Below, one piece after another: positions 1 to 64,000 of a stretch of DNA of 64,000 nt. The translations under genes and the position numbers were made by a program. The stretch comes from Mangrovihabitans endophyticus (GTDB lineage: Bacteria > Actinomycetota > Actinomycetes > Mycobacteriales > Micromonosporaceae): NCBI RefSeq assembly GCF_014646155.1, contig NZ_BMMX01000015.1:62001-126000 (forward strand). Reading direction: 5' to 3'. Every line of letters begins with the position of its first letter. Positions within the stretch are counted from its first letter, which is position 1. The notes under the pieces were generated by a model. The model did not search any database. It had not been told where the DNA came from and was given only the letters and a program-made list of their open reading frames with translations.

Positions 1-41
1 GGTCCAGGAAGCCGATCACGCCGGCCACTGACCGACGGCGC

Positions 42-665
42 TCAGATCATGCCGGCGCGCAGGGCGTACGCGACCGCGTGCGAGCGGTTGCGCAACTTGA
101 GTCGATGCGTGACGCCGTAGATGACGTTCTTGACGGTGCGCTCGGAATAACAGAGCTTGCTCGCGATCTCGTTGGTGTCCAGCCCGTCCGCCATCAGGCG
201 CAGCACGTCCACCTCGCGCGGGGTGAGACCGGCGCCGTTCAGGCCGTTCGGTGCGAGCACGTCGCGCTGCAGGCGCTCGATGTGCTTGAGCAGCTCACCG
301 ACCAGGTTCGGCGGCATCACGCCGCCGCCCACGGCGGCCGCGGTCACGCTGTGCACCAGCCGCTCGGCGGTGACTGCGGGGCGGGGCAGGATCGCCACCA
401 CCCGGCACTCGACCGCGGTCAGCAGCTCCGCCTCGGAGATCTCGCCGACGACAAGCACCACCGGCGCGGCGACCTCGGTGGCCGATCGGCGCAGCCCCGC
501 CACCACGTCGGCGCTGAGTCTGTCCGCGGCCACCACCAGCACATCCGCCTCGGCCCGCCGAGTGCCACGCAGCACGGTGATCTCGGAACGGCTCTGCAGG
601 AAACCCACGAGTCCGGCATGGCTCAGCGGATCCGATGCCTGCACCGCTACCCGCACCTGATCCAC
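42..665 (-). CDS. LuxR/NarL-type regulator with atypical receiver
   Basis: 207-residue DNA-binding regulator. The C-terminal LuxR helix-turn-helix (about residues 147-205; LTPREVDVLRL...NEIASKL...RTVKN) is intact. The N-terminal 110 residues have receiver-like alternating hydrophobic strands, but the acidic pocket near the start is VAVQAS rather than an acidic pair, and the phospho-acceptor strand reads VLVVAAD without a clearly placed Asp. Control by classical phosphorylation is therefore doubtful. The start is a GTG preceded by GGAGGTGG. It lies 63 bp downstream of a small unknown gene on the same strand, so the two probably form one transcript. No histidine kinase is adjacent. Targets are unknown; the neighbouring SARP genes and sugar locus are possible. 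Confidence 0.85.
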   Translation of the reverse strand: MDQVRVAVQASDPLSHAGLVGFLQSRSEITVLRGTRRAEADVLVVAADRLSADVVAGLRRSATEVAAPVVLVVGEISEAELLTAVECRVVAILPRPAVTAERLVHSVTAAAVGGGVMPPNLVGELLKHIERLQRDVLAPNGLNGAGLTPREVDVLRLMADGLDTNEIASKLCYSERTVKNVIYGVTHRLKLRNRSHAVAYALRAGMI

Positions 666-728
666 AGCCCACCTCCGTGTCGGTTTCCTCTGCCGGACCA
701 GTGTCGGGACCGGGTCTTCAGAAAACCT

Positions 729-1055
729 TCACGATGTGGGACGGCGGGCCAGATGCAGAGCCTGAATGTATTTGGGGAGCTCCAGGACGGCGCGTTCGAG
801 CTGCCCGGGGGCGAGCTGTTCGGCGAAGACCGCGTCGACGACGTCGAGCACGATGTCGTCCGGGAGGCCGTCCACCGTCGGTTCCGGCGTGCGCTCCCAC
901 ATCCGCAAGAGCTGCAGCCGAGAGGTGAGCTCGTTCAACGTACGTTCCAGGCCGGCGATCGCGTCGTCGGCACGGGCCGCGTCGATGACCAGGCGTCCCT
1001 CGCTCGCCAGGGCGAGGAAGAGCTCTCCCGCGAACGGCTGCGACTGCTCGCCCAT
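729..1055 (-). CDS. small hypothetical protein
   Basis: 108 residues, ATG start with a very strong ribosome site (GGAGGAGGGG) just upstream, which is the main support for its being real. Predicted cytoplasmic and helical, acidic towards the C-terminus, with no signal peptide or membrane segment. I do not recognise the family. It precedes the LuxR-type gene on the same strand and is probably cotranscribed with it, so a regulatory partner role is possible but unproven. Confidence 0.65.
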   Translation of the reverse strand: MGEQSQPFAGELFLALASEGRLVIDAARADDAIAGLERTLNELTSRLQLLRMWERTPEPTVDGLPDDIVLDVVDAVFAEQLAPGQLERAVLELPKYIQALHLARRPTS

Positions 1056-1299
1056 CGCCCCTCCTCCCCCGGATCGAGCCGTGTCCTGCGCATCCCGGTC
1101 CGGCGCATGCGCGGTCCGGCCAGGGTTTTCGAGACAAGGCTCAGTGCACCAGCCGGGGAAACGGACTTGAAGGGGCGGGCACGGAATGTGCCCGGCCGCC
1201 CCGATCGTTTGCCCGCTTTACTAACTCGAACGGATTCTCGAAGCCCGCGAACACTCTCCGCTACCGTCCACTTGCGACATGAATCGCCGCGATTTCGGC

Positions 1300-1313
1300 T
1301 ATATTCTGCGGTC
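1300..1313 (+). promoter_or_regulatory. probable -10 box of a leaderless SARP transcript
   Basis: TATATT at 1300-1305 ends 8 bp before the ATG at 1314. No Shine-Dalgarno sequence lies in between, so transcription probably starts at or next to the start codon, as in many actinobacterial leaderless mRNAs. A convincing -35 at 16-18 bp is not visible. Confidence 0.45.
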
Positions 1314-3374
1314 ATGCGCGTTCGCCTGCTCGGTCCGGTGAGTGTGCAGCGCGACGACGGCTCCGAGGTCGTGCTCGGCTCGGCACACCGCGTAGCGGTG
1401 CTGAGCCTTCTGGCCTTAAACGCCGGTCGTCCCGTCACCCCACCGGAGATGATCGCCGCGGTGTGGGGCGAGGACCCGCCGGCCAGCGCGTTGGGCAGCC
1501 TCTACACGTACGTGTCCGGGCTGCGCCGGATCCTGCGCCCGGCGCGCGGCACCCTGGCGTCCGCGGGCGGGGGCTACAGCCTGCGCGCCGAGCGCGCCGA
1601 CATCGACGTGTTCGCCTTCGAGGCGCTGCGGGACGCGGCCCGGGAGAAGCGCGTGGCCGGCGACCTGGTCGGCGCGCTGCACGACCTCGAATCGGCGTTG
1701 GCGCTGTGGCGCGCGGAGGCGCTGGCCGGCGTGCCCGGACCGTTCGCCGCGGCGCAGCGGGTGCGCCTGACCGAACTGCTGCTGGCCACCCGGGAATTGC
1801 ACGCCGAACTGCTGGTCGAGGCCGGCCGGGCGGGCGAGGCGATCGCCGGGCTGCGCGAGATCGTCGGCACACACCGGCTGCGGGAGAACTCGTACGGCCT
1901 GCTGATGACCGCCTTGGACCGCGACGGCCGGCGCGACGAAGCCCTCGACCTCTACGCGCGGTTGTGCCGGTTGCTCGTGGAGGAGGCCGGGACGGAACCG
2001 GGCGCGGCGCTGCGCTCGCTGCACCGGCACATGCTCGGCGAACCGGGCGACGAGCCGACGCCGGAGACCGAACCACCGGGCGGTCTGATCGGCCGGCACG
2101 ACCTGCTGGAGCGCCTGCGGGCGGCGGTCGGCGCGCTGGCGGACGGCACCGGCGGCGCGATCTGGATCGAGGGCGAGCCCGGCGCGGGCAAATCCGCGCT
2201 GCTGGCCGCGGCCCTCGTCGGCGTGGCCCGGCTGGGCTGGGCGACCGCGGACGAACTGGGCGACCGCGCCCCGATGGGTGTGCTGCGCGATGGCCTGCGG
2301 CGGGCAGGCGTGGACGACCTCTCCGCGGTGCACGCGGCCTGCGAACGCACGCCGACCGTGCTGGTGATCGACGACCTGCAGTGGGCCGACGACGCGAGTC
2401 GCACCGCGTGGCGCGAGCTGCACCGCCTCGCAGGCCAGGTGCCGTTGCTGCTGATCAGCGCCGTCCGGCCGACAGGTGACCGCGCGGCGCTGGACCGGCT
2501 GCGGCGCTCGCTCACCACCCGGGGCGCGGCGGTGTTGACGCTTCCGCCGCTGGCCGCGGCCGACGCGGCCGAGCTGGCTCGTCGGCTTTGTCCGGAGCTG
2601 GCCGCCGACGCGGTCACCACGGTGGTCGCCGAGGCCGGCGGCAACCCGCAGTACCTGCAATGTCTGGTCGCCGAACGGCGCGACGGCAGTGCCTCCCCCG
2701 GTCCGGCGTTGAGCGCCGCGGTCGGTGCGCACCTGAGTCCGCTGCCCGAGGAGACCCGCAACCTGCTGCGCGCGATCGCGTTCCTCGGTTCCGGCTGCAC
2801 TCTCGACGAGCTGGCCGCGGTGACCGAACGACCGGGCGCCCGGCTCCGGCATGCCCTCGACGACGCGCGCGACGCCGGCTTGCTGGCGGACCGGGCGGCG
2901 GAGCGGCCGGTGTTCCGGCACCCGGTCGTCGGACGTGTGCTGCACGACGGGACGCCGACGGCGCTGCGGGTGATGTTGCACCGGGCGTTCGCCGAACAGC
3001 TCGCCCGCCGCGGCGCCGCACCGCAGCGCGTGGCCGGTCAATTGCTGGCCGGTCCGGTTCCGATCGATGCCTGGGCCACGGGCTGGCTTGCCGGGCACGC
3101 CGAGGAACTGGTCACGCGGGCGCCCGCGGTGGGCGCGGCGGTGTTGCGGGCGGCGACGGCACACCCGTCCGCCGACCCGACGGTGCATCTGGATCTGACC
3201 GCGTGGCTCGCGCGTGCGCTGTCCCGCGCCGGTGATCCGCGCAGCGAAGGAGCGGGCGTCCCGGCAGACTGGGTGGCGTCACACACCTCTGACCCCGATC
3301 TGGCGGCCGAGATGCGCCGCATTGTCGCCGCGAGCCGGCCCGACCCGGAAATTTCTGTTATCCCGGCCCGCTGA
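1314..3374 (+). CDS. AfsR/SARP-family regulator with AAA ATPase domain
   Basis: 686 residues. Order: OmpR-type winged helix (about 1-92), bacterial transcriptional activator domain (95-245), then a STAND/AAA-type ATPase with Walker A GEPGAGKS (287-294) and Walker B VLVIDD (349-354), and a helical C-terminus. In this family the first two domains bind direct repeats near promoters and activate transcription, while the ATPase part gates activity. The start chosen is the ATG at which the winged helix begins; the reading frame stays open far upstream but that part has no family features. It precedes a longer paralogue by 43 bp, so the two may be cotranscribed. No antibiotic cluster is visible, and the nearest possible target is the sugar locus downstream. 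Confidence 0.88.
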   Translation: MRVRLLGPVSVQRDDGSEVVLGSAHRVAVLSLLALNAGRPVTPPEMIAAVWGEDPPASALGSLYTYVSGLRRILRPARGTLASAGGGYSLRAERADIDVFAFEALRDAAREKRVAGDLVGALHDLESALALWRAEALAGVPGPFAAAQRVRLTELLLATRELHAELLVEAGRAGEAIAGLREIVGTHRLRENSYGLLMTALDRDGRRDEALDLYARLCRLLVEEAGTEPGAALRSLHRHMLGEPGDEPTPETEPPGGLIGRHDLLERLRAAVGALADGTGGAIWIEGEPGAGKSALLAAALVGVARLGWATADELGDRAPMGVLRDGLRRAGVDDLSAVHAACERTPTVLVIDDLQWADDASRTAWRELHRLAGQVPLLLISAVRPTGDRAALDRLRRSLTTRGAAVLTLPPLAAADAAELARRLCPELAADAVTTVVAEAGGNPQYLQCLVAERRDGSASPGPALSAAVGAHLSPLPEETRNLLRAIAFLGSGCTLDELAAVTERPGARLRHALDDARDAGLLADRAAERPVFRHPVVGRVLHDGTPTALRVMLHRAFAEQLARRGAAPQRVAGQLLAGPVPIDAWATGWLAGHAEELVTRAPAVGAAVLRAATAHPSADPTVHLDLTAWLARALSRAGDPRSEGAGVPADWVASHTSDPDLAAEMRRIVAASRPDPEISVIPAR

Positions 3375-3417
3375 CATCGGTCTCCTCTCGGTGGACCATG
3401 CGTGGACGGGAGGTTTC

Positions 3418-6400
3418 GTGCCGGCACAGAGCCATCTTCGCGTCGCCGTCCTCGGCCGGGTGCGCTGCTCGGTGGCGGGCCGGGAGATCGATCTCGGTCC
3501 CGGGCGGCAGCGCACGGTCTTCGCGGTGCTGGCCGCCAACGCCGGGCGGCTGGTCGGCCGGGACGACCTGATCGCCGCGGTGTGGGGGCCGGCCGCACCG
3601 CCGACCGCGGCGGGCAGCATCTACACCTACATCTCCGGGCTGCGCCGCCGGCTGCCCGGGACCGACACGCTGGTCTCCGGCCCGTCCGGGTACGGGCTGC
3701 GCGTGCGGGCTGAGGACGTGGACGCGGAACGGTTCCGGCGGCTGCGCGACGCGGCGGCCGAGCTCATCGCCGCGGGCGACCGCCGCGCCGCGGTGGCCCG
3801 GCTGGACGAGGCGCTACACCTGTGGCACGGAGACGCGTACGCCGGACTGGCCGGACCGTTCATCGAGCTGGACCGGCAGCGGCTGGCCGACCTGCGGCTG
3901 GCTGCGATGGAGTTGCGCGCCCGGACGCTGCTGGAGCTGGACGGGGACCCGGACCTGGTCGCCGAGCTGACCAGCCTGGTCCGCGCCCACCCGCTGCACG
4001 AGCCCCTGCACGACCTGCTGATGCGCGCGCTGGACCGGTCCGGGCGCTCCGCCGAGGCGCTGGAGGCGTTCCGCACCGCACGCCGTGTCCTGGTCGCCGA
4101 GCTCGGGGTGGAACCCGGCCCGGCGCTGCGCGAGACACAGCGGCGCATTCTGGCCGGCGAGGACACCCGGCCCGGTGCGCCGGCCGCGGGCCGGCCTCGG
4201 GCGGCGACCGCGGTGCTGCCCACGCCGGTGGCGCGGGCGGTGCGTGACGGGCTCGCCAGTCGTGCCTGCTTCGGACGCGGCGAAGAGCTGGCACACCTGC
4301 GGGAGCAGATGGCTGCCGTCGCCTCGGGCACCGGCGGCGTCGTCTGGTTGGAGGGCGAGGCCGGCATCGGCAAGACGGAGCTGCTGATCCAGGCGTTCGC
4401 CGACGCGGCGGGCGCCGGCTGCCGGGTGGCCTGGGGTGCCGCCGACGAGCTCGGTCAACGGGTACCGCTGCAGGTGATCGCGCGGGCGATGGGTTCCGGC
4501 CCGATCGACGACGCCGACCGCATGCTCGCCCAGGTGCGTTCCGCCTGCGCCACCGGACCGATGGTGCTGGTCATCGACGACGCGCAGTGGGCCGACGCGG
4601 CCACCGTGCAGGTGCTGGAACGGCTACTCGGTGCCGTCGATCGGTTGCCGCTGCTGCTGGTGGTGGCGGTCCGCATGGGCCCGCACCCGGCCGGGCTGGA
4701 CCGGCTCCGCCAGGGCGTCCGGGCTCGGCCGGGCAGGTTCGTCGGGCTGCGTCCCCTCGGCCCGGCGGACATCGAGCTGATCATCGCGGGCGTGGTCGGC
4801 GGGCCGCTGGGCGTCAACCTGCGCGCACTCGCCGCCCGCGCGGCCGGCAACCCGCTCTACGCCCGCGAGATGGTCGACGCGCTGGTGCGCCGTGACGCCG
4901 TGCGAGCCGTGCGGGGGATGTCGGACGTGGACGCCGCCGTCGAGGCCGACCCGCCGGAGTCGGTGTTCGCCGCCGTCCGCGCCTCCATCGACGCCTTGTC
5001 GACACGCGCCCGGGCGGTGTTGCGGCAGGCCGCGCTGCTGGGCATGGAGTTCGCGGTGGCCGACGTGGTGGCGCTGACCGGCCGGTCGCCGCTGGAGCTG
5101 ATGGCCGATCTGGAGGAGGCGCTGGCCGCGAACGTGCTTGTGGACTCGGGGGCGGACCTCGCCTTCCGGCATCCGTTCCTGCGTCAGGCGCTGCACGACG
5201 ACACGCCCGCGGCGCGGCGAGCCGAGGCGCACCGCCGGGCCGCCCAGATCCTGGCCGCCGCCGGCGGGCCGGTGGTCGCGGTCGCCGGTCAGCTCGCCGC
5301 CGCCCCGCCCGAGGTGGACGGGTGGCTGGTGGCGTGGCTGGTCGACCATCATGCCGAGGTCGCCCGCCGGATGCCGCAGGCGGCCGGCGACCTGATCCGC
5401 CGGGTGCTGGACAGCGCGCTGCCGGACGCGTGTCAACGCGCCGTCCTGCTGCCCGCCCTGGTCCGGTTGGAGGTGCGCCACGATCGCTACCCGGTCGAGC
5501 TGGGCGAGCGGGCGATCGAGGTGGCCGCCGATCCGGGGGAACGGGCCGAGATGCGTCAGCTCGTGGCCACCATGCGATTCCGCCTGGGCGACCTGGACGG
5601 GGCGATCCGGCTGCTGCGTACCGCGCTGCAAGTGCCGGACGAACCGCAGATGTGGCGCACCCGGCATCGGGTGCTGCTCGCCAACTTCCGCCGGGGCGAC
5701 CTCACCGACCTGGCCCGCACCGAGCGGGATGCGGACGCCATGCTCGCCGAGGCGACCACCGCCGGGGAACGGTACGAGGCGGCCTTCGCTCTGCAGACCG
5801 TCTGGCTGACCAGCTCCATCCGGCGCGACCATGAGCGCGCGCTGCACCACGTGGATCGCGCGCTGGACCTCATGCGCGAGGACACCCACACCGCCGGGAT
5901 GTACGCGGATCTGCTCGACAACCGGGTCTTCTCGCTGCAGAACCTGGACCGTTTGGCGGAGGCGCAGCAGACCCTGCGCGAGGCGCGGATGCCGGTGGCC
6001 ACCGCGGTGCAGTGCTACTGGCTCGGCCGGTGGGACGAGGCGATGTCCGAGGCGGCGGCCGGGGTCACCGTCGAGGGCCTGCGCGAACCGGAGGCGATGA
6101 GCATGCTGTTGCACGGCGTGGCCGCGCTGATCGCCCTGCGGCGCCGCGCCCCCGACCTGGTGTCCGCACATCTGAACGCGGCGGACGCCCTCCCGGCCAG
6201 CGAATCGGAACGTGAAAGCTGCGACTTTCTGCTGGTGGCACGGGCGCTGGCGGTGGCCGAGCGGGACCGTCCACATGAGGCACTGCGGCTGATGGATCCG
6301 CTGCTGCGACCGGACTACGCCCCGATGATGCTGCGTCACCAGTGGTTACCTGCAGTAGTGCGGCTGGCGCTGGAGGCGGGCCGGCCGGATGTCGCCGAGG

Positions 6401-6780
6401 AGGCCGATGCGATCTGCGCGGCGGAGGCGGCCAGGGAGAAGGTCGCGGCCCGCGCGCATGCGTCCGCGCTGCGCTGCCGGGCCTTGCTGACCGCCGATCC
6501 CGGCCCGGCCATGGCCGCTGCCGCGCACTACCGGGCCGTGGGGCGCCCGGTCGAGCTGGCCGAGGCGCTGGAGGACGCGGCCTTGCTGGCCGTGTCCCGA
6601 AACCCCGGCGACGCCGCCGACCCGGGGCGCGAAGCGGTCGACATCTTCGAACGAATCGGCGCCGCGCGGGACGCCGCACGGGTCCGTTGGCGGCTTTCGG
6701 AGGCCGGTGTCCACTTCGCTGGGATACGCCCGCGACCTGCGGATTCGACCCCGGCATCCCCTCGCAACGTTCGTTTCTGA
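3418..6780 (+). CDS. large AfsR/SARP-like regulator with ATPase and TPR-like region
   Basis: 1120 residues starting at a GTG preceded by GGGAGG. Winged helix (about 5-97), BTAD (100-245), ATPase with Walker A GEAGIGKT (313-320) and Walker B VLVIDD (383-388), followed by about 600 residues of alpha-helical repeats of the TPR/MalT type. This matches the long LAL/SARP hybrid architecture, in which the C-terminus senses a ligand or partner. It is clearly paralogous to the shorter regulator upstream. A sugar-binding lipoprotein gene begins 104 bp downstream, so a role in controlling carbohydrate uptake is plausible but inferred from position only. Confidence 0.87.
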   Translation: MPAQSHLRVAVLGRVRCSVAGREIDLGPGRQRTVFAVLAANAGRLVGRDDLIAAVWGPAAPPTAAGSIYTYISGLRRRLPGTDTLVSGPSGYGLRVRAEDVDAERFRRLRDAAAELIAAGDRRAAVARLDEALHLWHGDAYAGLAGPFIELDRQRLADLRLAAMELRARTLLELDGDPDLVAELTSLVRAHPLHEPLHDLLMRALDRSGRSAEALEAFRTARRVLVAELGVEPGPALRETQRRILAGEDTRPGAPAAGRPRAATAVLPTPVARAVRDGLASRACFGRGEELAHLREQMAAVASGTGGVVWLEGEAGIGKTELLIQAFADAAGAGCRVAWGAADELGQRVPLQVIARAMGSGPIDDADRMLAQVRSACATGPMVLVIDDAQWADAATVQVLERLLGAVDRLPLLLVVAVRMGPHPAGLDRLRQGVRARPGRFVGLRPLGPADIELIIAGVVGGPLGVNLRALAARAAGNPLYAREMVDALVRRDAVRAVRGMSDVDAAVEADPPESVFAAVRASIDALSTRARAVLRQAALLGMEFAVADVVALTGRSPLELMADLEEALAANVLVDSGADLAFRHPFLRQALHDDTPAARRAEAHRRAAQILAAAGGPVVAVAGQLAAAPPEVDGWLVAWLVDHHAEVARRMPQAAGDLIRRVLDSALPDACQRAVLLPALVRLEVRHDRYPVELGERAIEVAADPGERAEMRQLVATMRFRLGDLDGAIRLLRTALQVPDEPQMWRTRHRVLLANFRRGDLTDLARTERDADAMLAEATTAGERYEAAFALQTVWLTSSIRRDHERALHHVDRALDLMREDTHTAGMYADLLDNRVFSLQNLDRLAEAQQTLREARMPVATAVQCYWLGRWDEAMSEAAAGVTVEGLREPEAMSMLLHGVAALIALRRRAPDLVSAHLNAADALPASESERESCDFLLVARALAVAERDRPHEALRLMDPLLRPDYAPMMLRHQWLPAVVRLALEAGRPDVAEEADAICAAEAAREKVAARAHASALRCRALLTADPGPAMAAAAHYRAVGRPVELAEALEDAALLAVSRNPGDAADPGREAVDIFERIGAARDAARVRWRLSEAGVHFAGIRPRPADSTPASPRNVRF

Positions 6781-6797
6781 TTGGTTATGACGGCGAC

Positions 6798-6833
6798 CTT
6801 GACAAGAAAAGTTTGATAGTGGGTGAATGTGTT
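6798..6833 (+). promoter_or_regulatory. shared element upstream of sugar-binding protein gene (copy 1)
   Basis: This 36-bp stretch begins CTTGAC and ends TGAATGTGTT. It matches 26 of 36 positions, without gaps, of a stretch at 11229-11264 in front of the ABC ATPase gene. TTGACA looks like a -35 hexamer, but no good -10 is found at normal spacing. The conserved core TAGTGnGTGAATGnGTT may be an operator or an unusual promoter. Confidence 0.55.
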
Positions 6834-6883
6834 TCCGGGTGGTTACCCGATGATGTCGCATCCACCGCTAAGGAGCCCATGTC

Positions 6884-7966
6884 ATGAGCGCTACGTCCGG
6901 TCGTTGGCGGCCGGCGGCCGCCACTCTCGGTGCGGCCCTTCTTCTCGTCAGTGCCTGTGCGAAGTCGGAGGACAGCGACACCGCCGCCGACTCGGCGGGC
7001 ACCTCATCCGCCGGCGCCCAGGTGGTTCAGTCCGCCGCTCCGGGCGCCGAGACGTGCACCTTGGACCAGTTCGGCGGCAGCAAGATCGATCTGAAGACGG
7101 CAAAGGTCGGCTTCTCCCAGTCGGAGAAGGAGGCCAACCCGTTCCGCATCGCCGAGACCCAGTCCATCAAGGACGAGGCGGCCAAGCTCGGCATCACCAA
7201 CCTCACCACGACCAACGCGAACTCCGAGTTCAACAAGCAGATCAGCGATGTGGAGCAGATGATCGACGCGGGCGTGCAGTTGCTCGTCATCGCGCCGTTG
7301 AACTCCGACGGCTGGGACTCGGTCTTCGCCAAGGCGTCGGCCAAGAAGATCCCGATCATCACCATCGACCGCCAGATCAACGCGACGCCCTGCAAGGACT
7401 ATCTGACCTTCATCGGCTCGGACTTCGAGAAGCAGGGCCAGCGGGCGGCCGACGAGATGGCCAAGGCGCTGGACAACAAGGGCGAGGTCGCCATCCTGCT
7501 CGGCGCACCCGGCAACAACGTGACCACGCTGCGGACCAAGGGCTTCAAGGAAGAGATCGCCAAGGTCGCCCCGGACATCAAGATCACCTTTGAGCAGACG
7601 GGCAACTTCGCGCGTAAGGACGGGCAGAACGTCACCGAACAACTGCTCCAGTCCAACCCGAACATCAACGGCATCTACGGCGAGAACGACGAGATGGCCC
7701 TGGGGGCGGAGGTGGCCCTCAAGGGCGCCGGCAAGCAGCCCGGCGACGTGAAGATCGTGTCGGTGGACGGCACCAAGGGCGCCGTGCAGGGCATCGTGGA
7801 CGGCTGGTTCTCCGCGGTGATCGAGTCCAACCCGCGCTTCGGACCACTGGCCTTCGACACCGCGACGAAGTTCTTCAACGGCGAGCCGATCCCCTCGAAC
7901 ATCATCATCCAGGACCGGCAGTACGACGAGAGCAACGCCAAGAGCGACCTGAACAGCGCCTACTGA
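6884..7966 (+). CDS. sugar ABC transporter substrate-binding lipoprotein (YtfQ-like)
   Basis: 360 residues. Signal peptide with lipobox VSAC, so Cys25 should be lipidated and anchor the protein outside the membrane. The mature part is a type-I periplasmic binding fold of the YtfQ/ribose-binding group: a segment starting SEKEANPFRIAET, then NSDGWDSVFAKA, DRQIN and GENDEMALGAE, which line the sugar site in relatives. YtfQ of E. coli binds galactofuranose. Ribosome site AAGGAG lies 8 bp before the ATG. Its transporter genes lie 3.3 kb downstream, behind a secreted glycosidase gene, and share the upstream element noted at 6798. The substrate here is probably a furanose, by inference. Confidence 0.9.
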   Translation: MSATSGRWRPAAATLGAALLLVSACAKSEDSDTAADSAGTSSAGAQVVQSAAPGAETCTLDQFGGSKIDLKTAKVGFSQSEKEANPFRIAETQSIKDEAAKLGITNLTTTNANSEFNKQISDVEQMIDAGVQLLVIAPLNSDGWDSVFAKASAKKIPIITIDRQINATPCKDYLTFIGSDFEKQGQRAADEMAKALDNKGEVAILLGAPGNNVTTLRTKGFKEEIAKVAPDIKITFEQTGNFARKDGQNVTEQLLQSNPNINGIYGENDEMALGAEVALKGAGKQPGDVKIVSVDGTKGAVQGIVDGWFSAVIESNPRFGPLAFDTATKFFNGEPIPSNIIIQDRQYDESNAKSDLNSAY

Positions 7967-8297
7967 GTCCCCACCCACACCCCCACCCGCCCTGCCCCCG
8001 CCCCGCCGCCCGACGCCCCGCCCCCGCCGCCGAGCCGCCCCGCCACCCCCGTCGCGCCCGACGCCACGCCCCGCCACCCCCGTCGATCTTGAGCTTTCGG
8101 TGCCAGTTTCACCCCGCTATATGCGATATGCCGGACCGCAAAGTTCAAGATCGGCGGGGTGATGGGGGCGGGGCGGGCGGGGTGCGGGGGCGGGGGCGGG
8201 GTGCGGGGCGGGCAGGGTGCGGGGCGGGCAGGGTGCGGGGCGGGCGGAGGGCGAGGGCGGGGCGAGGGCGGGCGGAGGGCGCGGGCGGGGCGGGGGT
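7967..8297. repeat. large C-rich/G-rich inverted repeat, hairpin and G-quadruplex-prone
   Basis: The 437-bp gap between the binding-protein and hydrolase genes is filled here by about 115 bp of C-rich sequence, a central part, and about 140 bp of G-rich sequence that roughly mirrors it. The core is a clear inverted repeat: cgatcttgagctttcgg (8084-8100) against ccgcaaagttcaagatcg (8136-8153), with further C-rich/G-rich complementarity outward. The loop contains ATATGCGATAT. Many GGGG runs at 8160-8297 could form G-quadruplexes. It may attenuate or insulate transcription between the two genes, or be a MITE-like intergenic repeat. No coding function is evident. Confidence 0.6.
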
Positions 8298-8303
8298 TGT
8301 GCC

Positions 8304-8346
8304 ATTGACGGGTCTCTATTGCGGGCGTGTGTGCGTTCCCGTCAAT
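8304..8346 (+). promoter_or_regulatory. 9-bp inverted repeat in hydrolase promoter region
   Basis: ATTGACGGG (8304-8312) and CCCGTCAAT (8338-8346) are perfect reverse complements separated by 25 bp. The first arm contains the -35-like TTGACG. This may be a regulator site overlapping the promoter of the GH2-like gene. Confidence 0.45.
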
Positions 8347-8350
8347 ATGT

Positions 8351-8367
8351 GTTTCAAGCTGTGAAAC
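8351..8367. promoter_or_regulatory. 17-bp operator-like palindrome upstream of hydrolase
   Basis: GTTTCAAGCTGTGAAAC has perfect 6-bp arms (GTTTCA/TGAAAC) and a 5-bp centre. It sits 37 bp before the start of the GH2-like gene, where a repressor of the LacI or GntR type would act. No LacI or GntR gene is present in the window. Confidence 0.45.
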
Positions 8368-8403
8368 CGTCCCCACAGGCTCGCCCGTAAGGAGAGCGAT
8401 CCC

Positions 8404-11169
8404 GTGCACACACGTCCCCGATTCCCCCGCCTCCGCCGCGCACTCGCGGTGCTCGCCGCGACCACGGTGGCCTCCCTCGGCACGCTGATGGCCACCGCCT
8501 CCCCCGCGGCCGCCTTCGCCCCCAAGACCCCACCGCTGAGCACGCCGTGGACCAGCCAGGTCTCCACCAGCAACCCGCTGCCGGAATATCCGCGACCGCA
8601 GATGGTCCGCCCGGACTGGCAGAGCCTCAACGGCATCTGGCAGTTCGCCGGCTCCGGCAACATCGACAACCCGCCGCTGAACCAGAACCTCGGCGAGGAG
8701 GTGCTGGTCCCGTACCCGATCGAGAGTGCCCTCTCCGGGATCATGCGGCACGAGAACTTCATGTACTACCGGCGCACGTTCACGGTGCCCGCCGGCTGGG
8801 CCGGCCGGCACGTCCAACTGAACTTCGGCGCCGTCGACTGGCAGTCCAAGGTGTGGGTCAACGGCAGCCTGATGGGCACCCACGAGGGCGGGTACGACAA
8901 GTTCTCGTACGACGTGACGTCCGCCCTGCGTACCGGTTCCAACGAGGTCGTGGTGGGGGTCTGGGATCCCACCGACGGGCAGGACATCCCGGTCGGCAAG
9001 CAACGCACCGCCCGGGGCGGCATCTGGTACACGCCGTCGTCGGGCATCTGGCAGACGGTCTGGCTGGAGCCGGTGAACGCCGCCCGGATCACCCGGCTGG
9101 ACACCACCCCGAACGTCGGCGCCGGCGCGCTCGACCTGGTGGTGCAGGGCGCCGGCATCGGCGGCCAGGGCGTCACCGCCCAGGTGCTGACCGGCGGAAT
9201 CGTGGTCGGCACGGCGAACGGCAGCGTCGGCGCGGCGCTGCGGATCCCGGTGCCGAACGCCCATCTCTGGACCCCCGACGACCCGTTCCTGTACGACCTG
9301 CGCGTCACGTTGACCGGCACCGGCGGCGGCGATGCCGTGGCCGGATACTTCGGCATGCGCTCGCTGGGCAAGGCCATGCTCGGCGGCGTGCTGCGGCCCA
9401 CGCTGAACGGCAAGTTCGTCTATCAGCTCGGCACCTTGGACCAGGGCTTCTGGCCGGATGGCATCTACACCGCGCCCACCGACGCGGCGCTGCGCTTCGA
9501 CCTGGAGCAGCAGAAGGCGATGGGCTTCAACATGGTCCGCAAACACATCAAGGTGGAGAGCGACCGCTGGTTCTACTGGGCGGACCGGCTCGGCCTGATG
9601 GTCTGGCAGGACATGCCCGCGCTGGCCAGCGGCCGCGAGCCGTCGCAGGCCGGACGCACCCGGTACGAACGGGAACTGCGCGAGATGATCGACGAGCACA
9701 AGGGCATCACCTCGATCGTGCAGTGGGTGCCGTTCAACGAGGGCTGGGGCGAGTACGACGCCGGCCGCATCGCGGAGGAGGTCAAGAGCTGGGACCCGAC
9801 CCGGCTGGTCAACCACAACTCCGGCTCCAACTGCTGCGACTCCGACCCGGATCCGGGCAACGGCGACGTGATCGACGACCACCAGTATGTGGGGCCGGGC
9901 ATCTCACGGACGCCCAGCGCCACCCGGATCGCGGTGAACGGCGAGTACGGCGGCCTCGGCCTGCGCGTGTCCGGTCACGAATGGCCGACCAGCGGCAAGT
10001 TCGCGTACGAATGGCTCGCCGACTCCAACGCCCTGACCAGCCGATATGTGCAGATCACGAGCAACCTGGTGTCCCTGATCAACAGTCGCGGGCTGTCCGG
10101 CTCGGTCTACACCGAACCGACCGACGTCGAGGAGGAGCTGAACGGCTTCTATACCTACGACCGGCAGGTGCAGAAGATGGACTTCGCCCGGGTTCGCGAG
10201 GTCAACCTGCGGGTGCTCGGCGCGGCCTCCGGCACCACGCTGCCGGTGAACAAGCTCGCCTCGCTGCGCGTCACCACCCCCGGGTACACCGATCGCTACC
10301 TGCGGCACCGGGACGGCGCCGCGCGGACCGACGTGATCGGCACGGCCAGCGCCACGGTGGACCGTCAGGACGCGACCTTCTGGGTCCGGCCCGGCCTGTC
10401 CGACGCCGCCTGCTACTCGTTCGAGTCGCGCAACTATCCGGGACGTTACCTGCGGCACCGCAACTATCGGGTGTACAGCGAGACGGACACCGGGGGAAGC
10501 TTCGCCGCGGACGCCACGTTCTGCACTCGCACAGGCCTGTCCGGCGGCGGCACCTCGCTGGAGGCGTCCAACATGCCGGGCTACTTCCTGCGGCATCGCA
10601 GCGAAGAGGTCTGGATGGACCAGGACACCGGCGGCTCGTTCACCGACGACGCCACCTGGGCGGTCAGCACGCCGCTGTGGCGCAGCGGCGCGGATCTGCC
10701 GGTGGGTCAGCGGCGGTCGTTCCGGGTCACCACGCCCGGATACGACAACCGCTACCTGCGGCACTACGACGGGCTGGCGCGTACCGACGTCATCTCCGCG
10801 TCGAGCTCGGCCACCGACCGTGCGGACGCCACCTTTACCGTACGTGCCGGGCTCGCGGACGGTAGCTGCTACACGTTCGAATCCGTCAACTACCCGGGCC
10901 AGTACCTGCGTCACTCCGGATACCGCCTGCAGAAGGCGTCCAACGACGGGAGCGCGGTCTTCCAGCAGGACGCCACGTTCTGCGCCCAGCCGGGCCTGAA
11001 CGGTGGCGCCGGCAACGTGTCGATGGAGTCGTTCAACTACCCCGGTTACCACTGGCGGCACTACGCCGAGGCGGTCTACATCGCCAGCAACGGCGGCGGT
11101 AACACCTGGGACAACCCGGGTAGCTACGCGGCGGACACGACCTGGAACAACGCCGCTCCGCTCGGCTGA
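8404..11169 (+). CDS. secreted GH2-like glycoside hydrolase with two AbfB modules
   Basis: 921 residues, GTG start after AAGGAGA. A Sec signal peptide (about 1-37, cleaved after an Ala-rich stretch) is followed by GH2-type jelly-roll (about 45-200), immunoglobulin-like and TIM-barrel domains. In the barrel, FNEGW places the probable acid/base at E446, and NGEYGG suggests the nucleophile E514. Residues about 614-765 and 768-919 are two beta-trefoil AbfB (CBM42-like) modules, each with recurring YLRH and DATF motifs; these bind arabinofuranose side chains in fungal arabinofuranosidases. GH2 includes galactosidases, arabinofuranosidases and galactofuranosidases. With the YtfQ-type importer around it, the substrate is likely a furanose-containing polysaccharide. 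Confidence 0.88.
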   Translation: MHTRPRFPRLRRALAVLAATTVASLGTLMATASPAAAFAPKTPPLSTPWTSQVSTSNPLPEYPRPQMVRPDWQSLNGIWQFAGSGNIDNPPLNQNLGEEVLVPYPIESALSGIMRHENFMYYRRTFTVPAGWAGRHVQLNFGAVDWQSKVWVNGSLMGTHEGGYDKFSYDVTSALRTGSNEVVVGVWDPTDGQDIPVGKQRTARGGIWYTPSSGIWQTVWLEPVNAARITRLDTTPNVGAGALDLVVQGAGIGGQGVTAQVLTGGIVVGTANGSVGAALRIPVPNAHLWTPDDPFLYDLRVTLTGTGGGDAVAGYFGMRSLGKAMLGGVLRPTLNGKFVYQLGTLDQGFWPDGIYTAPTDAALRFDLEQQKAMGFNMVRKHIKVESDRWFYWADRLGLMVWQDMPALASGREPSQAGRTRYERELREMIDEHKGITSIVQWVPFNEGWGEYDAGRIAEEVKSWDPTRLVNHNSGSNCCDSDPDPGNGDVIDDHQYVGPGISRTPSATRIAVNGEYGGLGLRVSGHEWPTSGKFAYEWLADSNALTSRYVQITSNLVSLINSRGLSGSVYTEPTDVEEELNGFYTYDRQVQKMDFARVREVNLRVLGAASGTTLPVNKLASLRVTTPGYTDRYLRHRDGAARTDVIGTASATVDRQDATFWVRPGLSDAACYSFESRNYPGRYLRHRNYRVYSETDTGGSFAADATFCTRTGLSGGGTSLEASNMPGYFLRHRSEEVWMDQDTGGSFTDDATWAVSTPLWRSGADLPVGQRRSFRVTTPGYDNRYLRHYDGLARTDVISASSSATDRADATFTVRAGLADGSCYTFESVNYPGQYLRHSGYRLQKASNDGSAVFQQDATFCAQPGLNGGAGNVSMESFNYPGYHWRHYAEAVYIASNGGGNTWDNPGSYAADTTWNNAAPLG

Positions 11170-11183
11170 CACCCGAGGGCCGT

Positions 11184-11214
11184 ACGGGCCGGGCAACGCG
11201 GGTGCCCGGCCCGT
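11184..11214 (+). terminator. intrinsic terminator-like hairpin after hydrolase gene
   Basis: Perfect 11-bp arms ACGGGCCGGGC and GCCCGGCCCGT with a 9-base loop, 14 bp after the hydrolase stop. There is no strong T-run, as is usual in actinobacteria. It separates the hydrolase from the transporter genes and supports a separate promoter for the latter. Confidence 0.7.
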
Positions 11215-11228
11215 TACATGTTCGAAGT

Positions 11229-11264
11229 CTTGACGGAATATGTTGAGTAGTGAGTGAATGCGTT
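11229..11264 (+). promoter_or_regulatory. shared element upstream of ABC ATPase gene (copy 2)
   Basis: Second copy of the 36-bp element found at 6798-6833 (26 of 36 identical, no gaps; cores TAGTGAGTGAATG and TAGTGGGTGAATG). It ends 1 bp before the ATG at 11266. An in-frame GTG at 11254 lies inside the element. Because the same GTGAATG is present in the non-coding copy, I treat that GTG as part of the element rather than as the start codon. Confidence 0.55.
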
Positions 11265-11265
11265 C

Positions 11266-12798
11266 ATGGCGCTGCTAGAAGTCGTCAATGTTTCCAAGGT
11301 GTTCCCGGGCGTGCGCGCCCTGGACGACGTCTCATTCACCCTCCAGCCAGGCGAGGTGCACGCCCTGGTGGGCGAGAACGGCGCCGGCAAATCAACCCTG
11401 ATCAAGGTGCTCACCGGCGTCTACCAACCGGACGGCGGAGAGTTGCGATACTGCGACGAGCCGGTCTCGTTCGCCACCCCGATGGACGCCCAGCGGTCCG
11501 GGATCTCCACGATCTATCAGGAGGTCAACCTGGTTCCGCTGATGAGTGTGGCGCACAACCTCTTCCTCGGCCGGGAACCACGCAACCGGTTCGGTCTGCT
11601 GGACGAGAACCGGATGAACCGGGAAGCGGCCGAGATCCTCGGCCCGTACGGCGTCACCACCGACGTGCGTCGCCAACTGGGCACGCTGGCCCTCGGCGCG
11701 CAACAGATGGTCGCGCTGGCCCGGGCGGTCATGATCGACGCACGCGTGGTCATCATGGACGAACCGACCTCGTCGCTGGAGCCGCGCGAGGTGGAGACGC
11801 TCTTCGGCGTCATCCGCGACCTGCACGCCCGCGGCATCGGCATCATCTACGTCAGCCACCGGTTGGACGAGCTCTACCAGATCTGCGACGCGGTCACGAT
11901 CCTGCGCGACGGCCGCCTGGTGCACACCGGGCAGTTGGCCGAACTGGAACGGCTGCGCCTGGTCTCGCTGATGCTCGGCCGGGACGCCTCCCAGGTGCGC
12001 AAGGAGGGCGCCACCGCCTTCGAGGCCGACCAGCACGAGGGCACCGGCGGGGCGCCCGTGCTGCGGGCGACCAACCTGCGCAGCCGGCACAAGCTGCACG
12101 ACATCAGCTTCGACGTGAAGCCGGGCGAGGTGGTCGGCCTGGGCGGCCTGCTGGGCGCCGGGCGCAGCGAGACGATCAAGGCGGTGGGCGGGGCCTACCC
12201 GCTGGACGGCGGCGAGATCGAGGTCGACGGCCGGCATCTGAAACGACACAGCACCGTGCAGGCGGTCAAGGCGGGCATCGCGATCCAGCCCGAGGACCGC
12301 AAGGCCGAAGGCATCGTGGCCGGATTGTCGGTACGGGAGAACATCGCCCTGGCCGTGCTTCCGCGCATGGCGCGGATGGGATTGGTCAGCGACGCCAAGA
12401 TCGACGAGATCGTCGACGTCTACATGAAGCGGCTGCGTATCAAGGCGTCCAGCCCGCACCAGGCCGTCGGTGACCTCTCCGGCGGCAACCAGCAGAAGGT
12501 GCTGTTGGCCCGGCTGCTGGCCACCCAGCCCAAGGTGCTGCTGCTGGACGAACCCACCCGCGGCATCGACGTCGGCGCCAAGGTCGAGGTGCAGACGCTG
12601 ATCGACGAGTTGGCCGCCGAAGGGCTCGGCGTGGTGCTGGTCTCCTCGGACGCCGAGGAACTGATCGAGGGCGCCCACCGCGTGGTCGTGCTGCGCGACG
12701 GTGTCGTGGTCGGCATGCTCACCGGCGCCGAGGTGACCACCGAGGATCTGCTCGCCACCATCGCGGCGGCTGCACCGGAGGACAAAGATGAGCAGTGA
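11266..12798 (+). CDS. sugar ABC transporter ATP-binding protein (YtfR/RbsA type)
   Basis: 510 residues from ATG 11266 (514 from the alternative GTG at 11254). Two fused nucleotide-binding domains: the first has a canonical Walker A (GENGAGKST) and Walker B (VVIMDEP); the second has the degenerate Walker A GGLLGAGRSET that is normal in RbsA/YtfR proteins, then LSGGNQQK and VLLLDEP. It powers import of a monosaccharide through the two permeases that follow. The stop overlaps the next start by 11 bp, showing translational coupling. No clear Shine-Dalgarno site precedes either start. Confidence 0.93.
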   Translation: MALLEVVNVSKVFPGVRALDDVSFTLQPGEVHALVGENGAGKSTLIKVLTGVYQPDGGELRYCDEPVSFATPMDAQRSGISTIYQEVNLVPLMSVAHNLFLGREPRNRFGLLDENRMNREAAEILGPYGVTTDVRRQLGTLALGAQQMVALARAVMIDARVVIMDEPTSSLEPREVETLFGVIRDLHARGIGIIYVSHRLDELYQICDAVTILRDGRLVHTGQLAELERLRLVSLMLGRDASQVRKEGATAFEADQHEGTGGAPVLRATNLRSRHKLHDISFDVKPGEVVGLGGLLGAGRSETIKAVGGAYPLDGGEIEVDGRHLKRHSTVQAVKAGIAIQPEDRKAEGIVAGLSVRENIALAVLPRMARMGLVSDAKIDEIVDVYMKRLRIKASSPHQAVGDLSGGNQQKVLLARLLATQPKVLLLDEPTRGIDVGAKVEVQTLIDELAAEGLGVVLVSSDAEELIEGAHRVVVLRDGVVVGMLTGAEVTTEDLLATIAAAAPEDKDEQ

Positions 12799-13756
12799 GG
12801 CCCTGACCGCCCGCGCCGGCATCGACATGGCCCGCGTCCGGGCCTGGCTTCCGGCGTACGGCGTCTACGTGGCAATCGTGCTGCTGGTGCTGTACAACAT
12901 CTTCTTCACGCCGTACTTCCTGACCTGGAGCAACCTGCGCATCCAGCTCATCCAGGTGGCACCGATCGTGATCGTGGCACTGGGCATGGCACTGGTGATC
13001 GGCACCGAGGGCATCGACCTGTCGGTGGGTTCGGTGATGGCGCTGGCCGCCTCGCTGATTCCGCTCTACCTCGGGTACGGGGTCGTCGGCGCGATCCTGG
13101 TCTCCCTGCTCGCCGGGCTCGGCGTCGGGCTGGTCAACGGCACGCTTGTCGCCCGCGTCGGCTTGCAACCCATCGTGGCGACACTGGCGCTGTTCGTCGG
13201 CGGACGGGGGCTGGCGCTGGTGATCTCCGGCGGACAGCTCAAGGACGTCCGCAACGACAACCTGATCTTCCTCGGCTCCGGTGACCTGTTCGGGCTTCCG
13301 GTGCTGGTGTGGATCGCCGCCGTCCTGGTGCTGATCGTGGCCTTCGTGGTGCGCCGCACCGTCTTCGGGCGCCGCCTGCTGGCGATCGGCGGGAACCGTG
13401 CCTCCGCGGAACTGGCCGGCCTGCCCGTGCAGCGGGTCCTGATCGCCGTCTACGTGACCTGCTCGGTGCTCGCCTCGATCGCCGGCCTCCTCGCGGTGGC
13501 GCGCATCCAGTCCAGCGACGCCTCGGCGGTCGGCCTGCTCATCGAGCTGTCCGCGATCACCGCGGTGGTGGTCGGCGGCACGCCGCTCACCGGCGGCAGG
13601 GTGCGGGTGCTCGGCACGGTGGCGGGCGCGCTGTTGATGCAGTTGGTCGTCGCCACCATGATCAAACACAACCTGCAACCGTCCACGACCGAGATGGTGC
13701 AGGCAGTCATCATCCTCATCGCCGTGTACGTGGCCCGAGAGAGGAAGACCCGATGA
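12788..13756 (+). CDS. sugar ABC transporter permease 1 (YtfT-like)
   Basis: 322 residues, about 8-10 hydrophobic segments, with the BPD_transp_2 family motif GTEGIDLSVGSVMAL (about residue 70) and a late VVVGGTPLTGG segment. It forms one half of the membrane channel of a CUT2-type monosaccharide importer. It overlaps the ATPase gene by 11 bp and the next permease by 4 bp (ATGA). Two different permeases, rather than a homodimer, are the hallmark of the YtfT/YjfF galactofuranose system. Confidence 0.92.
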   Translation: MSSEALTARAGIDMARVRAWLPAYGVYVAIVLLVLYNIFFTPYFLTWSNLRIQLIQVAPIVIVALGMALVIGTEGIDLSVGSVMALAASLIPLYLGYGVVGAILVSLLAGLGVGLVNGTLVARVGLQPIVATLALFVGGRGLALVISGGQLKDVRNDNLIFLGSGDLFGLPVLVWIAAVLVLIVAFVVRRTVFGRRLLAIGGNRASAELAGLPVQRVLIAVYVTCSVLASIAGLLAVARIQSSDASAVGLLIELSAITAVVVGGTPLTGGRVRVLGTVAGALLMQLVVATMIKHNLQPSTTEMVQAVIILIAVYVARERKTR

Positions 13757-14775
13757 CCCAGGGTGTCGTCGCGGAACCGGAGGTCCCCGGCAAGATCGTC
13801 GCGGATGAGACGCGCCGGGCGGAACGCACCGACCGCATCGTCGGCCACGTCCAGCGGCAGGGCGCGCTGGCCGTGCTGCTCGCCGTGGTGATCATCGCCG
13901 CCGCCGTGTTCCCGAACTTCCGCAGCTATGCCAACACCGCCACCATCCTGGTCGCGGCCGCCCCGCCGATGCTCATCGCGTTGGGCATGACCTTCGTGAT
14001 CATCACGGGCGGAATCGACCTGTCGGTGGGTTCGCAGTTCGTGCTCGGCGGCGTGGTGGCGGCGTACGCCTCCCGCTGGGGCCTGATCGCCGCCCTGCTG
14101 GCGCCGCTGCTGATCTGCGGTGCGATCGGACTACTCAACGGGGTGCTGATCGCTCACACCCGGATGGCACCGTTCATCGTCACCCTCGCTGCTCTCCTCG
14201 GTGCCCGTGGCCTGATGCGGGCGCTCAGCAGCGAGGGTTCCACCACCTACCTGGTCCGCAGCGACGCCTTCCACCGGTTGGGCAGCGGTTCGTTCCTGCG
14301 CATCGGCTACCCGGTCTGGCTCGTCGCCGTCCTGGTGCTGATCGGCATCGTGGTGCTGTCCCGCACCCGGTTCGGGCACGCGGTGTACGCGATCGGCGGC
14401 AGCGAGGACGCGGCAAGCCTGATGGGCGTGGCGGTACGCCGCACCAAGGTCTGGGTCTACGTGATGAGCGGGGTGCTGGCCGGGCTGGCCGGGGCGATCA
14501 ACGCGGCAAAGCTCGGATCCGGCGTCACGGTCCTCGGCACAGGCATGGAGCTGGACGCCATCGCCGCCGTGGTCATCGGTGGGACGCTGCTCACCGGCGG
14601 GGCCGGAACCATCGCCGGAACCATCGCCGGCGTGCTGCTCCTGGGCGTCATCCAAAACATGATCAATCAGGTGGGGAACCTGAACTCCAGCTATCAGCAG
14701 GTGATCAGCGGGGCCTTTCTCGCCGTGGTGGTGGTCGCACAGACCTACCTGGGCAAGTTGCGCCGGGTGACCTGA
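13753..14775 (+). CDS. sugar ABC transporter permease 2 (YjfF-like)
   Basis: 340 residues starting at the ATG that overlaps the upstream stop (ATGA). A soluble N-terminus of about 40 residues precedes multiple transmembrane helices. The family signature ITGGIDLSVGSQFVLGG and a late GGTLLTGGAGT are present. It pairs with the upstream permease. The long open frame further upstream lies inside the first permease gene and is not part of this protein. Confidence 0.92.
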   Translation: MTQGVVAEPEVPGKIVADETRRAERTDRIVGHVQRQGALAVLLAVVIIAAAVFPNFRSYANTATILVAAAPPMLIALGMTFVIITGGIDLSVGSQFVLGGVVAAYASRWGLIAALLAPLLICGAIGLLNGVLIAHTRMAPFIVTLAALLGARGLMRALSSEGSTTYLVRSDAFHRLGSGSFLRIGYPVWLVAVLVLIGIVVLSRTRFGHAVYAIGGSEDAASLMGVAVRRTKVWVYVMSGVLAGLAGAINAAKLGSGVTVLGTGMELDAIAAVVIGGTLLTGGAGTIAGTIAGVLLLGVIQNMINQVGNLNSSYQQVISGAFLAVVVVAQTYLGKLRRVT

Positions 14776-14781
14776 GATGAT

Positions 14782-15177
14782 GTGCGGGTGAGACAACCGG
14801 TTTTCGTCTACGACGGCGACTGCGCGTTCTGCAGCTCGTGCGCCCGCTTCATCGAGCGGCGCATCCCGTCACCGGCCACGGTCGTGCCGTGGCAGTTCGC
14901 CGACCTGGACGACCTCGGCTTGAGCATGGCTCAGGTCGAGGAGGCGGTGCAGTGGGTCGGCCCGGACGGCACGGTGGCCTCCGGGCCGGACGCCATCGCG
15001 CTGCTGCTGCAAGACGCCGGACGGCTCTGGACGGTGCCCGGACGGGCGCTGCGATTCGGCCCGGTCCGGCTGGCGGCGTGGCCGGCATACCGCTGGATCG
15101 CGGATCATCGCCACCTGCTGCCGGGCGGCACGGCGGCATGCTCGCTGCCGGTGGCCCAGCGACCGGCGGCGCACTGA
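14782..15177 (+). CDS. DCC-family thiol-disulfide oxidoreductase (DUF393)
   Basis: 131 residues with the N-terminal signature YDGDCAFC (10-17), whose two cysteines form the CxxC-type redox pair typical of the DCC family. The family has a thioredoxin-like fold and mostly unknown partners. It begins 6 bp after the second permease and may be the last gene of the sugar operon. A second GTG lies two codons in. It could be an incidental passenger gene. Confidence 0.85.
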   Translation: MRVRQPVFVYDGDCAFCSSCARFIERRIPSPATVVPWQFADLDDLGLSMAQVEEAVQWVGPDGTVASGPDAIALLLQDAGRLWTVPGRALRFGPVRLAAWPAYRWIADHRHLLPGGTAACSLPVAQRPAAH

Positions 15178-15189
15178 TCCACGGCTCAT

Positions 15190-15208
15190 CGGCGTGCCGG
15201 CGACGCCG
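15190..15208. terminator. weak hairpin between convergent genes
   Basis: CGGCGT and ACGCCG arms with a 7-base loop in the 32-bp gap between the DCC gene and the convergent anti-sigma gene. It may serve as a short bidirectional terminator. Confidence 0.35.
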
Positions 15209-15209
15209 C

Positions 15210-15920
15210 CTAGCTGACGTGTGCCTCGCCCAGCACCCGGCCGTTGCGATCCGACACGGTGATCGAGCTGACCGAGGCGAGCTGCATCGAACTCGCGCCG
15301 ATCACCTTCACGTCGCCGTCCGGGGTGGTTCCCCAGACCGCCGCCTGCTCGACCTGGCCCCCGCCACCGTGCACCTGGCAGACGAACGGCCCGGCGCCTT
15401 CCAGCCGGGAGACGTCCAGCGCAATCGACACGCCCCAGGTTTTGGGAGTGAGTACGGCCTCGCCGGTGAGACCGCTGCCCTCCTCCGACTCGAACTGGGC
15501 GGTGACGAGCTGTGGGCTCGGCAACACCTGCGGCGGCCGACCGCCACGATCGCTGGTGATCACGCTGAAGCCGATCAGCGCCGCGATCAACACCACCGCG
15601 GCGGCGGCGAGCCAGCGCACACCCGCCAGGCGACGTTCCCGCGTACGCTGCGCCCGCATCTTGCCGAGCATCTCCTCGATGCGCTGCGGGGACGGCCGGG
15701 CGGCCAGATTCACCGAGGCCGGCGCGTCCGGCGCATCGGCGCGCTGCGCCTCCGGAAGCTGCCGCAACATCTCCGGCACCGGCGCCAGTCGGTCCAGCTC
15801 CAACCGGCAGCTATCGCACGTTCCCAGGTGCGCGTCCAGACGATCGGTGTCCGCCTCGTCCAGGCCACCCAGGAGGTAGCCGCCGAAGAGACGACGCAGC
15901 TCATCGTGTTCGTCGCTCAC
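15210..15920 (-). CDS. membrane anti-sigma factor with zinc-finger-like domain
   Basis: 236 residues. The N-terminal anti-sigma domain has H31-x3-C35-x2-C38 (HLGTCDSC), the ZAS/HC2 zinc motif. A single transmembrane helix (about 101-121) follows, then an extracellular RskA-like domain. It should hold the cognate ECF sigma factor at the membrane until a signal, often redox or proteolysis, releases it. Its start overlaps the sigma gene stop by 4 bp (ATGA), the usual arrangement of such pairs. Confidence 0.93.
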   Translation of the reverse strand: MSDEHDELRRLFGGYLLGGLDEADTDRLDAHLGTCDSCRLELDRLAPVPEMLRQLPEAQRADAPDAPASVNLAARPSPQRIEEMLGKMRAQRTRERRLAGVRWLAAAAVVLIAALIGFSVITSDRGGRPPQVLPSPQLVTAQFESEEGSGLTGEAVLTPKTWGVSIALDVSRLEGAGPFVCQVHGGGGQVEQAAVWGTTPDGDVKVIGASSMQLASVSSITVSDRNGRVLGEAHVS

Positions 15921-16438
15921 CGCAGCACCCCCATTTCCTCGAACGCGGTGCGCAACGCGCGCACCGCGTAATAGGCGCGCGACTTCACCGTTCCCTCCGG
16001 CACGGACAGCTTCCGGGCGGCGTCGGCGACGCTGCGCCCTTCGAAGTACATCGCGCGGACCACCGCCTGATGATCGGCGGACAGCCGTTGCAGGGCCTCG
16101 GCCACCAGCCAGCCCTCGACCATCCGGTCGACGTTGTCCGTCGCGGGCACTGCGTTCACCGCCGCCTCATCAGCCACCAGGTGCGGCCGGCGCTGCTCGG
16201 CCCGCCACGCGTTGGTGACCACGTTACGGGCGATGGTCAGCAGGTAGGACCGGGTTCGCCCGGGTTCGGTGTCCAGATGATCGATGTGCTTCCACGCACG
16301 CAGCAACGTCTCCTGGACGAGATCCTCGGCCTTGTGCCGATCCCGCACATATCGGGAGATGAAGCTGAGCAGAACCGCATAGTGCTCCGTGTAGAGCGCG
16401 GTCATTAGCTGCTCGTCCGAGCTCACCCGTTTTTTCAT
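15917..16438 (-). CDS. ECF RNA polymerase sigma factor
   Basis: 173 residues from the ATG reading MKKRVSSDEQ. Region 2 is at about 15-80 (KAEDLVQETLLRAWK) and region 4 at about 115-165 (EGRSVADAARKLSVPEGTVKSR). Linked ATGA overlap with the membrane anti-sigma gene indicates coregulation. GAGGAGGGG lies 11 bp upstream. The frame is open further upstream but that part is unlike a sigma factor. The upstream region contains TGTCGAAC on the coding strand, also present upstream of the neprosin-like gene, so both could be targets of this sigma factor (weak inference). Confidence 0.92.
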   Translation of the reverse strand: MKKRVSSDEQLMTALYTEHYAVLLSFISRYVRDRHKAEDLVQETLLRAWKHIDHLDTEPGRTRSYLLTIARNVVTNAWRAEQRRPHLVADEAAVNAVPATDNVDRMVEGWLVAEALQRLSADHQAVVRAMYFEGRSVADAARKLSVPEGTVKSRAYYAVRALRTAFEEMGVLR

Positions 16439-16534
16439 CGGCGCCCGGTCCCCTCCTCGACGGCCACGTCTGGTTGTACACCGCGCGTCTGAAAGAGGTT
16501 CGACAGGGTGCCGGACCGAATCCGGCGAATACGG

Positions 16535-16573
16535 CGATACCCCGATCCCCCCTCGCCGGGGACCGGGGTATCG
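16535..16573 (-). terminator. terminator of the neprosin-like gene
   Basis: CGATACCCCG (16535-16544) and CGGGGTATCG (16564-16573) are perfect 10-bp arms, with an inner CCCC/GGGG pairing. The hairpin lies 17 bp past the stop of the minus-strand gene at 16590. It isolates that gene from the sigma operon. Confidence 0.75.
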
Positions 16574-16589
16574 GACTACCGCGGGCGTC

Positions 16590-17783
16590 TCAGCAGGCGC
16601 CCGCACCGCCGTACCGCATGGTGCGGTCACTGAGCGGGTTCACGCCGTAGTACTCGCTGGCGGTCGCCTTGACGTTCATCTTGGCGTCCGGACCGTTGAT
16701 CAGCGAGACACTGCCGACGCGGGCGGCGTCCTCGCTGCCCGCCGGCGCGCCGGTACCCATGTCCGTGCACGGCTTCGTGGAGGAAGCGGCGACCTCACCG
16801 AACCACTGGATGAGGCCGGACTTGTCGTACTTGCCGCCCCACAGACCGCCGGGGAAGTATCCGATCCATTCCGAGTCGTACGCGATCCACCAGGCGCCGT
16901 TGAAGTACTGAACCCCGAAACGCTTCGAGACACCGGTGGGCAACGTGTCGCCCGGCTTGAAGGTGGTGCTGTACTGGACGAAACCGCAGCCGTTGTAGCA
17001 GGTCTCCTGACGATCCACCCAGTGGTAGACGAACAGGTGCGGGTCCTCGTCGCCGTTCACCGAACGGTCGACGTTCCAGCCCACCTCGACGATCTGCTTG
17101 CCGTCGGCCGACTGCACCGCGATCTCGGCGAGCGTGTGGTAGTCCTCCCGCGCCAGGAACGGCCTGCCGATCACCAGGTTCGCGTACGTCCCGTCGGACG
17201 GCGCGTATTGCGAACCCGAGGAGTAGAAGAAGTTGACCGAGGTGGCAGCGTTGGTGGTCGGCTCGTTGAGCAAACCGGACACCGGCGGGGCGGGCGGCTG
17301 GACCGTCGTCTTGGTCCGGCCCAGGGTGCCGAAGCGGGAGGTGTAGCCCTTCGGCGAGTACTCCGGCGCCGCGACGCGCGATCCGCTGGTGTCCGCGCGG
17401 GCCCCGTCGGCGCCGGCGGCGGCAACCGCCGCACTGCTGGCACCGGCGCGGGCGATCTTCATACGCCGCGGTCGGGCGCCCCACGGAAGCTTCGCCGGCG
17501 GCGTGGACTCCGCGGCGGCCGTCCCGTCCGCAGGCCCGTCGTCCACAGCCGACTCGTCCGCATCCGTCTCGTCGCGGGCCCTGTCCGCGGCCTTGTCGTC
17601 CACCGTCTTGTCGTCCACCGTCTTGTCGTCCACAGTGGCGGTGGTTCCGTCCGCAGTGGTGGCCGTCCTGGCCGACGCGGGAATCTCTTCCGCTCCGGCG
17701 TTGAAGGTCCAGGCGACACCCATGGAGCCGACTACGGCTACGGCAAGGCCGGCGGCGGTCAAGCCGCGGCGTGAGATCGACAC
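16590..17783 (-). CDS. secreted neprosin-like (DUF239) protein, putative glutamic peptidase
   Basis: 397 residues. An N-terminal export signal with twin Arg (SISRRGLTAAG) suggests possible Tat export. An acidic low-complexity pro-region follows, with VDDKT repeats at about 51-65, then a neprosin domain (about 145-397). Family-like stretches are VEVGWNVD, HLFVYHWVD, CYNGCGFVQ, GAWWIAYDSEWIGYFP and IQWFGEV. Neprosins are prolyl-type glutamic peptidases first known from pitcher plants; candidate catalytic acids here are E233, E305 and E330, but I cannot assign the pair by eye. GTG start with GAGGA upstream. It lies behind an ECF sigma operon on the same strand, with its own terminator. Confidence 0.82.
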   Translation of the reverse strand: MSISRRGLTAAGLAVAVVGSMGVAWTFNAGAEEIPASARTATTADGTTATVDDKTVDDKTVDDKAADRARDETDADESAVDDGPADGTAAAESTPPAKLPWGARPRRMKIARAGASSAAVAAAGADGARADTSGSRVAAPEYSPKGYTSRFGTLGRTKTTVQPPAPPVSGLLNEPTTNAATSVNFFYSSGSQYAPSDGTYANLVIGRPFLAREDYHTLAEIAVQSADGKQIVEVGWNVDRSVNGDEDPHLFVYHWVDRQETCYNGCGFVQYSTTFKPGDTLPTGVSKRFGVQYFNGAWWIAYDSEWIGYFPGGLWGGKYDKSGLIQWFGEVAASSTKPCTDMGTGAPAGSEDAARVGSVSLINGPDAKMNVKATASEYYGVNPLSDRTMRYGGAGAC

Positions 17784-18342
17784 GTGTCCGTCCTCGTTTT
17801 TTGGCTGGGGGGCGGAGGCGGTGGCGAGGGAACCTCCGGCACCGGTTCTCGGCGGCGCCGCTCACCATATAGCCATCTCATTGATGTGTGAGCCTGCTGA
17901 GCTGGTTTTCCGCCTTAACGGCTGAGCCGGTCGTACGAACTGGGGATACCGAGTCGAAATTGTTCGACAGAGCGTGCTAGATCGGTCGCTCTACGGCGAG
18001 GATGATCGCCGGGTCGAAAGAGGCTAAACGGTCTGAGCTTCTTTCAGATAAGCGGAGCAGAGCCTCCCCGGATCCGCGGTACTCATGCCTGCATTGCACG
18101 TTTATGCGCGACATCTCCGGGCAATCGACGGCGATTTTGCGCCCACGGAGTTCCCCCGGCGCATCAATGGTCCACAGTGGATGCGACAAAGCACCTGAAA
18201 CACACTTATGGCACTCCCAGCGGGCCGAGGTACGGCCGGGTCCCACCGTCGGCGCCGGTGCGGGCGGCGCGTGGGCGGTACGCGACGTTCCGACCTGTCT
18301 CAACCCATCCGTCCCATGCCTTTGACCTGCGGAAACATCGGT
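17784..18342. other. gene-poor intergenic stretch
   Basis: About 560 bp between the divergent neprosin-like and pseudokinase genes, with visibly lower GC than the flanks. An open minus-strand frame at 17977-18441 shows no family feature or ribosome site, and I do not call it. TGTCGAAC on the minus strand near 17964-17971 may be part of an ECF-type promoter for the neprosin gene. I see no RNA gene. Confidence 0.4.
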
Positions 18343-18370
18343 TTGACCGGGGGAGACACCGGCAAATAAT
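18343..18370 (+). promoter_or_regulatory. sigma-70-type promoter of the pseudokinase gene
   Basis: TTGACC (18343-18348), a 16-bp spacer and AATAAT (18365-18370): each hexamer matches consensus at 5 of 6 positions, which is rare in this GC-rich window. It gives a leader of about 90 nt before the ATG at 18469. Confidence 0.6.
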
Positions 18371-18468
18371 GAGGCGGAGCGGCCCGTCCACGGGCGATGG
18401 CGCGCCGAATTTCGCACGCAGGCGTCGCCGGGGGTCGACACCTATCGAGAAGGAAGGTACGGCCCGAG

Positions 18469-20034
18469 ATGCCAGACACGCCCGTCACGCGCGCCGCAAC
18501 CGGTGACGTGATCAGTGGCCGCTACCGACTCGTGGAGCCGGTTCCCGGCGGGTGGCTGGCGCACGACGAACTGCTCGACAAGCCGGTGACCGCGACGCCG
18601 ACCGGCAACGGCGCCGGCGTTGCCGAGCCGCTCGACGACCAGTTGCGCACGATGGGTGCCGCGCGCCAGGCCGCCGCCGTCCACCACCCGGGGGTGCTCG
18701 GCGTTCTGGACGTGGTCTGGCAGCCCGGCCGATCCTGGATCATCACCGAACACGTGCCCGCCCGGACGCTGCGTCAGGAGGTCGACGCCGCGGGTCGGCT
18801 GTCGTCCCGCCGGACGGCCGAGATCGGGCTGGCCGCGCTGCAAGCCCTGCGCGCGGCGCATGCCGCGGGCGTCCGGCACGGCCGGGTCTCCGCCGACGCC
18901 CTCATGCTCACCACGGACGGCCGGACGATGCTCACCGGGCTGGGCGTGACCGCCGACCAGGGCGCGACCGGCTCGGACGACCTGCGGTCGCTGGGCAGCA
19001 CGCTGCGCGACGCCGCCGCGAGCGTGCCGGCGACCGAGGCGGCCGGTGCACCACTCGGGCAGGCGATCGAGGTTCTCCGGGGGGCCGGCACGGCGACACC
19101 CACCGCCGAGACCGGCCCGGCCGGGCACGGCAACCCGACCGCTGAGGCCGACCCGGCCGAGGCAGCCGCGGAACGAGCCGCGGCGCTGTTGCGTATGGCC
19201 GTCGAGCAGCCGGAACCGAGAGCATCACCGGACACCGAGACGACCCCGCAGACCTCCGTCGTCGCGCGTGTCCCGGTGCCGTCGCCGCCGCCTCCTCCCG
19301 TGCCGCCGACAGCCCCCGAGGCGGGGCCGGCAGACGATCCGGGGACCAAGTCCGGCGTACGGGTGGCGGCCGGTCTCACGCTCGCGGCGCTTGCCGCCGT
19401 CGCCGCCGTGGCGGTGGCCACCCGGTCCGGCCGGGACGACGCGGACGCGCCGACACCGGTCGCCGCGGCCACCACCGCAGGGTCCGGCGCAGGATCCGGC
19501 ACGAGCGCGCCGGCGCCCGACACCACGGTGGTGGATCCGTCATGCCGTGCCGACCTGGCCGCGTCGGTGCGTCCCGCTTCGCAGCCTCAGCCGTACGCCC
19601 TTCCGGACGGCTGGTTGTGGCACACCGGAACGGACGGCTTGACCGTGGCCGTACCGCGCGGCTGGACCGAGGCCGTGTCGGGCACCCGCACCTGCTTCCG
19701 CGACCCGGACAGCAGCCGCACGCTCGTCGTGGACACCAGTGCCCGCCTGGTCGAGTCCCCGGTCGAGCACTGGCGGCAAGCCGAGGCCGCCGCGCTCGGC
19801 GACCAGACGTTGCCCGGCTATCGACGGCTCGACCTCGGACCGGTCGACGCCAAGGAGGGTGGCGCCGCGTGGGAGTACACATGGCGGCCGGACGGCGGCG
19901 CGGTGCGGCACGAGCGGCGATTGCTGCTGTCCCTCGGGTCCGGGCGGGCCTACCTGGTCGAGTGGTCCACCGCCGAGCCGGACTGGGCCGACTCGGAGCC
20001 GTTTCTGCGCCTCGTCATGGCGAGCCTGTCGTAA
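18469..20034 (+). CDS. membrane pseudokinase with extracellular domain
   Basis: 521 residues starting after AAGGAAGG. The N-terminal part (about 14-200) follows a Ser/Thr kinase fold: GRYRLVEPV start, ITEHVPARTL hinge and LQALRAAHAAGVRHG. The key residues are lost: the beta-3 Lys region is VTATP, the HRD loop is HGRVSADAL and DFG is TGLG, so catalysis is not expected. A Pro-rich linker, one transmembrane helix (about 297-317) and a secreted domain of about 160 residues (CRADLAAS...) follow. It is likely a signalling scaffold that binds partners inside and senses something outside. Convergent with the lipoprotein gene at 20051. Confidence 0.82.
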   Translation: MPDTPVTRAATGDVISGRYRLVEPVPGGWLAHDELLDKPVTATPTGNGAGVAEPLDDQLRTMGAARQAAAVHHPGVLGVLDVVWQPGRSWIITEHVPARTLRQEVDAAGRLSSRRTAEIGLAALQALRAAHAAGVRHGRVSADALMLTTDGRTMLTGLGVTADQGATGSDDLRSLGSTLRDAAASVPATEAAGAPLGQAIEVLRGAGTATPTAETGPAGHGNPTAEADPAEAAAERAAALLRMAVEQPEPRASPDTETTPQTSVVARVPVPSPPPPPVPPTAPEAGPADDPGTKSGVRVAAGLTLAALAAVAAVAVATRSGRDDADAPTPVAAATTAGSGAGSGTSAPAPDTTVVDPSCRADLAASVRPASQPQPYALPDGWLWHTGTDGLTVAVPRGWTEAVSGTRTCFRDPDSSRTLVVDTSARLVESPVEHWRQAEAAALGDQTLPGYRRLDLGPVDAKEGGAAWEYTWRPDGGAVRHERRLLLSLGSGRAYLVEWSTAEPDWADSEPFLRLVMASLS

Positions 20035-20050
20035 CTCGCGGGCGCTGCGA

Positions 20051-20629
20051 TCAGTTCGGGCGGACGACGCCGGACTTCCCGCTGTACGGGTGACGGGAGC
20101 CGTCCCACTGGTGACCCGCGTTCGGAGCGTCCAGCCACACCACGTACGGCGCTCCGGACTGCAGGCCGGCGATCGTGGCAGTCACCGTGCACCCGGTGCC
20201 GGGGGTGACATCCTGCCAGGTGTAGTCGGGCTGGGCGCCGGAGATCAACCGTTGCGGGATGGCGGCGACGCGGTACGACGTGGCGGTGGCCTGCCGCGGC
20301 CAGCTTATCGTCAGCGACCCGGTGCCGGTCGTCACGGTCAGCGGGATCTCCACCGGGTCGACCGTCCACTGTGTTGCCGGGCACGGATCGCCGCTGGGTG
20401 TGGCGAGGAACGAGACCGACGGAAGCACCGGCGGCCGGGTGCCGGTATAGGTCACCACCGGGCTGGGCGTCGCGGACCCGGAGGCGAGCACCATCCATCC
20501 GGATCCGCCCGGACCGGGCGCCGCGGACGGGGTCGCGGTGGGTGTGGCGCTCGCGCCGAGCCCGCCGCAGCCGCCGAGAGCCGCCGCAGCCGCGACAAGC
20601 AGCGCGCCACTCACCGTCCGGAACCGCAT
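20051..20629 (-). CDS. secreted lipoprotein, fibronectin-III-like
   Basis: 192 residues from the ATG preceded by GGGAGG. Signal peptide with lipobox (ALGGC, Cys near residue 20), a Thr/Pro/Ala-rich linker, then a beta-sandwich-like domain resembling fibronectin type III (segments such as ISWPRQATATSYRVAAIP and GLQSGAPYVVWLDA). Probably an exported surface protein of unknown role. The open frame extends 28 codons further upstream into a tandem repeat, which I consider non-coding. Confidence 0.7.
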   Translation of the reverse strand: MRFRTVSGALLVAAAAALGGCGGLGASATPTATPSAAPGPGGSGWMVLASGSATPSPVVTYTGTRPPVLPSVSFLATPSGDPCPATQWTVDPVEIPLTVTTGTGSLTISWPRQATATSYRVAAIPQRLISGAQPDYTWQDVTPGTGCTVTATIAGLQSGAPYVVWLDAPNAGHQWDGSRHPYSGKSGVVRPN

Positions 20630-20680
20630 GCGCCTCCCGTCGTCGTGCCGTCGGTAGGCCGATCGGCCACCGCGCCCGGA

Positions 20681-20756
20681 ATCTGAGCCACCCGCAATCC
20701 GAGCCACCCGCAATCCGAGCCACCCGGAATCCGAGCCGCCCAGGATCTGAGCCGCC
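20681..20756. repeat. 16-bp tandem repeat, about 4.75 copies
   Basis: Units at 20681, 20697, 20713, 20729 and 20745 (partial) follow the consensus ATCYGAGCCRCCCGSA. The array sits between two minus-strand genes, about 50 bp upstream of the lipoprotein start. It may vary in copy number among strains and could affect transcription of that gene. Confidence 0.8.
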
Positions 20757-20797
20757 GCTTGTTACGGGCCGCTGCTTGTTCCGGGCGGTGTCGCTGG

Positions 20798-21265
20798 TCA
20801 GCGGTACAGCCGGTGACCGGCCATGTCGAGGGCCCCGTCGTCGACCCGGGTGGCCGGGGTGGTCAGGCCGGAGTCGTCGCGCAGCACGATGCGGTTGCTG
20901 TCCACGCGATAGGTGCCCCGCGCGATCTGGTCGCGGCCGGCCACCCGGCATTCGTACGTCTCGTCGGCTCGCAGATGCAGCCGCACCGCGTGGTCGGCGC
21001 TCTCCCATCGGCCGACCAGGGAGTGCTGAACACTCACGGCGGACGCGTAGGTGAACCGTTCCGGGGCGGTTCCGCGCGCGTCGCCGGCCGCCAACGCGAG
21101 CAGCGATGCGGTGCCGAGGATGGTGGCGTCGATACGCGGACCGAGGTACGTCGGCAATGGGGGCTCCCGGGGACGCTCTGGCGTAGGCCCTGGGTATCGG
21201 CGGGTGCGGCGTGCGGCGAAGTGATTTCCGGGGAGCAGACGAGTTGCGGAACCGACCAAATTCAT
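20798..21265 (-). CDS. small Atu4866-like domain protein
   Basis: 155 residues from ATG 21265. The C-terminal 75 residues resemble the Atu4866 beta-barrel family: SLVGRWES, then ARGTYRVDSNRIVLRDDSG, and a closing DGALDMAGHRLYR. A hydrophobic stretch (ATILGTASLLALAAGD) lies before it and may be a signal peptide. An alternative start is TTG at 21157, with GGGAG upstream, giving 119 residues; this would avoid overlap with the divergent GH76 promoter. Function is unknown. Confidence 0.62.
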   Translation of the reverse strand: MNLVGSATRLLPGNHFAARRTRRYPGPTPERPREPPLPTYLGPRIDATILGTASLLALAAGDARGTAPERFTYASAVSVQHSLVGRWESADHAVRLHLRADETYECRVAGRDQIARGTYRVDSNRIVLRDDSGLTTPATRVDDGALDMAGHRLYR

Positions 21266-21299
21266 TGACGAACTGCGATGAGTTTGATCTGTTAACAGG

Positions 21300-22766
21300 G
21301 TGTTCATTTCCGCCGCACGCCCCTCCGGTCTCCGCCGCACCGCCGGTCGGGTTCTGCTCGTGAGCGCCCTGGCGCTCGGCACGCCGGCATTTGCCGGCCC
21401 GGCCGCAGCGGCCACCACCATCTGCAACCGCTACTGCGACGGGCGTGACCCGGCGCTCGCCGGAGGCGACCGGCAACCGGTCGCGACCACGCTGTACGGG
21501 CGCCGCTTCGCGATGCATGTCGACGACACCTCGGCGATGGCCTGGGCGACGGTCGACGACGGCCAACCCGGCGACGAGGTGTGGCTGGACCGTTCCTTCG
21601 ACGGCGGCCGGACCTGGGCGGACGGCAGCCGGCTCGGCGACACCGCGATTCCGTCCGGCGCGGGCGGCTGGCGCACCTCGATGTTCAACGTCGACGACTG
21701 GAACGCCCGCGGCGTCGGCGCGCTCCGTGCCTGCGGCAAGGCCGGGGATCGCCCGGAGATCGTCTGCACGGCCTGGGCACGCAGCACGTGGAACGCCTGG
21801 GACCTGCGCACCGCCGCGGCGACCGCGCTGATGATGCGCTACGACCGCGGCACCGGGCTGTTCGGCGGCACCGGCTGGTGGACCAGCGCCAACGCCCTCA
21901 CCAGCATCATCGACAACATTCGGCGCAGCGGCATGCACAGTTACGAGTACGCCGTCGCGCAGACCTACGACCGCAACGTGGGCGCCCGCCTCGGGCAGTT
22001 CCGCAACGAGTTCCTGGACGACACCGGCTGGTGGGGCCTGGCGTGGATCGCGGCCTATGACCTGACCGGTGACAGCCGCTATCTGGACACCGCCCGCGCG
22101 GACGCCGACCACATGTACGCGTACTGGGACACCCGGTGCGGTGGTGGCGTCTATTGGAAGACCGATCGGGCGGGCAAGAACGCCATCGAAAACAGCCTGT
22201 ACATCCAGCTCAACGCGGAGCTTTCGGTACGCCTGGGCGGCAACGCCACCTACCGGCAACGCGCCCAGGCGGGCTGGGACTGGTTCCGTGGCACCGGCAT
22301 GCTCAATTCCGGTGACCTGGTGAACGACGGCATCGACATGAACAGTTGCCGCAACAACGGCGACGTGACGTGGACGTACAACCAGGGTGTGCTGATCAAC
22401 GCGCTGGTCCAGCTCAACCGGCTCACCGGCGACGCGAGCACGCTCGCCACCGCGCGGCGGATCGCCGACGCCATGGTGCACAGCTCCTACCTCTCCCCCG
22501 GCGGGATTCTGCGCGAGCCGAACGAGAGCGACAGTTGCACCGGCGACGGCGCGTCGTTCAAGGGCGCGGCGATCCGCGGGCTGGGCGTGCTCAACACCGC
22601 GGTCGGCGGTGCCTACGACGACTACCTGCGGCGGCAGGCCGACAGCAACGTCGCGCACAACCGGGATGCGCTGGACGCGTACGGCAGCCATTGGGCCGGC
22701 CCGATGGTGCCGACCGCGCACGGGTGCCAGCACAGCGTCCTGGATCTGCTCAACGCGGTACCCTGA
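21300..22766 (+). CDS. secreted GH76 alpha-1,6-mannanase-like hydrolase
   Basis: 488 residues, GTG start without a clear Shine-Dalgarno site. An Arg-rich N-terminus and Ala-rich signal peptide (about 1-38) lead to a domain with RSTWNAWDLRTAAATALMMR, the paired catalytic aspartates D240-D241 in FLDDTGWWGLAW, and VTWTYNQGVLINAL. These are marks of family GH76, an (alpha/alpha)6 fold whose bacterial members cleave alpha-1,6-mannan. About 90 extra residues precede the catalytic domain. Possible roles are remodelling of mannosylated surface polymers or feeding on fungal mannan. Confidence 0.87.
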   Translation: MFISAARPSGLRRTAGRVLLVSALALGTPAFAGPAAAATTICNRYCDGRDPALAGGDRQPVATTLYGRRFAMHVDDTSAMAWATVDDGQPGDEVWLDRSFDGGRTWADGSRLGDTAIPSGAGGWRTSMFNVDDWNARGVGALRACGKAGDRPEIVCTAWARSTWNAWDLRTAAATALMMRYDRGTGLFGGTGWWTSANALTSIIDNIRRSGMHSYEYAVAQTYDRNVGARLGQFRNEFLDDTGWWGLAWIAAYDLTGDSRYLDTARADADHMYAYWDTRCGGGVYWKTDRAGKNAIENSLYIQLNAELSVRLGGNATYRQRAQAGWDWFRGTGMLNSGDLVNDGIDMNSCRNNGDVTWTYNQGVLINALVQLNRLTGDASTLATARRIADAMVHSSYLSPGGILREPNESDSCTGDGASFKGAAIRGLGVLNTAVGGAYDDYLRRQADSNVAHNRDALDAYGSHWAGPMVPTAHGCQHSVLDLLNAVP

Positions 22767-22806
22767 CGCAGCTCACGTCGGTGCGCGCACGACCGATAGT
22801 CCAAGC

Positions 22807-24708
22807 GTGCACCGGGAGTTCTGGAATAGCTGGCCACTGCGCCTGACCGCCGCGCTGGCCGCGGTCAGCGTGGCGGTGTTCGGCGTCAACCTCGCCGGTG
22901 GCCCGGTCGTGCCCGGCCCGCTGGTCTGGCTTCCGGTCCCACTGGGTGCCGCGTTGGGCGCGATGCTCGCGATGCGCGCCTCCGCGGCCCCGGCCGCGCG
23001 GTCCTTCTGGCGCTTCACCGCGGCCGGCATGACCGGCGTGACGGTCTCGCTGACGCTGCGGCTGATCGACACGCTCATCCCCGGTACCACCCTCGATCCC
23101 GTGGCGGACGCCCTGCACGGGGCGTCCGCGCTGCTGCTGAGCTGGCCGCTGCTGCGGTTGCCGCTGGGCCTGCGCAACCGCTCGGAGCGGATCGCGCTGT
23201 GGCTGGACGTCGCCGTGCTGACCATCGCCGCAGCCGTCTTCCTGTGGCACTTCGCCGGGCACCGGGCGGTGCATCCGAGCACCGGCGGCGTCGCCTCCGC
23301 CGCCGCCATCATGGCCGCCGGCCTGGCGGGCGTCTTTCTCGCCGCCAAGGCCGCCCTCTCCGGCCGTCAGGCGGTCCCTCCGCGCGCGCTGTACATGAAC
23401 TGCGTCGCGGCCACCGTCGGCGGCCTCGGGTCGGGCATCGGCATCCTGCTGTCCACCCGCTCCGGCGCGGACTCCCTGGAGATCGTCAACCCGATCGCCT
23501 CTCTCGCCATCGCGCTGTCCGCACGTTTCCAGTCCGTGGACCGCACCCGCAGCGCCGACGCCGCGCCGCGCCGCCGGTACAGCATCGTGCCGTACGCCGC
23601 CGCCGGCGCCGTGGCCGTGCTGCTGGTCTGGACCAGCGTCCGCGATTCGCCCGACCACACTCTGGTGACGGCGGCGGCCGTCGTGCTCATCGGCCTGGTG
23701 GTGGTCCGGCAGCTCGTCGCGTTCCGGGAGAACGCCGTGCTGCTGGACCGGATCGCCGCCCAAGAGCAGCGGTTTCGCCTGCTGGTGCAGAACGCGGCCG
23801 AGATCGTGAGCATCACCGAGCCGGACGGCACCATGCGGTACTGCAGTCCGGCCGTCGCGACGGTGCTGGGCCGGCAGCCGGAGGAGGTGGTCGGCACGGA
23901 CGTCAGCCGGCTCGTGCACGTCGAGGACCTGCCGGCCTTCCGCGCCGCCGTCGAACTGGTGATGCAGACGCCGGGGGCGTCGACGACATTCCAGGTGCGC
24001 TTCGCACACGCCGACACGTCGTGGCGCTGGCTGGAGCTGACCACGTCGAACCTGCTGCACGAGCCGAGCATCGGCGGGCGGGTGACCAACGCCCGCGATG
24101 TCACCGAGACCCGCCGCATTCAGGCGAGACTCAGCCACGAAGCGACCCACGACGCGCTGACCGGGCTGGCCAACCGAGCACTGTTCGCGCGATGCGTGGA
24201 GCGCAGCATCGGTGACCCCCGGCCCGGCCACCACCTCAGCGTCGCCCTGGTGGACCTGGACGACTTCAAGGTGGTCAACGACACTCGCGGCCATGCCGCC
24301 GGGGACGCACTGCTGGTCGCGGTGGCCGAGCGGATGCGCCGGTCGGTGCGCTCCGGGGACACGGTCGCGCGGCTCGGCGGGGACGAGTTCGCCATTCTGT
24401 TCGACGGGCTGGCCCCGGAGGGCGTGGACCGGGTGTTGCACCGCATCGTGGAATCCCTGCTCGTGCCGGTCGAGGTGGAGGACGAGCTGCTCAGCGTGCG
24501 AGCCAGCTTCGGCGTCGCGGACGGGCAGCCCGGCGAGGACGCCGCCGGGCTGATGCACCGGGCGGACATGGCCATGTACGCGGCGAAGCGACGCGACGGC
24601 GGCGGATTCCTGCGGTACGCGCCGGACATGGCGGAACTCGGATCACCGCTCCGCCCGGCCGTTGACCGCGGTGTGCCGCCGTCGTTCACCGAAGGGGACT
24701 CACTGTGA
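22807..24708 (+). CDS. membrane PAS-GGDEF diguanylate cyclase
   Basis: 633 residues from GTG 22807. The N-terminal 300 residues hold about 9-10 transmembrane helices in a non-standard sensor, followed by a PAS domain (about 320-440; FRLLVQNAAEIVSITEPDG) and a GGDEF domain. The active-site GGDEF (524-528) is intact, and an RxxD inhibitory site (RSGD, 515-518) sits five residues before it, so it should make c-di-GMP with product feedback. It overlaps the next gene by 4 bp (GTGA); the two proteins share the same sensor-PAS-GGDEF layout and look like a tandem duplication. Confidence 0.92.
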   Translation: MHREFWNSWPLRLTAALAAVSVAVFGVNLAGGPVVPGPLVWLPVPLGAALGAMLAMRASAAPAARSFWRFTAAGMTGVTVSLTLRLIDTLIPGTTLDPVADALHGASALLLSWPLLRLPLGLRNRSERIALWLDVAVLTIAAAVFLWHFAGHRAVHPSTGGVASAAAIMAAGLAGVFLAAKAALSGRQAVPPRALYMNCVAATVGGLGSGIGILLSTRSGADSLEIVNPIASLAIALSARFQSVDRTRSADAAPRRRYSIVPYAAAGAVAVLLVWTSVRDSPDHTLVTAAAVVLIGLVVVRQLVAFRENAVLLDRIAAQEQRFRLLVQNAAEIVSITEPDGTMRYCSPAVATVLGRQPEEVVGTDVSRLVHVEDLPAFRAAVELVMQTPGASTTFQVRFAHADTSWRWLELTTSNLLHEPSIGGRVTNARDVTETRRIQARLSHEATHDALTGLANRALFARCVERSIGDPRPGHHLSVALVDLDDFKVVNDTRGHAAGDALLVAVAERMRRSVRSGDTVARLGGDEFAILFDGLAPEGVDRVLHRIVESLLVPVEVEDELLSVRASFGVADGQPGEDAAGLMHRADMAMYAAKRRDGGGFLRYAPDMAELGSPLRPAVDRGVPPSFTEGDSL

Positions 24709-27374
24709 CCGACCCACTGCTGCGCGGTGACAGACTGCTGCGCATCGCCGGCTGGCTCGCCGTGGCCTGCGTCGCCTGGTTCCTCGCCGCGATGCTGTCC
24801 GGGGTGGACGGACCGATCGTCATCCTCTGGGCCGTGACTCCGGTGTGCGCCGCGATCACGGCGGCGCTGTGCATGCGTACCGGCCGCGATCCGGCGGTTC
24901 AACCGGCCGCGCGCCGCTTCTGGCGCCGGGCCGGTGTCGTGCACGTGGTGTTCGCGTTGGCCCTCGCCACACACGTCGCCGAGTCGTTGAACGCCGATCT
25001 CAGCATGACGTCCCGGCTGACCGTGTACAGCGGCCTCCCGCAGGCCGTCGGGCTGCTGCTCCTGGTGTGGTCACTGCTGGCGCTGCCGATCGAACGCGCC
25101 ACCCGCTCCCGGCAGATCGCGCTGGCCTTGGACTGCGCCATCCTGGTGGCGGGCACCGCGACGTTCTTCCTGTACTTCGCCGGCGTTGAGGTGTTCACCC
25201 AGGCACGAACCGGCAACGTGGGAGACATCGCCTGGGTCGCCTTCATGGTCGTCGGCTTGGTCGGCGTGCTGGCGGTCGCAAAGGTCGCGGTCACCGGGTC
25301 GTCCGTGCTGTCCCCGGACGCGTTGCGGGTTCTCGGCGCCGCGCTCGCGGTGGGCGGCTTCAGTTCCGCCATGGCCGAACCGCTGCTGGTCCGGCCGGAG
25401 CTGGACGTGGCGTTGTTCGCCGTGCCGGTGGGCGGCTTCGCGATCGGCCTGGCGGCCCGGCTCCAGGCGGTTGCCGCCGCGCACGGGCGGGTCGGCTCCG
25501 GAAAGCGGTACAGCGTGCTGCCGTACCTGGTGGCCGCGGCGGTGGGCGCGCTGCTGGTGCACGCGATCAGGTGGGGAAGCGACGACCTGTTTCCCGTCGC
25601 CGTCGCCGCGGTGACGGTGACCGGCCTGGTGGTGCTGCGGCAGGTCATCGCCTTCTGGGAGAACGACCGGCTGTTCGCCCAGGTGGCACGGGAGGAGGAG
25701 CGGTTCCGCTCGCTGGTGCAGAACGCCACCGACGTGGTGACCATCACCGACCCGGGCGGCCGGATCCGTTACGTCAGCCCGGCGGTGCACCGCGTGCTGG
25801 GCATCGAGCCGGAACTCATGCGCGACACGACCATCGCGCACCGCCTGCACCCGGACGACCGGGCGATGGTCGCCGAGCGGGTGGCGGCGGTCTGCGCCGC
25901 GCCAGGCACGACCGAGACCTACCGCGCCCGCCTGATGCACGCCGACGGCAGCTACCGGTGGCTGGAGATCATCAGCGCGAACATGCTGGAGGTGCCGAGC
26001 ATCGCCGGTGTGGTGAGCAACTCGCGGGACATCACCGAGACCGTGCAGGTGCAGGAACGGCTCAGTTATGAGGCCACCCACGACGCGCTGACCGGCCTGG
26101 CCAACCGGACGTTGTTCGCCGACCGGGTGAATGCGGCCATCGGCGATGCCGCGGCGGACCCGCGCGGCAGCACCGCGGCGGACCCGCGCGTCAGCGTCGT
26201 GCTCGTCGACTTGGACGACTTCAAGCACGTGAACGACAACCTCGGCCACAGGGCCGGTGACGCGCTGCTGACCACGGTGGCCGAGCGGATGCGCAACAGC
26301 CTGCGGCTCGCGGACACCGTCGCCCGGCTCGGCGGTGACGAGTTCGCGATCCTGCTGGCCGAGGTGGAGCCCTCGGAGATCGACCGGGTGCTGGACCGGC
26401 TCGCCGGACGGCTGGCCGAACCGGTGGTGATCGAGGGCCATCTGCTCAGCGTCCGGGCCAGCTTCGGGGTGGCGGACGGCTGCCGCGACGCGGGCGATCT
26501 GCTGCGCCGCGCGGACATCGCGATGTATGAGGCCAAGCAGGCCGGCGGCGGAACCTTCCGCCGTTACCACGCCGGCATGACGGCACGCGGCGCCGAACGC
26601 AACGAGCTCGCAGCGGCCCTGCGCACCGCCATCGTCGAGGAGCAGTTGGTGCTGCACTACCAGCCCGTGGTCACCCTCCCGGAGGGACGGATCACCGGCG
26701 TCGAGGCGCTGGTTCGCTGGCAGCATCCCGAGCGGGGCCTGCTGGGACCGGGCGCATTCGTCGCCGCCGCCGAGCAGACCGGGGTGATCGTCGGGATGGG
26801 CCGTTGGGTGCTGCGCACCGCGGTGCGTCAGATGGCGGCCTGGATCGCCGAGTACGGCGTCGCGGCACCGGCCACGGTCTCGGTGAACGCGTCACCCCGG
26901 CAACTGCAGGAGTCCTCGTTCGCCGACGACGTCGCCGCCGCGCTGCGCGATCACGACGTCCCGGCGCAGCGGCTGACCGTCGAGGTGACCGAGTCCACGG
27001 CCGTCGGCGGCGGTGCCACCCAGGACAACCTGCGTGCCCTGCGGGCCATGGGAGTGCGTCTGTCGCTGGACGACTTCGGCACCGGCGCCTCTACCCTCAG
27101 CCTGCTGGCCGATCTCCAGGTCGACCAGATCAAGCTGGACCGCTCCTTCGTGCCGGTACCCGGACCGGACGCGATCGCCGCCGCGGTGGTGCAGTTGGCC
27201 GCCGCGTTCGGCATCGAAGCGGTCGCCGAGGGTGTGGAGGAAGCCCGCCAGGCCGCCCGGCTCACCGAGATGGGATACCGCCGGGCGCAGGGCTATCACT
27301 TCGCCCGGCCGATGCCGGCCACCGAGGTGTCGGCCCGGCTGAGCGCACCGCCGGTGACCGCCGCGGTGAGTTGA
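24705..27374 (+). CDS. membrane PAS-GGDEF-EAL c-di-GMP enzyme
   Basis: 889 residues. Membrane sensor of about 9-10 helices, PAS domain, GGDEF (543-547, with RxxD site RLAD 534-537) and a C-terminal EAL domain. The EAL part keeps the catalytic set: EAL at 667-669, NASPRQLQ, EVTES, DDFGTG, IKLDRSF, AEGVEE and the QGYHFARPM end. It may both make and cleave c-di-GMP, with the direction set by its sensor. Coupled translationally to the upstream cyclase. Convergent with the TetR gene, 8 bp away. Confidence 0.93.
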   Translation: MTDPLLRGDRLLRIAGWLAVACVAWFLAAMLSGVDGPIVILWAVTPVCAAITAALCMRTGRDPAVQPAARRFWRRAGVVHVVFALALATHVAESLNADLSMTSRLTVYSGLPQAVGLLLLVWSLLALPIERATRSRQIALALDCAILVAGTATFFLYFAGVEVFTQARTGNVGDIAWVAFMVVGLVGVLAVAKVAVTGSSVLSPDALRVLGAALAVGGFSSAMAEPLLVRPELDVALFAVPVGGFAIGLAARLQAVAAAHGRVGSGKRYSVLPYLVAAAVGALLVHAIRWGSDDLFPVAVAAVTVTGLVVLRQVIAFWENDRLFAQVAREEERFRSLVQNATDVVTITDPGGRIRYVSPAVHRVLGIEPELMRDTTIAHRLHPDDRAMVAERVAAVCAAPGTTETYRARLMHADGSYRWLEIISANMLEVPSIAGVVSNSRDITETVQVQERLSYEATHDALTGLANRTLFADRVNAAIGDAAADPRGSTAADPRVSVVLVDLDDFKHVNDNLGHRAGDALLTTVAERMRNSLRLADTVARLGGDEFAILLAEVEPSEIDRVLDRLAGRLAEPVVIEGHLLSVRASFGVADGCRDAGDLLRRADIAMYEAKQAGGGTFRRYHAGMTARGAERNELAAALRTAIVEEQLVLHYQPVVTLPEGRITGVEALVRWQHPERGLLGPGAFVAAAEQTGVIVGMGRWVLRTAVRQMAAWIAEYGVAAPATVSVNASPRQLQESSFADDVAAALRDHDVPAQRLTVEVTESTAVGGGATQDNLRALRAMGVRLSLDDFGTGASTLSLLADLQVDQIKLDRSFVPVPGPDAIAAAVVQLAAAFGIEAVAEGVEEARQAARLTEMGYRRAQGYHFARPMPATEVSARLSAPPVTAAVS

Positions 27375-27382
27375 CCGGCGGC

Positions 27383-28045
27383 TCAGTGGCCCGCGTGCAG
27401 GGCGGCGGTCAGCGCCTCGGTCAGCCGTTCCAGGTATTCGTCGTCGATGGGGCGCCGGGCCACCGCGAGACGCCAGTAGAGCGGGCCCAGGATCAGGTCG
27501 ACGGCGACGTCCGGATCGGTGCCGGCGGGCAGTTCACCCCGGGCCACCGCCTGGCCGACCAGTTGATCGCCGACCGCCTGCTGGTGCGTGTGCAACGCGG
27601 CCTGAAGCGTTTCGGCGATCTTCGGGGTGCGGGCCGCCTCGGCCATCAGGTCCGGGATGATCTGCGAAGCGATGCGATGCTGCAACGCCTTGCTCACGAT
27701 CATCGTGAGAAGCTGGAGGTCACCGGCGAAGCTGCCGGTGTCCGGCATCGGGACGGAGCGCCCGGCCACGTCCGAAACGATCTCGAGGACCATTTCGAGC
27801 TTGTTGCTCCAGCGACGGTAGACCGCCGTCTTCCCGACGCCCGCGCGGCGGGCCACCGCCTCGATGGACAACCGGCCATATCCCACCTCGGCCAGCTCGT
27901 TCATCACCGCGTTGCGGATCGCGCGGGTGATGTCGCCGCGCAGCACGGCCGCGCCGGCCGGGGCGCGCTTGGGTGCCGGTGTCCGTTCGGGCGTCGCCAG
28001 GCTCGGTAACGGGAGCTGGTTCGAGGCCGGTTTCGGTGTGCCCAC
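27383..28045 (-). CDS. TetR-family repressor
   Basis: 220 residues, GTG start. A Pro-rich tail of about 35 residues precedes the TetR helix-turn-helix (about 36-85: SIEAVARRAGVGKTAVYRRW), then the ligand-binding helical domain. A strong palindrome 12 bp upstream of its start is the likely autoregulatory operator. The divergent neighbour is the Wzm/Wzt glycopolymer exporter, which is its most likely additional target. Confidence 0.9.
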   Translation of the reverse strand: MGTPKPASNQLPLPSLATPERTPAPKRAPAGAAVLRGDITRAIRNAVMNELAEVGYGRLSIEAVARRAGVGKTAVYRRWSNKLEMVLEIVSDVAGRSVPMPDTGSFAGDLQLLTMIVSKALQHRIASQIIPDLMAEAARTPKIAETLQAALHTHQQAVGDQLVGQAVARGELPAGTDPDVAVDLILGPLYWRLAVARRPIDDEYLERLTEALTAALHAGH

Positions 28046-28056
28046 CGGGGCACTAT

Positions 28057-28075
28057 ACCGCTACGACGTAACGGT
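28057..28075. promoter_or_regulatory. TetR operator candidate
   Basis: ACCGCTACGACGTAACGGT is a 19-bp palindrome with one mismatched pair and a perfect TACGACGTA core. It lies between the divergent TetR gene (12 bp from its start) and the exporter permease (132 bp). Size and symmetry fit a TetR dimer site. Confidence 0.65.
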
Positions 28076-28207
28076 TGCGTTCCGCCGTGCCGCCGGATAC
28101 TCTCATTCTCACGTCGATACGATGCCGTTTCATCGGCAACGACTGATTACTGTGTTGACGCGCAAGTTGAGGGTCCCGCGGGGCCTACCAGATCGGAGCG
28201 CCACTTC

Positions 28208-29104
28208 ATGGCCCAGACGGCGGTAGCCGATACCGGCACGAAGAAGTCACTTCGGGAGCTGGCACGGCGGCACGGCTTGAGCTCGGCCGGGGCGCTGCCC
28301 AGCCTGCCCAATTACACCCGGCAGCTATGGTCCTACCGGCACTTCATCGCGGCGTATGCGAACGCCCGGGTGACCTCCGCACTGGGCAAGACCCGGCTCG
28401 GCATGGTCTGGCAAGTGCTCACCCCGCTGATCAACGCCGCCGTCTACTACGTCATCTTCGGGGTGATTCTGGGCACCCGGGGCGGCATCGACAACTTCAT
28501 CGCCTACCTGTGCACCGGCGTCTTCATCTACGGGTTCACCCAGAACACCGTGCAGGCCGGCATCCAGGCGATCACCGGAAACATGGGACTGATCCGGGCG
28601 CTGCATTTCCCGCGCGCCAGCCTGCCCATCTCGGTCACCCTCGTCGAGGTGCGCAACGTGCTGGCCTCGATGGTCGTGCTGATCGCCATCGTGCTGTTCG
28701 ACGGCGAGCCGATCACCGTGGAGTGGCTGCTGATCATTCCGATCCTGCTGCTCCAGGCGATGTTCAACGCGGGGCTGGCACTCGGCGCCGCCCGCCTGGG
28801 TGCCAAGATCACCGACCTGAAACAACTGGTGCCGTTCGTCATGCGGTTCTGGATGTACGGCTCGGCGGTGCTCTACCCGGTGACCCGCTTCACCGATGCG
28901 CTGCACGGCTGGAAGCTCACCCTCGTGGAGGCGAACCCGCTGCTTGTCTTCATCGAGCTGATGCGCCATGCGCTGATGGAGGACGTGCCGTTGGCCGGCA
29001 CCCCGACGCGGCTCTGGATCGAGGCAGTGGTCTGGGCGATCGTCGTCGGGGTCAGCGGTTACGTCTACTTCTGGCGCGGAGAGAAGGGGTACGGCCGTGG
29101 CTGA
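28208..29104 (+). CDS. ABC-2 permease of a wall glycopolymer exporter (Wzm/TagG-like)
   Basis: 298 residues with about six transmembrane helices and the polysaccharide-export permease signature after NYTRQLWSYRHFI: KTRLGMVWQVLTPLINAAVYY near the N-terminus. With the ATPase that follows (8-bp overlap) it makes an exporter for lipid-linked teichoic acid, galactan or O-antigen-like polymers. GGAG precedes the ATG. A TetR repressor and operator lie divergently upstream. Confidence 0.92.
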   Translation: MAQTAVADTGTKKSLRELARRHGLSSAGALPSLPNYTRQLWSYRHFIAAYANARVTSALGKTRLGMVWQVLTPLINAAVYYVIFGVILGTRGGIDNFIAYLCTGVFIYGFTQNTVQAGIQAITGNMGLIRALHFPRASLPISVTLVEVRNVLASMVVLIAIVLFDGEPITVEWLLIIPILLLQAMFNAGLALGAARLGAKITDLKQLVPFVMRFWMYGSAVLYPVTRFTDALHGWKLTLVEANPLLVFIELMRHALMEDVPLAGTPTRLWIEAVVWAIVVGVSGYVYFWRGEKGYGRG

Positions 29105-29867
29105 CAGCGAAGTGCCGACGGTGATCGCGGACGACGCGCACGTGGTCTACCGGGTCTACGGCTCGAACACGTCGGCGTCGAACACCCCGCTGGCCAGCTT
29201 CAAGCGGATCATCACCGGCAAGCGCCCGTCCGCCGTCCGCGAGGTGCACGCCGTCAAGGGCGTCAGCTTCGCGGCGTACCGGGGTGAGGCGATCGGGCTG
29301 ATCGGCAGCAACGGTTCCGGCAAGTCGACGCTGCTGCGTGCCATCGCCGGCCTGCTCCCGGTGGAACGGGGCGCGATCTACGCCGCCGGGCAACCGTCCC
29401 TGCTGGGCGTCAACGCGGCGCTGATGAATGACCTGTCCGGCGAGCGCAACGTGGTGCTCGGCTGCCTGGCCATGGGCATGTCCCCGGCCGAGGTGCGGGC
29501 GCAGACCGACGACATCATCAAGTTCTCCGGCATCAACGACCGCGGCGATTTCAGCTCGCTGCCGATGCGGACCTACTCCTCCGGCATGTCGGCCCGGCTG
29601 CGCTTCTCCATCGCGGCGGCCAAGAAGCACGATGTGCTGCTCATCGACGAGGCGCTGGCCACCGGCGACGCCAAGTTCCGGCGGCGCAGCGAGCAGCGGG
29701 TCCGCGACCTGCGCGCGGAAGCCGGCACGGTGTTCCTGGTCAGCCACAGCGAGCAGTCCATCCGGGACACCTGCGAGCGGTGCATCTGGCTGGAGTCCGG
29801 AACGATCCGCGGCGACGGACCGACCGAGGAGGTGCTCAAGGAGTACGAGGCCTTCATGCGTAAGTAG
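29097..29867 (+). CDS. ABC ATPase of a wall glycopolymer exporter (Wzt/TagH-like)
   Basis: 256 residues, GTG start inside the permease gene. Walker A GSNGSGKST (70-78), YSSGMSARL signature and VLLIDEAL Walker B. The N-terminal extension of about 50 residues before the Walker A and the signature are typical of TagH/Wzt. No C-terminal carbohydrate-recognition domain is present, so export is probably of the type that needs no cap recognition. Confidence 0.92.
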   Translation: MADSEVPTVIADDAHVVYRVYGSNTSASNTPLASFKRIITGKRPSAVREVHAVKGVSFAAYRGEAIGLIGSNGSGKSTLLRAIAGLLPVERGAIYAAGQPSLLGVNAALMNDLSGERNVVLGCLAMGMSPAEVRAQTDDIIKFSGINDRGDFSSLPMRTYSSGMSARLRFSIAAAKKHDVLLIDEALATGDAKFRRRSEQRVRDLRAEAGTVFLVSHSEQSIRDTCERCIWLESGTIRGDGPTEEVLKEYEAFMRK

Positions 29868-29872
29868 CAGGC

Positions 29873-29888
29873 CCCGCACTCCTGCGGG
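29873..29888. terminator. short hairpin between convergent genes
   Basis: CCCGCA and TGCGGG arms around a 4-base loop, in the 26-bp gap between the exporter ATPase and the convergent secreted-protein gene. A plausible weak bidirectional terminator. Confidence 0.4.
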
Positions 29889-29893
29889 CGACC

Positions 29894-30994
29894 TCAGCGC
29901 ACCGACAGATGCACATGGTTCTCGTGGTTGCTGGACGGGTCGCCGTGCGCCCCCGAGTAGGACTTCCAGCCACTGCTGGGCAGCCAGATGCGCCGGAACC
30001 AGATCACGTAGAGCACACCCAGGCGGCCGGAGTTGCTGATGAAGAAGTTCGCCAGCCGGTTCCCGTACGTCTTGCTGCTGCCGGTGGCGACGCCGCCGAA
30101 CCCGTTCTTGTCCGCCGCGAAGTCGCACGCCCTGCCCTTGGGGTGTTCCCCGCTGTTCTGGTGCCGGAAGCAGGCCACATAGTGATTGAACCCGGCCTTC
30201 TTGGCTTCCTGCAGGGCATGAAGCATGCGCGGGGTGATGCACCCGCTGGTGGTGGGGTCGTTCACGGTGCACCCCTCGGCGGGTAGCGACCCGTCGGAGT
30301 TGCGCGGCGCCGCGGCCGCCTTGGCGCTGCCGCTGCTGCTGCCACCGCCGGACGAACTGCCACCACCGGAAGAACTGCTACTGGAGGAGTTGCTCCGACG
30401 ACGGGCCGCCGCCTCCGCTGCCGCCGCGCGCGCGTTGGCCGCCTTGATCGCGTCCTCCGCCTGATTCTTGCGCTTAGCCATGACGGTGACCTGCTTCTGC
30501 TGGTCCTTGATCTCGCCGTCGATGGCCGTCTTGGCGCGGGCCTGCTCCTCCCGTGTGCCGATCAGCTCCTTGACCGCGGTGTCCTGCTTGACCGCGACCT
30601 TCTCCAGCGTCTCCGCCCGGTCCAGCAGACCGCCGGAGCCGGTGCCGGTGATCAGTGCGCTGACCGCCCCGAGCCGACCGGTCTGGTATGTCCGCCGGAC
30701 GATCTCGTCGAGCGCCGCCTGGCGCGGCCCGATCTCGCCGTCCAACTCCTTGAGCTTGGCGGCCAGTTCCGACTGGCGCTTCTTCGACCGTTCGAGCGCC
30801 TCCTTGGCCTCGACATATCCCTTCGAGGCGGCGGCGAGCTGCTGAATCAGCGTCTTGGAGCCGCCTTCTCCATCGTCTCCGGTGTCGCCCGGCGCGGCGG
30901 ATGCCGGTGCGGCCGCGGCGACGGCGAGGCCGCTCACCATCACCATGAAAGCGAGTGCCGCCGCCCAGCGACGGCGGACAGGATGGTCGTGCAC
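29894..30994 (-). CDS. secreted coiled-coil protein with M15-like C-terminal domain
   Basis: 366 residues, GTG start after AGGAAGG. Signal peptide (about 1-34), long coiled coil (about 45-200) like those of NlpC/P60 and RipA-type hydrolases, a Ser/Gly linker, and a C-terminal domain (about 250-366) with HPKGRACDFAAD and a final NHVHLSV. The spaced His, Asp and His resemble zinc ligands of D-Ala-D-Ala carboxypeptidase (M15)-like folds. A peptidoglycan-remodelling role is likely. A c-di-AMP riboswitch immediately upstream controls it. Paralogue of the divergent gene at 31531. Confidence 0.85.
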   Translation of the reverse strand: MHDHPVRRRWAAALAFMVMVSGLAVAAAAPASAAPGDTGDDGEGGSKTLIQQLAAASKGYVEAKEALERSKKRQSELAAKLKELDGEIGPRQAALDEIVRRTYQTGRLGAVSALITGTGSGGLLDRAETLEKVAVKQDTAVKELIGTREEQARAKTAIDGEIKDQQKQVTVMAKRKNQAEDAIKAANARAAAAEAAARRRSNSSSSSSSGGGSSSGGGSSSGSAKAAAAPRNSDGSLPAEGCTVNDPTTSGCITPRMLHALQEAKKAGFNHYVACFRHQNSGEHPKGRACDFAADKNGFGGVATGSSKTYGNRLANFFISNSGRLGVLYVIWFRRIWLPSSGWKSYSGAHGDPSSNHENHVHLSVR

Positions 30995-31000
30995 GTGCCT

Positions 31001-31123
31001 TCCTTCCGTCGGCCGCCGACCGGGTTAGCTGACGGGTTCGGGACGGAAGCGATCCCTACCGCCGGGAAGGCGGATTCACCCCTGAGGAACCTGGGTCCCC
31101 GGCTCGCTGTGGGCGATTAGGCG
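31001..31123 (-). promoter_or_regulatory. ydaO-type c-di-AMP riboswitch (minus-strand gene)
   Basis: Read on the minus strand this leader contains, in order, CGCCTAATCGCC, GAGCCGGGGACCCAGG, GGGGTGAATCCGC, GCGGTAGGGATCGC, CCGAACCCGTCAGCTAACC, CGGTCGGCGG and a closing GGAAGGA. These are the conserved blocks of the actinobacterial ydaO/yuaA class, which binds two c-di-AMP molecules and usually turns off wall-hydrolase genes when ligand is high. It ends 7 bp from the GTG start, so the ribosome site is part of or next to the last helix. Confidence 0.92.
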
Positions 31124-31403
31124 GCGGTCTCGTGATGAGACCGTGACAGAGACTACCGAGGAATTCGGGAATCGACAGGTGTCGCACTCAATGCAACTTC
31201 GAGAACACCATCCGTAATGTGGCCGAGGGGCAAGGAGAAGGAAACGACTCACATTGATGTGGGTTACGGGGGATATCACGGAGAGTCGCTATCCGATAAC
31301 GCCATTGCCACGCGTTCGCCGTCCTGGATGTACGCCGTTTCTCAGGTAAGCTGGCCGCCGGTCAGGCCAAGGAAGGCACGCCCCCGATGTGCCGGCTGAC
31401 CAC
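31124..31403. other. central divergent promoter region between two riboswitches
   Basis: 280 bp between the two oppositely oriented riboswitches, lower in GC than the flanks. It must carry both promoters. A palindrome with arms GGTCTC/GAGACC lies at 31126-31142, next to the 5' end of the minus-strand leader. I see no confident -35/-10 pair and no gene. Confidence 0.5.
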
Positions 31404-31524
31404 CGCCCAATCGCCGCGAGGCGAGCCGGGGAACCAGGTTTGTGGGGTGAATCCGCACTACGCGGTAGGGATCGCTTCCGTCCCGAACCCGTCAGCTAAC
31501 CCGGTCGGCGGACAACCGGAAGGA
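31404..31524 (+). promoter_or_regulatory. ydaO-type c-di-AMP riboswitch (plus-strand gene)
   Basis: Conserved blocks in order: CGCCCAATCGCC, GAGCCGGGGAACCAGG, GGGGTGAATCCGC, GCGGTAGGGATCGC, CCGAACCCGTCAGCTAACC, CGGTCGGCGG, GGAAGGA. Its 3' half is nearly identical to that of the minus-strand riboswitch, so the pair forms a long inverted repeat around the divergent promoters. The terminal GGAAGGA is also the ribosome site for the ATG at 31531, suggesting translational as well as transcriptional control. Confidence 0.93.
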
Positions 31525-31530
31525 CTATGC

Positions 31531-32586
31531 ATGACGGCACGCCCCCGCGGGTGGCTCATCTGGGCCCTGACCCCGCTGGTCGCTGCGACGATGACGATCG
31601 CGCCGGCATCCTCGGCGAGTGCCGAGCCGGGCAGCTCGTCCAGCAGCTCGGACGACAAGTCGAAAAAGTCCGACGAGGACAAGACCGCGGACGAGGGCGA
31701 CGAAGACACCCTGCTCAACGACGTACTCGAAGCGACCGGCCGGCGTTACCAAACGGCCAAGGACGCGGTCGCCAAGTCGACCAAGGCGCAGCTCGCCCTG
31801 TCGGTGCAGGTGAAAAACGCGGAAGCCCGCCGCGACGCGCTGATCCCCCAGGTCAGCGCCGTGGCCAACCAGCAATACCGCACCGGCGGCGTGTCCACCA
31901 TGAGCTTCCTGCTGGACAGCGGCAGCACCACCGCATTCCTGCACCGCGCCATCTCGCTGGAGGAGATCAACTCCCTCAACGACGGGAAGCTGCGGCAGCT
32001 CAACGCGGCGATCGACGAGGTGCAGGCCAGCAAGGCCCGCTTGGACGCCGAGGTCAAGGCGCAGAAGCAGAACTACTCGGCGATGGCCAAGCAGAAGGAA
32101 GAGGCCGACAAGGCCTTCGCGTTGGTCGGCGGCAAGACGGTCACCAAGGGATTCGTGTTGGCCAAGTCACCGGTGGCCGACCCCGCCCCACGCAATTCCA
32201 GCGGCGGTTTCTCCCCGGAAGCGTGCACCCAGGACGATCCCACCACCAGCGGCTGCGTCACTAAGCGCACACTGCACATGTACAAAGAGGTACGCAAGGC
32301 GGGTTTCAATCGCTTCGCCGGCTGCCACCGCAACGGCGGTCCGTTCGAGCATCCGAAGGGCCGCGCCTGCGACTGGTCGCTGCAGAAGAGCGGTTTCGCG
32401 CCGTTCCACAACGACGACACCTTCCAGTACGGCAACAACCTGATGGCGTTCGCGGTGCGCAATGCGGACCGGCTCGGCATCCTTTACGTCATCTGGAACC
32501 GGATGATCTGGTTCCCGGCCAGCGGCTGGAAGACTTACCACGGCGTCAGCGCGCACATCGACCACGTGCACATCTCGATGCTCTGA
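31531..32586 (+). CDS. secreted coiled-coil protein with M15-like C-terminal domain, paralogue 2
   Basis: 351 residues from the ATG 6 bp after GGAAGGA. Signal peptide (about 1-34), Ser/Asp/Lys-rich charged stretch, coiled coil (about 60-200) and the same C-terminal domain as the divergent paralogue: TTSGCVTKRTLHMYKEVRKA, HPKGRACDW and a final HIDHVHISML. Likely a wall hydrolase or wall-binding factor. The upstream frame is open through the riboswitch, but that part is leader RNA, not protein. Ends at a very strong bidirectional terminator. Confidence 0.87.
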   Translation: MTARPRGWLIWALTPLVAATMTIAPASSASAEPGSSSSSSDDKSKKSDEDKTADEGDEDTLLNDVLEATGRRYQTAKDAVAKSTKAQLALSVQVKNAEARRDALIPQVSAVANQQYRTGGVSTMSFLLDSGSTTAFLHRAISLEEINSLNDGKLRQLNAAIDEVQASKARLDAEVKAQKQNYSAMAKQKEEADKAFALVGGKTVTKGFVLAKSPVADPAPRNSSGGFSPEACTQDDPTTSGCVTKRTLHMYKEVRKAGFNRFAGCHRNGGPFEHPKGRACDWSLQKSGFAPFHNDDTFQYGNNLMAFAVRNADRLGILYVIWNRMIWFPASGWKTYHGVSAHIDHVHISML

Positions 32587-32596
32587 TCACTCGCTC

Positions 32597-32646
32597 GACG
32601 TGACGAGGCCCCGCCCGGGTCGACCCGGGCGGGGCCTCGTCACGTC
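32597..32646. terminator. 50-bp perfect palindrome, bidirectional terminator
   Basis: Arms of 25 bp (GACGTGACGAGGCCCCGCCC... read inward to GGGTCGACCC at the centre) are perfect reverse complements with no spacer. It lies 10 bp after the plus-strand stop and 8 bp before the convergent minus-strand stop, ideal for terminating both transcripts. Confidence 0.9.
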
Positions 32647-32654
32647 ACACGGTC

Positions 32655-35021
32655 CTAGACATTTGTAGCGCGGCGCACCGGAGCCCGCCCCGCGGGCTGC
32701 GTCGGCGCCGGACCGGTCGGCACGGGCGGCGGAATCGCCACGGTCACCGGCTTCACCTGCGACACCTCGACCTCCTTGCCGTGGTGCCGCAACTGCAGGC
32801 GGGCCGACCCGCCGCCGTTACGGAGCGAGTAGGTGACCTCGCCGGCGTTCACCTCGACCCGCAACCGCAGACCCCGCCACAGCAGGGAGAACTCCAGCCG
32901 GTTGATCCGGCTGGGCAGGCGCGGCGCGAAGGACAACTCGCCGTTGTAGTCCCGCATCCCGCCGAGACCGGCGACAAGCGCGATCCAGGAACCCGCCAGC
33001 GACGCCACATGCACCCCGTCCCGGGCGTTGCGGTGCAGGTCGTGCAGATCCATCAGCGCGGCCTCGCCGAGATAGTCGTGGGCCAGCTCCACAAAGCCCA
33101 CCTCGGCGGCGATCACCGCCTGGATGCATGCGGACAGCGACGAGTCCCGCACGGTCCGGGCGTCGTAGTAGGCGAAGTTGCGCGCCTTCTCCTCCGGTGT
33201 GAACGCGTCACCCCGGACATACATCGCCATGACCAGGTCGGCCTGCTTCACCACCTGCTTGCGGTACAGGTCGAAGTACGGGTAGTTGAGCAGCAGCGGG
33301 TACGCCTCCGGCGGCGTGTTGTCGAAGTCCCACTCCTGCAGCCGGGTGAAGCCCTGAGACTGCTGGTGCACGCCCAGTTCTCGGTCGTACGGGATGTGCA
33401 CCGCCGCGGCCGCGTCCCGCCACGACGCCATCTCCTCGTCGTCGACGCCCAGCCGGCGGGCCATCTCCGGGTGACGCTTCGCCGACTCCACCGCGGCGTA
33501 CATGTTCTGCTGCGCCATCAGGTTGGTGTAGATGTTGTCGTCCACCACCGCGGTGTACTCGTCCGGGCCGGTCACCCCGTCGATGTGGAAACGGCCGTGC
33601 CGGTCGTGGTGGCCCAGCGACCGCCACAGGCGGGCGGTCTCGACCAGCAACTCCAGCCCGAAGTCCCGCTCGAAGTCGTCGTCGCCGGTGGCCGACACGT
33701 ACCGGCGTACCGCGTCCGCGATGTCCGCGCCGATGTGGAATCCCGCGGTGCCGGCCGGCCAGTACGCCGAACATTCCTGACCCCGGATGGTGCGCCACGG
33801 GAACGCGGCGCCCTGCAGGCCCAGCGTCTGCGCCCGCTCCCGGGCCAAGTCCAATGTCGAATGCCGCCACCGCAGCACATCCGCCGCCGCGGCCGGCTGG
33901 GTGTAGGTCAGCGCGGGCAGCACGAACGTCTCCGCGTCCCAGAAGGTGTGGCCGTCATATCCCGGCCCGCTCAGGCCCTTCGACCCGATCGGCCGCTGCT
34001 CGGCGCGCGCACCCGCCTGCAACGTGTGGAACAGCCCGAACCGGACCGCCTGCTGCACCTCCGGGTCACCCTCGACCTGGACGTCGGAGTGATCCCAGAA
34101 GGTGTCCAGGTACTCCCGCTGCGCCTCCACGAGCCCGTCCCAGCCGTCCAGCCGGGCACTCGCCAGGGCGCCGCCGACCTGGTCACGCACCGCCGGCAGG
34201 GACCGGTGACTGGACCAGCCGTACGCGGCGAGCTTGACCACCCGCAGCTTCTGCCCCGGCTCCAACTTGCAGGCCACGGTCGTCCGCAACCAGTCGGGGT
34301 GCCCCTCGGTGGTGATGGCGTGCTTGCCCGGCGCGTCCACCAGGTGCTCCATGGCCGCGGCCATCCGCAGGTCGCTGGCCTTCGTGCGGTGCACCAGCAG
34401 ACCGCCGGTGCGCTGCTCCAGCATCTCTTCGGCCTGCAACGGGCTGTCCAGCACCGCCGCCACTCGCGGATCCTTGCTGGTCGGCGGCAGTTGCTCGTTG
34501 GCCACCAGTTCGGACTGCAGGATCAGCCGGGCGCTCTGCTCCAGCGGCTCGACCTCGTACATGATCGCGATCACCGCCCGCTGGGTGAACGAGACCAGCC
34601 GGACGGTGCGGATGCGGATGGCCTGGCCGGACGGCGACACCCATTCGGCGGTACGTTCCAGCAGACCCGCCCGCAGATCCAGCACCCGCTCGTGGGAGCG
34701 GAGTTCGCCGTACCGGACGTCGAAGGGTTCGTCGTCCACCAGCAGGCGCATGAGCTTGGCGTTTGTCACATTGACCATGGTCTGGCCGGACTCGGGGAAG
34801 CCATAGCCGGCCTCGGCGTAGGGCAGCGGACGCAACTCGTAGAACGAGTTCAGGTAAGTGCCGGGGAGGCCGTGCGGCTCGCCCTCGTCCAAGTTGCCGC
34901 GTACCCCGATGTGCCCGTTCGCCAGCGCGAAGACCGACTCGGACTGGGCCAGCAGATTCAGGTCCAGGCGGGTCTCGCGGATGTGCCACGGGTCGACGGG
35001 GTAAGCCCGTTCACGGATCAC
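32655..35021 (-). CDS. GH65 disaccharide phosphorylase (maltose/trehalose/kojibiose type)
   Basis: 788 residues, GTG start after GAGG. N-terminal beta-sandwich (NGHIGVRGNLDEGEP), then an (alpha/alpha)6 barrel with DGHTFWDAETFVLP, and the general acid E488 in VTGPDEYTAVVDDN. The family phosphorolyses alpha-linked glucose disaccharides to glucose plus beta-glucose 1-phosphate. The adjacent beta-phosphoglucomutase-like gene, 55 bp upstream on the same strand, would convert that product to glucose 6-phosphate. The exact disaccharide cannot be read from sequence by eye. Confidence 0.92.
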   Translation of the reverse strand: MIRERAYPVDPWHIRETRLDLNLLAQSESVFALANGHIGVRGNLDEGEPHGLPGTYLNSFYELRPLPYAEAGYGFPESGQTMVNVTNAKLMRLLVDDEPFDVRYGELRSHERVLDLRAGLLERTAEWVSPSGQAIRIRTVRLVSFTQRAVIAIMYEVEPLEQSARLILQSELVANEQLPPTSKDPRVAAVLDSPLQAEEMLEQRTGGLLVHRTKASDLRMAAAMEHLVDAPGKHAITTEGHPDWLRTTVACKLEPGQKLRVVKLAAYGWSSHRSLPAVRDQVGGALASARLDGWDGLVEAQREYLDTFWDHSDVQVEGDPEVQQAVRFGLFHTLQAGARAEQRPIGSKGLSGPGYDGHTFWDAETFVLPALTYTQPAAAADVLRWRHSTLDLARERAQTLGLQGAAFPWRTIRGQECSAYWPAGTAGFHIGADIADAVRRYVSATGDDDFERDFGLELLVETARLWRSLGHHDRHGRFHIDGVTGPDEYTAVVDDNIYTNLMAQQNMYAAVESAKRHPEMARRLGVDDEEMASWRDAAAAVHIPYDRELGVHQQSQGFTRLQEWDFDNTPPEAYPLLLNYPYFDLYRKQVVKQADLVMAMYVRGDAFTPEEKARNFAYYDARTVRDSSLSACIQAVIAAEVGFVELAHDYLGEAALMDLHDLHRNARDGVHVASLAGSWIALVAGLGGMRDYNGELSFAPRLPSRINRLEFSLLWRGLRLRVEVNAGEVTYSLRNGGGSARLQLRHHGKEVEVSQVKPVTVAIPPPVPTGPAPTQPAGRAPVRRATNV

Positions 35022-35076
35022 GGTGGTGCCTCTCGAAACAAGTAGAAAGAAGTGAAGTCTGAGACGGATTACGACG

Positions 35077-35823
35077 TCATCGCGTCAGGAGTTCGGACAG
35101 ATCCTGGACGACGATGTTCGCGCCGTGCTCCAGGAGCGCATCTGCTTGACCCACGCGGTCCACGCCGACCACGATGCCGAACTCCCCCGCCCGTCCGGCC
35201 GCGACGCCGGCCTGGGCATCTTCAAAGACTGCGCAGTTCTCGGGTGGGGTGTCCAGAAGCTGCGCGCCGTACAGGAAGGTGTCGGGTTGCGGCTTCCCCG
35301 GCAAGTTTCGCTCACGGGCGGTGACTCCGTCTACGCGTGCCTCTATCAGATCCGCGATTCCGGCGGCCTCCAGAACGTCCTTGCAGTTGGCGCTCGCCGA
35401 CACCACGGCACGCCGCAGCCCGGCCGAGGCAGCCGCACGCAGGTAGTCCACGGAGCCCGGATAGACCTGGACGGCGCCCTCCTTGATCTTCTGAAGGACG
35501 AGCGCGTTCTTGCGGTTGCCGACGCCGTTCACCGTTTCCGCGTCCGGGCCGTCGTCGGGCGACCCGTCGGGCAGCGTGATGTCCCGGGATGCGAGAAAGG
35601 TCCGCACGCCGTCGGCGCGGGGCCGTCCATCAACGTACCGGTGGTAGTCACTCCCGGAATCGAACGGCACGAATGGCTGCTCGTGTCGCGCGGACCAGTC
35701 GCGCAGAAATTCGTCGAACGTCTGTTTCCACGCGGCGTTATGCACCAACGCTGTCTGCGTGAGCACGCCGTCGAGATCGAAGAGGAGGGCCGTCACATGA
35801 GGAGGTAGACCGAACACTGGCAT
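35077..35823 (-). CDS. HAD-family beta-phosphoglucomutase-like protein
   Basis: 248 residues. The HAD motif FDLDGVLTQ gives nucleophile D16 and acid/base D18; later motifs are VSASANCKDVLEAAG and VFEDAQAGVAAGRAG. It most likely interconverts beta-glucose 1-phosphate and glucose 6-phosphate, pairing with the GH65 phosphorylase downstream. A trehalose-phosphatase-like activity is less likely given the cap type and context. Confidence 0.9.
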   Translation of the reverse strand: MPVFGLPPHVTALLFDLDGVLTQTALVHNAAWKQTFDEFLRDWSARHEQPFVPFDSGSDYHRYVDGRPRADGVRTFLASRDITLPDGSPDDGPDAETVNGVGNRKNALVLQKIKEGAVQVYPGSVDYLRAAASAGLRRAVVSASANCKDVLEAAGIADLIEARVDGVTARERNLPGKPQPDTFLYGAQLLDTPPENCAVFEDAQAGVAAGRAGEFGIVVGVDRVGQADALLEHGANIVVQDLSELLTR

Positions 35824-35894
35824 AGGGTAGACGCCTCGGGCCTGTCACATGCCCTAACCGGCACACTCCGTTTCACCAGCGATTCCCCGAGGTT

Positions 35895-36422
35895 TCATTC
35901 GCCCTTCGCGGGGCCGCTGACCTGGTCAGACGCGCCGTGAGCGGCGGGCAGGGCGATGCGCAGCCCCACCGTCGTGCCGATCGGACCGGTCGCCACCGTG
36001 ACGTCGTCGCACAATTGGTACGCCAGCCAGATGCCTCGGCCGCCGACCTCGAATGCCTCCGGCACCTCCGGCTGCTGGAGGAAATGCCGCGGAATGCCCG
36101 GCCCGGAGTCGGTGACCGCGCACCACACCGAGTCCGGCGTGCGCCACAGCCGAAGGCGGCCGGTGCCACCCGCGTGCAGCACCACGTTGGTGATGACCTC
36201 ATTCACCGCCAGCACCAGACCATGCAGTTGATCGGCGGTGAGACCGGACGGGCCCAGGCGCGCCTGCACCTCGTGCCGGACCACCGTGATCTCCTCACGC
36301 CCGAAGACGCGATCGAACAGGACCGCATCATCGTCGCCGGGGAGGGCGGTCACCGCTGGCTCCCCGGCCGCAGCCGTACGCAGCGATTCAAGGCCCCGCT
36401 GCGGACCGTATGTCTCGTCCAC
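35895..36422 (-). CDS. RsbW-like ATP-binding anti-sigma/regulatory protein
   Basis: 175 residues, GTG start. GHKL ATPase domain with N-box NEVITNVVLHAGG and G1 box VTDSGPGIP, then GGRGIWLAYQLCD. Such actinobacterial proteins act as serine kinases of anti-anti-sigma factors or as anti-sigma factors. No partner STAS gene or sigma gene is adjacent. It stands between the HAD and membrane-protein genes on the same strand but with separate gaps. Confidence 0.85.
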   Translation of the reverse strand: MDETYGPQRGLESLRTAAAGEPAVTALPGDDDAVLFDRVFGREEITVVRHEVQARLGPSGLTADQLHGLVLAVNEVITNVVLHAGGTGRLRLWRTPDSVWCAVTDSGPGIPRHFLQQPEVPEAFEVGGRGIWLAYQLCDDVTVATGPIGTTVGLRIALPAAHGASDQVSGPAKGE

Positions 36423-36551
36423 CGCCCAGCAGCCTACGCGTAACCGCCCGGAAGCGGCAGTCGCCGGTATGTTGCGACTTTCGATACAAACCCCTCGCGC
36501 ACCGTCGATCTTGGACAGCAGTTGCCGATCCGGCGGCCATCTCCGGGCGTC

Positions 36552-37421
36552 TCAAAAGAGGTGTGCGATCGTCCGGAGGATCTCCGCGTAGAAGTTGCCA
36601 CCGATGTCCCGGTACAGGCCGAACGGCTTGTCCGGACTGCCGAAGAAGGGCCGCAGGGTCCACGCCAACTGTGTGCCCACGAACCCGAAGAGCAGGATCC
36701 AGACGTGCAGCAGGGTCATGCTCGGCGGGGTCGCCGGCGAGTGGGGGCGCGGTGCGCCGATCGGGGACATCGGCCGCGCCTGCGGAGCCGAGCCGTCCGC
36801 CGAGGTCGCGGCGACGGGCTGCGCCGCCGCCGGCCCGTGTGCGTCGGTCGCGCCCACCGCCGCGGGCACCCGCGCCGGGACTGCGGGCGACACCGGCGCG
36901 ACGTGTCCGGCTCGGCCCGGTGCCAGCAGGCCGTGCTGGTTGAGCACGCGCATGCCGTCGGTCAGGAACCGCAGGCCGACCAGTGCGGACAACGCCAGGA
37001 TGGCCACGTTGAGCAGCTTGAAGAACCCGTAATCCGGCGCCGTGATCAGAAAGAACAGGCTGATCGGGGCGAACGCCAGGGCGAGCATCGCGGTCACCGT
37101 CAGCGCGACCATGACCAGCGCGAGGGACTGGCGCACCGAGAGCCGTGCCCCGAACACCAGGTTGAAGAGGTAGAGCGTGGGCAGGCAGATGGCGAGGGTG
37201 ACCAGGAACAGCAGGGGCAGCTTGACCGCTGAGGTGAGGGCCATCAGTACGCTGTGGAACGAACCGAGCACCGCTCCGTAGCAGGCGAGGGCGACCACGG
37301 AGCTCATCAGCATGTGGCCGGTCAGTCGGCCCAGCGCTCGGTCTTCGACGACTTGTTGCCACACGCCCTGACGGTCACGCAGGATCCGCTCGATCACCAG
37401 AAGCCCGGATGCGTTGGCCAT
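36552..37421 (-). CDS. polytopic membrane protein of unknown function
   Basis: 289 residues, ATG start after AAGGGTGAT. Four hydrophobic helices lie at about 37-156, then a Pro/Ala-rich linker (about 165-235), and a fifth helix near 238-262 with a short C-terminus. An N-terminal cytoplasmic segment (VIERILRDRQGVWQQV) precedes the first helix. I do not recognise the family. The linker suggests that the last helix moves independently or that the loop is exposed. Confidence 0.75.
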   Translation of the reverse strand: MANASGLLVIERILRDRQGVWQQVVEDRALGRLTGHMLMSSVVALACYGAVLGSFHSVLMALTSAVKLPLLFLVTLAICLPTLYLFNLVFGARLSVRQSLALVMVALTVTAMLALAFAPISLFFLITAPDYGFFKLLNVAILALSALVGLRFLTDGMRVLNQHGLLAPGRAGHVAPVSPAVPARVPAAVGATDAHGPAAAQPVAATSADGSAPQARPMSPIGAPRPHSPATPPSMTLLHVWILLFGFVGTQLAWTLRPFFGSPDKPFGLYRDIGGNFYAEILRTIAHLF

Positions 37422-37543
37422 GCCATATCACCCTTTCGCGTCGAGACGTCGCCGACGTGACAAGCGCCGAGACGCAGCACCCGCTCGTCACGCCGGAACG
37501 TCACCGTCGATACGCCATCGCACCGACGTCCACGCACGATAAG

Positions 37544-37561
37544 CCACCGTGTCAACGGTGG
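37544..37561 (-). terminator. hairpin after the MsmK-type ATPase gene
   Basis: CCACCGT and ACGGTGG arms with a 4-base loop, 16 bp past the stop of the minus-strand ATPase gene. It probably terminates that transcript. Confidence 0.6.
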
Positions 37562-37576
37562 TCTATGCGAAAGGGC

Positions 37577-38887
37577 TTACCGCCAGCCGACGTCGATCCG
37601 GTCGCCGCGCTCGTCGAAGAAGTGCAAGGCGTCCATCCGCACCGAGATCGCCAGCGGATGACCGGGCGAGACGGCCGGGTACGGCGCGAGGCGCACCGCG
37701 AGTTCGGCCGGTCGACGGTGGTGTCGGCCCGGGTCGCTCAGCACGCTGGTCCGCTCCGGATCACGCCCGTGGCGCACCTTCGTGCCGGTGCCGCCACGCT
37801 CCGCTCGCCCGGTCAGGCGTTGCAGCGCACCACCGAAGCGGCGTAGCGCGCCACCCTCAGCGGCGTCATGCACCGCTCCGCCCATCTCGTCGACCACGAT
37901 GGCGGTCGCCCCGATGTCCAGGAAGGCCAACGACTCGTGGCCGTGATGTTCCAAGTAGCGGATGCGCCCGTGCAGCACGTCGCCCGGGGCGTCCGGCGCG
38001 ACCGGGGTGAGCGCCTCGGCACGCATGCCGACGACGATGCGCTCGCCGTGATAGTGCGCGACCGCCCGGGCACGGATGTCGTCCCACGGCAGATAGAGCG
38101 CCTGCTCACCGAGATTGAGCGCGATGTACCGATCGAGGTGGACGTAGACGCTGGCCTCCAGCAGGTTCATCCGGGGCGCGCCGAGGAAGGCGGCCACATA
38201 GAGCGTGGCCGGCCGCCCGTACACCTCGGTCGGCGTGCCCACGTCCTGCAACACCCCCTTGCGGAGGATCGCGACCCGGTCCGCCATGGTCAGCGCCTCG
38301 GCCTGATCGTGCGTGACGTACATGGTGGTGACGCCCAGCTCGCGGGTCAGGCCGGTGATCTCCGCGCGCAACTCCGCGCGCAGCCCGCTGTCCAGGTTGG
38401 ACAGCGGCTCGTCCATCAGGAAGAGGCCCGGCCGGCGGACGATGGCCCGGCCCATGGCCACCCGCTGGCGCTGGCCACCGGAGAGCTGGGCGGGCTTGCG
38501 CGCCAGCACGTCCCCGATGCCGAGGGCGCTGGCCACGTCGCCGACCCGCTCCCCGCGCGGCGAGGAGTCGACGCCGGAGAGTTTGAGCGGGAAGCCGATG
38601 TTCTCGCCGACCGTCATGTGCGGGTAGAGCGCGAAGTCCTGGAACACCATGGCGATGCTGCGATCCCGCGGCGCCAGATTGAGCACCGGTTCGCCATTGA
38701 GTAGAATGTCCCCACTCGTCGGGTCCTCCAAGCCGGCGATCATGCGCAGGATCGTCGACTTGCCGCAGCCGGAAGGCCCGAGCAGCACCATGAACTCGCC
38801 GTCGTTGACGTCGACGCTCACCCGGTCGACCGCAGTCGTCCCGTCCGGCCAGATCTTGGTGACGTCCTTGATAGCGACGGTGGACAC
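37577..38887 (-). CDS. MsmK/UgpC-type carbohydrate ABC ATPase
   Basis: 436 residues. Walker A GPSGCGKST (37-45), Q-loop Q83, signature LSGGQ (135-139), Walker B LFLMDEP (155-161) and a C-terminal regulatory OB domain. It is about 60 residues longer than usual; the extra part (about 345-405, Arg/Gly-rich) interrupts the regulatory domain. No permease or binding-protein genes are next to it, so it may be a shared ATPase serving several sugar transporters, as MsmK does elsewhere. Confidence 0.9.
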   Translation of the reverse strand: MSTVAIKDVTKIWPDGTTAVDRVSVDVNDGEFMVLLGPSGCGKSTILRMIAGLEDPTSGDILLNGEPVLNLAPRDRSIAMVFQDFALYPHMTVGENIGFPLKLSGVDSSPRGERVGDVASALGIGDVLARKPAQLSGGQRQRVAMGRAIVRRPGLFLMDEPLSNLDSGLRAELRAEITGLTRELGVTTMYVTHDQAEALTMADRVAILRKGVLQDVGTPTEVYGRPATLYVAAFLGAPRMNLLEASVYVHLDRYIALNLGEQALYLPWDDIRARAVAHYHGERIVVGMRAEALTPVAPDAPGDVLHGRIRYLEHHGHESLAFLDIGATAIVVDEMGGAVHDAAEGGALRRFGGALQRLTGRAERGGTGTKVRHGRDPERTSVLSDPGRHHRRPAELAVRLAPYPAVSPGHPLAISVRMDALHFFDERGDRIDVGWR

Positions 38888-39020
38888 CGTCCGACCTCCT
38901 GCCCGGCGAGCTGCGGCGATCCGGGCCCCACGACGGTCCGCGATCGTCGCTTACTGTCGTCGTACCCATCGACGCTTAGCCATCGGGTAAACGTTCCATT
39001 TGCCGACAGTGACGTCGCGG

Positions 39021-41216
39021 TTACTTGCCGCTGCGATCGCTTGCCGTTTCGTTCAGGAACACCCGACGGACCACACGCTCGGCGGCCCCGCCGTCGTCGA
39101 GATAGCAGAAGCGCGCGCGGAACGCCGTACGCGCGGAGGTGGCCGCGTCCGAGGCGTACGCACCGCTGGACAGAATGTCGATCAGCTCGCCTTCCGTGGT
39201 GGCCACCGCCCCCGGCGGGGTCTCCATCAGGTCGAAGTAGACGCCGCGCAGCTCCCGGTAGACCGGCCAGTCCGGGGCATAGATGACCACCGGCCGGTCG
39301 AGGACCGCATAGTCGAACATCGCCGACGAGTAGTCGGTGATCAGCAGGTCCGCGGCGAGGTAGAGATCCTCCACCGCCGGATGCGCCGAGACGTCGACGA
39401 TCCGCCCGTGCCCCGGCGGCGACGAGAGCCCACCCGCGGGCACGTGGAAGTAGTGCGCCCGGACCAGCAACACGGTGTCCGGACCGAGCCGCTCGGCCAG
39501 GTGATCGACGTCGAGCAGCGGGTCGTCGACGGCGCGCCAGTCCCGGTGCGTCGGCGCGTAGAGCACCACCCGCATCCGCTGGTCCAGACCCAGCTCGTCG
39601 CGGATCCGCACGGATTCGTCCGGGGCGGCGGTCGCCAGGCGGTCGTTGCGTGGATAACCGACTTCGAGCGTCCGGTAGCCGCACGGGTAGGCCCGCTCCC
39701 AGGCGACGGTGGTATGCGCGTTCGCGGTGACGCTGAAGTCCCACCGATCGGCCCGCTGCATCTGCGCGACCAGATCGGCGCTCCGCCGGCCGGCCGAGTG
39801 GTCGAGCTGATCCAAGCCCATCTTCTTCAGCGGCGTGCCGTGATGCGTCATCACGTGCATGGTCCCCGGCCGCTTGCGCAGCCACTGCGGCCAGTTGACG
39901 TTGTTCACCATCCACCGGGCGCGGGCGACGGCGCGGTAGTACTGGCGCGTACCGGCCACCACGTAGTCGGTGCCCGGCGGCAGAGCGCGGACACGCGACC
40001 GGGAGACCACCCAGACGCGACGCATCCCGGGCACCAGTTCCTCGGCCTTGGCCGCGACCGCAGCCGGATTGCACGCCACGCCGCGATACCAGTACGCGGC
40101 GAAGAGCGCGAGATCCGGATCCACCGGACGCCGCAACTGCGCGAGGTAGTAAAGGCGGAGCAGCCCGTGCTCGACGCGCCGGAGGGTACGGCGCCCGTAT
40201 CGCACCGCCCGCTTCGCCGTGCGCCGGGCATCGGTGCGCAGTTTGGTGCTCAGATCGAAGGCGCGGTATCGGCGGTACGACCCGCGGCCCACCAGCCGGT
40301 GTCGGACGCCCTGCCCGCCGTCCGGCTCGTCATACCCGCCGGGCGGCGCGAACTGTCGGTATGCGTCGTGCATGCGCGCGAAGAACCGGCGCCGGGACCG
40401 GTACGGCACCCGGTTGGCGTTGCGCAGCACCATCAGGTAATGCCAGATCATCCGGCGGAACAGCGGAGGCCGCAGCGCTTCGGCGCGGTCCGGCGAGTAC
40501 TCGTCGATCAGTGCGAACGCGTGCGCCCAATGGTCGAAGATCTCGAAGTGCCGATCGTCGATGGTGCGCGTGATCGCGCCTGAGCGTCGCTGCCGATAGT
40601 GCACGCACGTGCGCGGCAGGCCACTGATCCGGCTCGCCGCGACGAGCACCGGGTAGGTGAACGAGACGTCCTCGTACCAGCCCTGCTCGAACCGGAACCC
40701 CAGCTTGGTCAGCAGATCCCGGCGCACGATCTTGTTCCAGGCGACATGCAGCACGTTGACGATCCGCGGCCATTCCTGCGCGGTGAACGTCTCCGGCGCG
40801 CCGGGCAGCACCGTGGCGGCCGACCCGGCCACCACGCGACCGTCCCAGTGCACCCGGTCAAAGCCCACCACCAGCACGTCGGCCTCGGTGGCGCGCAACC
40901 GGTTCGCCACGGCGGCGAGGGCGCCGTGCGCCATCCAGTCGTCGCTGTCCAGGAACCAGACGTACTCCCCGACCGCCTCGTCGAGCCCGGCGTTGCGGGC
41001 GCGGCCGAGGCCGACGTTCTCCGGCATGGTGACGACCCGCACGCGCGAGTCCCGTTGCGCGTACTCGGCGAGAATCGCGCCGCTGTAATCCGGTGAGCAG
41101 TCGTCGACCGCCACCACTTCGAAATCGGTGAACGACTGTCCGAGCAGCGAATCCAGGCACTGACGCAGGTATGCCTGGACCTTGTAGACCGGCAACACGA
41201 TGCTGATCGCGGTCAT
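39021..41216 (-). CDS. GT2 glycosyltransferase fused to CDP-glycerol glycerophosphotransferase
   Basis: 731 residues. The N-terminal GT-A domain (about 1-330) has ISIVLPVYKVQAYLRQC and metal-binding DSDD (90-93). The C-terminal TagF-like domain (about 370-731) has HHGTPLKKMGLD, YAPTHRDW and ITDYSSAMFDYAVLDRPV, hallmarks of polyglycerol-phosphate polymerases. The protein should build a teichoic-acid-type or other phosphate-linked wall polymer at the inner membrane face. Its start overlaps the stop of the upstream gene by 4 bp, so the two act together. The Wzm/Wzt exporter at 28.2 kb is a candidate for moving the product. Confidence 0.9.
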   Translation of the reverse strand: MTAISIVLPVYKVQAYLRQCLDSLLGQSFTDFEVVAVDDCSPDYSGAILAEYAQRDSRVRVVTMPENVGLGRARNAGLDEAVGEYVWFLDSDDWMAHGALAAVANRLRATEADVLVVGFDRVHWDGRVVAGSAATVLPGAPETFTAQEWPRIVNVLHVAWNKIVRRDLLTKLGFRFEQGWYEDVSFTYPVLVAASRISGLPRTCVHYRQRRSGAITRTIDDRHFEIFDHWAHAFALIDEYSPDRAEALRPPLFRRMIWHYLMVLRNANRVPYRSRRRFFARMHDAYRQFAPPGGYDEPDGGQGVRHRLVGRGSYRRYRAFDLSTKLRTDARRTAKRAVRYGRRTLRRVEHGLLRLYYLAQLRRPVDPDLALFAAYWYRGVACNPAAVAAKAEELVPGMRRVWVVSRSRVRALPPGTDYVVAGTRQYYRAVARARWMVNNVNWPQWLRKRPGTMHVMTHHGTPLKKMGLDQLDHSAGRRSADLVAQMQRADRWDFSVTANAHTTVAWERAYPCGYRTLEVGYPRNDRLATAAPDESVRIRDELGLDQRMRVVLYAPTHRDWRAVDDPLLDVDHLAERLGPDTVLLVRAHYFHVPAGGLSSPPGHGRIVDVSAHPAVEDLYLAADLLITDYSSAMFDYAVLDRPVVIYAPDWPVYRELRGVYFDLMETPPGAVATTEGELIDILSSGAYASDAATSARTAFRARFCYLDDGGAAERVVRRVFLNETASDRSGK

Positions 41217-43210
41217 CGGCCACCGGCCCCGCTCAGCGCCGCCGTCGCACCGGCCGGGCGGACCGGACCGGCACGGTGTGCGGCGACGGCGGCGTGCAGG
41301 AAGGCACCGCCGACGAGGACCGCCATGAGCAGCTCACCCGGCGTGGCCAGGCCCAGCATGGCAAAGATCAGGAGCACGACGACACGGCCCTCCCAGCCGA
41401 AAACCGAGCCGCGACCATCGGCCGCGGGCGCGCTCTTCTCCATCCGCGCCGTCACATCGTAGTGGCGCAGGGCCAACGTGAAGAGGAGGAGGAACGTCAC
41501 CGGCGGCGGCACCGCGGCGACCAGCGCAACGGCCACCACGAGCAGGTACTCCGCCGCGCGCAGGGCGGCCGGTACCAGCCAGTCCAGCGGACCGTCGTGC
41601 CGAACGCCTGCCGACAGGCCCGCGGCCAGCGTGAGCAGCCCGACGACGAGCAACGGCCAGCCCGCGACGCCCGGCAGCACCAGCGGCACGGTGACGTCTC
41701 CGGAGATCCAGATACCCCATGCTTCGCCGTGCTCCAGCGCGCCGGCGAGCAGGGCGACCACCAGCGCGAGGGCGGCCACGGCGGCGAACGCGGACAGCAG
41801 CAGCGGTCGTGGCAGCCGAGCGCGGCTCGTCAGGCGTCGCGTCGCAAGCCCGTCGTCCCGGTGCCGCGCCGTGTCGACCGTGTGCAGCACACCGACGCGC
41901 ATCGACATCGACCGCAGCGAGCGCAGGGCCAGCGTGTATGCCGCCGCGAGCAGCCCGCAGACCACCACCGCGGCCAGCGCCACCCGCCCGTCGAACAACG
42001 CGGCCAGCACGGCCAGCAGCGCCCAGCGTTCCCCGATGGGGAACACCACGATCCGCTTCAGCCAGTACGCCGCCGAGCCGCTGTCCGACTGCACGCGGTT
42101 GGACGCGGCGGTGAGCCGGGCGCCGACGCCGCCCGCCGCGGCGGTCGCGGGCTTCGCCCGGGTGGCCGCCTCGTCGTGCAGGGCGCCGTACCACGCGTCG
42201 GTCATGTGGCGCACGGTCTGCAGCAGCATCGCGGTGATGGCCAGCGGCCACGCGTACGGCAGCCCGATCCGTTCCGCGCCCGCCGCCAAGCCGGCGTAGA
42301 CCGCGTACTCCTTGGCCCGGTCGGCCATGGTGTCCAGCCATCCGCCGAAGGCGTCGAAGCGGCGGCTGTACCGGGCCAGTTGCCCGTCCACGCAGTCCAG
42401 CACGAAACCGAGGTAGAGCAGGATCGCGCCGAGGATCATCGCCGGCCGGGACGCCTGCCAGAACGCCGCCGCCGCGGCCACGGCGAACCCGATGGAGACC
42501 ACGGTGACCTGGCTCGGGGACAGACCCCACCGGGCACACCATTTGGTCACGTGTGGCGACCAGCTACTCACCGCGTACGTGGTGAAGAAGTCGTCCTTCT
42601 CCTTGACCGCCAGGCGCAGCCGCGCGGCGTCCTCGTCCACCGTCGCCACCACCGCCCGCGCCGCCGCCAACTCGCCGGGCGCATGCACCCGCTCGGCATG
42701 CAGCAGGCGCACGCGGCTGGCGACCGGGCTCACGCCGGCGTCGAGCAGCGCCGCCAGCACCGCATCCGGGGTGTCCGGAGGGCCGGGGGCGGCGGCCGGC
42801 ATCCGCTCCAACACCGCGAGGTCACCGGGGGCCACGCACAACGCACCGGCGAACCGGGCGCCGGCACCGGCCGACCCGGACACCAGCAGACCACGGTCCT
42901 CCCGCAGCCCACCATCCGGATCGGCGACCACCAGGGCGGCCGTGCGACCGGACGGCTCGGTGGCCAGCGTCCGCACCAGGCTGGGATGGGCCACCAGGTT
43001 GTCGGCGCAGATCAACAGGGACTCGCCCGTCTCGCGGGCCCGCCGGGCGACGTCGCTCATGAGGGCTGCCGTGTCGCCGTCGCCGCGATCCCGTTCGACC
43101 GTGGTGGCGCCTGCGGCGCGCAACGCGGCGGTGAGATCGTCGGCAAGCCCGGCGGCGTCGGTCCGATCGAGGGCGTTCCCGGTGCTGGCGCAGAGGACGG
43201 CCAGACTCAC
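41213..43210 (-). CDS. CDP-alcohol phosphotransferase with degenerate nucleotidyltransferase-like N-terminus
   Basis: 665 residues. The complete CDP-OH-P motif DxxDGxxAR(x8)Gx3Dx3D lies at 272-297 (DCVDG, then LDTMAD), in a membrane domain of several helices. The N-terminal 200 residues (LLICADNLVAHPSLV, AALVVADPDGG) resemble a sugar or inositol phosphate cytidylyltransferase fold but lack its glycine-rich NTP loop. The layout recalls bifunctional IPCT/DIPPS enzymes of inositol phosphodiester synthesis. Coupled by ATGA to the GT2-TagF gene, so it probably supplies a phospho-alcohol-linked lipid or polymer unit. Confidence 0.85.
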   Translation of the reverse strand: MSLAVLCASTGNALDRTDAAGLADDLTAALRAAGATTVERDRGDGDTAALMSDVARRARETGESLLICADNLVAHPSLVRTLATEPSGRTAALVVADPDGGLREDRGLLVSGSAGAGARFAGALCVAPGDLAVLERMPAAAPGPPDTPDAVLAALLDAGVSPVASRVRLLHAERVHAPGELAAARAVVATVDEDAARLRLAVKEKDDFFTTYAVSSWSPHVTKWCARWGLSPSQVTVVSIGFAVAAAAAFWQASRPAMILGAILLYLGFVLDCVDGQLARYSRRFDAFGGWLDTMADRAKEYAVYAGLAAGAERIGLPYAWPLAITAMLLQTVRHMTDAWYGALHDEAATRAKPATAAAGGVGARLTAASNRVQSDSGSAAYWLKRIVVFPIGERWALLAVLAALFDGRVALAAVVVCGLLAAAYTLALRSLRSMSMRVGVLHTVDTARHRDDGLATRRLTSRARLPRPLLLSAFAAVAALALVVALLAGALEHGEAWGIWISGDVTVPLVLPGVAGWPLLVVGLLTLAAGLSAGVRHDGPLDWLVPAALRAAEYLLVVAVALVAAVPPPVTFLLLFTLALRHYDVTARMEKSAPAADGRGSVFGWEGRVVVLLIFAMLGLATPGELLMAVLVGGAFLHAAVAAHRAGPVRPAGATAALSGAGGR

Positions 43211-43352
43211 CGGAGCATCACCGCTTGCCTCCTCGTCACCGCCGGCATGGTGATCCGGCGGAAGCTAGGGCACCAAGTCGGGCACAGGTTAACAGCGCGC
43301 CGTGTGCGGGTATCGGTCCCCCTCACAGGCCCCGAACAAGGAGTTGACCGAC

Positions 43353-43532
43353 GTGAATCACCTGTCCCGCCCGCGCAACGACCGCTGGATCGCCGGAGTC
43401 TGCTCCGGCCTGGGCCGGCGGTTCGGCCTGGCGCCCAACATCGTGCGCCTGCTCTTCGTGTTGTCGTGCCTGCTCCCCGGCCCCCAGGTGGTGATCTACC
43501 TGGTGCTGTGGCTGATCATGCCCAACGAGTGA
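43353..43532 (+). CDS. PspC-domain membrane protein
   Basis: 59 residues from GTG 43353, with AAGGAG upstream. It is the PspC domain alone: LSRPRNDRWIAGVCSGLGRRF followed by one or two hydrophobic segments ending in LVLWLIMPNE. PspC proteins take part in envelope-stress sensing. It is divergent from the CDP-alcohol transferase gene. Confidence 0.88.
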   Translation: MNHLSRPRNDRWIAGVCSGLGRRFGLAPNIVRLLFVLSCLLPGPQVVIYLVLWLIMPNE

Positions 43533-43562
43533 ACTTTCCACGTGGCGAAGCCGGTTCGGTGA

Positions 43563-44342
43563 TCATGGATTGCCGAAGGTGACGGTGACCGAGGTGTAGC
43601 CGAGGCGGGCCAGGAGACTCTCCAGCATCTTCTGGGTGTTCTCCCTGGCCCGGGCGTCCAGCCCGCTGCTCCGCGCCGCCTCGGTGATCCGCTTCTGTGC
43701 CTCCTGATAGACCCGCTGCTGCTGGTTCGGATCGTCGCGGAACGCGTCACCGATGCGGTTGAGCAGGCCCCGCTCCTCTGCCACCACATAGCTCTTGCTC
43801 ATGTCCAGCGACGCCTGGCTCAGCTCGGGTGCGGGCAGCTCGATCCGCACGGTCTTCTTCTCCTCGTCCACCACGAGCGCGCCGTCGGTCAGCGACCCGA
43901 AGTCGACGTAGGCCTCGACGGTGCCCGAGCCGACGAACAGGGTCCGCTGGTTCAGCAGGAAGTCCGGCACGTTCTCCTTGTTCTGCTGGAGATCGACGAT
44001 GACCTGGAAGGTGCCGTCGGCCGCGACGTAGCGACTCAGGTCGCGCATCGACTGCAGCAGCACCGGCTGGCTGCGGTCGGTCTCCTTGTCGGCGAACGGG
44101 TTGTCGAAGGACGGCAGCACGTTCGTCGCGCGCAGACCCAGACAGACGGCCACCATCAGGGCGAACACCACGCCGAAGAAGATCAGCACCCGCGCCAGCA
44201 CGCTGGTGCGACGCGGCGCCTCGGCGGCCGGTGTGTCGTCGGTCGCCTCGGGCACGGCAGGGTATTGCCTGGTCGGCTCGTCGGCGGCGTCCGTGTCCAG
44301 GGCGTCCCGGTCCGTTGATTCCGTGTCCGGTGAGTGGGCCAT
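43563..44342 (-). CDS. DUF4230 membrane-anchored protein
   Basis: 259 residues. Acidic, disordered N-terminus of about 45 residues, one transmembrane helix (about 48-70), then an extracellular DUF4230 domain (SMRDLSRYVAADGTFQVIVD; KTVRIELPAPELS) with a helical C-terminal part. Biochemical function is unknown. It lies 39 bp downstream of the acyl-CoA dehydrogenase gene on the same strand and may be cotranscribed. Confidence 0.85.
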   Translation of the reverse strand: MAHSPDTESTDRDALDTDAADEPTRQYPAVPEATDDTPAAEAPRRTSVLARVLIFFGVVFALMVAVCLGLRATNVLPSFDNPFADKETDRSQPVLLQSMRDLSRYVAADGTFQVIVDLQQNKENVPDFLLNQRTLFVGSGTVEAYVDFGSLTDGALVVDEEKKTVRIELPAPELSQASLDMSKSYVVAEERGLLNRIGDAFRDDPNQQQRVYQEAQKRITEAARSSGLDARARENTQKMLESLLARLGYTSVTVTFGNP

Positions 44343-44381
44343 GGTTCCACGGTACGGAAGGGGTGCGACACTCGCGACCGC

Positions 44382-45548
44382 TCAGCCTCCGAACGCGTCG
44401 ATGCCGGTCAGTTTCTGACCCAGCACGAGCTGGTGGATCTCCGACGTTCCCTCGTACGTGAGCACGCTCTCCAGGTTGTTGGCGTGCCGCATCACCGGGT
44501 ATTCGCCGCTGATGCCGTTCGCGCCGAGAATCGTCCGGCACTGCCGGGCGATCGCCAGTGCCTCCCGCACGTTGTTCAGCTTGCCGGCGCTGACCTGCTC
44601 GGGGCGCAGCCCCACGGCGTCGTGCCGACGACCCAGGTGCATCGCCAACAGATAGCCTTTCTGCAGCTCAAGAGCCATGTCGGCGAGCTTCGCCTGGGTG
44701 AGCTGGAACCCGGCCAGCGGCCGCCCGAACTGCTCCCGGCTGGTGGCGTAGTCGATCGCGGTGTGCAGGCACTCCCGGGCCGCGCCCAGCGCGCCCCAGA
44801 CGATGCCGAATCGCGCCTCGGTCAGGCATGACAACGGCGCCTTCAGCCCGCGCGCCTCGGTCAGCCGGGCGTCATCACCCAGCCGCACGCCGTCCAGCAC
44901 GATCTCGCCGGTGGACGACGCGCGCAAGGACATCTTCTGCTTGATCTCGCGGGCGCTGAAGCCCGGCGTGGACGTGGGCACCGCGAACCCGGTGACGCCC
45001 TCGTCGGTGCGCGCCCAGATCACCGCGACGTCCGCCGCCGGCGCGTTGGTGATCCACAGCTTGCCACCGTCGAGCACCCAGTCATCGCCGTCGCGACGGG
45101 CACGGGTGGCCATGTGCGCCGGGTCCGAACCATGGTCCGGCTCGGTCAGGCCGAAGCAGCCGATCAGTTCACCGGTGGCCATGCCGGGCAGCCAGCGCTG
45201 TTTCTGCTCCTCGGTGCCGAATCGCCAGATCGCGTACATGGCCAGCGAGCCCTGCACGCTGACCAGCGATCGCACACCCGAGTCGGCCGCTTCCAACTCC
45301 ATGCAGGCCAGGCCGTACGAGACCGCCGAGGCACCCGCGCAGCCGTAGCCGGTGAGGTGCATGCCGAGCAGGCCGAGCTTGCCGAACTCGACGGCGAGAT
45401 CGCGCACCGGCACCTCGCCGCGCTCGTACCACCCGGCGACGTGCGGCCGCACCCGGTCGTCGGCCACCCGCCGGACCACCTCGCGGATGTCCCGTTCCTC
45501 GTCGGAGAGCAGCTCGTCCAGGTCGAGCAGGTCAAGGGGAGCGGTCAT
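44382..45548 (-). CDS. acyl-CoA dehydrogenase, glutaryl-CoA dehydrogenase-like
   Basis: 388 residues from the ATG overlapping the preceding gene's stop. Acyl-CoA dehydrogenase domains in order, with FGLTEPDHGSDPA, WITNAP and the C-terminal catalytic E366 in TYEGTSEIH, the position and context used by glutaryl-CoA and isovaleryl-CoA groups. The overall sequence (SVQGSLAMYAIWRFG; CRTILGANGISGEYP) is most like glutaryl-CoA dehydrogenases of lysine/tryptophan breakdown. FAD-dependent, cytoplasmic. Confidence 0.88.
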   Translation of the reverse strand: MTAPLDLLDLDELLSDEERDIREVVRRVADDRVRPHVAGWYERGEVPVRDLAVEFGKLGLLGMHLTGYGCAGASAVSYGLACMELEAADSGVRSLVSVQGSLAMYAIWRFGTEEQKQRWLPGMATGELIGCFGLTEPDHGSDPAHMATRARRDGDDWVLDGGKLWITNAPAADVAVIWARTDEGVTGFAVPTSTPGFSAREIKQKMSLRASSTGEIVLDGVRLGDDARLTEARGLKAPLSCLTEARFGIVWGALGAARECLHTAIDYATSREQFGRPLAGFQLTQAKLADMALELQKGYLLAMHLGRRHDAVGLRPEQVSAGKLNNVREALAIARQCRTILGANGISGEYPVMRHANNLESVLTYEGTSEIHQLVLGQKLTGIDAFGG

Positions 45549-45841
45549 CCGGTCACCACCAGGACTCGGGCGTGGATCTGGTTGCGCTGTTGCAGGGCGG
45601 CGCGCAGCGCGCGGTGCAGGCCGTCCTCCAGATAGAGCGCGCCCTGATATTCCACGACGTGCGGGAACAGGTCTCCGTAGAAGGTGGAGTCCTCGGCCAG
45701 AAGCTTGTCGAGCGCGAGCTCCCGCTTGGTGGTGATCAGATCGGCCAAGCGGATCGGGCGCGGTGGGATCTCCGCCCACATCTTCAGGGTGGTGTGGTGC
45801 TCGGGGTATGGCGCTCCGTCCCGGACCGCTTTGAAGATCAC
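45545..45841 (-). CDS. small conserved protein, ParB-like DGLHR motif
   Basis: 98 residues, GTG start; the stop overlaps the dehydrogenase start (ATGA). The sequence (LLAEDSTFYGDLFPHVV, then LYLEDGLHRALRAALQQ) is a pattern I recognise from many actinobacteria, where it is sometimes labelled VapB-type antitoxin. No toxin gene is next to it, so that label is doubtful. The DGLHR stretch resembles the DGHHR of ParB/sulfiredoxin folds. Function unknown. Confidence 0.75.
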   Translation of the reverse strand: MIFKAVRDGAPYPEHHTTLKMWAEIPPRPIRLADLITTKRELALDKLLAEDSTFYGDLFPHVVEYQGALYLEDGLHRALRAALQQRNQIHARVLVVTG

Positions 45842-45871
45842 GCCGATGCGCCCCTTTCCATCCCGCTCCCG

Positions 45872-46501
45872 TTACCCGCTCCACCGGCCATGATGCACCA
45901 CTTCGTCTATCGGGCGGCGGCCACGGCTCAGTGACGGTGACCTCTTGTCTGGTGCACGGTAGCCGACCGTGAGCGCACCGATCGGGGAGAACTCCTCCGG
46001 AACCCCGAACGCGGCCTTGAACGCGCCGATCGCGGTCGCCGGCAGGCCGAAGAAGCACGAGCCGAGGCCACGGTCGACGGCGGTCAGGTGCATCAGCAAC
46101 GCGGCGAAGCCGGTGTCGATGTCCCAGTACGGCACCGGCCACCGCGCCTCGTCCCGATCCGTCCAGCCCTTGTCCGGTTCCGCGTACCGGCCCAGATAGG
46201 CCGACTTGTTGGACAACGCGACGATGATCAGCGGAGCGGTCCGCATCCGCTGCAACCAGCCGCCTCGCCACTCCCGATCGGCCGCGGCATCGCCGCGATC
46301 GGCCTCGGTCGTCACCGACCAGTAACGCTCCCGGTCCGCCCGGTCCGTCAGCACCAGGAAGGCCCATCCCTGGGCGAATCCGGCGGACGGGGCGCGCTGG
46401 GCGTGCGCCAGGATCGTCCGTACGATCTCCGTCGGCACCGGCCGGTCCGGATCGTAGCTACGCACCATCCGACGGCGGCGCACCACCTCGTCGAACTCCA
46501 T
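45872..46501 (-). CDS. nitroreductase-family FMN oxidoreductase
   Basis: 209 residues. Nitroreductase fold signatures: N-terminal VVRRRRMVRSYDPDRPVP, the FMN-phosphate contact region RAPSAGFAQGWAFLVL, and GLGSCFFGLPA near the C-terminal half. Substrate unknown. It sits in a run of minus-strand genes with gaps of 13-30 bp and may belong to one long operon from pdxH to the dehydrogenase. Confidence 0.85.
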   Translation of the reverse strand: MEFDEVVRRRRMVRSYDPDRPVPTEIVRTILAHAQRAPSAGFAQGWAFLVLTDRADRERYWSVTTEADRGDAAADREWRGGWLQRMRTAPLIIVALSNKSAYLGRYAEPDKGWTDRDEARWPVPYWDIDTGFAALLMHLTAVDRGLGSCFFGLPATAIGAFKAAFGVPEEFSPIGALTVGYRAPDKRSPSLSRGRRPIDEVVHHGRWSG

Positions 46502-46514
46502 CAGCGCCGGTCTT

Positions 46515-47435
46515 TCACGGCCGCACGCCCCAGGAGGCGCTCCACGTCTGCCCGGGTACCAGAACGATCAGGTCGCGACCGGAGCGAAACGCGTCCGGCG
46601 GGCAGGTCATCGGCTCGATGGCCACCGACCGCCGGTGTCGCTCACCGCGCAGCGTGTCCCCGGTGAAGACCTGCCACCACTTGAAGTTCTGGTCGCCCCA
46701 GACGGTGACGCCGGTCTGGCCGGCCGGGTCCGTGATGGTGACCGTGGTGATGCCGTCGGCGTCGTGCTCCACATCGCCGAACGTGGTGTCCAGGACCGCC
46801 TCGCCGATGCGGCGCGGCTCGGTGAAGTCGTACTCCGTGCCGGTCACCTTGACCGCGCCGATCGGCAGCAGGCGGGCGTCCGCCAGGATCCTGCTGCGGC
46901 CGGGCACCCGCAGCAGGATGTCGTCCACCGCCACGCCGGGGAGCTGGAGGTAGGGGTGGACCGAATAACCCCAGGGCGCGTTCGCGTCCCCGGTGTTGGT
47001 GACCTCCTGGTCGCAGCGCAGCCCGCCGGGGCCGACGCTCCACCGCGTGCGCAGCGTCAGCGGCCACGGGTAGCCCACCTGCGCGGGCAGGTCGAACTCC
47101 AGCGTGACGGCGTCGTCCGCGCGCTCCGCCAGCCGCCAGCGCGACCAGTTCGTCAGGCCGTGCAGCGCGTTGTGCCGCTCGGGCTCGGTCAGCGCGAGCT
47201 GGTAGGGATGCCCCTCAAACGTGTATTGCCCGTCCCGGATCCGGTTGGGCCACGGAGCCAGGATCTGCCCGGCCGAGGCGGGCGACAGCTCGTCGGCCGC
47301 GAACCCGTCCAGGATCTCCCGGTCACCGGCGGCGTAGCTGCGCAGCACGCCGCCGACCTCCACCACCACGGCCCGATGCCCGTCGGCTTCGATGGCCCAT
47401 TGCATCCCGGACTTCGCGGGAACCACGCTCGTCAT
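46515..47435 (-). CDS. aldose 1-epimerase family protein
   Basis: 306 residues from the ATG reading MTSVVPAKSG. Galactose-mutarotase fold: APWPNRIRDGQY, HNALHGLTNW, and WGYSVHPYLQLPG contain the His residues used in catalysis and binding; a late Glu in SVAIEPMTCPPDA fits the general base. It interconverts alpha and beta anomers of a sugar. The open frame continues upstream inside the MFS gene but that part is not protein. Confidence 0.88.
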   Translation of the reverse strand: MTSVVPAKSGMQWAIEADGHRAVVVEVGGVLRSYAAGDREILDGFAADELSPASAGQILAPWPNRIRDGQYTFEGHPYQLALTEPERHNALHGLTNWSRWRLAERADDAVTLEFDLPAQVGYPWPLTLRTRWSVGPGGLRCDQEVTNTGDANAPWGYSVHPYLQLPGVAVDDILLRVPGRSRILADARLLPIGAVKVTGTEYDFTEPRRIGEAVLDTTFGDVEHDADGITTVTITDPAGQTGVTVWGDQNFKWWQVFTGDTLRGERHRRSVAIEPMTCPPDAFRSGRDLIVLVPGQTWSASWGVRP

Positions 47436-47446
47436 GGCCCCCGACC

Positions 47447-48760
47447 TTAGCCGGTGGCCGGCGGGTCGCCGGGCGGACGGTAGCGCAGCAGCGCGGGAAA
47501 GAGCAGTGCCAGGCCCACGGCCAGGCCGGCCGCGGCGAATCCACCGCCGACCCAGGACGCGGTCGGTCCGGTCAGGTCCGCGGTAGCGCCGGCTCGCAGG
47601 TCGCCCAGCCGGGGACCGCCGGCCACCACCACGGTGAACACGCCCTGCAGCCGGCCGCGCAACCGGTCCGGCGCGTACGTCTGCAGGATCGACTGCCGGT
47701 AGACCGCGCTGACCAGGTCCGCCGCGCCCCCGACGGCGAGCAGCAGCACCATCAGCCAGAGCTGCCGCGCGAAACCGGCGAAGCCGACCGCCACCCCCCA
47801 ACCGATCACCGCGACCACCAGGGCGACGCCCTGCCGCCGGATGCGCCCGATCCATCCCGAGGTGAGACCGCCGATCATGGAGCCGATGGCGATCGCGCTG
47901 AACAGCCAGCCGACCGCGGAGCCACCGCCGAACCGTTCCGCCGCCACTTCCGGGAACAACGCCCGCGGCATCGCCAGCACCATGGCGATGATGTCCACCG
48001 CGAAGGACAGCAGCAGCACCGGCTGGGTGGACAGGAAGCGCAGGCCGTCCGCGATCCCCCGGAGACCCGCGGTGGGGCGGGGTGCGGCGGTGTCGTGGTG
48101 CAGCGGCGGAATGGCCGGCAGTCGATATGTCGCCCAGAACGAGATGGTGAACAGGGCGGCGTCCACCGCGTACGCGACGGTGACGCCGGAGCCCTGGCCC
48201 CAGACGGAGAAGACCAGGCCGGCGGCGAGCGGGCCGAGCACCCCGCCGGCCGTGGTGGTCGTGTAGGCAAGCGTGTTGGCGGCGGGCACCAACCGCGTGG
48301 GCACGATCCGCGGGATGATCGCCTGGCGTGCCGGGGAGCTCACCGCGAAGCCCGCGGACTGCACCGCGGTCAGCGCCAGCAGCAGCGCCGGACTGCGCAC
48401 CCCGGCCACCGCCTGCACCAGCAGGCCGACGGTGGACAGCCAGGCCAGCGTCGAGCTGGCGAGCAGCAGACGACGCCGGTCCACGACGTCCGCGGCGGCG
48501 CCGCCCCACAGGCCGAAGATGAGCAGCGGCACCAGGCCGGCCACGCCGAGCAGGCCCACCCAGCCGGACGAGCGGGTGATGGCGAACATCTCCACCGGCA
48601 CCGCGACCGAGGTGAATTGGAAGCCGAAGAACGAGACGCCGTTGCCGATCCACATCCGCCGGTACGCGACCCCGCGCAACGGGCGGATGTCGATCATCCA
48701 GCCGCGCCGCGTAGTCGACTCGACCACGCGCTCGGTGGCCTCCACGGGCTCCTGACTCAC
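47447..48760 (-). CDS. MFS transporter (MFS_3-type exporter)
   Basis: 437 residues from a GTG that overlaps the pdxH stop (GTGA), chosen because of that coupling. About 12 transmembrane helices; [10 protein letters not shown] is the conserved loop 2-3 motif of drug/siderophore exporters. Substrate unknown. Confidence 0.82.
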
Positions 48761-49401
48761 GGAGCGAGCCGCTCGACGACCCACTCCCCGTCGCCGCGCC
48801 GGTAGCGCAGCCGGTCGTGCAGGCGGCTCGCGCGTCCCTGCCAGAACTCCACCGCCTCGGGCACTACCCGCAACCCGCCCCAGTGCGGTGGAACCGGGAC
48901 GTCGGCGTCGGCGAAGCGTTGCTCGGCCGCCGCGAGGCCGTCCTCGACGGCGGCCCGGTCCGGCACCACCTGGGACTGCGGGCTGGCCCAGGCGCCGAGC
49001 TGCGACCCGCGCGGACGAGACGCGAAATAGACCTCGGTCTGCGCGCGCGACACCCTCTCCACGGTCCCCGTCACGATCACCTGACGCTGCATGGCGAACC
49101 AGGGGAACAGCAGGCTGGCAGACGGATTGGCGAGCGCCTCCCGGCCCTTGCGCGACTCGTAGTTGGTGAAGAACACGAACCCGTCGGCGTCGTACGCCTT
49201 GAGCAGCACGGTCCGCGTGGAGGGCCGCCCCGCCACGGTGGCCGTCGCCACCACCATCGCGTTCGGCTCCGGCAGCCCCGCCTGCCGCGCCTGCGCGAAC
49301 CAGGCGTCGAACTGGGTGATCGGATCGGCGGCGAGGTCGATCTCGCGCAGGCCCGCCCGCTCGGAGTACTCGCGCCGCATACCGGCCAGATCGGGACTCA
49401 C
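48757..49401 (-). CDS. pdxH: pyridoxamine 5'-phosphate oxidase
   Basis: 214 residues from GTG 49401 after GGAGAG. FMN-binding split barrel with [28 protein letters not shown], and the C-terminal [18 protein letters not shown], which match PdxH. It oxidises pyridoxine/pyridoxamine 5'-phosphate to PLP. The PLP users serC and a second aminotransferase lie close by on the other strand. Its stop overlaps the MFS start. Confidence 0.93.
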
Positions 49402-49588
49402 GCGCTCTCCTGTCTCACACATCGAACGCAACGACCCTAAGTCGCCCCCGGCGAAGCGTCCGGTCGGTAAGGATGAGGTGTCGCGGAGAGCACATCCGAG
49501 GCGGCTCGCCGCGATATCGGCCGGCGGGCAAGATGAGACCCTTACGGCTTTCCATGTGCAAGGCCTTTTACCGCATAAAGGGGCGACC

Positions 49589-50689
49589 ATGTCCGACTTC
49601 AAGCCCGGGCTTGAAGGCGTCATCGCCTTCGAGACCGAGATCGCCGAACCCGACAAGGCCGGTGGTGCGCTGCGCTACCGAGGCGTGGACATCGAGGATT
49701 TGATCGGCCAGGTTTCCTTCGGGAACGTCTGGGCGCTGCTGGTGGACGGGCGCTTCGGCCCCGGTCTGCCACCGGCCGAGCCGTTCCCGGTCCCGGTGCA
49801 CTCCGGCGACATCCGCGTCGACGTGCAGTCGGCGGTCGCCATGCTGGCGCCCTACTGGGGCCTGTCCCAGCTTCTCGACATCTCCGACGAGCAGGTGCGC
49901 AGCGACTTGGCGCGGGTGTCGGTGACCGCGCTGTCCTTCGTCGCCCAGGCGGCCCGTGGCCTCGGCCTGCCGGCCGTGCCGCAGAAGGATATCGACAGGG
50001 CGCAGACCGTGGTCGAGCGTTTCATGAAGCGATGGCGCGGCGAACCCGATCCGCGGCACATCAAGGCGGTGGACGCCTACTTCATCTCCGCTGCCGAGCA
50101 CGGGATGAACGCGTCCACGTTCACCAGCCGGATCGTGGCGTCCACCGGCGCCGACGCGGCGGCCTGCATCTCGTCCGGCATCGGCGCGCTGTCCGGGCCG
50201 CTGCACGGTGGCGCACCGTCGCGCGTGCTGCACATGATCGAAGGAGTCGAGCGCAGCGGCGACGCCGAGGCGTACGTGAAGGGGGTGCTGGACCGCGGCG
50301 AACGGCTGATGGGCTTCGGGCATCGGGTCTACCGTGCCGAGGATCCGCGCGCCCGGGTGCTCCGGCGCACCGCGAAGGAACTGGGCGCGCCGCGCTTCGA
50401 GGTGGCCGAGGCGCTGGAACGCGCCGCGCTGGCCGAGTTGCACGCCCGTAAGCCGGACCGGGTGCTGGCCACCAACGTGGAGTTCTGGTCCGCGGTGGTG
50501 CTCGACTTCGCCGAGGTGCCGGCGCACATGTTCACCTCCATGTTCACCTGCGCGCGGGTGGCCGGCTGGAGTGCGCACATCCTGGAGCAGAAGAAATTGG
50601 GTCGCATCGTGCGGCCGTCGGCGCGTTATGTGGGACCTGCCCCACGCAAACCGCACGAGGTCGAGGGCTGGGAGCGGCTCGGCGCATAA
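49589..50689 (+). CDS. citrate synthase (type 2, actinobacterial)
   Basis: 366 residues from ATG 49589 (AAAGGGGCG upstream). Catalytic His206 in GPLHGGAP and His245 in GFGHRVYR are present. The third catalytic position, Asp in classical enzymes, reads Glu298 in TNVEFWSAV. The N-terminus is short, as in citrate synthase 2 or 2-methylcitrate synthase relatives. It condenses acetyl-CoA (or propionyl-CoA) with oxaloacetate. Divergent from pdxH, with a 187-bp gap. Confidence 0.9.
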
Positions 50690-50725
50690 TGCCTCTCAGG
50701 CCCTGGCACCGATGGAAGGACACGC

Positions 50726-51847
50726 ATGGCTGACGGCATCCGCATCCCCGACGAGATCCGGCCCGTGGACGGACGATTCGGTTCCGGTCCGAGCAAGGTC
50801 CGCCCCGAGGGTGTCGATGCGTTGTCCGCCGTCTCCCGGACGTACATGGGCACCTCGCATCGGCAGCGCACGGTGAAGGACCAGGTCGCCCGGCTGCGCC
50901 GGAGCCTGGCCGAGTTCTTCGCCGTGCCCGACGGCTACGAGGTGGTGCTGTCCAACGGCGGCACCAGCGCCTTCTGGGACGCTGCCGCCTTCGGCCTGAT
51001 CCGCGACAAGGCCCAGTTCGCCGAGTTCGGCGAGTTCGGCGCCAAATTCGCCAAGGCGGCAACCGACGCGCCGTTCCTGGCCGACCCGACGGTGCATCGC
51101 GCGCCCGGCGGTCAGGCCGCCCACCTGCGCGCGGAGCCGGGCGTCGACGTCTACGCGAGCGTGCAGAACGAGACGTCCACCGGTGTTTCGGTGCCGGTCC
51201 GCCGGGTGGCCGGGGCGGACGAGGGCGCCCTGCTGCTCACCGACGCCACCTCCGGCGGCGGCAGCCTGGACGTCGACCTGCGCGAGACCGACGTCTACTA
51301 CCTCGCCCCGCAGAAGGCTCTCGGCTCGGACGGCGGCATCTGGCTGGCGCTCATGTCACCGGCCGCGATCGAGCGAGCCTTCGAGATCAAGGGCGGCGGG
51401 CGTTACATTCCGCAGTTCCTGGACCTGGTCACCGCCATCGAGCAGTCGCGGCTGGATCAGACGTACAACACGCCCGCGCTGGCCACGGTGTTCTTGGCGG
51501 CCGAGCAGTTGGAGTGGATGAACGCGCAGGGCGGCCTCGGGTGGGCCACCAAGCGATGCGCGGAGAGCGCGGCGGCGATCTACGGCTGGGCGGACCGCAG
51601 CGCGTACGCGACCCCGTTCGTGGTGGATCCGGGCCTGCGTTCGAACGCGGTGGCCACCATCGACTTCGCGGCCGGGGTGGACGCGGCGGCGGTCGCCAAG
51701 GTGCTGCGCGCCAACGGCATCGTGGACACCGAGCCGTACCGCAAGCTGGGCCGCAACCAGTTGCGGGTGGCGCTGTACCCCACGGTCGACCCCTCGGACG
51801 TGGAGGCGCTGACCGCCTGCATCGACTACGTGGTGCCACGCCTGTAA
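50726..51847 (+). CDS. serC: phosphoserine aminotransferase
   Basis: 373 residues, preceded by GGAAGGA. Fold-type I aminotransferase of the actinobacterial SerC group: FGSGPSKVRPE N-terminus, D173 in LLTDATSGGG contacting the PLP ring nitrogen, and Schiff-base Lys197 in APQKALGSDGG. It makes phosphoserine (or the vitamin B6 precursor) from the keto acid and glutamate. It lies 36 bp after citrate synthase. Confidence 0.95.
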   Translation: MADGIRIPDEIRPVDGRFGSGPSKVRPEGVDALSAVSRTYMGTSHRQRTVKDQVARLRRSLAEFFAVPDGYEVVLSNGGTSAFWDAAAFGLIRDKAQFAEFGEFGAKFAKAATDAPFLADPTVHRAPGGQAAHLRAEPGVDVYASVQNETSTGVSVPVRRVAGADEGALLLTDATSGGGSLDVDLRETDVYYLAPQKALGSDGGIWLALMSPAAIERAFEIKGGGRYIPQFLDLVTAIEQSRLDQTYNTPALATVFLAAEQLEWMNAQGGLGWATKRCAESAAAIYGWADRSAYATPFVVDPGLRSNAVATIDFAAGVDAAAVAKVLRANGIVDTEPYRKLGRNQLRVALYPTVDPSDVEALTACIDYVVPRL

Positions 51848-51944
51848 GGCCGGCACGCCCGGCGGGCCCGCGCCCCCCGGTGAACCGATGCGCCCGTGCG
51901 CCCGTACTGACGGTCGGCGATGACACGAACCGGAAGGGACGCGC

Positions 51945-53207
51945 ATGGCGGACATCCTGCACCGGGGGGCGCACAGCGCTTCCTATTTCGACCTGACCCG
52001 ATCCATGGGCCCGGACGCGGACATCGTCGACTTCTGCATCCCGTGCAACCCCTACTTCCCCACCCCGGCGATGTTCGAGGAGCTGTCCCGCAACCTGAAG
52101 GACATCCTGAAGTACTACCCGAGCGACGCCGCCACCATCACCGCGAAGCTGGCCAGCGTCCTCGGACTGCACCCGCAGACCGTGGCCATGGCCAACGGCT
52201 CCACCGAGCTCATCACGTGGATCGATCACCTGCTCATCACCAGCAGCGTGGCGATCCCGATCCCGACCTTCGGGCGGTGGACCGACCAGCCGTTGGAGAC
52301 CGGCAAGCGGGTGGACATGTTCCCCCTGCAGGAACGCGACGGCTTCCGACTGGACCTGGACGAATACGTGCGGTTCATCCGGGACCGCGGATCGCGGGTG
52401 GCGGTGGTGTGCAACGTCAACAACCCGGACGGCGGCTACCTGGCCCGCCGGGACGTGATCCGGTTCATGGACGACCTGAGCGACCTGGATCTCGTGGTGA
52501 TCGACGAGTCTTTCATCGACTTCTCGGACGCCGAGCCGTACCCCTCGGTCGGCCCGGACGCGGTGATCCGGCCGAACGCGGTGGTGCTCAAGAGCCTGGG
52601 CAAGAACTTCGGGCTGCACGGCATCCGGTTCGGTTATCTGCTGGCCAATCCGGCCATCGCCGGCCGCATCGCCAAGGCGCTGCCGAAGTGGAACCTGAAC
52701 TCGCTGGCCGAGAAGGTCGTCTACATGATCTCCGAGCACGCCGGCGAGTACGCGGAGAGTCTGCGCCTGCTCAGCCGGGACCGCCGGGACATGGCCGACG
52801 AGTTGTCCCGTGTGCCGGGCCTGACGGTGTTCCCGTCGCAGGGCAACTTTCTGCTGGTCAAGCTCCCGCCAGGCTGGTCCGGCGTGGCGTTGCGCGACTT
52901 CCTGGTCGCCACGCACGGCGTCTATACCCGCGAATGCGGCAACAAGCTGGGCATGACCAGCCAGTTCATGCGCATGGTGGTGCGCCCGGCGGCGGACGTG
53001 GACCGGCTGATCGACGGCATGCGCGACTATGCGGCGCGGCTGCGCGGACCGGGCGTCTATGAGCAGCAGGCCTACGAACCGGCCGAGCTGACCGCGGACG
53101 CCGGATACGACCGTCGATGGACCATCGACGATAATCCGGACAATCTGGTGCGTTATTCGTCGCAGCGCACCACCGAGTACACCGGCCGCCGGGCCCTGGT
53201 GCGCTGA
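51945..53207 (+). CDS. class I/II PLP-dependent aminotransferase (HisC-like)
   Basis: 420 residues, CGGAAGGGACG upstream. Fold-type I transaminase with KYYPSDAATITAKLA, NVNNPDGGYLARRD and Lys in LGKNFGLHGIRFGYL. The first 380 residues resemble histidinol-phosphate/threonine-phosphate aminotransferases. The last 40 residues (YEQQAYEPAELTADAGYD) form a Tyr-rich tail not typical of HisC. Substrate uncertain. Confidence 0.85.
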   Translation: MADILHRGAHSASYFDLTRSMGPDADIVDFCIPCNPYFPTPAMFEELSRNLKDILKYYPSDAATITAKLASVLGLHPQTVAMANGSTELITWIDHLLITSSVAIPIPTFGRWTDQPLETGKRVDMFPLQERDGFRLDLDEYVRFIRDRGSRVAVVCNVNNPDGGYLARRDVIRFMDDLSDLDLVVIDESFIDFSDAEPYPSVGPDAVIRPNAVVLKSLGKNFGLHGIRFGYLLANPAIAGRIAKALPKWNLNSLAEKVVYMISEHAGEYAESLRLLSRDRRDMADELSRVPGLTVFPSQGNFLLVKLPPGWSGVALRDFLVATHGVYTRECGNKLGMTSQFMRMVVRPAADVDRLIDGMRDYAARLRGPGVYEQQAYEPAELTADAGYDRRWTIDDNPDNLVRYSSQRTTEYTGRRALVR

Positions 53208-53365
53208 CCCTCACGGAGACCAGAAGATCATCACCGCAGCTCAATGGAGTTCGACGGCGTGGCATACCCCCATCGAGTGACCGGGGCGCGTACCGTGTTC
53301 CGAAACGCGCCCGGGTAGCGAACTCTCGGGAGCACAGGCCAGATAGACACCTACGGAGGCAACGC

Positions 53366-54448
53366 ATGCGGCCGGTACGCTTCGTCGCCCTCTCCGAGGA
53401 CGGTCAGGCCATGGTGCTCGCCGATGAGGTCGGACGGCTTCTGGCCCTCCCGATCGACGATCGCGTCAACGGGGCGTTGCACCACGACGGCCACGCGCCG
53501 TCCGGCTCGGCCACGAGCGTCGCGGTCGCCGCGCCCGGCGACACCATGGCGTCGCTGTCCCCACGCGACATCCAAGCCCGGATCCGGTCCGGGGAGACCG
53601 CCGAGGACGTGGCCCGAGTGGCCGGCGTCCCGGTCGACCGGGTGCTGCGCTATGCGGGACCGGTGCTCCAGGAGCGGGCCATGCTCGCGCAGCACGCCCG
53701 GCGCACCAGACTGAAGACCTCCGACTCCGGCGCGCCGCTGGCCGAGGTGGTGGACAGCCGCCTCGCCCAGCACGGCATCGACGCCGAGAAGATCTCCTGG
53801 GACGCCTATCGCCGCGACGACGGGACCTGGCGCATCGTCGCCACCTGGCCCTCCGGCAAGGCCACCGCCCAGGCGATGTGGGACCTGGACAAGGGACGCC
53901 AGGTCGTGTCGCCGCATGACGACATGGCGCAATACCTGTGCGCCGAGCGTCCCACGCAGATTCTCGGCCAGGAGCCCGCGCCGGATCGCAGCGGCCACGG
54001 CCTGCCCGGCCCGGTGCGCGGCAACGAGCCGACGCGCGGAGGGCATGGCCTGCCCGCCGCCGCGAAGCAGGAGGGGCCGCGCCCGTCCCGCGAGCGGGAC
54101 CCGATCCGCGCCGGCCGGGATGCCCTCCTCGCCGGCCTGGACCGCCCGCTGGGTGGCCAGGGTGGCCGCGGCCTGGAACCGGCAGCGTCGGACCGTCGGC
54201 CGGTGGCCGGAGGTGCTGCCGGCATGCTCGGCGGCGCCGGATCCGCCTTCGACGACGACGCCGACCAGCCCAAGGAGGTCCCGGCGGTGCCGTCGCTCGC
54301 GGTGCTGCGGCCACGCCGCGCCGCGGGGCAGACCCCGCAGGGCGAGCAGCAGGACAGTGCCGCCTCCGAGGCCAAGCCGCGCAAGCGCCTTCCGAGCTGG
54401 GATGACGTCCTGTTCGGCGGCGGTCCGGCGGCACGCGAGTCGTCCTGA
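53366..54448 (+). CDS. sepH: septation protein SepH
   Basis: 360 residues, GGAGG 8 bp before the ATG. The N-terminal DUF3071 region (MRPVRFVALSEDGQAMVLAD) and helix-turn-helix-like segment (GETAEDVARVAGVPVDRVLRYAGP), then ISWDAYRRDDGTWRI, identify SepH. In Streptomyces and mycobacteria SepH binds FtsZ and promotes filament assembly at septa. The C-terminal half is disordered, Gly/Pro/Arg-rich, with a conserved short end KRLPSWDDVLFG. Confidence 0.93.
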   Translation: MRPVRFVALSEDGQAMVLADEVGRLLALPIDDRVNGALHHDGHAPSGSATSVAVAAPGDTMASLSPRDIQARIRSGETAEDVARVAGVPVDRVLRYAGPVLQERAMLAQHARRTRLKTSDSGAPLAEVVDSRLAQHGIDAEKISWDAYRRDDGTWRIVATWPSGKATAQAMWDLDKGRQVVSPHDDMAQYLCAERPTQILGQEPAPDRSGHGLPGPVRGNEPTRGGHGLPAAAKQEGPRPSRERDPIRAGRDALLAGLDRPLGGQGGRGLEPAASDRRPVAGGAAGMLGGAGSAFDDDADQPKEVPAVPSLAVLRPRRAAGQTPQGEQQDSAASEAKPRKRLPSWDDVLFGGGPAARESS

Positions 54449-54463
54449 CGGAACCCGCCCTGG

Positions 54464-54949
54464 TCAGCCCGCGAACGGAAACGTCCGCAGCGGGCGGTAA
54501 CCGCTGCGGCTCAGCACCAGGGTGAACCCGTCGGCTCGCCACCGCGGCCCCGCATAGTCACGCAGCGCTTCGGCGGCCACCGCACCCCGCGCGTACGAGA
54601 TCGTGACGTGCGGGGTGAATGGACGCTTGTCACCCGCAAGGCCCAACGCCGCCCGGACATCGCCGTGCAGGGCACGCAGGCCGTCCAGATCGCCGTGCAG
54701 ACCGGCCCACTGCACCGTGCGCCGAAAGTCCCCACCGCCGGCGACGCGCAGGCCGATCGGGTCCCGCGACGGCACGGTGTCGAGCGCCGACTCGACACCC
54801 GCGAGCCGATCGTCCGGAACCTCACCGAGGAAGGTCATGGTGACGTGCCACCGGTCGGCCGGCACCAGGGCGGCGGGCACGTGCGCGAGCCGTCGGCCCA
54901 GGTCGTCCCGGACGTCGGAGGGGAGGAACAGAGCCACGAACAGGCGCAC
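54464..54949 (-). CDS. thpR: 2H phosphoesterase, RNA 2',3'-cyclic phosphodiesterase-like
   Basis: 161 residues from GTG 54949 (VRLFVALFLPSDVRDDL). Two HxT motifs, HVTMTFLG and HVTISYAR, define the 2H/LigT fold that opens 2',3'-cyclic phosphates on RNA ends. Slightly shorter than typical ThpR. It lies 11 bp after an unknown gene on the same strand and is convergent with sepH. Confidence 0.85.
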   Translation of the reverse strand: MRLFVALFLPSDVRDDLGRRLAHVPAALVPADRWHVTMTFLGEVPDDRLAGVESALDTVPSRDPIGLRVAGGGDFRRTVQWAGLHGDLDGLRALHGDVRAALGLAGDKRPFTPHVTISYARGAVAAEALRDYAGPRWRADGFTLVLSRSGYRPLRTFPFAG

Positions 54950-54960
54950 GCCGACAAAGG

Positions 54961-55449
54961 CTACGGCCAGGGTGTCTCCCGGCGCACGTCCAGGCCCGCG
55001 GACTCCAGCTTCCCTTCGATTCGGATCCGCTCGATGGCACGGTCCATGCCGACGAGGTCGTCCAGATGCTCGGCGATGCCCAGGCAGTGGCACGCCAACT
55101 GGAGGCGATGGTCGTACGCCCGAAGAACGGCGGCGAGCCACCGCTCGGAGCCGCAGGCCGTGCCGGAACAGCGCTGCCGATCCAGGCGGCGCAGGCCGAC
55201 TGAGAGCCGACCTAAGTCCGGCACCGTCTCACCGCTCCCGGCGGCGACCGGCACGGCCGGCGCACGGGCGGGATCCCACATCAACTCGAGGTCACGCAGA
55301 GCAGCGGCGTGCGGATGCAGTTGGTGGCGCAGGGCAAGCGTGGTGGCACGGGCATGCTTGCGCCGGTCGTGGGCCGATTTCGCGGCGACCACCGCGCACG
55401 GCGCGCCCGCCAGCGCCGCCGCGAGCACAGCGATGTGCAAGATGGCCAT
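54961..55449 (-). CDS. hypothetical membrane-anchored protein
   Basis: 162 residues. A single N-terminal hydrophobic helix (about 3-23) anchors a soluble helical domain with several His and four Cys (two in a C-x4-C stretch, two in CHC). I do not recognise the family. The 11-bp gap to the thpR-like gene suggests an operon. Confidence 0.65.
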   Translation of the reverse strand: MAILHIAVLAAALAGAPCAVVAAKSAHDRRKHARATTLALRHQLHPHAAALRDLELMWDPARAPAVPVAAGSGETVPDLGRLSVGLRRLDRQRCSGTACGSERWLAAVLRAYDHRLQLACHCLGIAEHLDDLVGMDRAIERIRIEGKLESAGLDVRRETPWP

Positions 55450-55544
55450 TCGCTGACGCTAAGCCCTCGTTCAAACGAAGACCATGCCTTTCGGCCTATC
55501 CGACAGTGCCATCTCACGCCCCGCATCGGTGGGTACAGGGACGG

Positions 55545-56894
55545 TTACGCCGCGCGACCGACGCGACCGGATGCGTCCGGATTCGCCCCCCGTTCCGGCT
55601 CTTCCAGGTGCACCTCCCGCGCCGCCAGCCCGGCCAGACCGAAGCGCGGACGCGGCCGCAGCGTCACCGTCAGTCGGTCGCCGGCGCTACGCAACTGCCA
55701 GACCAAGGCCGCCACACCGCCGACCAGACAGACCGCGCCGGCAGCCCAGAGGCTGGACGGCACCCCGAACCGCTCACCCCACCAGCCGGCCAGCGACGCG
55801 CCCAGCGGCGTGGTGCCCAGGAAGACGAGCACATAGAGGGCCATCACCCGTCCGCGGTACGCGGTCTCCACGCCCATCTGCACCCGCTGGTTCGCCGCCT
55901 GCGCCAGGTAGATGGAGAAGAACCCGGTGGGCACCAGCAGCGCCATGGCCACCACGAAGGTGGGCGCGAACCCCACTGCCACCTCCAGGACGCCGAACGC
56001 GATGGCCGAGACGACCACCACGTACGGGGAAGGCCGATCCCGCCGTCCGCTGCCCGCCAGCGCGCCGGCCAGCGCACCGACCGCGAGGGAGGTGGTCAGC
56101 AGTCCGAACGTGGAGGGACCGGCCCCAAAGTTGATCTTCGCGAGGGCGGCGAGGGTGACCGGGAAGTTGAACCCGATCATGCCGACCACCGCCATCAGCA
56201 GGATCGGCAGCAACAGGTCGGTCCGCTTGCCGACATATCGCAGGCCGTCGGCGATGCGGGTGTCCGCAGCACCCGGCCGGGCAGCGGACCGGCGCAGCTC
56301 GTCCGTGCGCATCGCCAGATAGGTCACGACCGGCGCGACGGACAGGGCGGTGGCGATCAGGAAGACCGGCCCGGTGTCGAACAGCGCCAGCGCCACCCCG
56401 GCCGCCGCCGGGCCGCCGATCCGGGCGGTGTTGAACGTCGCCGCGGACAGCGCCAGCGCGTTGGGCAGCAGCGACATCTCGACCAGCTCGGACACGAACG
56501 CCTGGCGCACCGGAGTCTCGATGGCGTTCGCGATGCCCAGCAGCCCGGCGAACAGGAAGACGTGCCACAACTGCGCCACGCCGGCGGCCACCAGCAGCGC
56601 GAAGAGGATCGACGTGGCGGCGAACGCAGCATTGGCAACCATCAGCAGCTTGCGCTTGTCATACCGATCGGCCAGCTTGCCACCGAGAAGCGTGAGCAGC
56701 AGCATCGGCAGGAACTGCAGCGAGGTCACGATGCCGAGCGCACCGGGCGAGTTGCCGGACAGGTCGAGCACCAGCCAGTCCTGCGCGGTGAACATCATCC
56801 AGACGCCGAGCAGCTTCACCAGTTGGCCGACCGCGAACAGCCGGTAGTTGCGGATCCGAAAGGATCGGAAGGTCGTGCTCAGCACTGCCCGCAC
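55545..56894 (-). CDS. MFS transporter (EntS-like, MFS_3)
   Basis: 449 residues, GTG start. About 12 helices; N-terminal RSFRIRNYRLFAVGQLVKLLG and loop motif GGKLADRYDKRKLL are typical of EntS/MFS_3 exporters. The MarR-type gene directly upstream on the same strand (75-bp gap), with its own operator, probably regulates both, as in many efflux systems. Substrate unknown. Confidence 0.88.
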   Translation of the reverse strand: MRAVLSTTFRSFRIRNYRLFAVGQLVKLLGVWMMFTAQDWLVLDLSGNSPGALGIVTSLQFLPMLLLTLLGGKLADRYDKRKLLMVANAAFAATSILFALLVAAGVAQLWHVFLFAGLLGIANAIETPVRQAFVSELVEMSLLPNALALSAATFNTARIGGPAAAGVALALFDTGPVFLIATALSVAPVVTYLAMRTDELRRSAARPGAADTRIADGLRYVGKRTDLLLPILLMAVVGMIGFNFPVTLAALAKINFGAGPSTFGLLTTSLAVGALAGALAGSGRRDRPSPYVVVVSAIAFGVLEVAVGFAPTFVVAMALLVPTGFFSIYLAQAANQRVQMGVETAYRGRVMALYVLVFLGTTPLGASLAGWWGERFGVPSSLWAAGAVCLVGGVAALVWQLRSAGDRLTVTLRPRPRFGLAGLAAREVHLEEPERGANPDASGRVGRAA

Positions 56895-56969
56895 TCGGGT
56901 TGGCCCCCTTGAGTCGTACGCGTCATCGTCGCGTGACGGAACGACTCCCGCCGAGCGGCGGCCCCCGCT

Positions 56970-57416
56970 CTAGGCTCGCGCGACCTGCTGCAGGATCTCC
57001 GCCGCCCGCGCCAACGTGCTGCGTTCGTCCGGGCTGAGGTTCGCCAACTGCTGCGCCAACCACTCGTTGCGCGCCCGCTCGAACTGGGCGTACACCGTCC
57101 GCCCCTGCTCGGTCGGCGCCAGGATGACCTGACGCCGATCGGTGGGATGCGGAGTGCGGGCGACGAGGCCACGGTCCTCCAGCTTGCCGACGATCTTGGT
57201 CATCGTCGGCGGTTGCACCCGTTCCACATCGGCCAGCTCACGCGGAGTCAGCGCCCCTGCCAACTGCAGGCTGGTCAGGGCGGACAACTGACTGAAGGTG
57301 AGATCGCCGACCGGGCGGGCCTGGCGGACGCGCCGGTTGAGCCGGGTGATGGCATCACGCAACGTCCGGGCCAGCACCTCGGCCGTCTCGCGCTCCGCCG
57401 TCACCGACTGCTCCAT
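56970..57416 (-). CDS. MarR-family regulator of the adjacent MFS gene
   Basis: 148 residues from ATG 57416. Winged helix of the MarR type: ALTPRELADVERVQPPTMTKIVGKLEDRGLV followed by the wing with DRRQVIL; helices at both ends make the dimer. A perfect 13-bp palindrome 8 bp upstream of the start is the likely autoregulatory operator. It likely represses itself and the downstream MFS exporter until a phenolic or similar ligand binds. Confidence 0.92.
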   Translation of the reverse strand: MEQSVTAERETAEVLARTLRDAITRLNRRVRQARPVGDLTFSQLSALTSLQLAGALTPRELADVERVQPPTMTKIVGKLEDRGLVARTPHPTDRRQVILAPTEQGRTVYAQFERARNEWLAQQLANLSPDERSTLARAAEILQQVARA

Positions 57417-57424
57417 CACAGTAG

Positions 57425-57437
57425 TTAGCTTAGCTAA
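57425..57437. promoter_or_regulatory. MarR operator
   Basis: TTAGCT-T-AGCTAA is a perfect 13-bp palindrome immediately upstream of the MarR start codon. It is AT-rich in a very GC-rich context and matches the usual shape of MarR boxes. Confidence 0.75.
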
Positions 57438-57501
57438 TGATCCGCCGTCGCGGCACATGACAGCCGTATGACAGCCATCACCACACCCGGCGCGCCGGGG
57501 C

Positions 57502-58980
57502 TCACAGCAGCACGCTCTCCAGCGGGCCACGCAGGAAGTACAGCACGAACAGCACGGCCACGCCGTACATCAGCGGATGCACCTGCTTCGGCTTGCCAAC
57601 CGCGAGCTTGATCAATACGTACGCGATGACGCCCGCACCGATCCCGTTGGAGATCGAGTAGGTGAACGGCATCAGCGTGATGGTGAGGAAGGCCGGTACG
57701 GCGATCTCAAGGTCGGTCCAGTCGATCTGCCGGACGGCCGTCATCATCAGGAACCCGACCACCACCAGGGCCGTCGACGCCGCCTCGAACGGCACCACGG
57801 TGACCAGCGGCGCGAGGAACATGGCCAGCAGGAAGAGCACGCCGGTGACCAGGTTGGCCACACCCGTACGAGCGCCCTCGGCGACACCGGAGGCACTTTC
57901 GATGTAGGACGTGTTGCTGGAGACGCTGGCGGCGCCGCCAGCCGCCGCGGCCACCGAGTCGACCAGCAGGATCTCGCGGGTACGCGGCGGCATCCCCTCG
58001 GCGTCCAGCAGGCCGCCCTCCTGCCCGACCGCGACCATGGTGCCCATGGTGTCGAAGAAGTCCGTGATCAGCAGCGTGAAGACGAACATCAGCACCACCA
58101 GCCAGCCGGCCCGGCTCCACGAATCGAGGATGTTGAACTTGCCGAGCAGCGAGAGGTCCGGCGTGCCGACGATCTGGTCCGGCAGCGCGGGCACGTTCAG
58201 CGACCAGCCCTGCGGGTTCGGCTTGCCGTCGACCACCGACGGACCGATGTGACCGATCGCCTCGACGATGATCGCGAACACCGTGGTGGCCAGGATGCCG
58301 ATCAGGATCGCGCCGCGGACGCGCCGCACGAACAGCACGATGGTCAGCAGCAGACCGAGCACGAACACCAGTGCGGGCCAACTGTTCAGCGCACCGCCGA
58401 TGCCGAGCTCGACGGGCACCGTGGTGCCCGAGGCATCCGGGATCCGGCGCACGAATCCGGCATCGACCAGCCCGATGATCATGAGGAACAGACCGATGCC
58501 AACGCCGATCGCCGTCTTCAACTGCGTCGGCACGGCATGGAACACCGCCGACCGCAGCCCGGTGAGCACCAGAACCGCGATCACCACACCCTCGATCACC
58601 ACCAGGCCCATCGCGTCCGCCCAGGTCATCTCCGGCGCGATCTCGTACGCGACCAGGGCGTTCACCCCCAGACCAGCGGCCAGCGCGAGCGGGAAGCGGG
58701 CGACCACGCCCATCAGCAGGGTCATCAGCCCGGCGATGAACGCGGTCCCCGCAGCGAGCGCAGCGATCGGCAACGTGCCACCCACCGCGTCCACGCCCGC
58801 GGCGAGGATCAGCGGGTTGAGCACCACGATGTAGGCCATCGTGAAGAATGTGGCGAAACCACCGCGAATCTCCCGGCTCATCGTTGATCCGCGAGCGGAG
58901 ATTTCGAAATATCGGTCGAAACCGTTCCTGGGCGCGCCGGGCGAGGAGGCGACGGACGCGTCGGCAGGGGCTGTGGACAT
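57502..58980 (-). CDS. NCS2-family purine permease (AzgA/GhxP type)
   Basis: 492 residues from ATG 58980 after GGAAGG. About 12-14 helices; the N-terminal motif GGFATFFTMAYIVVLNPLIL and DFFDTMGTMVAVG in the middle are those of the AzgA branch (adenine, guanine or hypoxanthine:proton symport). The open frame extends upstream into non-coding DNA. Confidence 0.92.
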   Translation of the reverse strand: MSTAPADASVASSPGAPRNGFDRYFEISARGSTMSREIRGGFATFFTMAYIVVLNPLILAAGVDAVGGTLPIAALAAGTAFIAGLMTLLMGVVARFPLALAAGLGVNALVAYEIAPEMTWADAMGLVVIEGVVIAVLVLTGLRSAVFHAVPTQLKTAIGVGIGLFLMIIGLVDAGFVRRIPDASGTTVPVELGIGGALNSWPALVFVLGLLLTIVLFVRRVRGAILIGILATTVFAIIVEAIGHIGPSVVDGKPNPQGWSLNVPALPDQIVGTPDLSLLGKFNILDSWSRAGWLVVLMFVFTLLITDFFDTMGTMVAVGQEGGLLDAEGMPPRTREILLVDSVAAAAGGAASVSSNTSYIESASGVAEGARTGVANLVTGVLFLLAMFLAPLVTVVPFEAASTALVVVGFLMMTAVRQIDWTDLEIAVPAFLTITLMPFTYSISNGIGAGVIAYVLIKLAVGKPKQVHPLMYGVAVLFVLYFLRGPLESVLL

Positions 58981-59110
58981 GCGCGGCCTTCCGTTCACTG
59001 CAAAGTCGGTCCGGAGATCGTCGCAGACGGCTGAGCTGCACAAAAGATCGATTCTGTTACATCCGTCGCGGGCGCGCGGCGTGCACCGCGGCAGACGTAG
59101 GCTGATCACC

Positions 59111-59422
59111 GTGGCAGAACTGTCCCCCGCCCAGCGCGCCGCCGATCCGTCGAGCGAGACCGCGGGTGTGCCCCCCGCGGCACGACCGCGCGTGGAACCG
59201 CTCGACCCGCCGATGGTGCCCTTCGCCGTGGCCGGCATGGCCGGGTTCGCCGTGGCCGGCGTGGTGATGCTGCTCGCCGGCGCGCGCGACAGCTATCTGT
59301 GGACGTGCCTGGCCGGGTTCCTCTGGGGCATCCCCGGGCTGCTCACCATGCTCCGGCACGACGCCAACCGGCGACGTCGCAGGGCGCTGACACACCCGTC
59401 GTTCACCGTCGACCCGGACTGA
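59111..59422 (+). CDS. DUF2530 membrane protein
   Basis: 103 residues from GTG 59111. A Pro-rich N-terminus and two transmembrane helices (PFAVAGMAGFAVAGVVMLLAG; LWTCLAGFLWGIPGLL) end in HDANRRRRRALTH. The TCLAGF...G pattern followed by an Arg cluster is DUF2530. Function unknown. It is divergent from the purine permease, a neighbourhood I recall from other actinobacteria. Confidence 0.8.
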   Translation: MAELSPAQRAADPSSETAGVPPAARPRVEPLDPPMVPFAVAGMAGFAVAGVVMLLAGARDSYLWTCLAGFLWGIPGLLTMLRHDANRRRRRALTHPSFTVDPD

Positions 59423-59448
59423 CCGCGCCAGCCCCTGGCCGGCCGCGG

Positions 59449-60276
59449 TCAGGAGTGGCCGTAGCCCTCCTCGGGCTCGCCGGCCTCCACCGACCCGTGC
59501 GCGCGGCTCACCGCGACCGACTCGACCTCGCTGTCGTCGTAGACCGTCGGCAACTCCTCCACCGGCGTCTCCGGGCTGCTCAGCAACACCTCGGAGTGAG
59601 CGCCGCAACCATGGTCGGCGCTCACCGCGCGGGCGTCGTCCGGGGCGTACAGGTTGCCGCAGACCCCGAACATCCCGCGCATCGAACCCGCCAGCGGCAG
59701 GTAGAAACCGCAGGTGCCGCACCGGGCCTTACGCGGAGCCCCGGCGGAGATGGCGGCCTGCGGGCCGGAATCTCCGTCGTACCACCGCTGGGCGGTCTCC
59801 ATCCGCCCTTCCTGGCTCATCACCCGGGCCCGCCCGAGGCCCAGTTCCCACGAGACCTCCTCGACCGCGGCGTCGTCGCTCAGCACGTAGCCGGGCGCCA
59901 GCCGGTCGTCGTCCGGGTCGGTCGGCATCAGATCGCCCACGCCGAGATCGCCCGGCTGCAGCCGCTCGTTCCACGGCAGCCACCCCGGCGCCATCAGGGC
60001 GTCCGGGCCGGGCAACAGCACCGTCTCGCAGACGGTCACCCGCCGGGCACGCGGCGCCCGGGTGACCGTCACCGCCCACCGCCATCCGAGGTAACCCGCC
60101 AGGTGGCTGGCGAAGAAATGGGTGACCAGGCGGTCGCCCTCGGCGATGGCTTCGAGGTGCTCCCCGATGTCCGCCGGATCCACTTCGGTGATGCCTTCCC
60201 TGGCCACATCGACGGCATCGGCGCATGCCTGATCGAGGCGGGGGGCACGGGCGGTCCTCGTCGTCACGAAGACCAT
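59449..60276 (-). CDS. DUF3027 protein with cysteine pairs
   Basis: 275 residues. Conserved WRWAVTVTRAPRARRVTVCE and LLPGPDALMAPGWLPWNERL segments of DUF3027. A C-terminal Cys cluster (RCGTCGFYLP, then GVCGN, then HGCG) could bind zinc. Probably cytoplasmic; role unknown. Convergent with the DUF2530 gene. Confidence 0.88.
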   Translation of the reverse strand: MVFVTTRTARAPRLDQACADAVDVAREGITEVDPADIGEHLEAIAEGDRLVTHFFASHLAGYLGWRWAVTVTRAPRARRVTVCETVLLPGPDALMAPGWLPWNERLQPGDLGVGDLMPTDPDDDRLAPGYVLSDDAAVEEVSWELGLGRARVMSQEGRMETAQRWYDGDSGPQAAISAGAPRKARCGTCGFYLPLAGSMRGMFGVCGNLYAPDDARAVSADHGCGAHSEVLLSSPETPVEELPTVYDDSEVESVAVSRAHGSVEAGEPEEGYGHS

Positions 60277-60335
60277 TGTTGCTCACCGGCCTCCAGAAGG
60301 GGACGCGGGTCGTGTTCATCAGTCAGGATGGTGCA

Positions 60336-62011
<1,676 letters not shown>

Positions 62012-62015
<4 letters not shown>

Positions 62016-62641
62016 CCGGCGCGGTGCTGGTCGTCACCGCGGTCGGCGCCGAGGCCGACGCGGTGCGCGGGGGCGCCCGCGACGCCGTGCACGTGTCGGC
62101 GGCCGGTGTCGGCCCGGCCGCGGCGGCCGGCGGCACCGCCCGGCTGCTGGCGCTGGCCGAGGCGGCCGGCACGCCGTACCGGGCGGTGATCAGTGCGGGC
62201 ATCGCGGGCGGGTTCGACGGCCGGGCCGCGGTCGGCGCCACCGTCCTGGGCGTCCGCAGCATCGCCGCCGACCTGGGCGCGGAATCACCGGCCGGATTCT
62301 TGCCGGTGGAGACGCTGGGCTTCGGCACCAGCGTGATCGAGGCGGACGGCGAGCTGCTGGCGTCCCTGACGGCGGCGCTGCCCGAGGCGGTCCGCGGCGA
62401 CATCCTGACGCTGTGCACGGTGACCGGAAGCGGTGCCACCGCGGCCCGCTTGGCGCGGGCGCATCCGGCCGCGGTGGCCGAGGCGATGGAGGGGTACGGG
62501 GTGGCGAGCGCCGCCACCGCGGCGGCGGTGCCGTTCGCCGAACTGCGCACCGTGTCCAACCCGGTCGGACCCCGGGACCGGGCGTCCTGGCGGATCGCGA
62601 CGGCGCTGGCGGCCCTGACGAAGGCCGCAGCCGCCCTCTGA
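62012..62641 (+). CDS. mqnB: futalosine hydrolase
   Basis: 209 residues. Nucleoside-phosphorylase-like fold: VVTAVGAEADAVRGG, SAGIAGGF, and the active-site region AMEGYGVASAATAA, with a Glu that would bind ribose. It removes hypoxanthine from futalosine in the alternative menaquinone pathway. Directly followed by mqnD, which uses a product two steps later. Confidence 0.9.
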
Positions 62642-62722
62642 TCGAGCCGGGGCCGCGCATTGTGGTAAGAGGAACAGGCTGCCTGCCGGGCCAGATCAGG
62701 CTTGCGTGGTTACGGTGAGGTC

Positions 62723-63577
62723 GTGGCGTTCACTCTCGCGGCTTCCCCGTGCCCCAACGACACCTTCGTGTTCCACGCCCTGGTGCACGGCATGATCCCG
62801 GGTGCGCCCCCGGTCGACTTGACCTTCGCCGATGTCGACGTGACAAACACCGCCGCCGAGCGCGGCGAGTTCGACCTGGTCAAGGTGAGCTACGCGGCCC
62901 TGCCCTGGCTGCTCGACGACTACCATCTGCTGCCCTGCGGCGGCGCGCTGGGACGAGGATGCGGGCCGCTGGTCCTGGTGCGGGACGACGGGGACGGGAG
63001 CGCCCCCGACCTCGGTGGCGCCACCGTGGCGGTGCCCGGCGACCGGACCACCGCGTACCTGCTGTTCCGGCTCTGGTCCGCCGACCGGCCGCCGGCGCAC
63101 ATCGAGGTAGTGCCGTTCCACGAGATCATGCCGGCGGTCGCCGCCGGGAAGTACGACGCCGGCCTGGTCATCCACGAGGCTCGCTTCACCTACCCGCGGC
63201 ACGGGCTCACCGCGCTCGTCGATCTGGGCGAATGGTGGGAGACGGGCACCGGACTGCCGATCCCGCTCGGCGCGATTCTGGCGAAAAAGGGCGTCGTCGA
63301 CCCCACGCAGGCCACCGAGTGGATCCGCACCAGCGTGAGCATGGCCTGGGCGAACCCGGACGCGAGTCGGGAGTTCGTGCTGGCCAACGCGCAGGAGATG
63401 GAGCCCGAGGTAGTCGACCAGCACATCGCGCTCTACGTCAACGAGTTCACCCTGGACCTGGGCAAGGAGGGCTTCGCCGCCGCCGACGCCCTGCTCGGGC
63501 GGTCGGCGGCGGCGGGCATCACTCCGCAGATCGGCTCACTGGCCGACGGCCACCAGCCGAACGACGCGAGCGGCTAG
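62723..63577 (+). CDS. mqnD: 1,4-dihydroxy-6-naphthoate synthase
   Basis: 284 residues from GTG 62723. Periplasmic-binding-protein-like enzyme fold with ASPCPNDTFVFHALVHG, VKVSYAALPWLLDDYHLL, and IHEARFTYPRHGL, all typical of MqnD. It converts cyclic dehypoxanthinyl futalosine to 1,4-dihydroxy-6-naphthoate. Its TAG stop overlaps the convergent cold-shock gene's TAG stop in the tetranucleotide CTAG. Confidence 0.95.
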   Translation: MAFTLAASPCPNDTFVFHALVHGMIPGAPPVDLTFADVDVTNTAAERGEFDLVKVSYAALPWLLDDYHLLPCGGALGRGCGPLVLVRDDGDGSAPDLGGATVAVPGDRTTAYLLFRLWSADRPPAHIEVVPFHEIMPAVAAGKYDAGLVIHEARFTYPRHGLTALVDLGEWWETGTGLPIPLGAILAKKGVVDPTQATEWIRTSVSMAWANPDASREFVLANAQEMEPEVVDQHIALYVNEFTLDLGKEGFAAADALLGRSAAAGITPQIGSLADGHQPNDASG

Positions 63578-63960
63578 ACCTCCAGCTCACTCGCCACCGC
63601 GTGCACCAACTGGGCGATCTTCTGCGCCGTACGCTTATCCGGGTACCGGCCGCGGCGCAGATCGGGCTGCACCTTGGCCTCCAGCACCTTGATCATGTCC
63701 TCGACCATGCCGTGTAGCTGGTCGGCCGGACGGCGGCGCAGCTCGGCGACCGACGGCGGGGCGTCGAGCACCTTGACGCCCAGCGCTTGGGCGCCCTTAC
63801 GACCGTCCACCACGCCGAACTCGACACGCTGACCGGTCCGCAACTCGCCGACACCGGCCGGCAGCGCGCCCTTGGGCAGGAACACATCCCCGCCTTCGTC
63901 GCTGGTGACGAAGCCGAATCCCTTCGCCGCGTCGTACCACTTCACTCGACCCGTGGGCAC
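63574..63960 (-). CDS. cold-shock-domain protein with C-terminal extension
   Basis: 128 residues from GTG 63960. Cold-shock domain at about 1-65 with RNP-1 KGFGFV and an RNP-2 variant DVFLP, so it should bind single-stranded RNA or DNA. The second half (about 65-128) is a helical extension ending RTAQKIAQLVHAVASELEV; this two-part form is familiar in actinomycetes. Its stop overlaps that of mqnD. The remaining 40 bp to the window end are upstream sequence. Confidence 0.9.
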   Translation of the reverse strand: MPTGRVKWYDAAKGFGFVTSDEGGDVFLPKGALPAGVGELRTGQRVEFGVVDGRKGAQALGVKVLDAPPSVAELRRRPADQLHGMVEDMIKVLEAKVQPDLRRGRYPDKRTAQKIAQLVHAVASELEV

Positions 63961-64000
63961 CGCTGACCTCAACTTCAGTTGTTTGGACTACCACTCAACG

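Follow-up and report, generated by a model that had tools for sequence, protein, structure and literature searches.

Two divergent c-di-AMP riboswitches share one control region

Two riboswitches of one class that stand back to back across a genus, each in front of its own gene, allow one to ask why two separate switches have been kept at a single locus, what their genes encode and how they would be controlled. Searching the window, by which we mean the whole 64-kb stretch of DNA that was analysed, with Infernal against Rfam 15 gave exactly two matches above the gathering scores, both to RF00379 (gathering score 38), and each lies beside a gene for an apparently secreted protein.

30998-31133, minus strand: c-di-AMP (ydaO) riboswitch aptamer of gene A (RF00379, 89.6 bits, E = 1.2e-19, model positions 1-134)
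31394-31527, plus strand: c-di-AMP (ydaO) riboswitch aptamer of gene B (RF00379, 91.3 bits, E = 4.1e-20, model positions 1-134)
29894-30994, minus strand: gene A, apparently secreted coiled-coil protein with a C-terminal LAS/M15-like domain (ORF; paralogue of B; 9flh and RipC matches)
31531-32586, plus strand: gene B, apparently secreted coiled-coil protein with a C-terminal LAS/M15-like domain (ORF; invariant columns; 9flh match)

The sequence-only reading of this DNA had proposed two ydaO-type riboswitches and had named rejection of either RNA by a covariance-model search as one result that would refute it; neither was rejected, and both are full-length members of the family. The aptamers face outward from one shared region, as had been described, although the gap between the Rfam matches measures 260 bp (31134-31393) and not 280 bp. 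The near-identity reported for their 3' halves also holds: the two share a 55-nt inverted repeat that is 96% complementary, and from GGTAGGG onward they are identical at 50 of 52 bases. Judged by the spacing from the putative ribosome-binding sites, gene A would start at a GTG and gene B at the in-frame ATG at 31531 (its listed ORF begins at 31387), so that 28 nt in A and 29 nt in B separate the aptamer core from a start codon on the aptamer's own strand. Both RNAs belong to RF00379 and would be transcribed in the 5' leaders of their own genes, and a chance origin is excluded by their scores together with the recurrence of the layout described next.

The mirrored pair is conserved across the genus

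Of 60 genomes sampled from the genus, taken as Actinoplanes in the wide sense with the window's genome included, 59 have the head-to-head pair with both aptamers; named relatives are Actinoplanes, Paractinoplanes, Winogradskya, Amorphoplanes, Symbioplanes, Couchioplanes and others. This figure is made up of 54 pairs seen as aptamer cores in the fetched loci and the window, two more in genomes G027 and G038, and three in G017, G018 and G037; most layout counts given here rest on the aptamer-core pattern (up to 2-4 mismatches), not on Infernal. Adding one pair of another genus (Spirilliplanes, L103) to the 54 genus pairs yields the set of 55 pairs used below, which leaves out four pairless loci (L105, L107, L108 and L121) and a surplus third core of L120. 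Wherever both proteins of a pair were readable, one side is of the A type and the other of the B type; for 7 pairs, the type of one side was deduced from that of the other.

The exception among the 60 genomes is Actinoplanes sp. TBRC 11911 (G021; L108/L139), which keeps both genes head-to-head; an RF00379 search of its locus did not find the A aptamer. The missing aptamer appears to be a natural loss. In this locus (L139, 2100-2460) gene A is kept, and of its upstream elements only the ribosome site and a -10-like stretch are left, near each other. In the locus of Actinoplanes liguriensis (L151, 797-1878, the same as L077), gene A was matched in two separate pieces in one comparison and only in part in another, which would be a frame break or a draft-assembly error.

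From 568 places encoding a relative of B, the best 80 were taken as a second sample. Among its 43 non-Micromonospora loci, 41 have the mirrored pair with both aptamer cores, and the two without the full pair are L139 and L162; since many of the organisms are the same, this count and that of the 60 genomes are not independent. L162 is an extra B-type gene of Actinoplanes couchii, with no aptamer core nearby and no RF00379 match. In all 37 Micromonospora loci among these 80, one aptamer core precedes a B-type gene and no A-type gene is adjacent, although two of them (L170 and L185) lie on short contigs with too little upstream DNA to exclude one. A further aptamer core lies past gene B in Micromonospora L173.

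Three wider samples were surveyed for the layout, the first of them giving the better negative. Among 40 fully listed genomes of the class, 35 have RF00379, three same-strand neighbour pairs occur and the window's genome alone has a head-to-head pair. The earlier description of two riboswitches that face away from one promoter region, with a wall-type protein gene behind each, is supported. Across 61 genomes of the family, head-to-head pairs were seen, among the matches listed, only in three genus genomes and in Spirilliplanes (G087, L103/L160), which thus also has the mirrored pair. Exact cores at 366-396 nt spacing were found in 0 of 397 genomes of the order, by a pattern that misses the window itself and recovers 5 of 7 positive controls, missing G000 and G087.

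Proteins A and B are paralogues that differ at a likely catalytic position

We next compared the two proteins. A and B are identical at 114 of 324 aligned positions (35%, E = 8e-68), which bears out the earlier description of them as paralogous. Both are apparently secreted, to judge from signal peptides read at their N-termini, and the N-terminal half of each is a coiled coil; that of A is related to mycobacterial RipC (8idc, E = 3.2e-5), and B has no significant match to RipC (E = 0.51). The C-terminal domain is related by sequence to PDB 9flh, a LysM domain-containing protein (E = 3.3e-7 with the A profile and 2.8e-4 with the B profile), which differs in being a 129-residue chain and under whose code no paper was found.

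The label 'M15-like' given to these proteins drew little from profile searches and more from a solved relative and from motifs. Neither window protein scored above cut-off with any Pfam or NCBIfam model, A coming closest, in NCBIfam, to an NlpC/P60 model that matched its coiled coil with 20.9 bits where the cut-off is 517; Pfam matches of their relatives are weak and scattered, the VanY profile matched 1 of 28 A members (E = 0.01), and VanY is absent among the families listed for relatives of B (25 of 27 shown). On the other side stand the 9flh match and the invariant H-x6-D and H-x-H motifs, which are kept in both A and B. In B, H274, D281, D344 and H347 are invariant in 28 of 28 B-type members, and H345 is invariant too. 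H274, D281 and H347 would supply the zinc ligands (H-x6-D plus a distal His) and D344 the acidic base, with the spacing of PlyP56, an M15 endolysin whose zinc ligands are modelled as His80, Asp87 and His132 and whose base is modelled as Asp129 (PMC5977269). B resembles the M15/LAS zinc peptidases PlyP56 and Ply500 in its H-x6-D and D-x-x-H spacing (PMC5977269) and looks like an intact LAS-type zinc peptidase.

Protein A keeps the ligand pattern (H284, D291 and H362) and, unlike PlyP56 and Ply500, has an Asn at the base position, just as its N-terminal coiled coil resembling RipC sets it apart from them. With Asn359 where B has Asp344, A lacks the acidic residue expected as the base ahead of its distal zinc ligand, and the difference is consistent, with Asn in 28 of 28 A-type and Asp in 28 of 28 B-type members; the A-like genes of other genera have Asn in 25 of 26 cases, L223 having Asp. 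A is a paralogue of B in which an active-site residue has changed. In other LAS enzymes the first His of H-x-H may be the catalytic residue, and if that holds here A could still be active.

Predicted structures were of moderate to poor quality (mean pLDDT 72.5 for A and 60.8 for B). Foldseek with the model of A gave a best E of 0.016 and a list filled by coiled coils, RipC (8idc) ranking ninth with E = 0.077; the comparison bore little on the C-terminal domain.

Two features flank the genes. A perfect 25-bp inverted repeat without spacer lies just 3' of gene B (32597-32646) and may be a transcription end or a cruciform. Judged solely by the ORF list, two ORFs convergent with gene A (28208-29867) look like the permease of an ABC-2 type exporter and its ATPase, of the kind that exports wall polysaccharide.

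Conserved elements of the control region

Comparison of the 55 pairs brought out several elements between the two aptamers, the promoter hexamers of A and B being read from conservation only.

31125-31143, minus strand: P0 hairpin just 5' of the A aptamer core, CGGTCTC-ATCAC-GAGACCG, overlapping the unpaired 5' end of the Rfam match
31360-31401, plus strand: P0 double hairpin just 5' of the B aptamer core, GGTCAGGCC...GGCTGACC
31150-31178, minus strand: probable promoter of A, CTGTCGATT at 31170-31178 and TAGTCT at 31150-31155
31347-31352, plus strand: probable -10 of B, TAAGCT
31241-31300, no strand assigned: central element between the promoters, TTACGGAAAGTCGTTGnnnGGTAAC in many relatives and diverged in the window

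The A-side P0 hairpin was followed in 43 distinct rows from 53 of the 55 leaders, where several pairs have changed on both sides, and the B-side double hairpin in 41 distinct rows from 55 leaders, where each of its 12 pairs is standard in 36-41 of the 41. These conserved P0 hairpins are not among the pairs of the Rfam model. A -10-like hexamer of the TAGTCT kind occurs in 53 of 55 A leaders and an element of the type GGTAA[A/G]NT, corresponding to the -10 of B, in all 55 B leaders; a scan for standard sigma-70 consensus promoters found none at the locus.

At the central element, 34 of the 55 pairs contain AGTCGTTG, with at most one mismatch, on the strand that runs toward B, and 16 of 55 contain it on the opposite one, compared with about 0.16 strand hits per shuffled sequence, and several wide-spaced loci have a second, inverted AGTCGTTG-like copy there. 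The element is a possible regulator site. It does not mark a wider regulon: a 26-base pattern (at most 2 mismatches) occurred once each in 4 of 5 genomes, always at this locus, and the same pattern has no match in the window's own genome. Its sequence is reminiscent of spaced GTAAC repeats, and the consensus predicted for Streptomyces coelicolor MtrA is, in the part of the report available, GTAACC-N5-GTAACC (PMC12323332); because the repeat spacing differs from this consensus, we make no claim for MtrA.

In both leaders the aptamer loop is complementary to the putative ribosome-binding site

In each leader a loop of the aptamer is complementary to the putative ribosome-binding site, which lies directly at the aptamer's 3' end.

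31042-31049, minus strand: A aptamer hairpin-loop segment CTTCCGTC, complementary to the A ribosome-binding site
30998-31010, minus strand: putative A ribosome-binding site GACGGAAGGAAGG
31475-31482, plus strand: B aptamer hairpin-loop segment CTTCCGTC, complementary to the B ribosome-binding site
31516-31524, plus strand: putative B ribosome-binding site CCGGAAGGA

This arrangement is general. All 110 leaders of the 55 pairs have a GGRAGG ribosome site within the 26-nt tail, and in all 110 the loop and this tail share at least 5 contiguous complementary bases. CTTCC is present in the loop of every B leader (55 of 55) and of 35 of the 55 A leaders; the 20 A leaders without it pair through a shifted CCTTC. 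Over 153 distinct aptamers, the true loop/tail combinations reached -9.58 kcal/mol compared with -9.23 kcal/mol for swapped partners (0 of 300 swaps as low) and -7.03 kcal/mol for shuffled tails, in statistics that ignore relatedness. Other genera gave the signal as well: for their 63 combinations no swap out of 300 was as low, and a repeat that left out all loci of the genus had 1 of 300. In the 77 combinations of the pair set alone, covariation of loop and site did not reach significance (23 of 300 swaps as low), since there is hardly any variation in either partner; conservation of the ribosome site could by itself keep the match.

No terminator accompanies the leaders in a scan limited to stems with T-runs, which found no site in or just after either one. 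The three sites that it did find lie on the minus strand inside gene B, and a T-run terminator was rejected as the expression platform. GC-rich actinomycete terminators often lack T-runs. With a ribosome-binding site that can pair with the aptamer loop in both leaders and no terminator found, translational repression is the likely mode, and we consider it probable that A and B are under two independent and near-equivalent riboswitches, by which c-di-AMP turns both genes off in parallel at translation. Each divergent promoter would make its own leader, in which a P0 hairpin is followed by the ydaO aptamer and at once by the ribosome-binding site and start codon. At high c-di-AMP the aptamer would fold and its loop CUUCC would pair with GGAAG of the ribosome-binding site, so that translation of both wall proteins would be off together; at low c-di-AMP both would be made. 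The mirrored layout looks as if built to shut both genes off together. Ligand binding, the OFF direction, the translational level, secretion and wall-enzyme activity are what we infer for the pair.

The same riboswitches might instead let c-di-AMP stop transcription early, with no T-run terminator involved. Premature transcription termination by a ydaO-type leader is reported for S. coelicolor rpfA, of the same class of riboswitch and the same phylum, in the available text of that study (PMC10117811), and this Streptomyces leader is described, in the accessible part of another, as lacking a canonical terminator and as regulated independently of Rho (PMC9960051). In the window, however, only 28-29 nt separate core and start codon, with no terminator-like site among them, and the ribosome site is itself complementary to the aptamer loop, which makes early termination unlikely. 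Very improbable is the idea that one aptamer is functional and the other a remnant: 1 of the 60 genomes does lack the A aptamer while retaining the A ribosome site, but both window aptamers score about 90 bits over the full model and both are kept in the other 59 genomes.

Recent duplication of the pair is not supported and its leaders are not complementary

The sequence-only reading had explained the locus by an inverted duplication, with possible RNA-RNA pairing between complementary leaders; we weighed it as a duplication of recent date. The 55-nt inverted repeat could suggest as much, and so could the similarity of aptamers within genomes, which slightly exceeds that between genomes (0.762 vs 0.739, a difference that none of 1000 permutations matched). 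A recent duplication is contradicted by a maximum-likelihood tree of 67 proteins, for which the window, 24 of the 80 named loci and 26 loci from other genera supplied the sequences: 8 solo B genes of Micromonospora group with Actinoplanes B, the 26 A-like genes of other genera group with Actinoplanes A, and the split between A and B has support 100/100 (the root serves for drawing only). An aptamer core lies just upstream, on the gene's strand, in 23 of the 26 A-like loci (L206-L231; those without it are L227, L228 and L230). A and B stand back to back in Actinoplanes and Spirilliplanes and apart in other genera, mostly with an aptamer each. Their duplication is older than their pairing, which speaks against an origin of the pair by recent inverted duplication. 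Two histories would fit: the joining of two separate loci, or the break-up in other lineages of a pair that was there before.

For 104 of 110 aptamers the closest match is a same-side aptamer of another genome, and just 4 resemble their own partner more than any same-side aptamer, so gene conversion is not the main force, and the stretch that forms the repeat in the window is highly conserved in aptamers of other genera too. Recent inverted duplication and gene conversion were both set aside on the same-side affinity and the A/B tree.

Pairing between the leaders fares no better, because the two transcripts are similar in sense sequence and not complementary. The predicted interaction gain of the A and B leaders is -13.2 kcal/mol, within the range of shuffled B leaders (mean -9.6, sd 4.9; 7 of 40 as good) and at chance level, as compared with -280 kcal/mol for a true antisense control; the longest perfect antisense match between them is 9 nt, a length reached by 52 of 200 shuffles. 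We rejected duplex formation, and the account that joined it to a recent duplication is almost certainly wrong.

Relation to known c-di-AMP riboswitches

The nearest parallel is the nlpC gene (cg2402) of Corynebacterium glutamicum, likewise a wall peptidase gene behind an RF00379-class riboswitch without a canonical terminator; in the available text, reporters point to translation, and the authors propose that CTCC pairs with GGAG of the ribosome site, the same kind of loop/ribosome-site pairing, there as a proposal (PMC9960051). Further control of nlpC by MtrA and other regulators counts as another likeness (PMC9960051, as available). It differs from the window pair in encoding an NlpC/P60 enzyme and, in the text available, in having no mirrored partner mentioned (PMC9960051). 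In S. coelicolor, the ydaO-type leaders of rpfA and of six further genes for putative wall hydrolases likewise form an actinomycete c-di-AMP regulon; rpfA differs from our pair in its reported control by termination, and the available part of the paper mentions no mirrored layout (PMC10117811). A literature search that took in few subscription journals gave no title or opening of an abstract on c-di-AMP riboswitches in mirrored arrangement.

The sensor class and the wall-hydrolase targets are already known, and what is new is the mirrored layout and the active-site difference between A and B. The Asp/Asn difference gives a concrete hypothesis on how the two proteins relate, and Actinoplanes sp. 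TBRC 11911, with one aptamer missing, offers a natural control. Tentatively, and as a rather unlikely reading, the pair might be a genus-fixed double switch, by which c-di-AMP, through a matched riboswitch on each divergent transcript, sets a fixed dose ratio of active B to a base-lacking A that acts as its partner or brake.

The window's genome has six RF00379 matches in all. The four other riboswitches precede three NlpC/P60 genes and one transglycosylase-LysM gene of the Rpf kind, and these targets point, as in Streptomyces, to wall hydrolases under common control by c-di-AMP.
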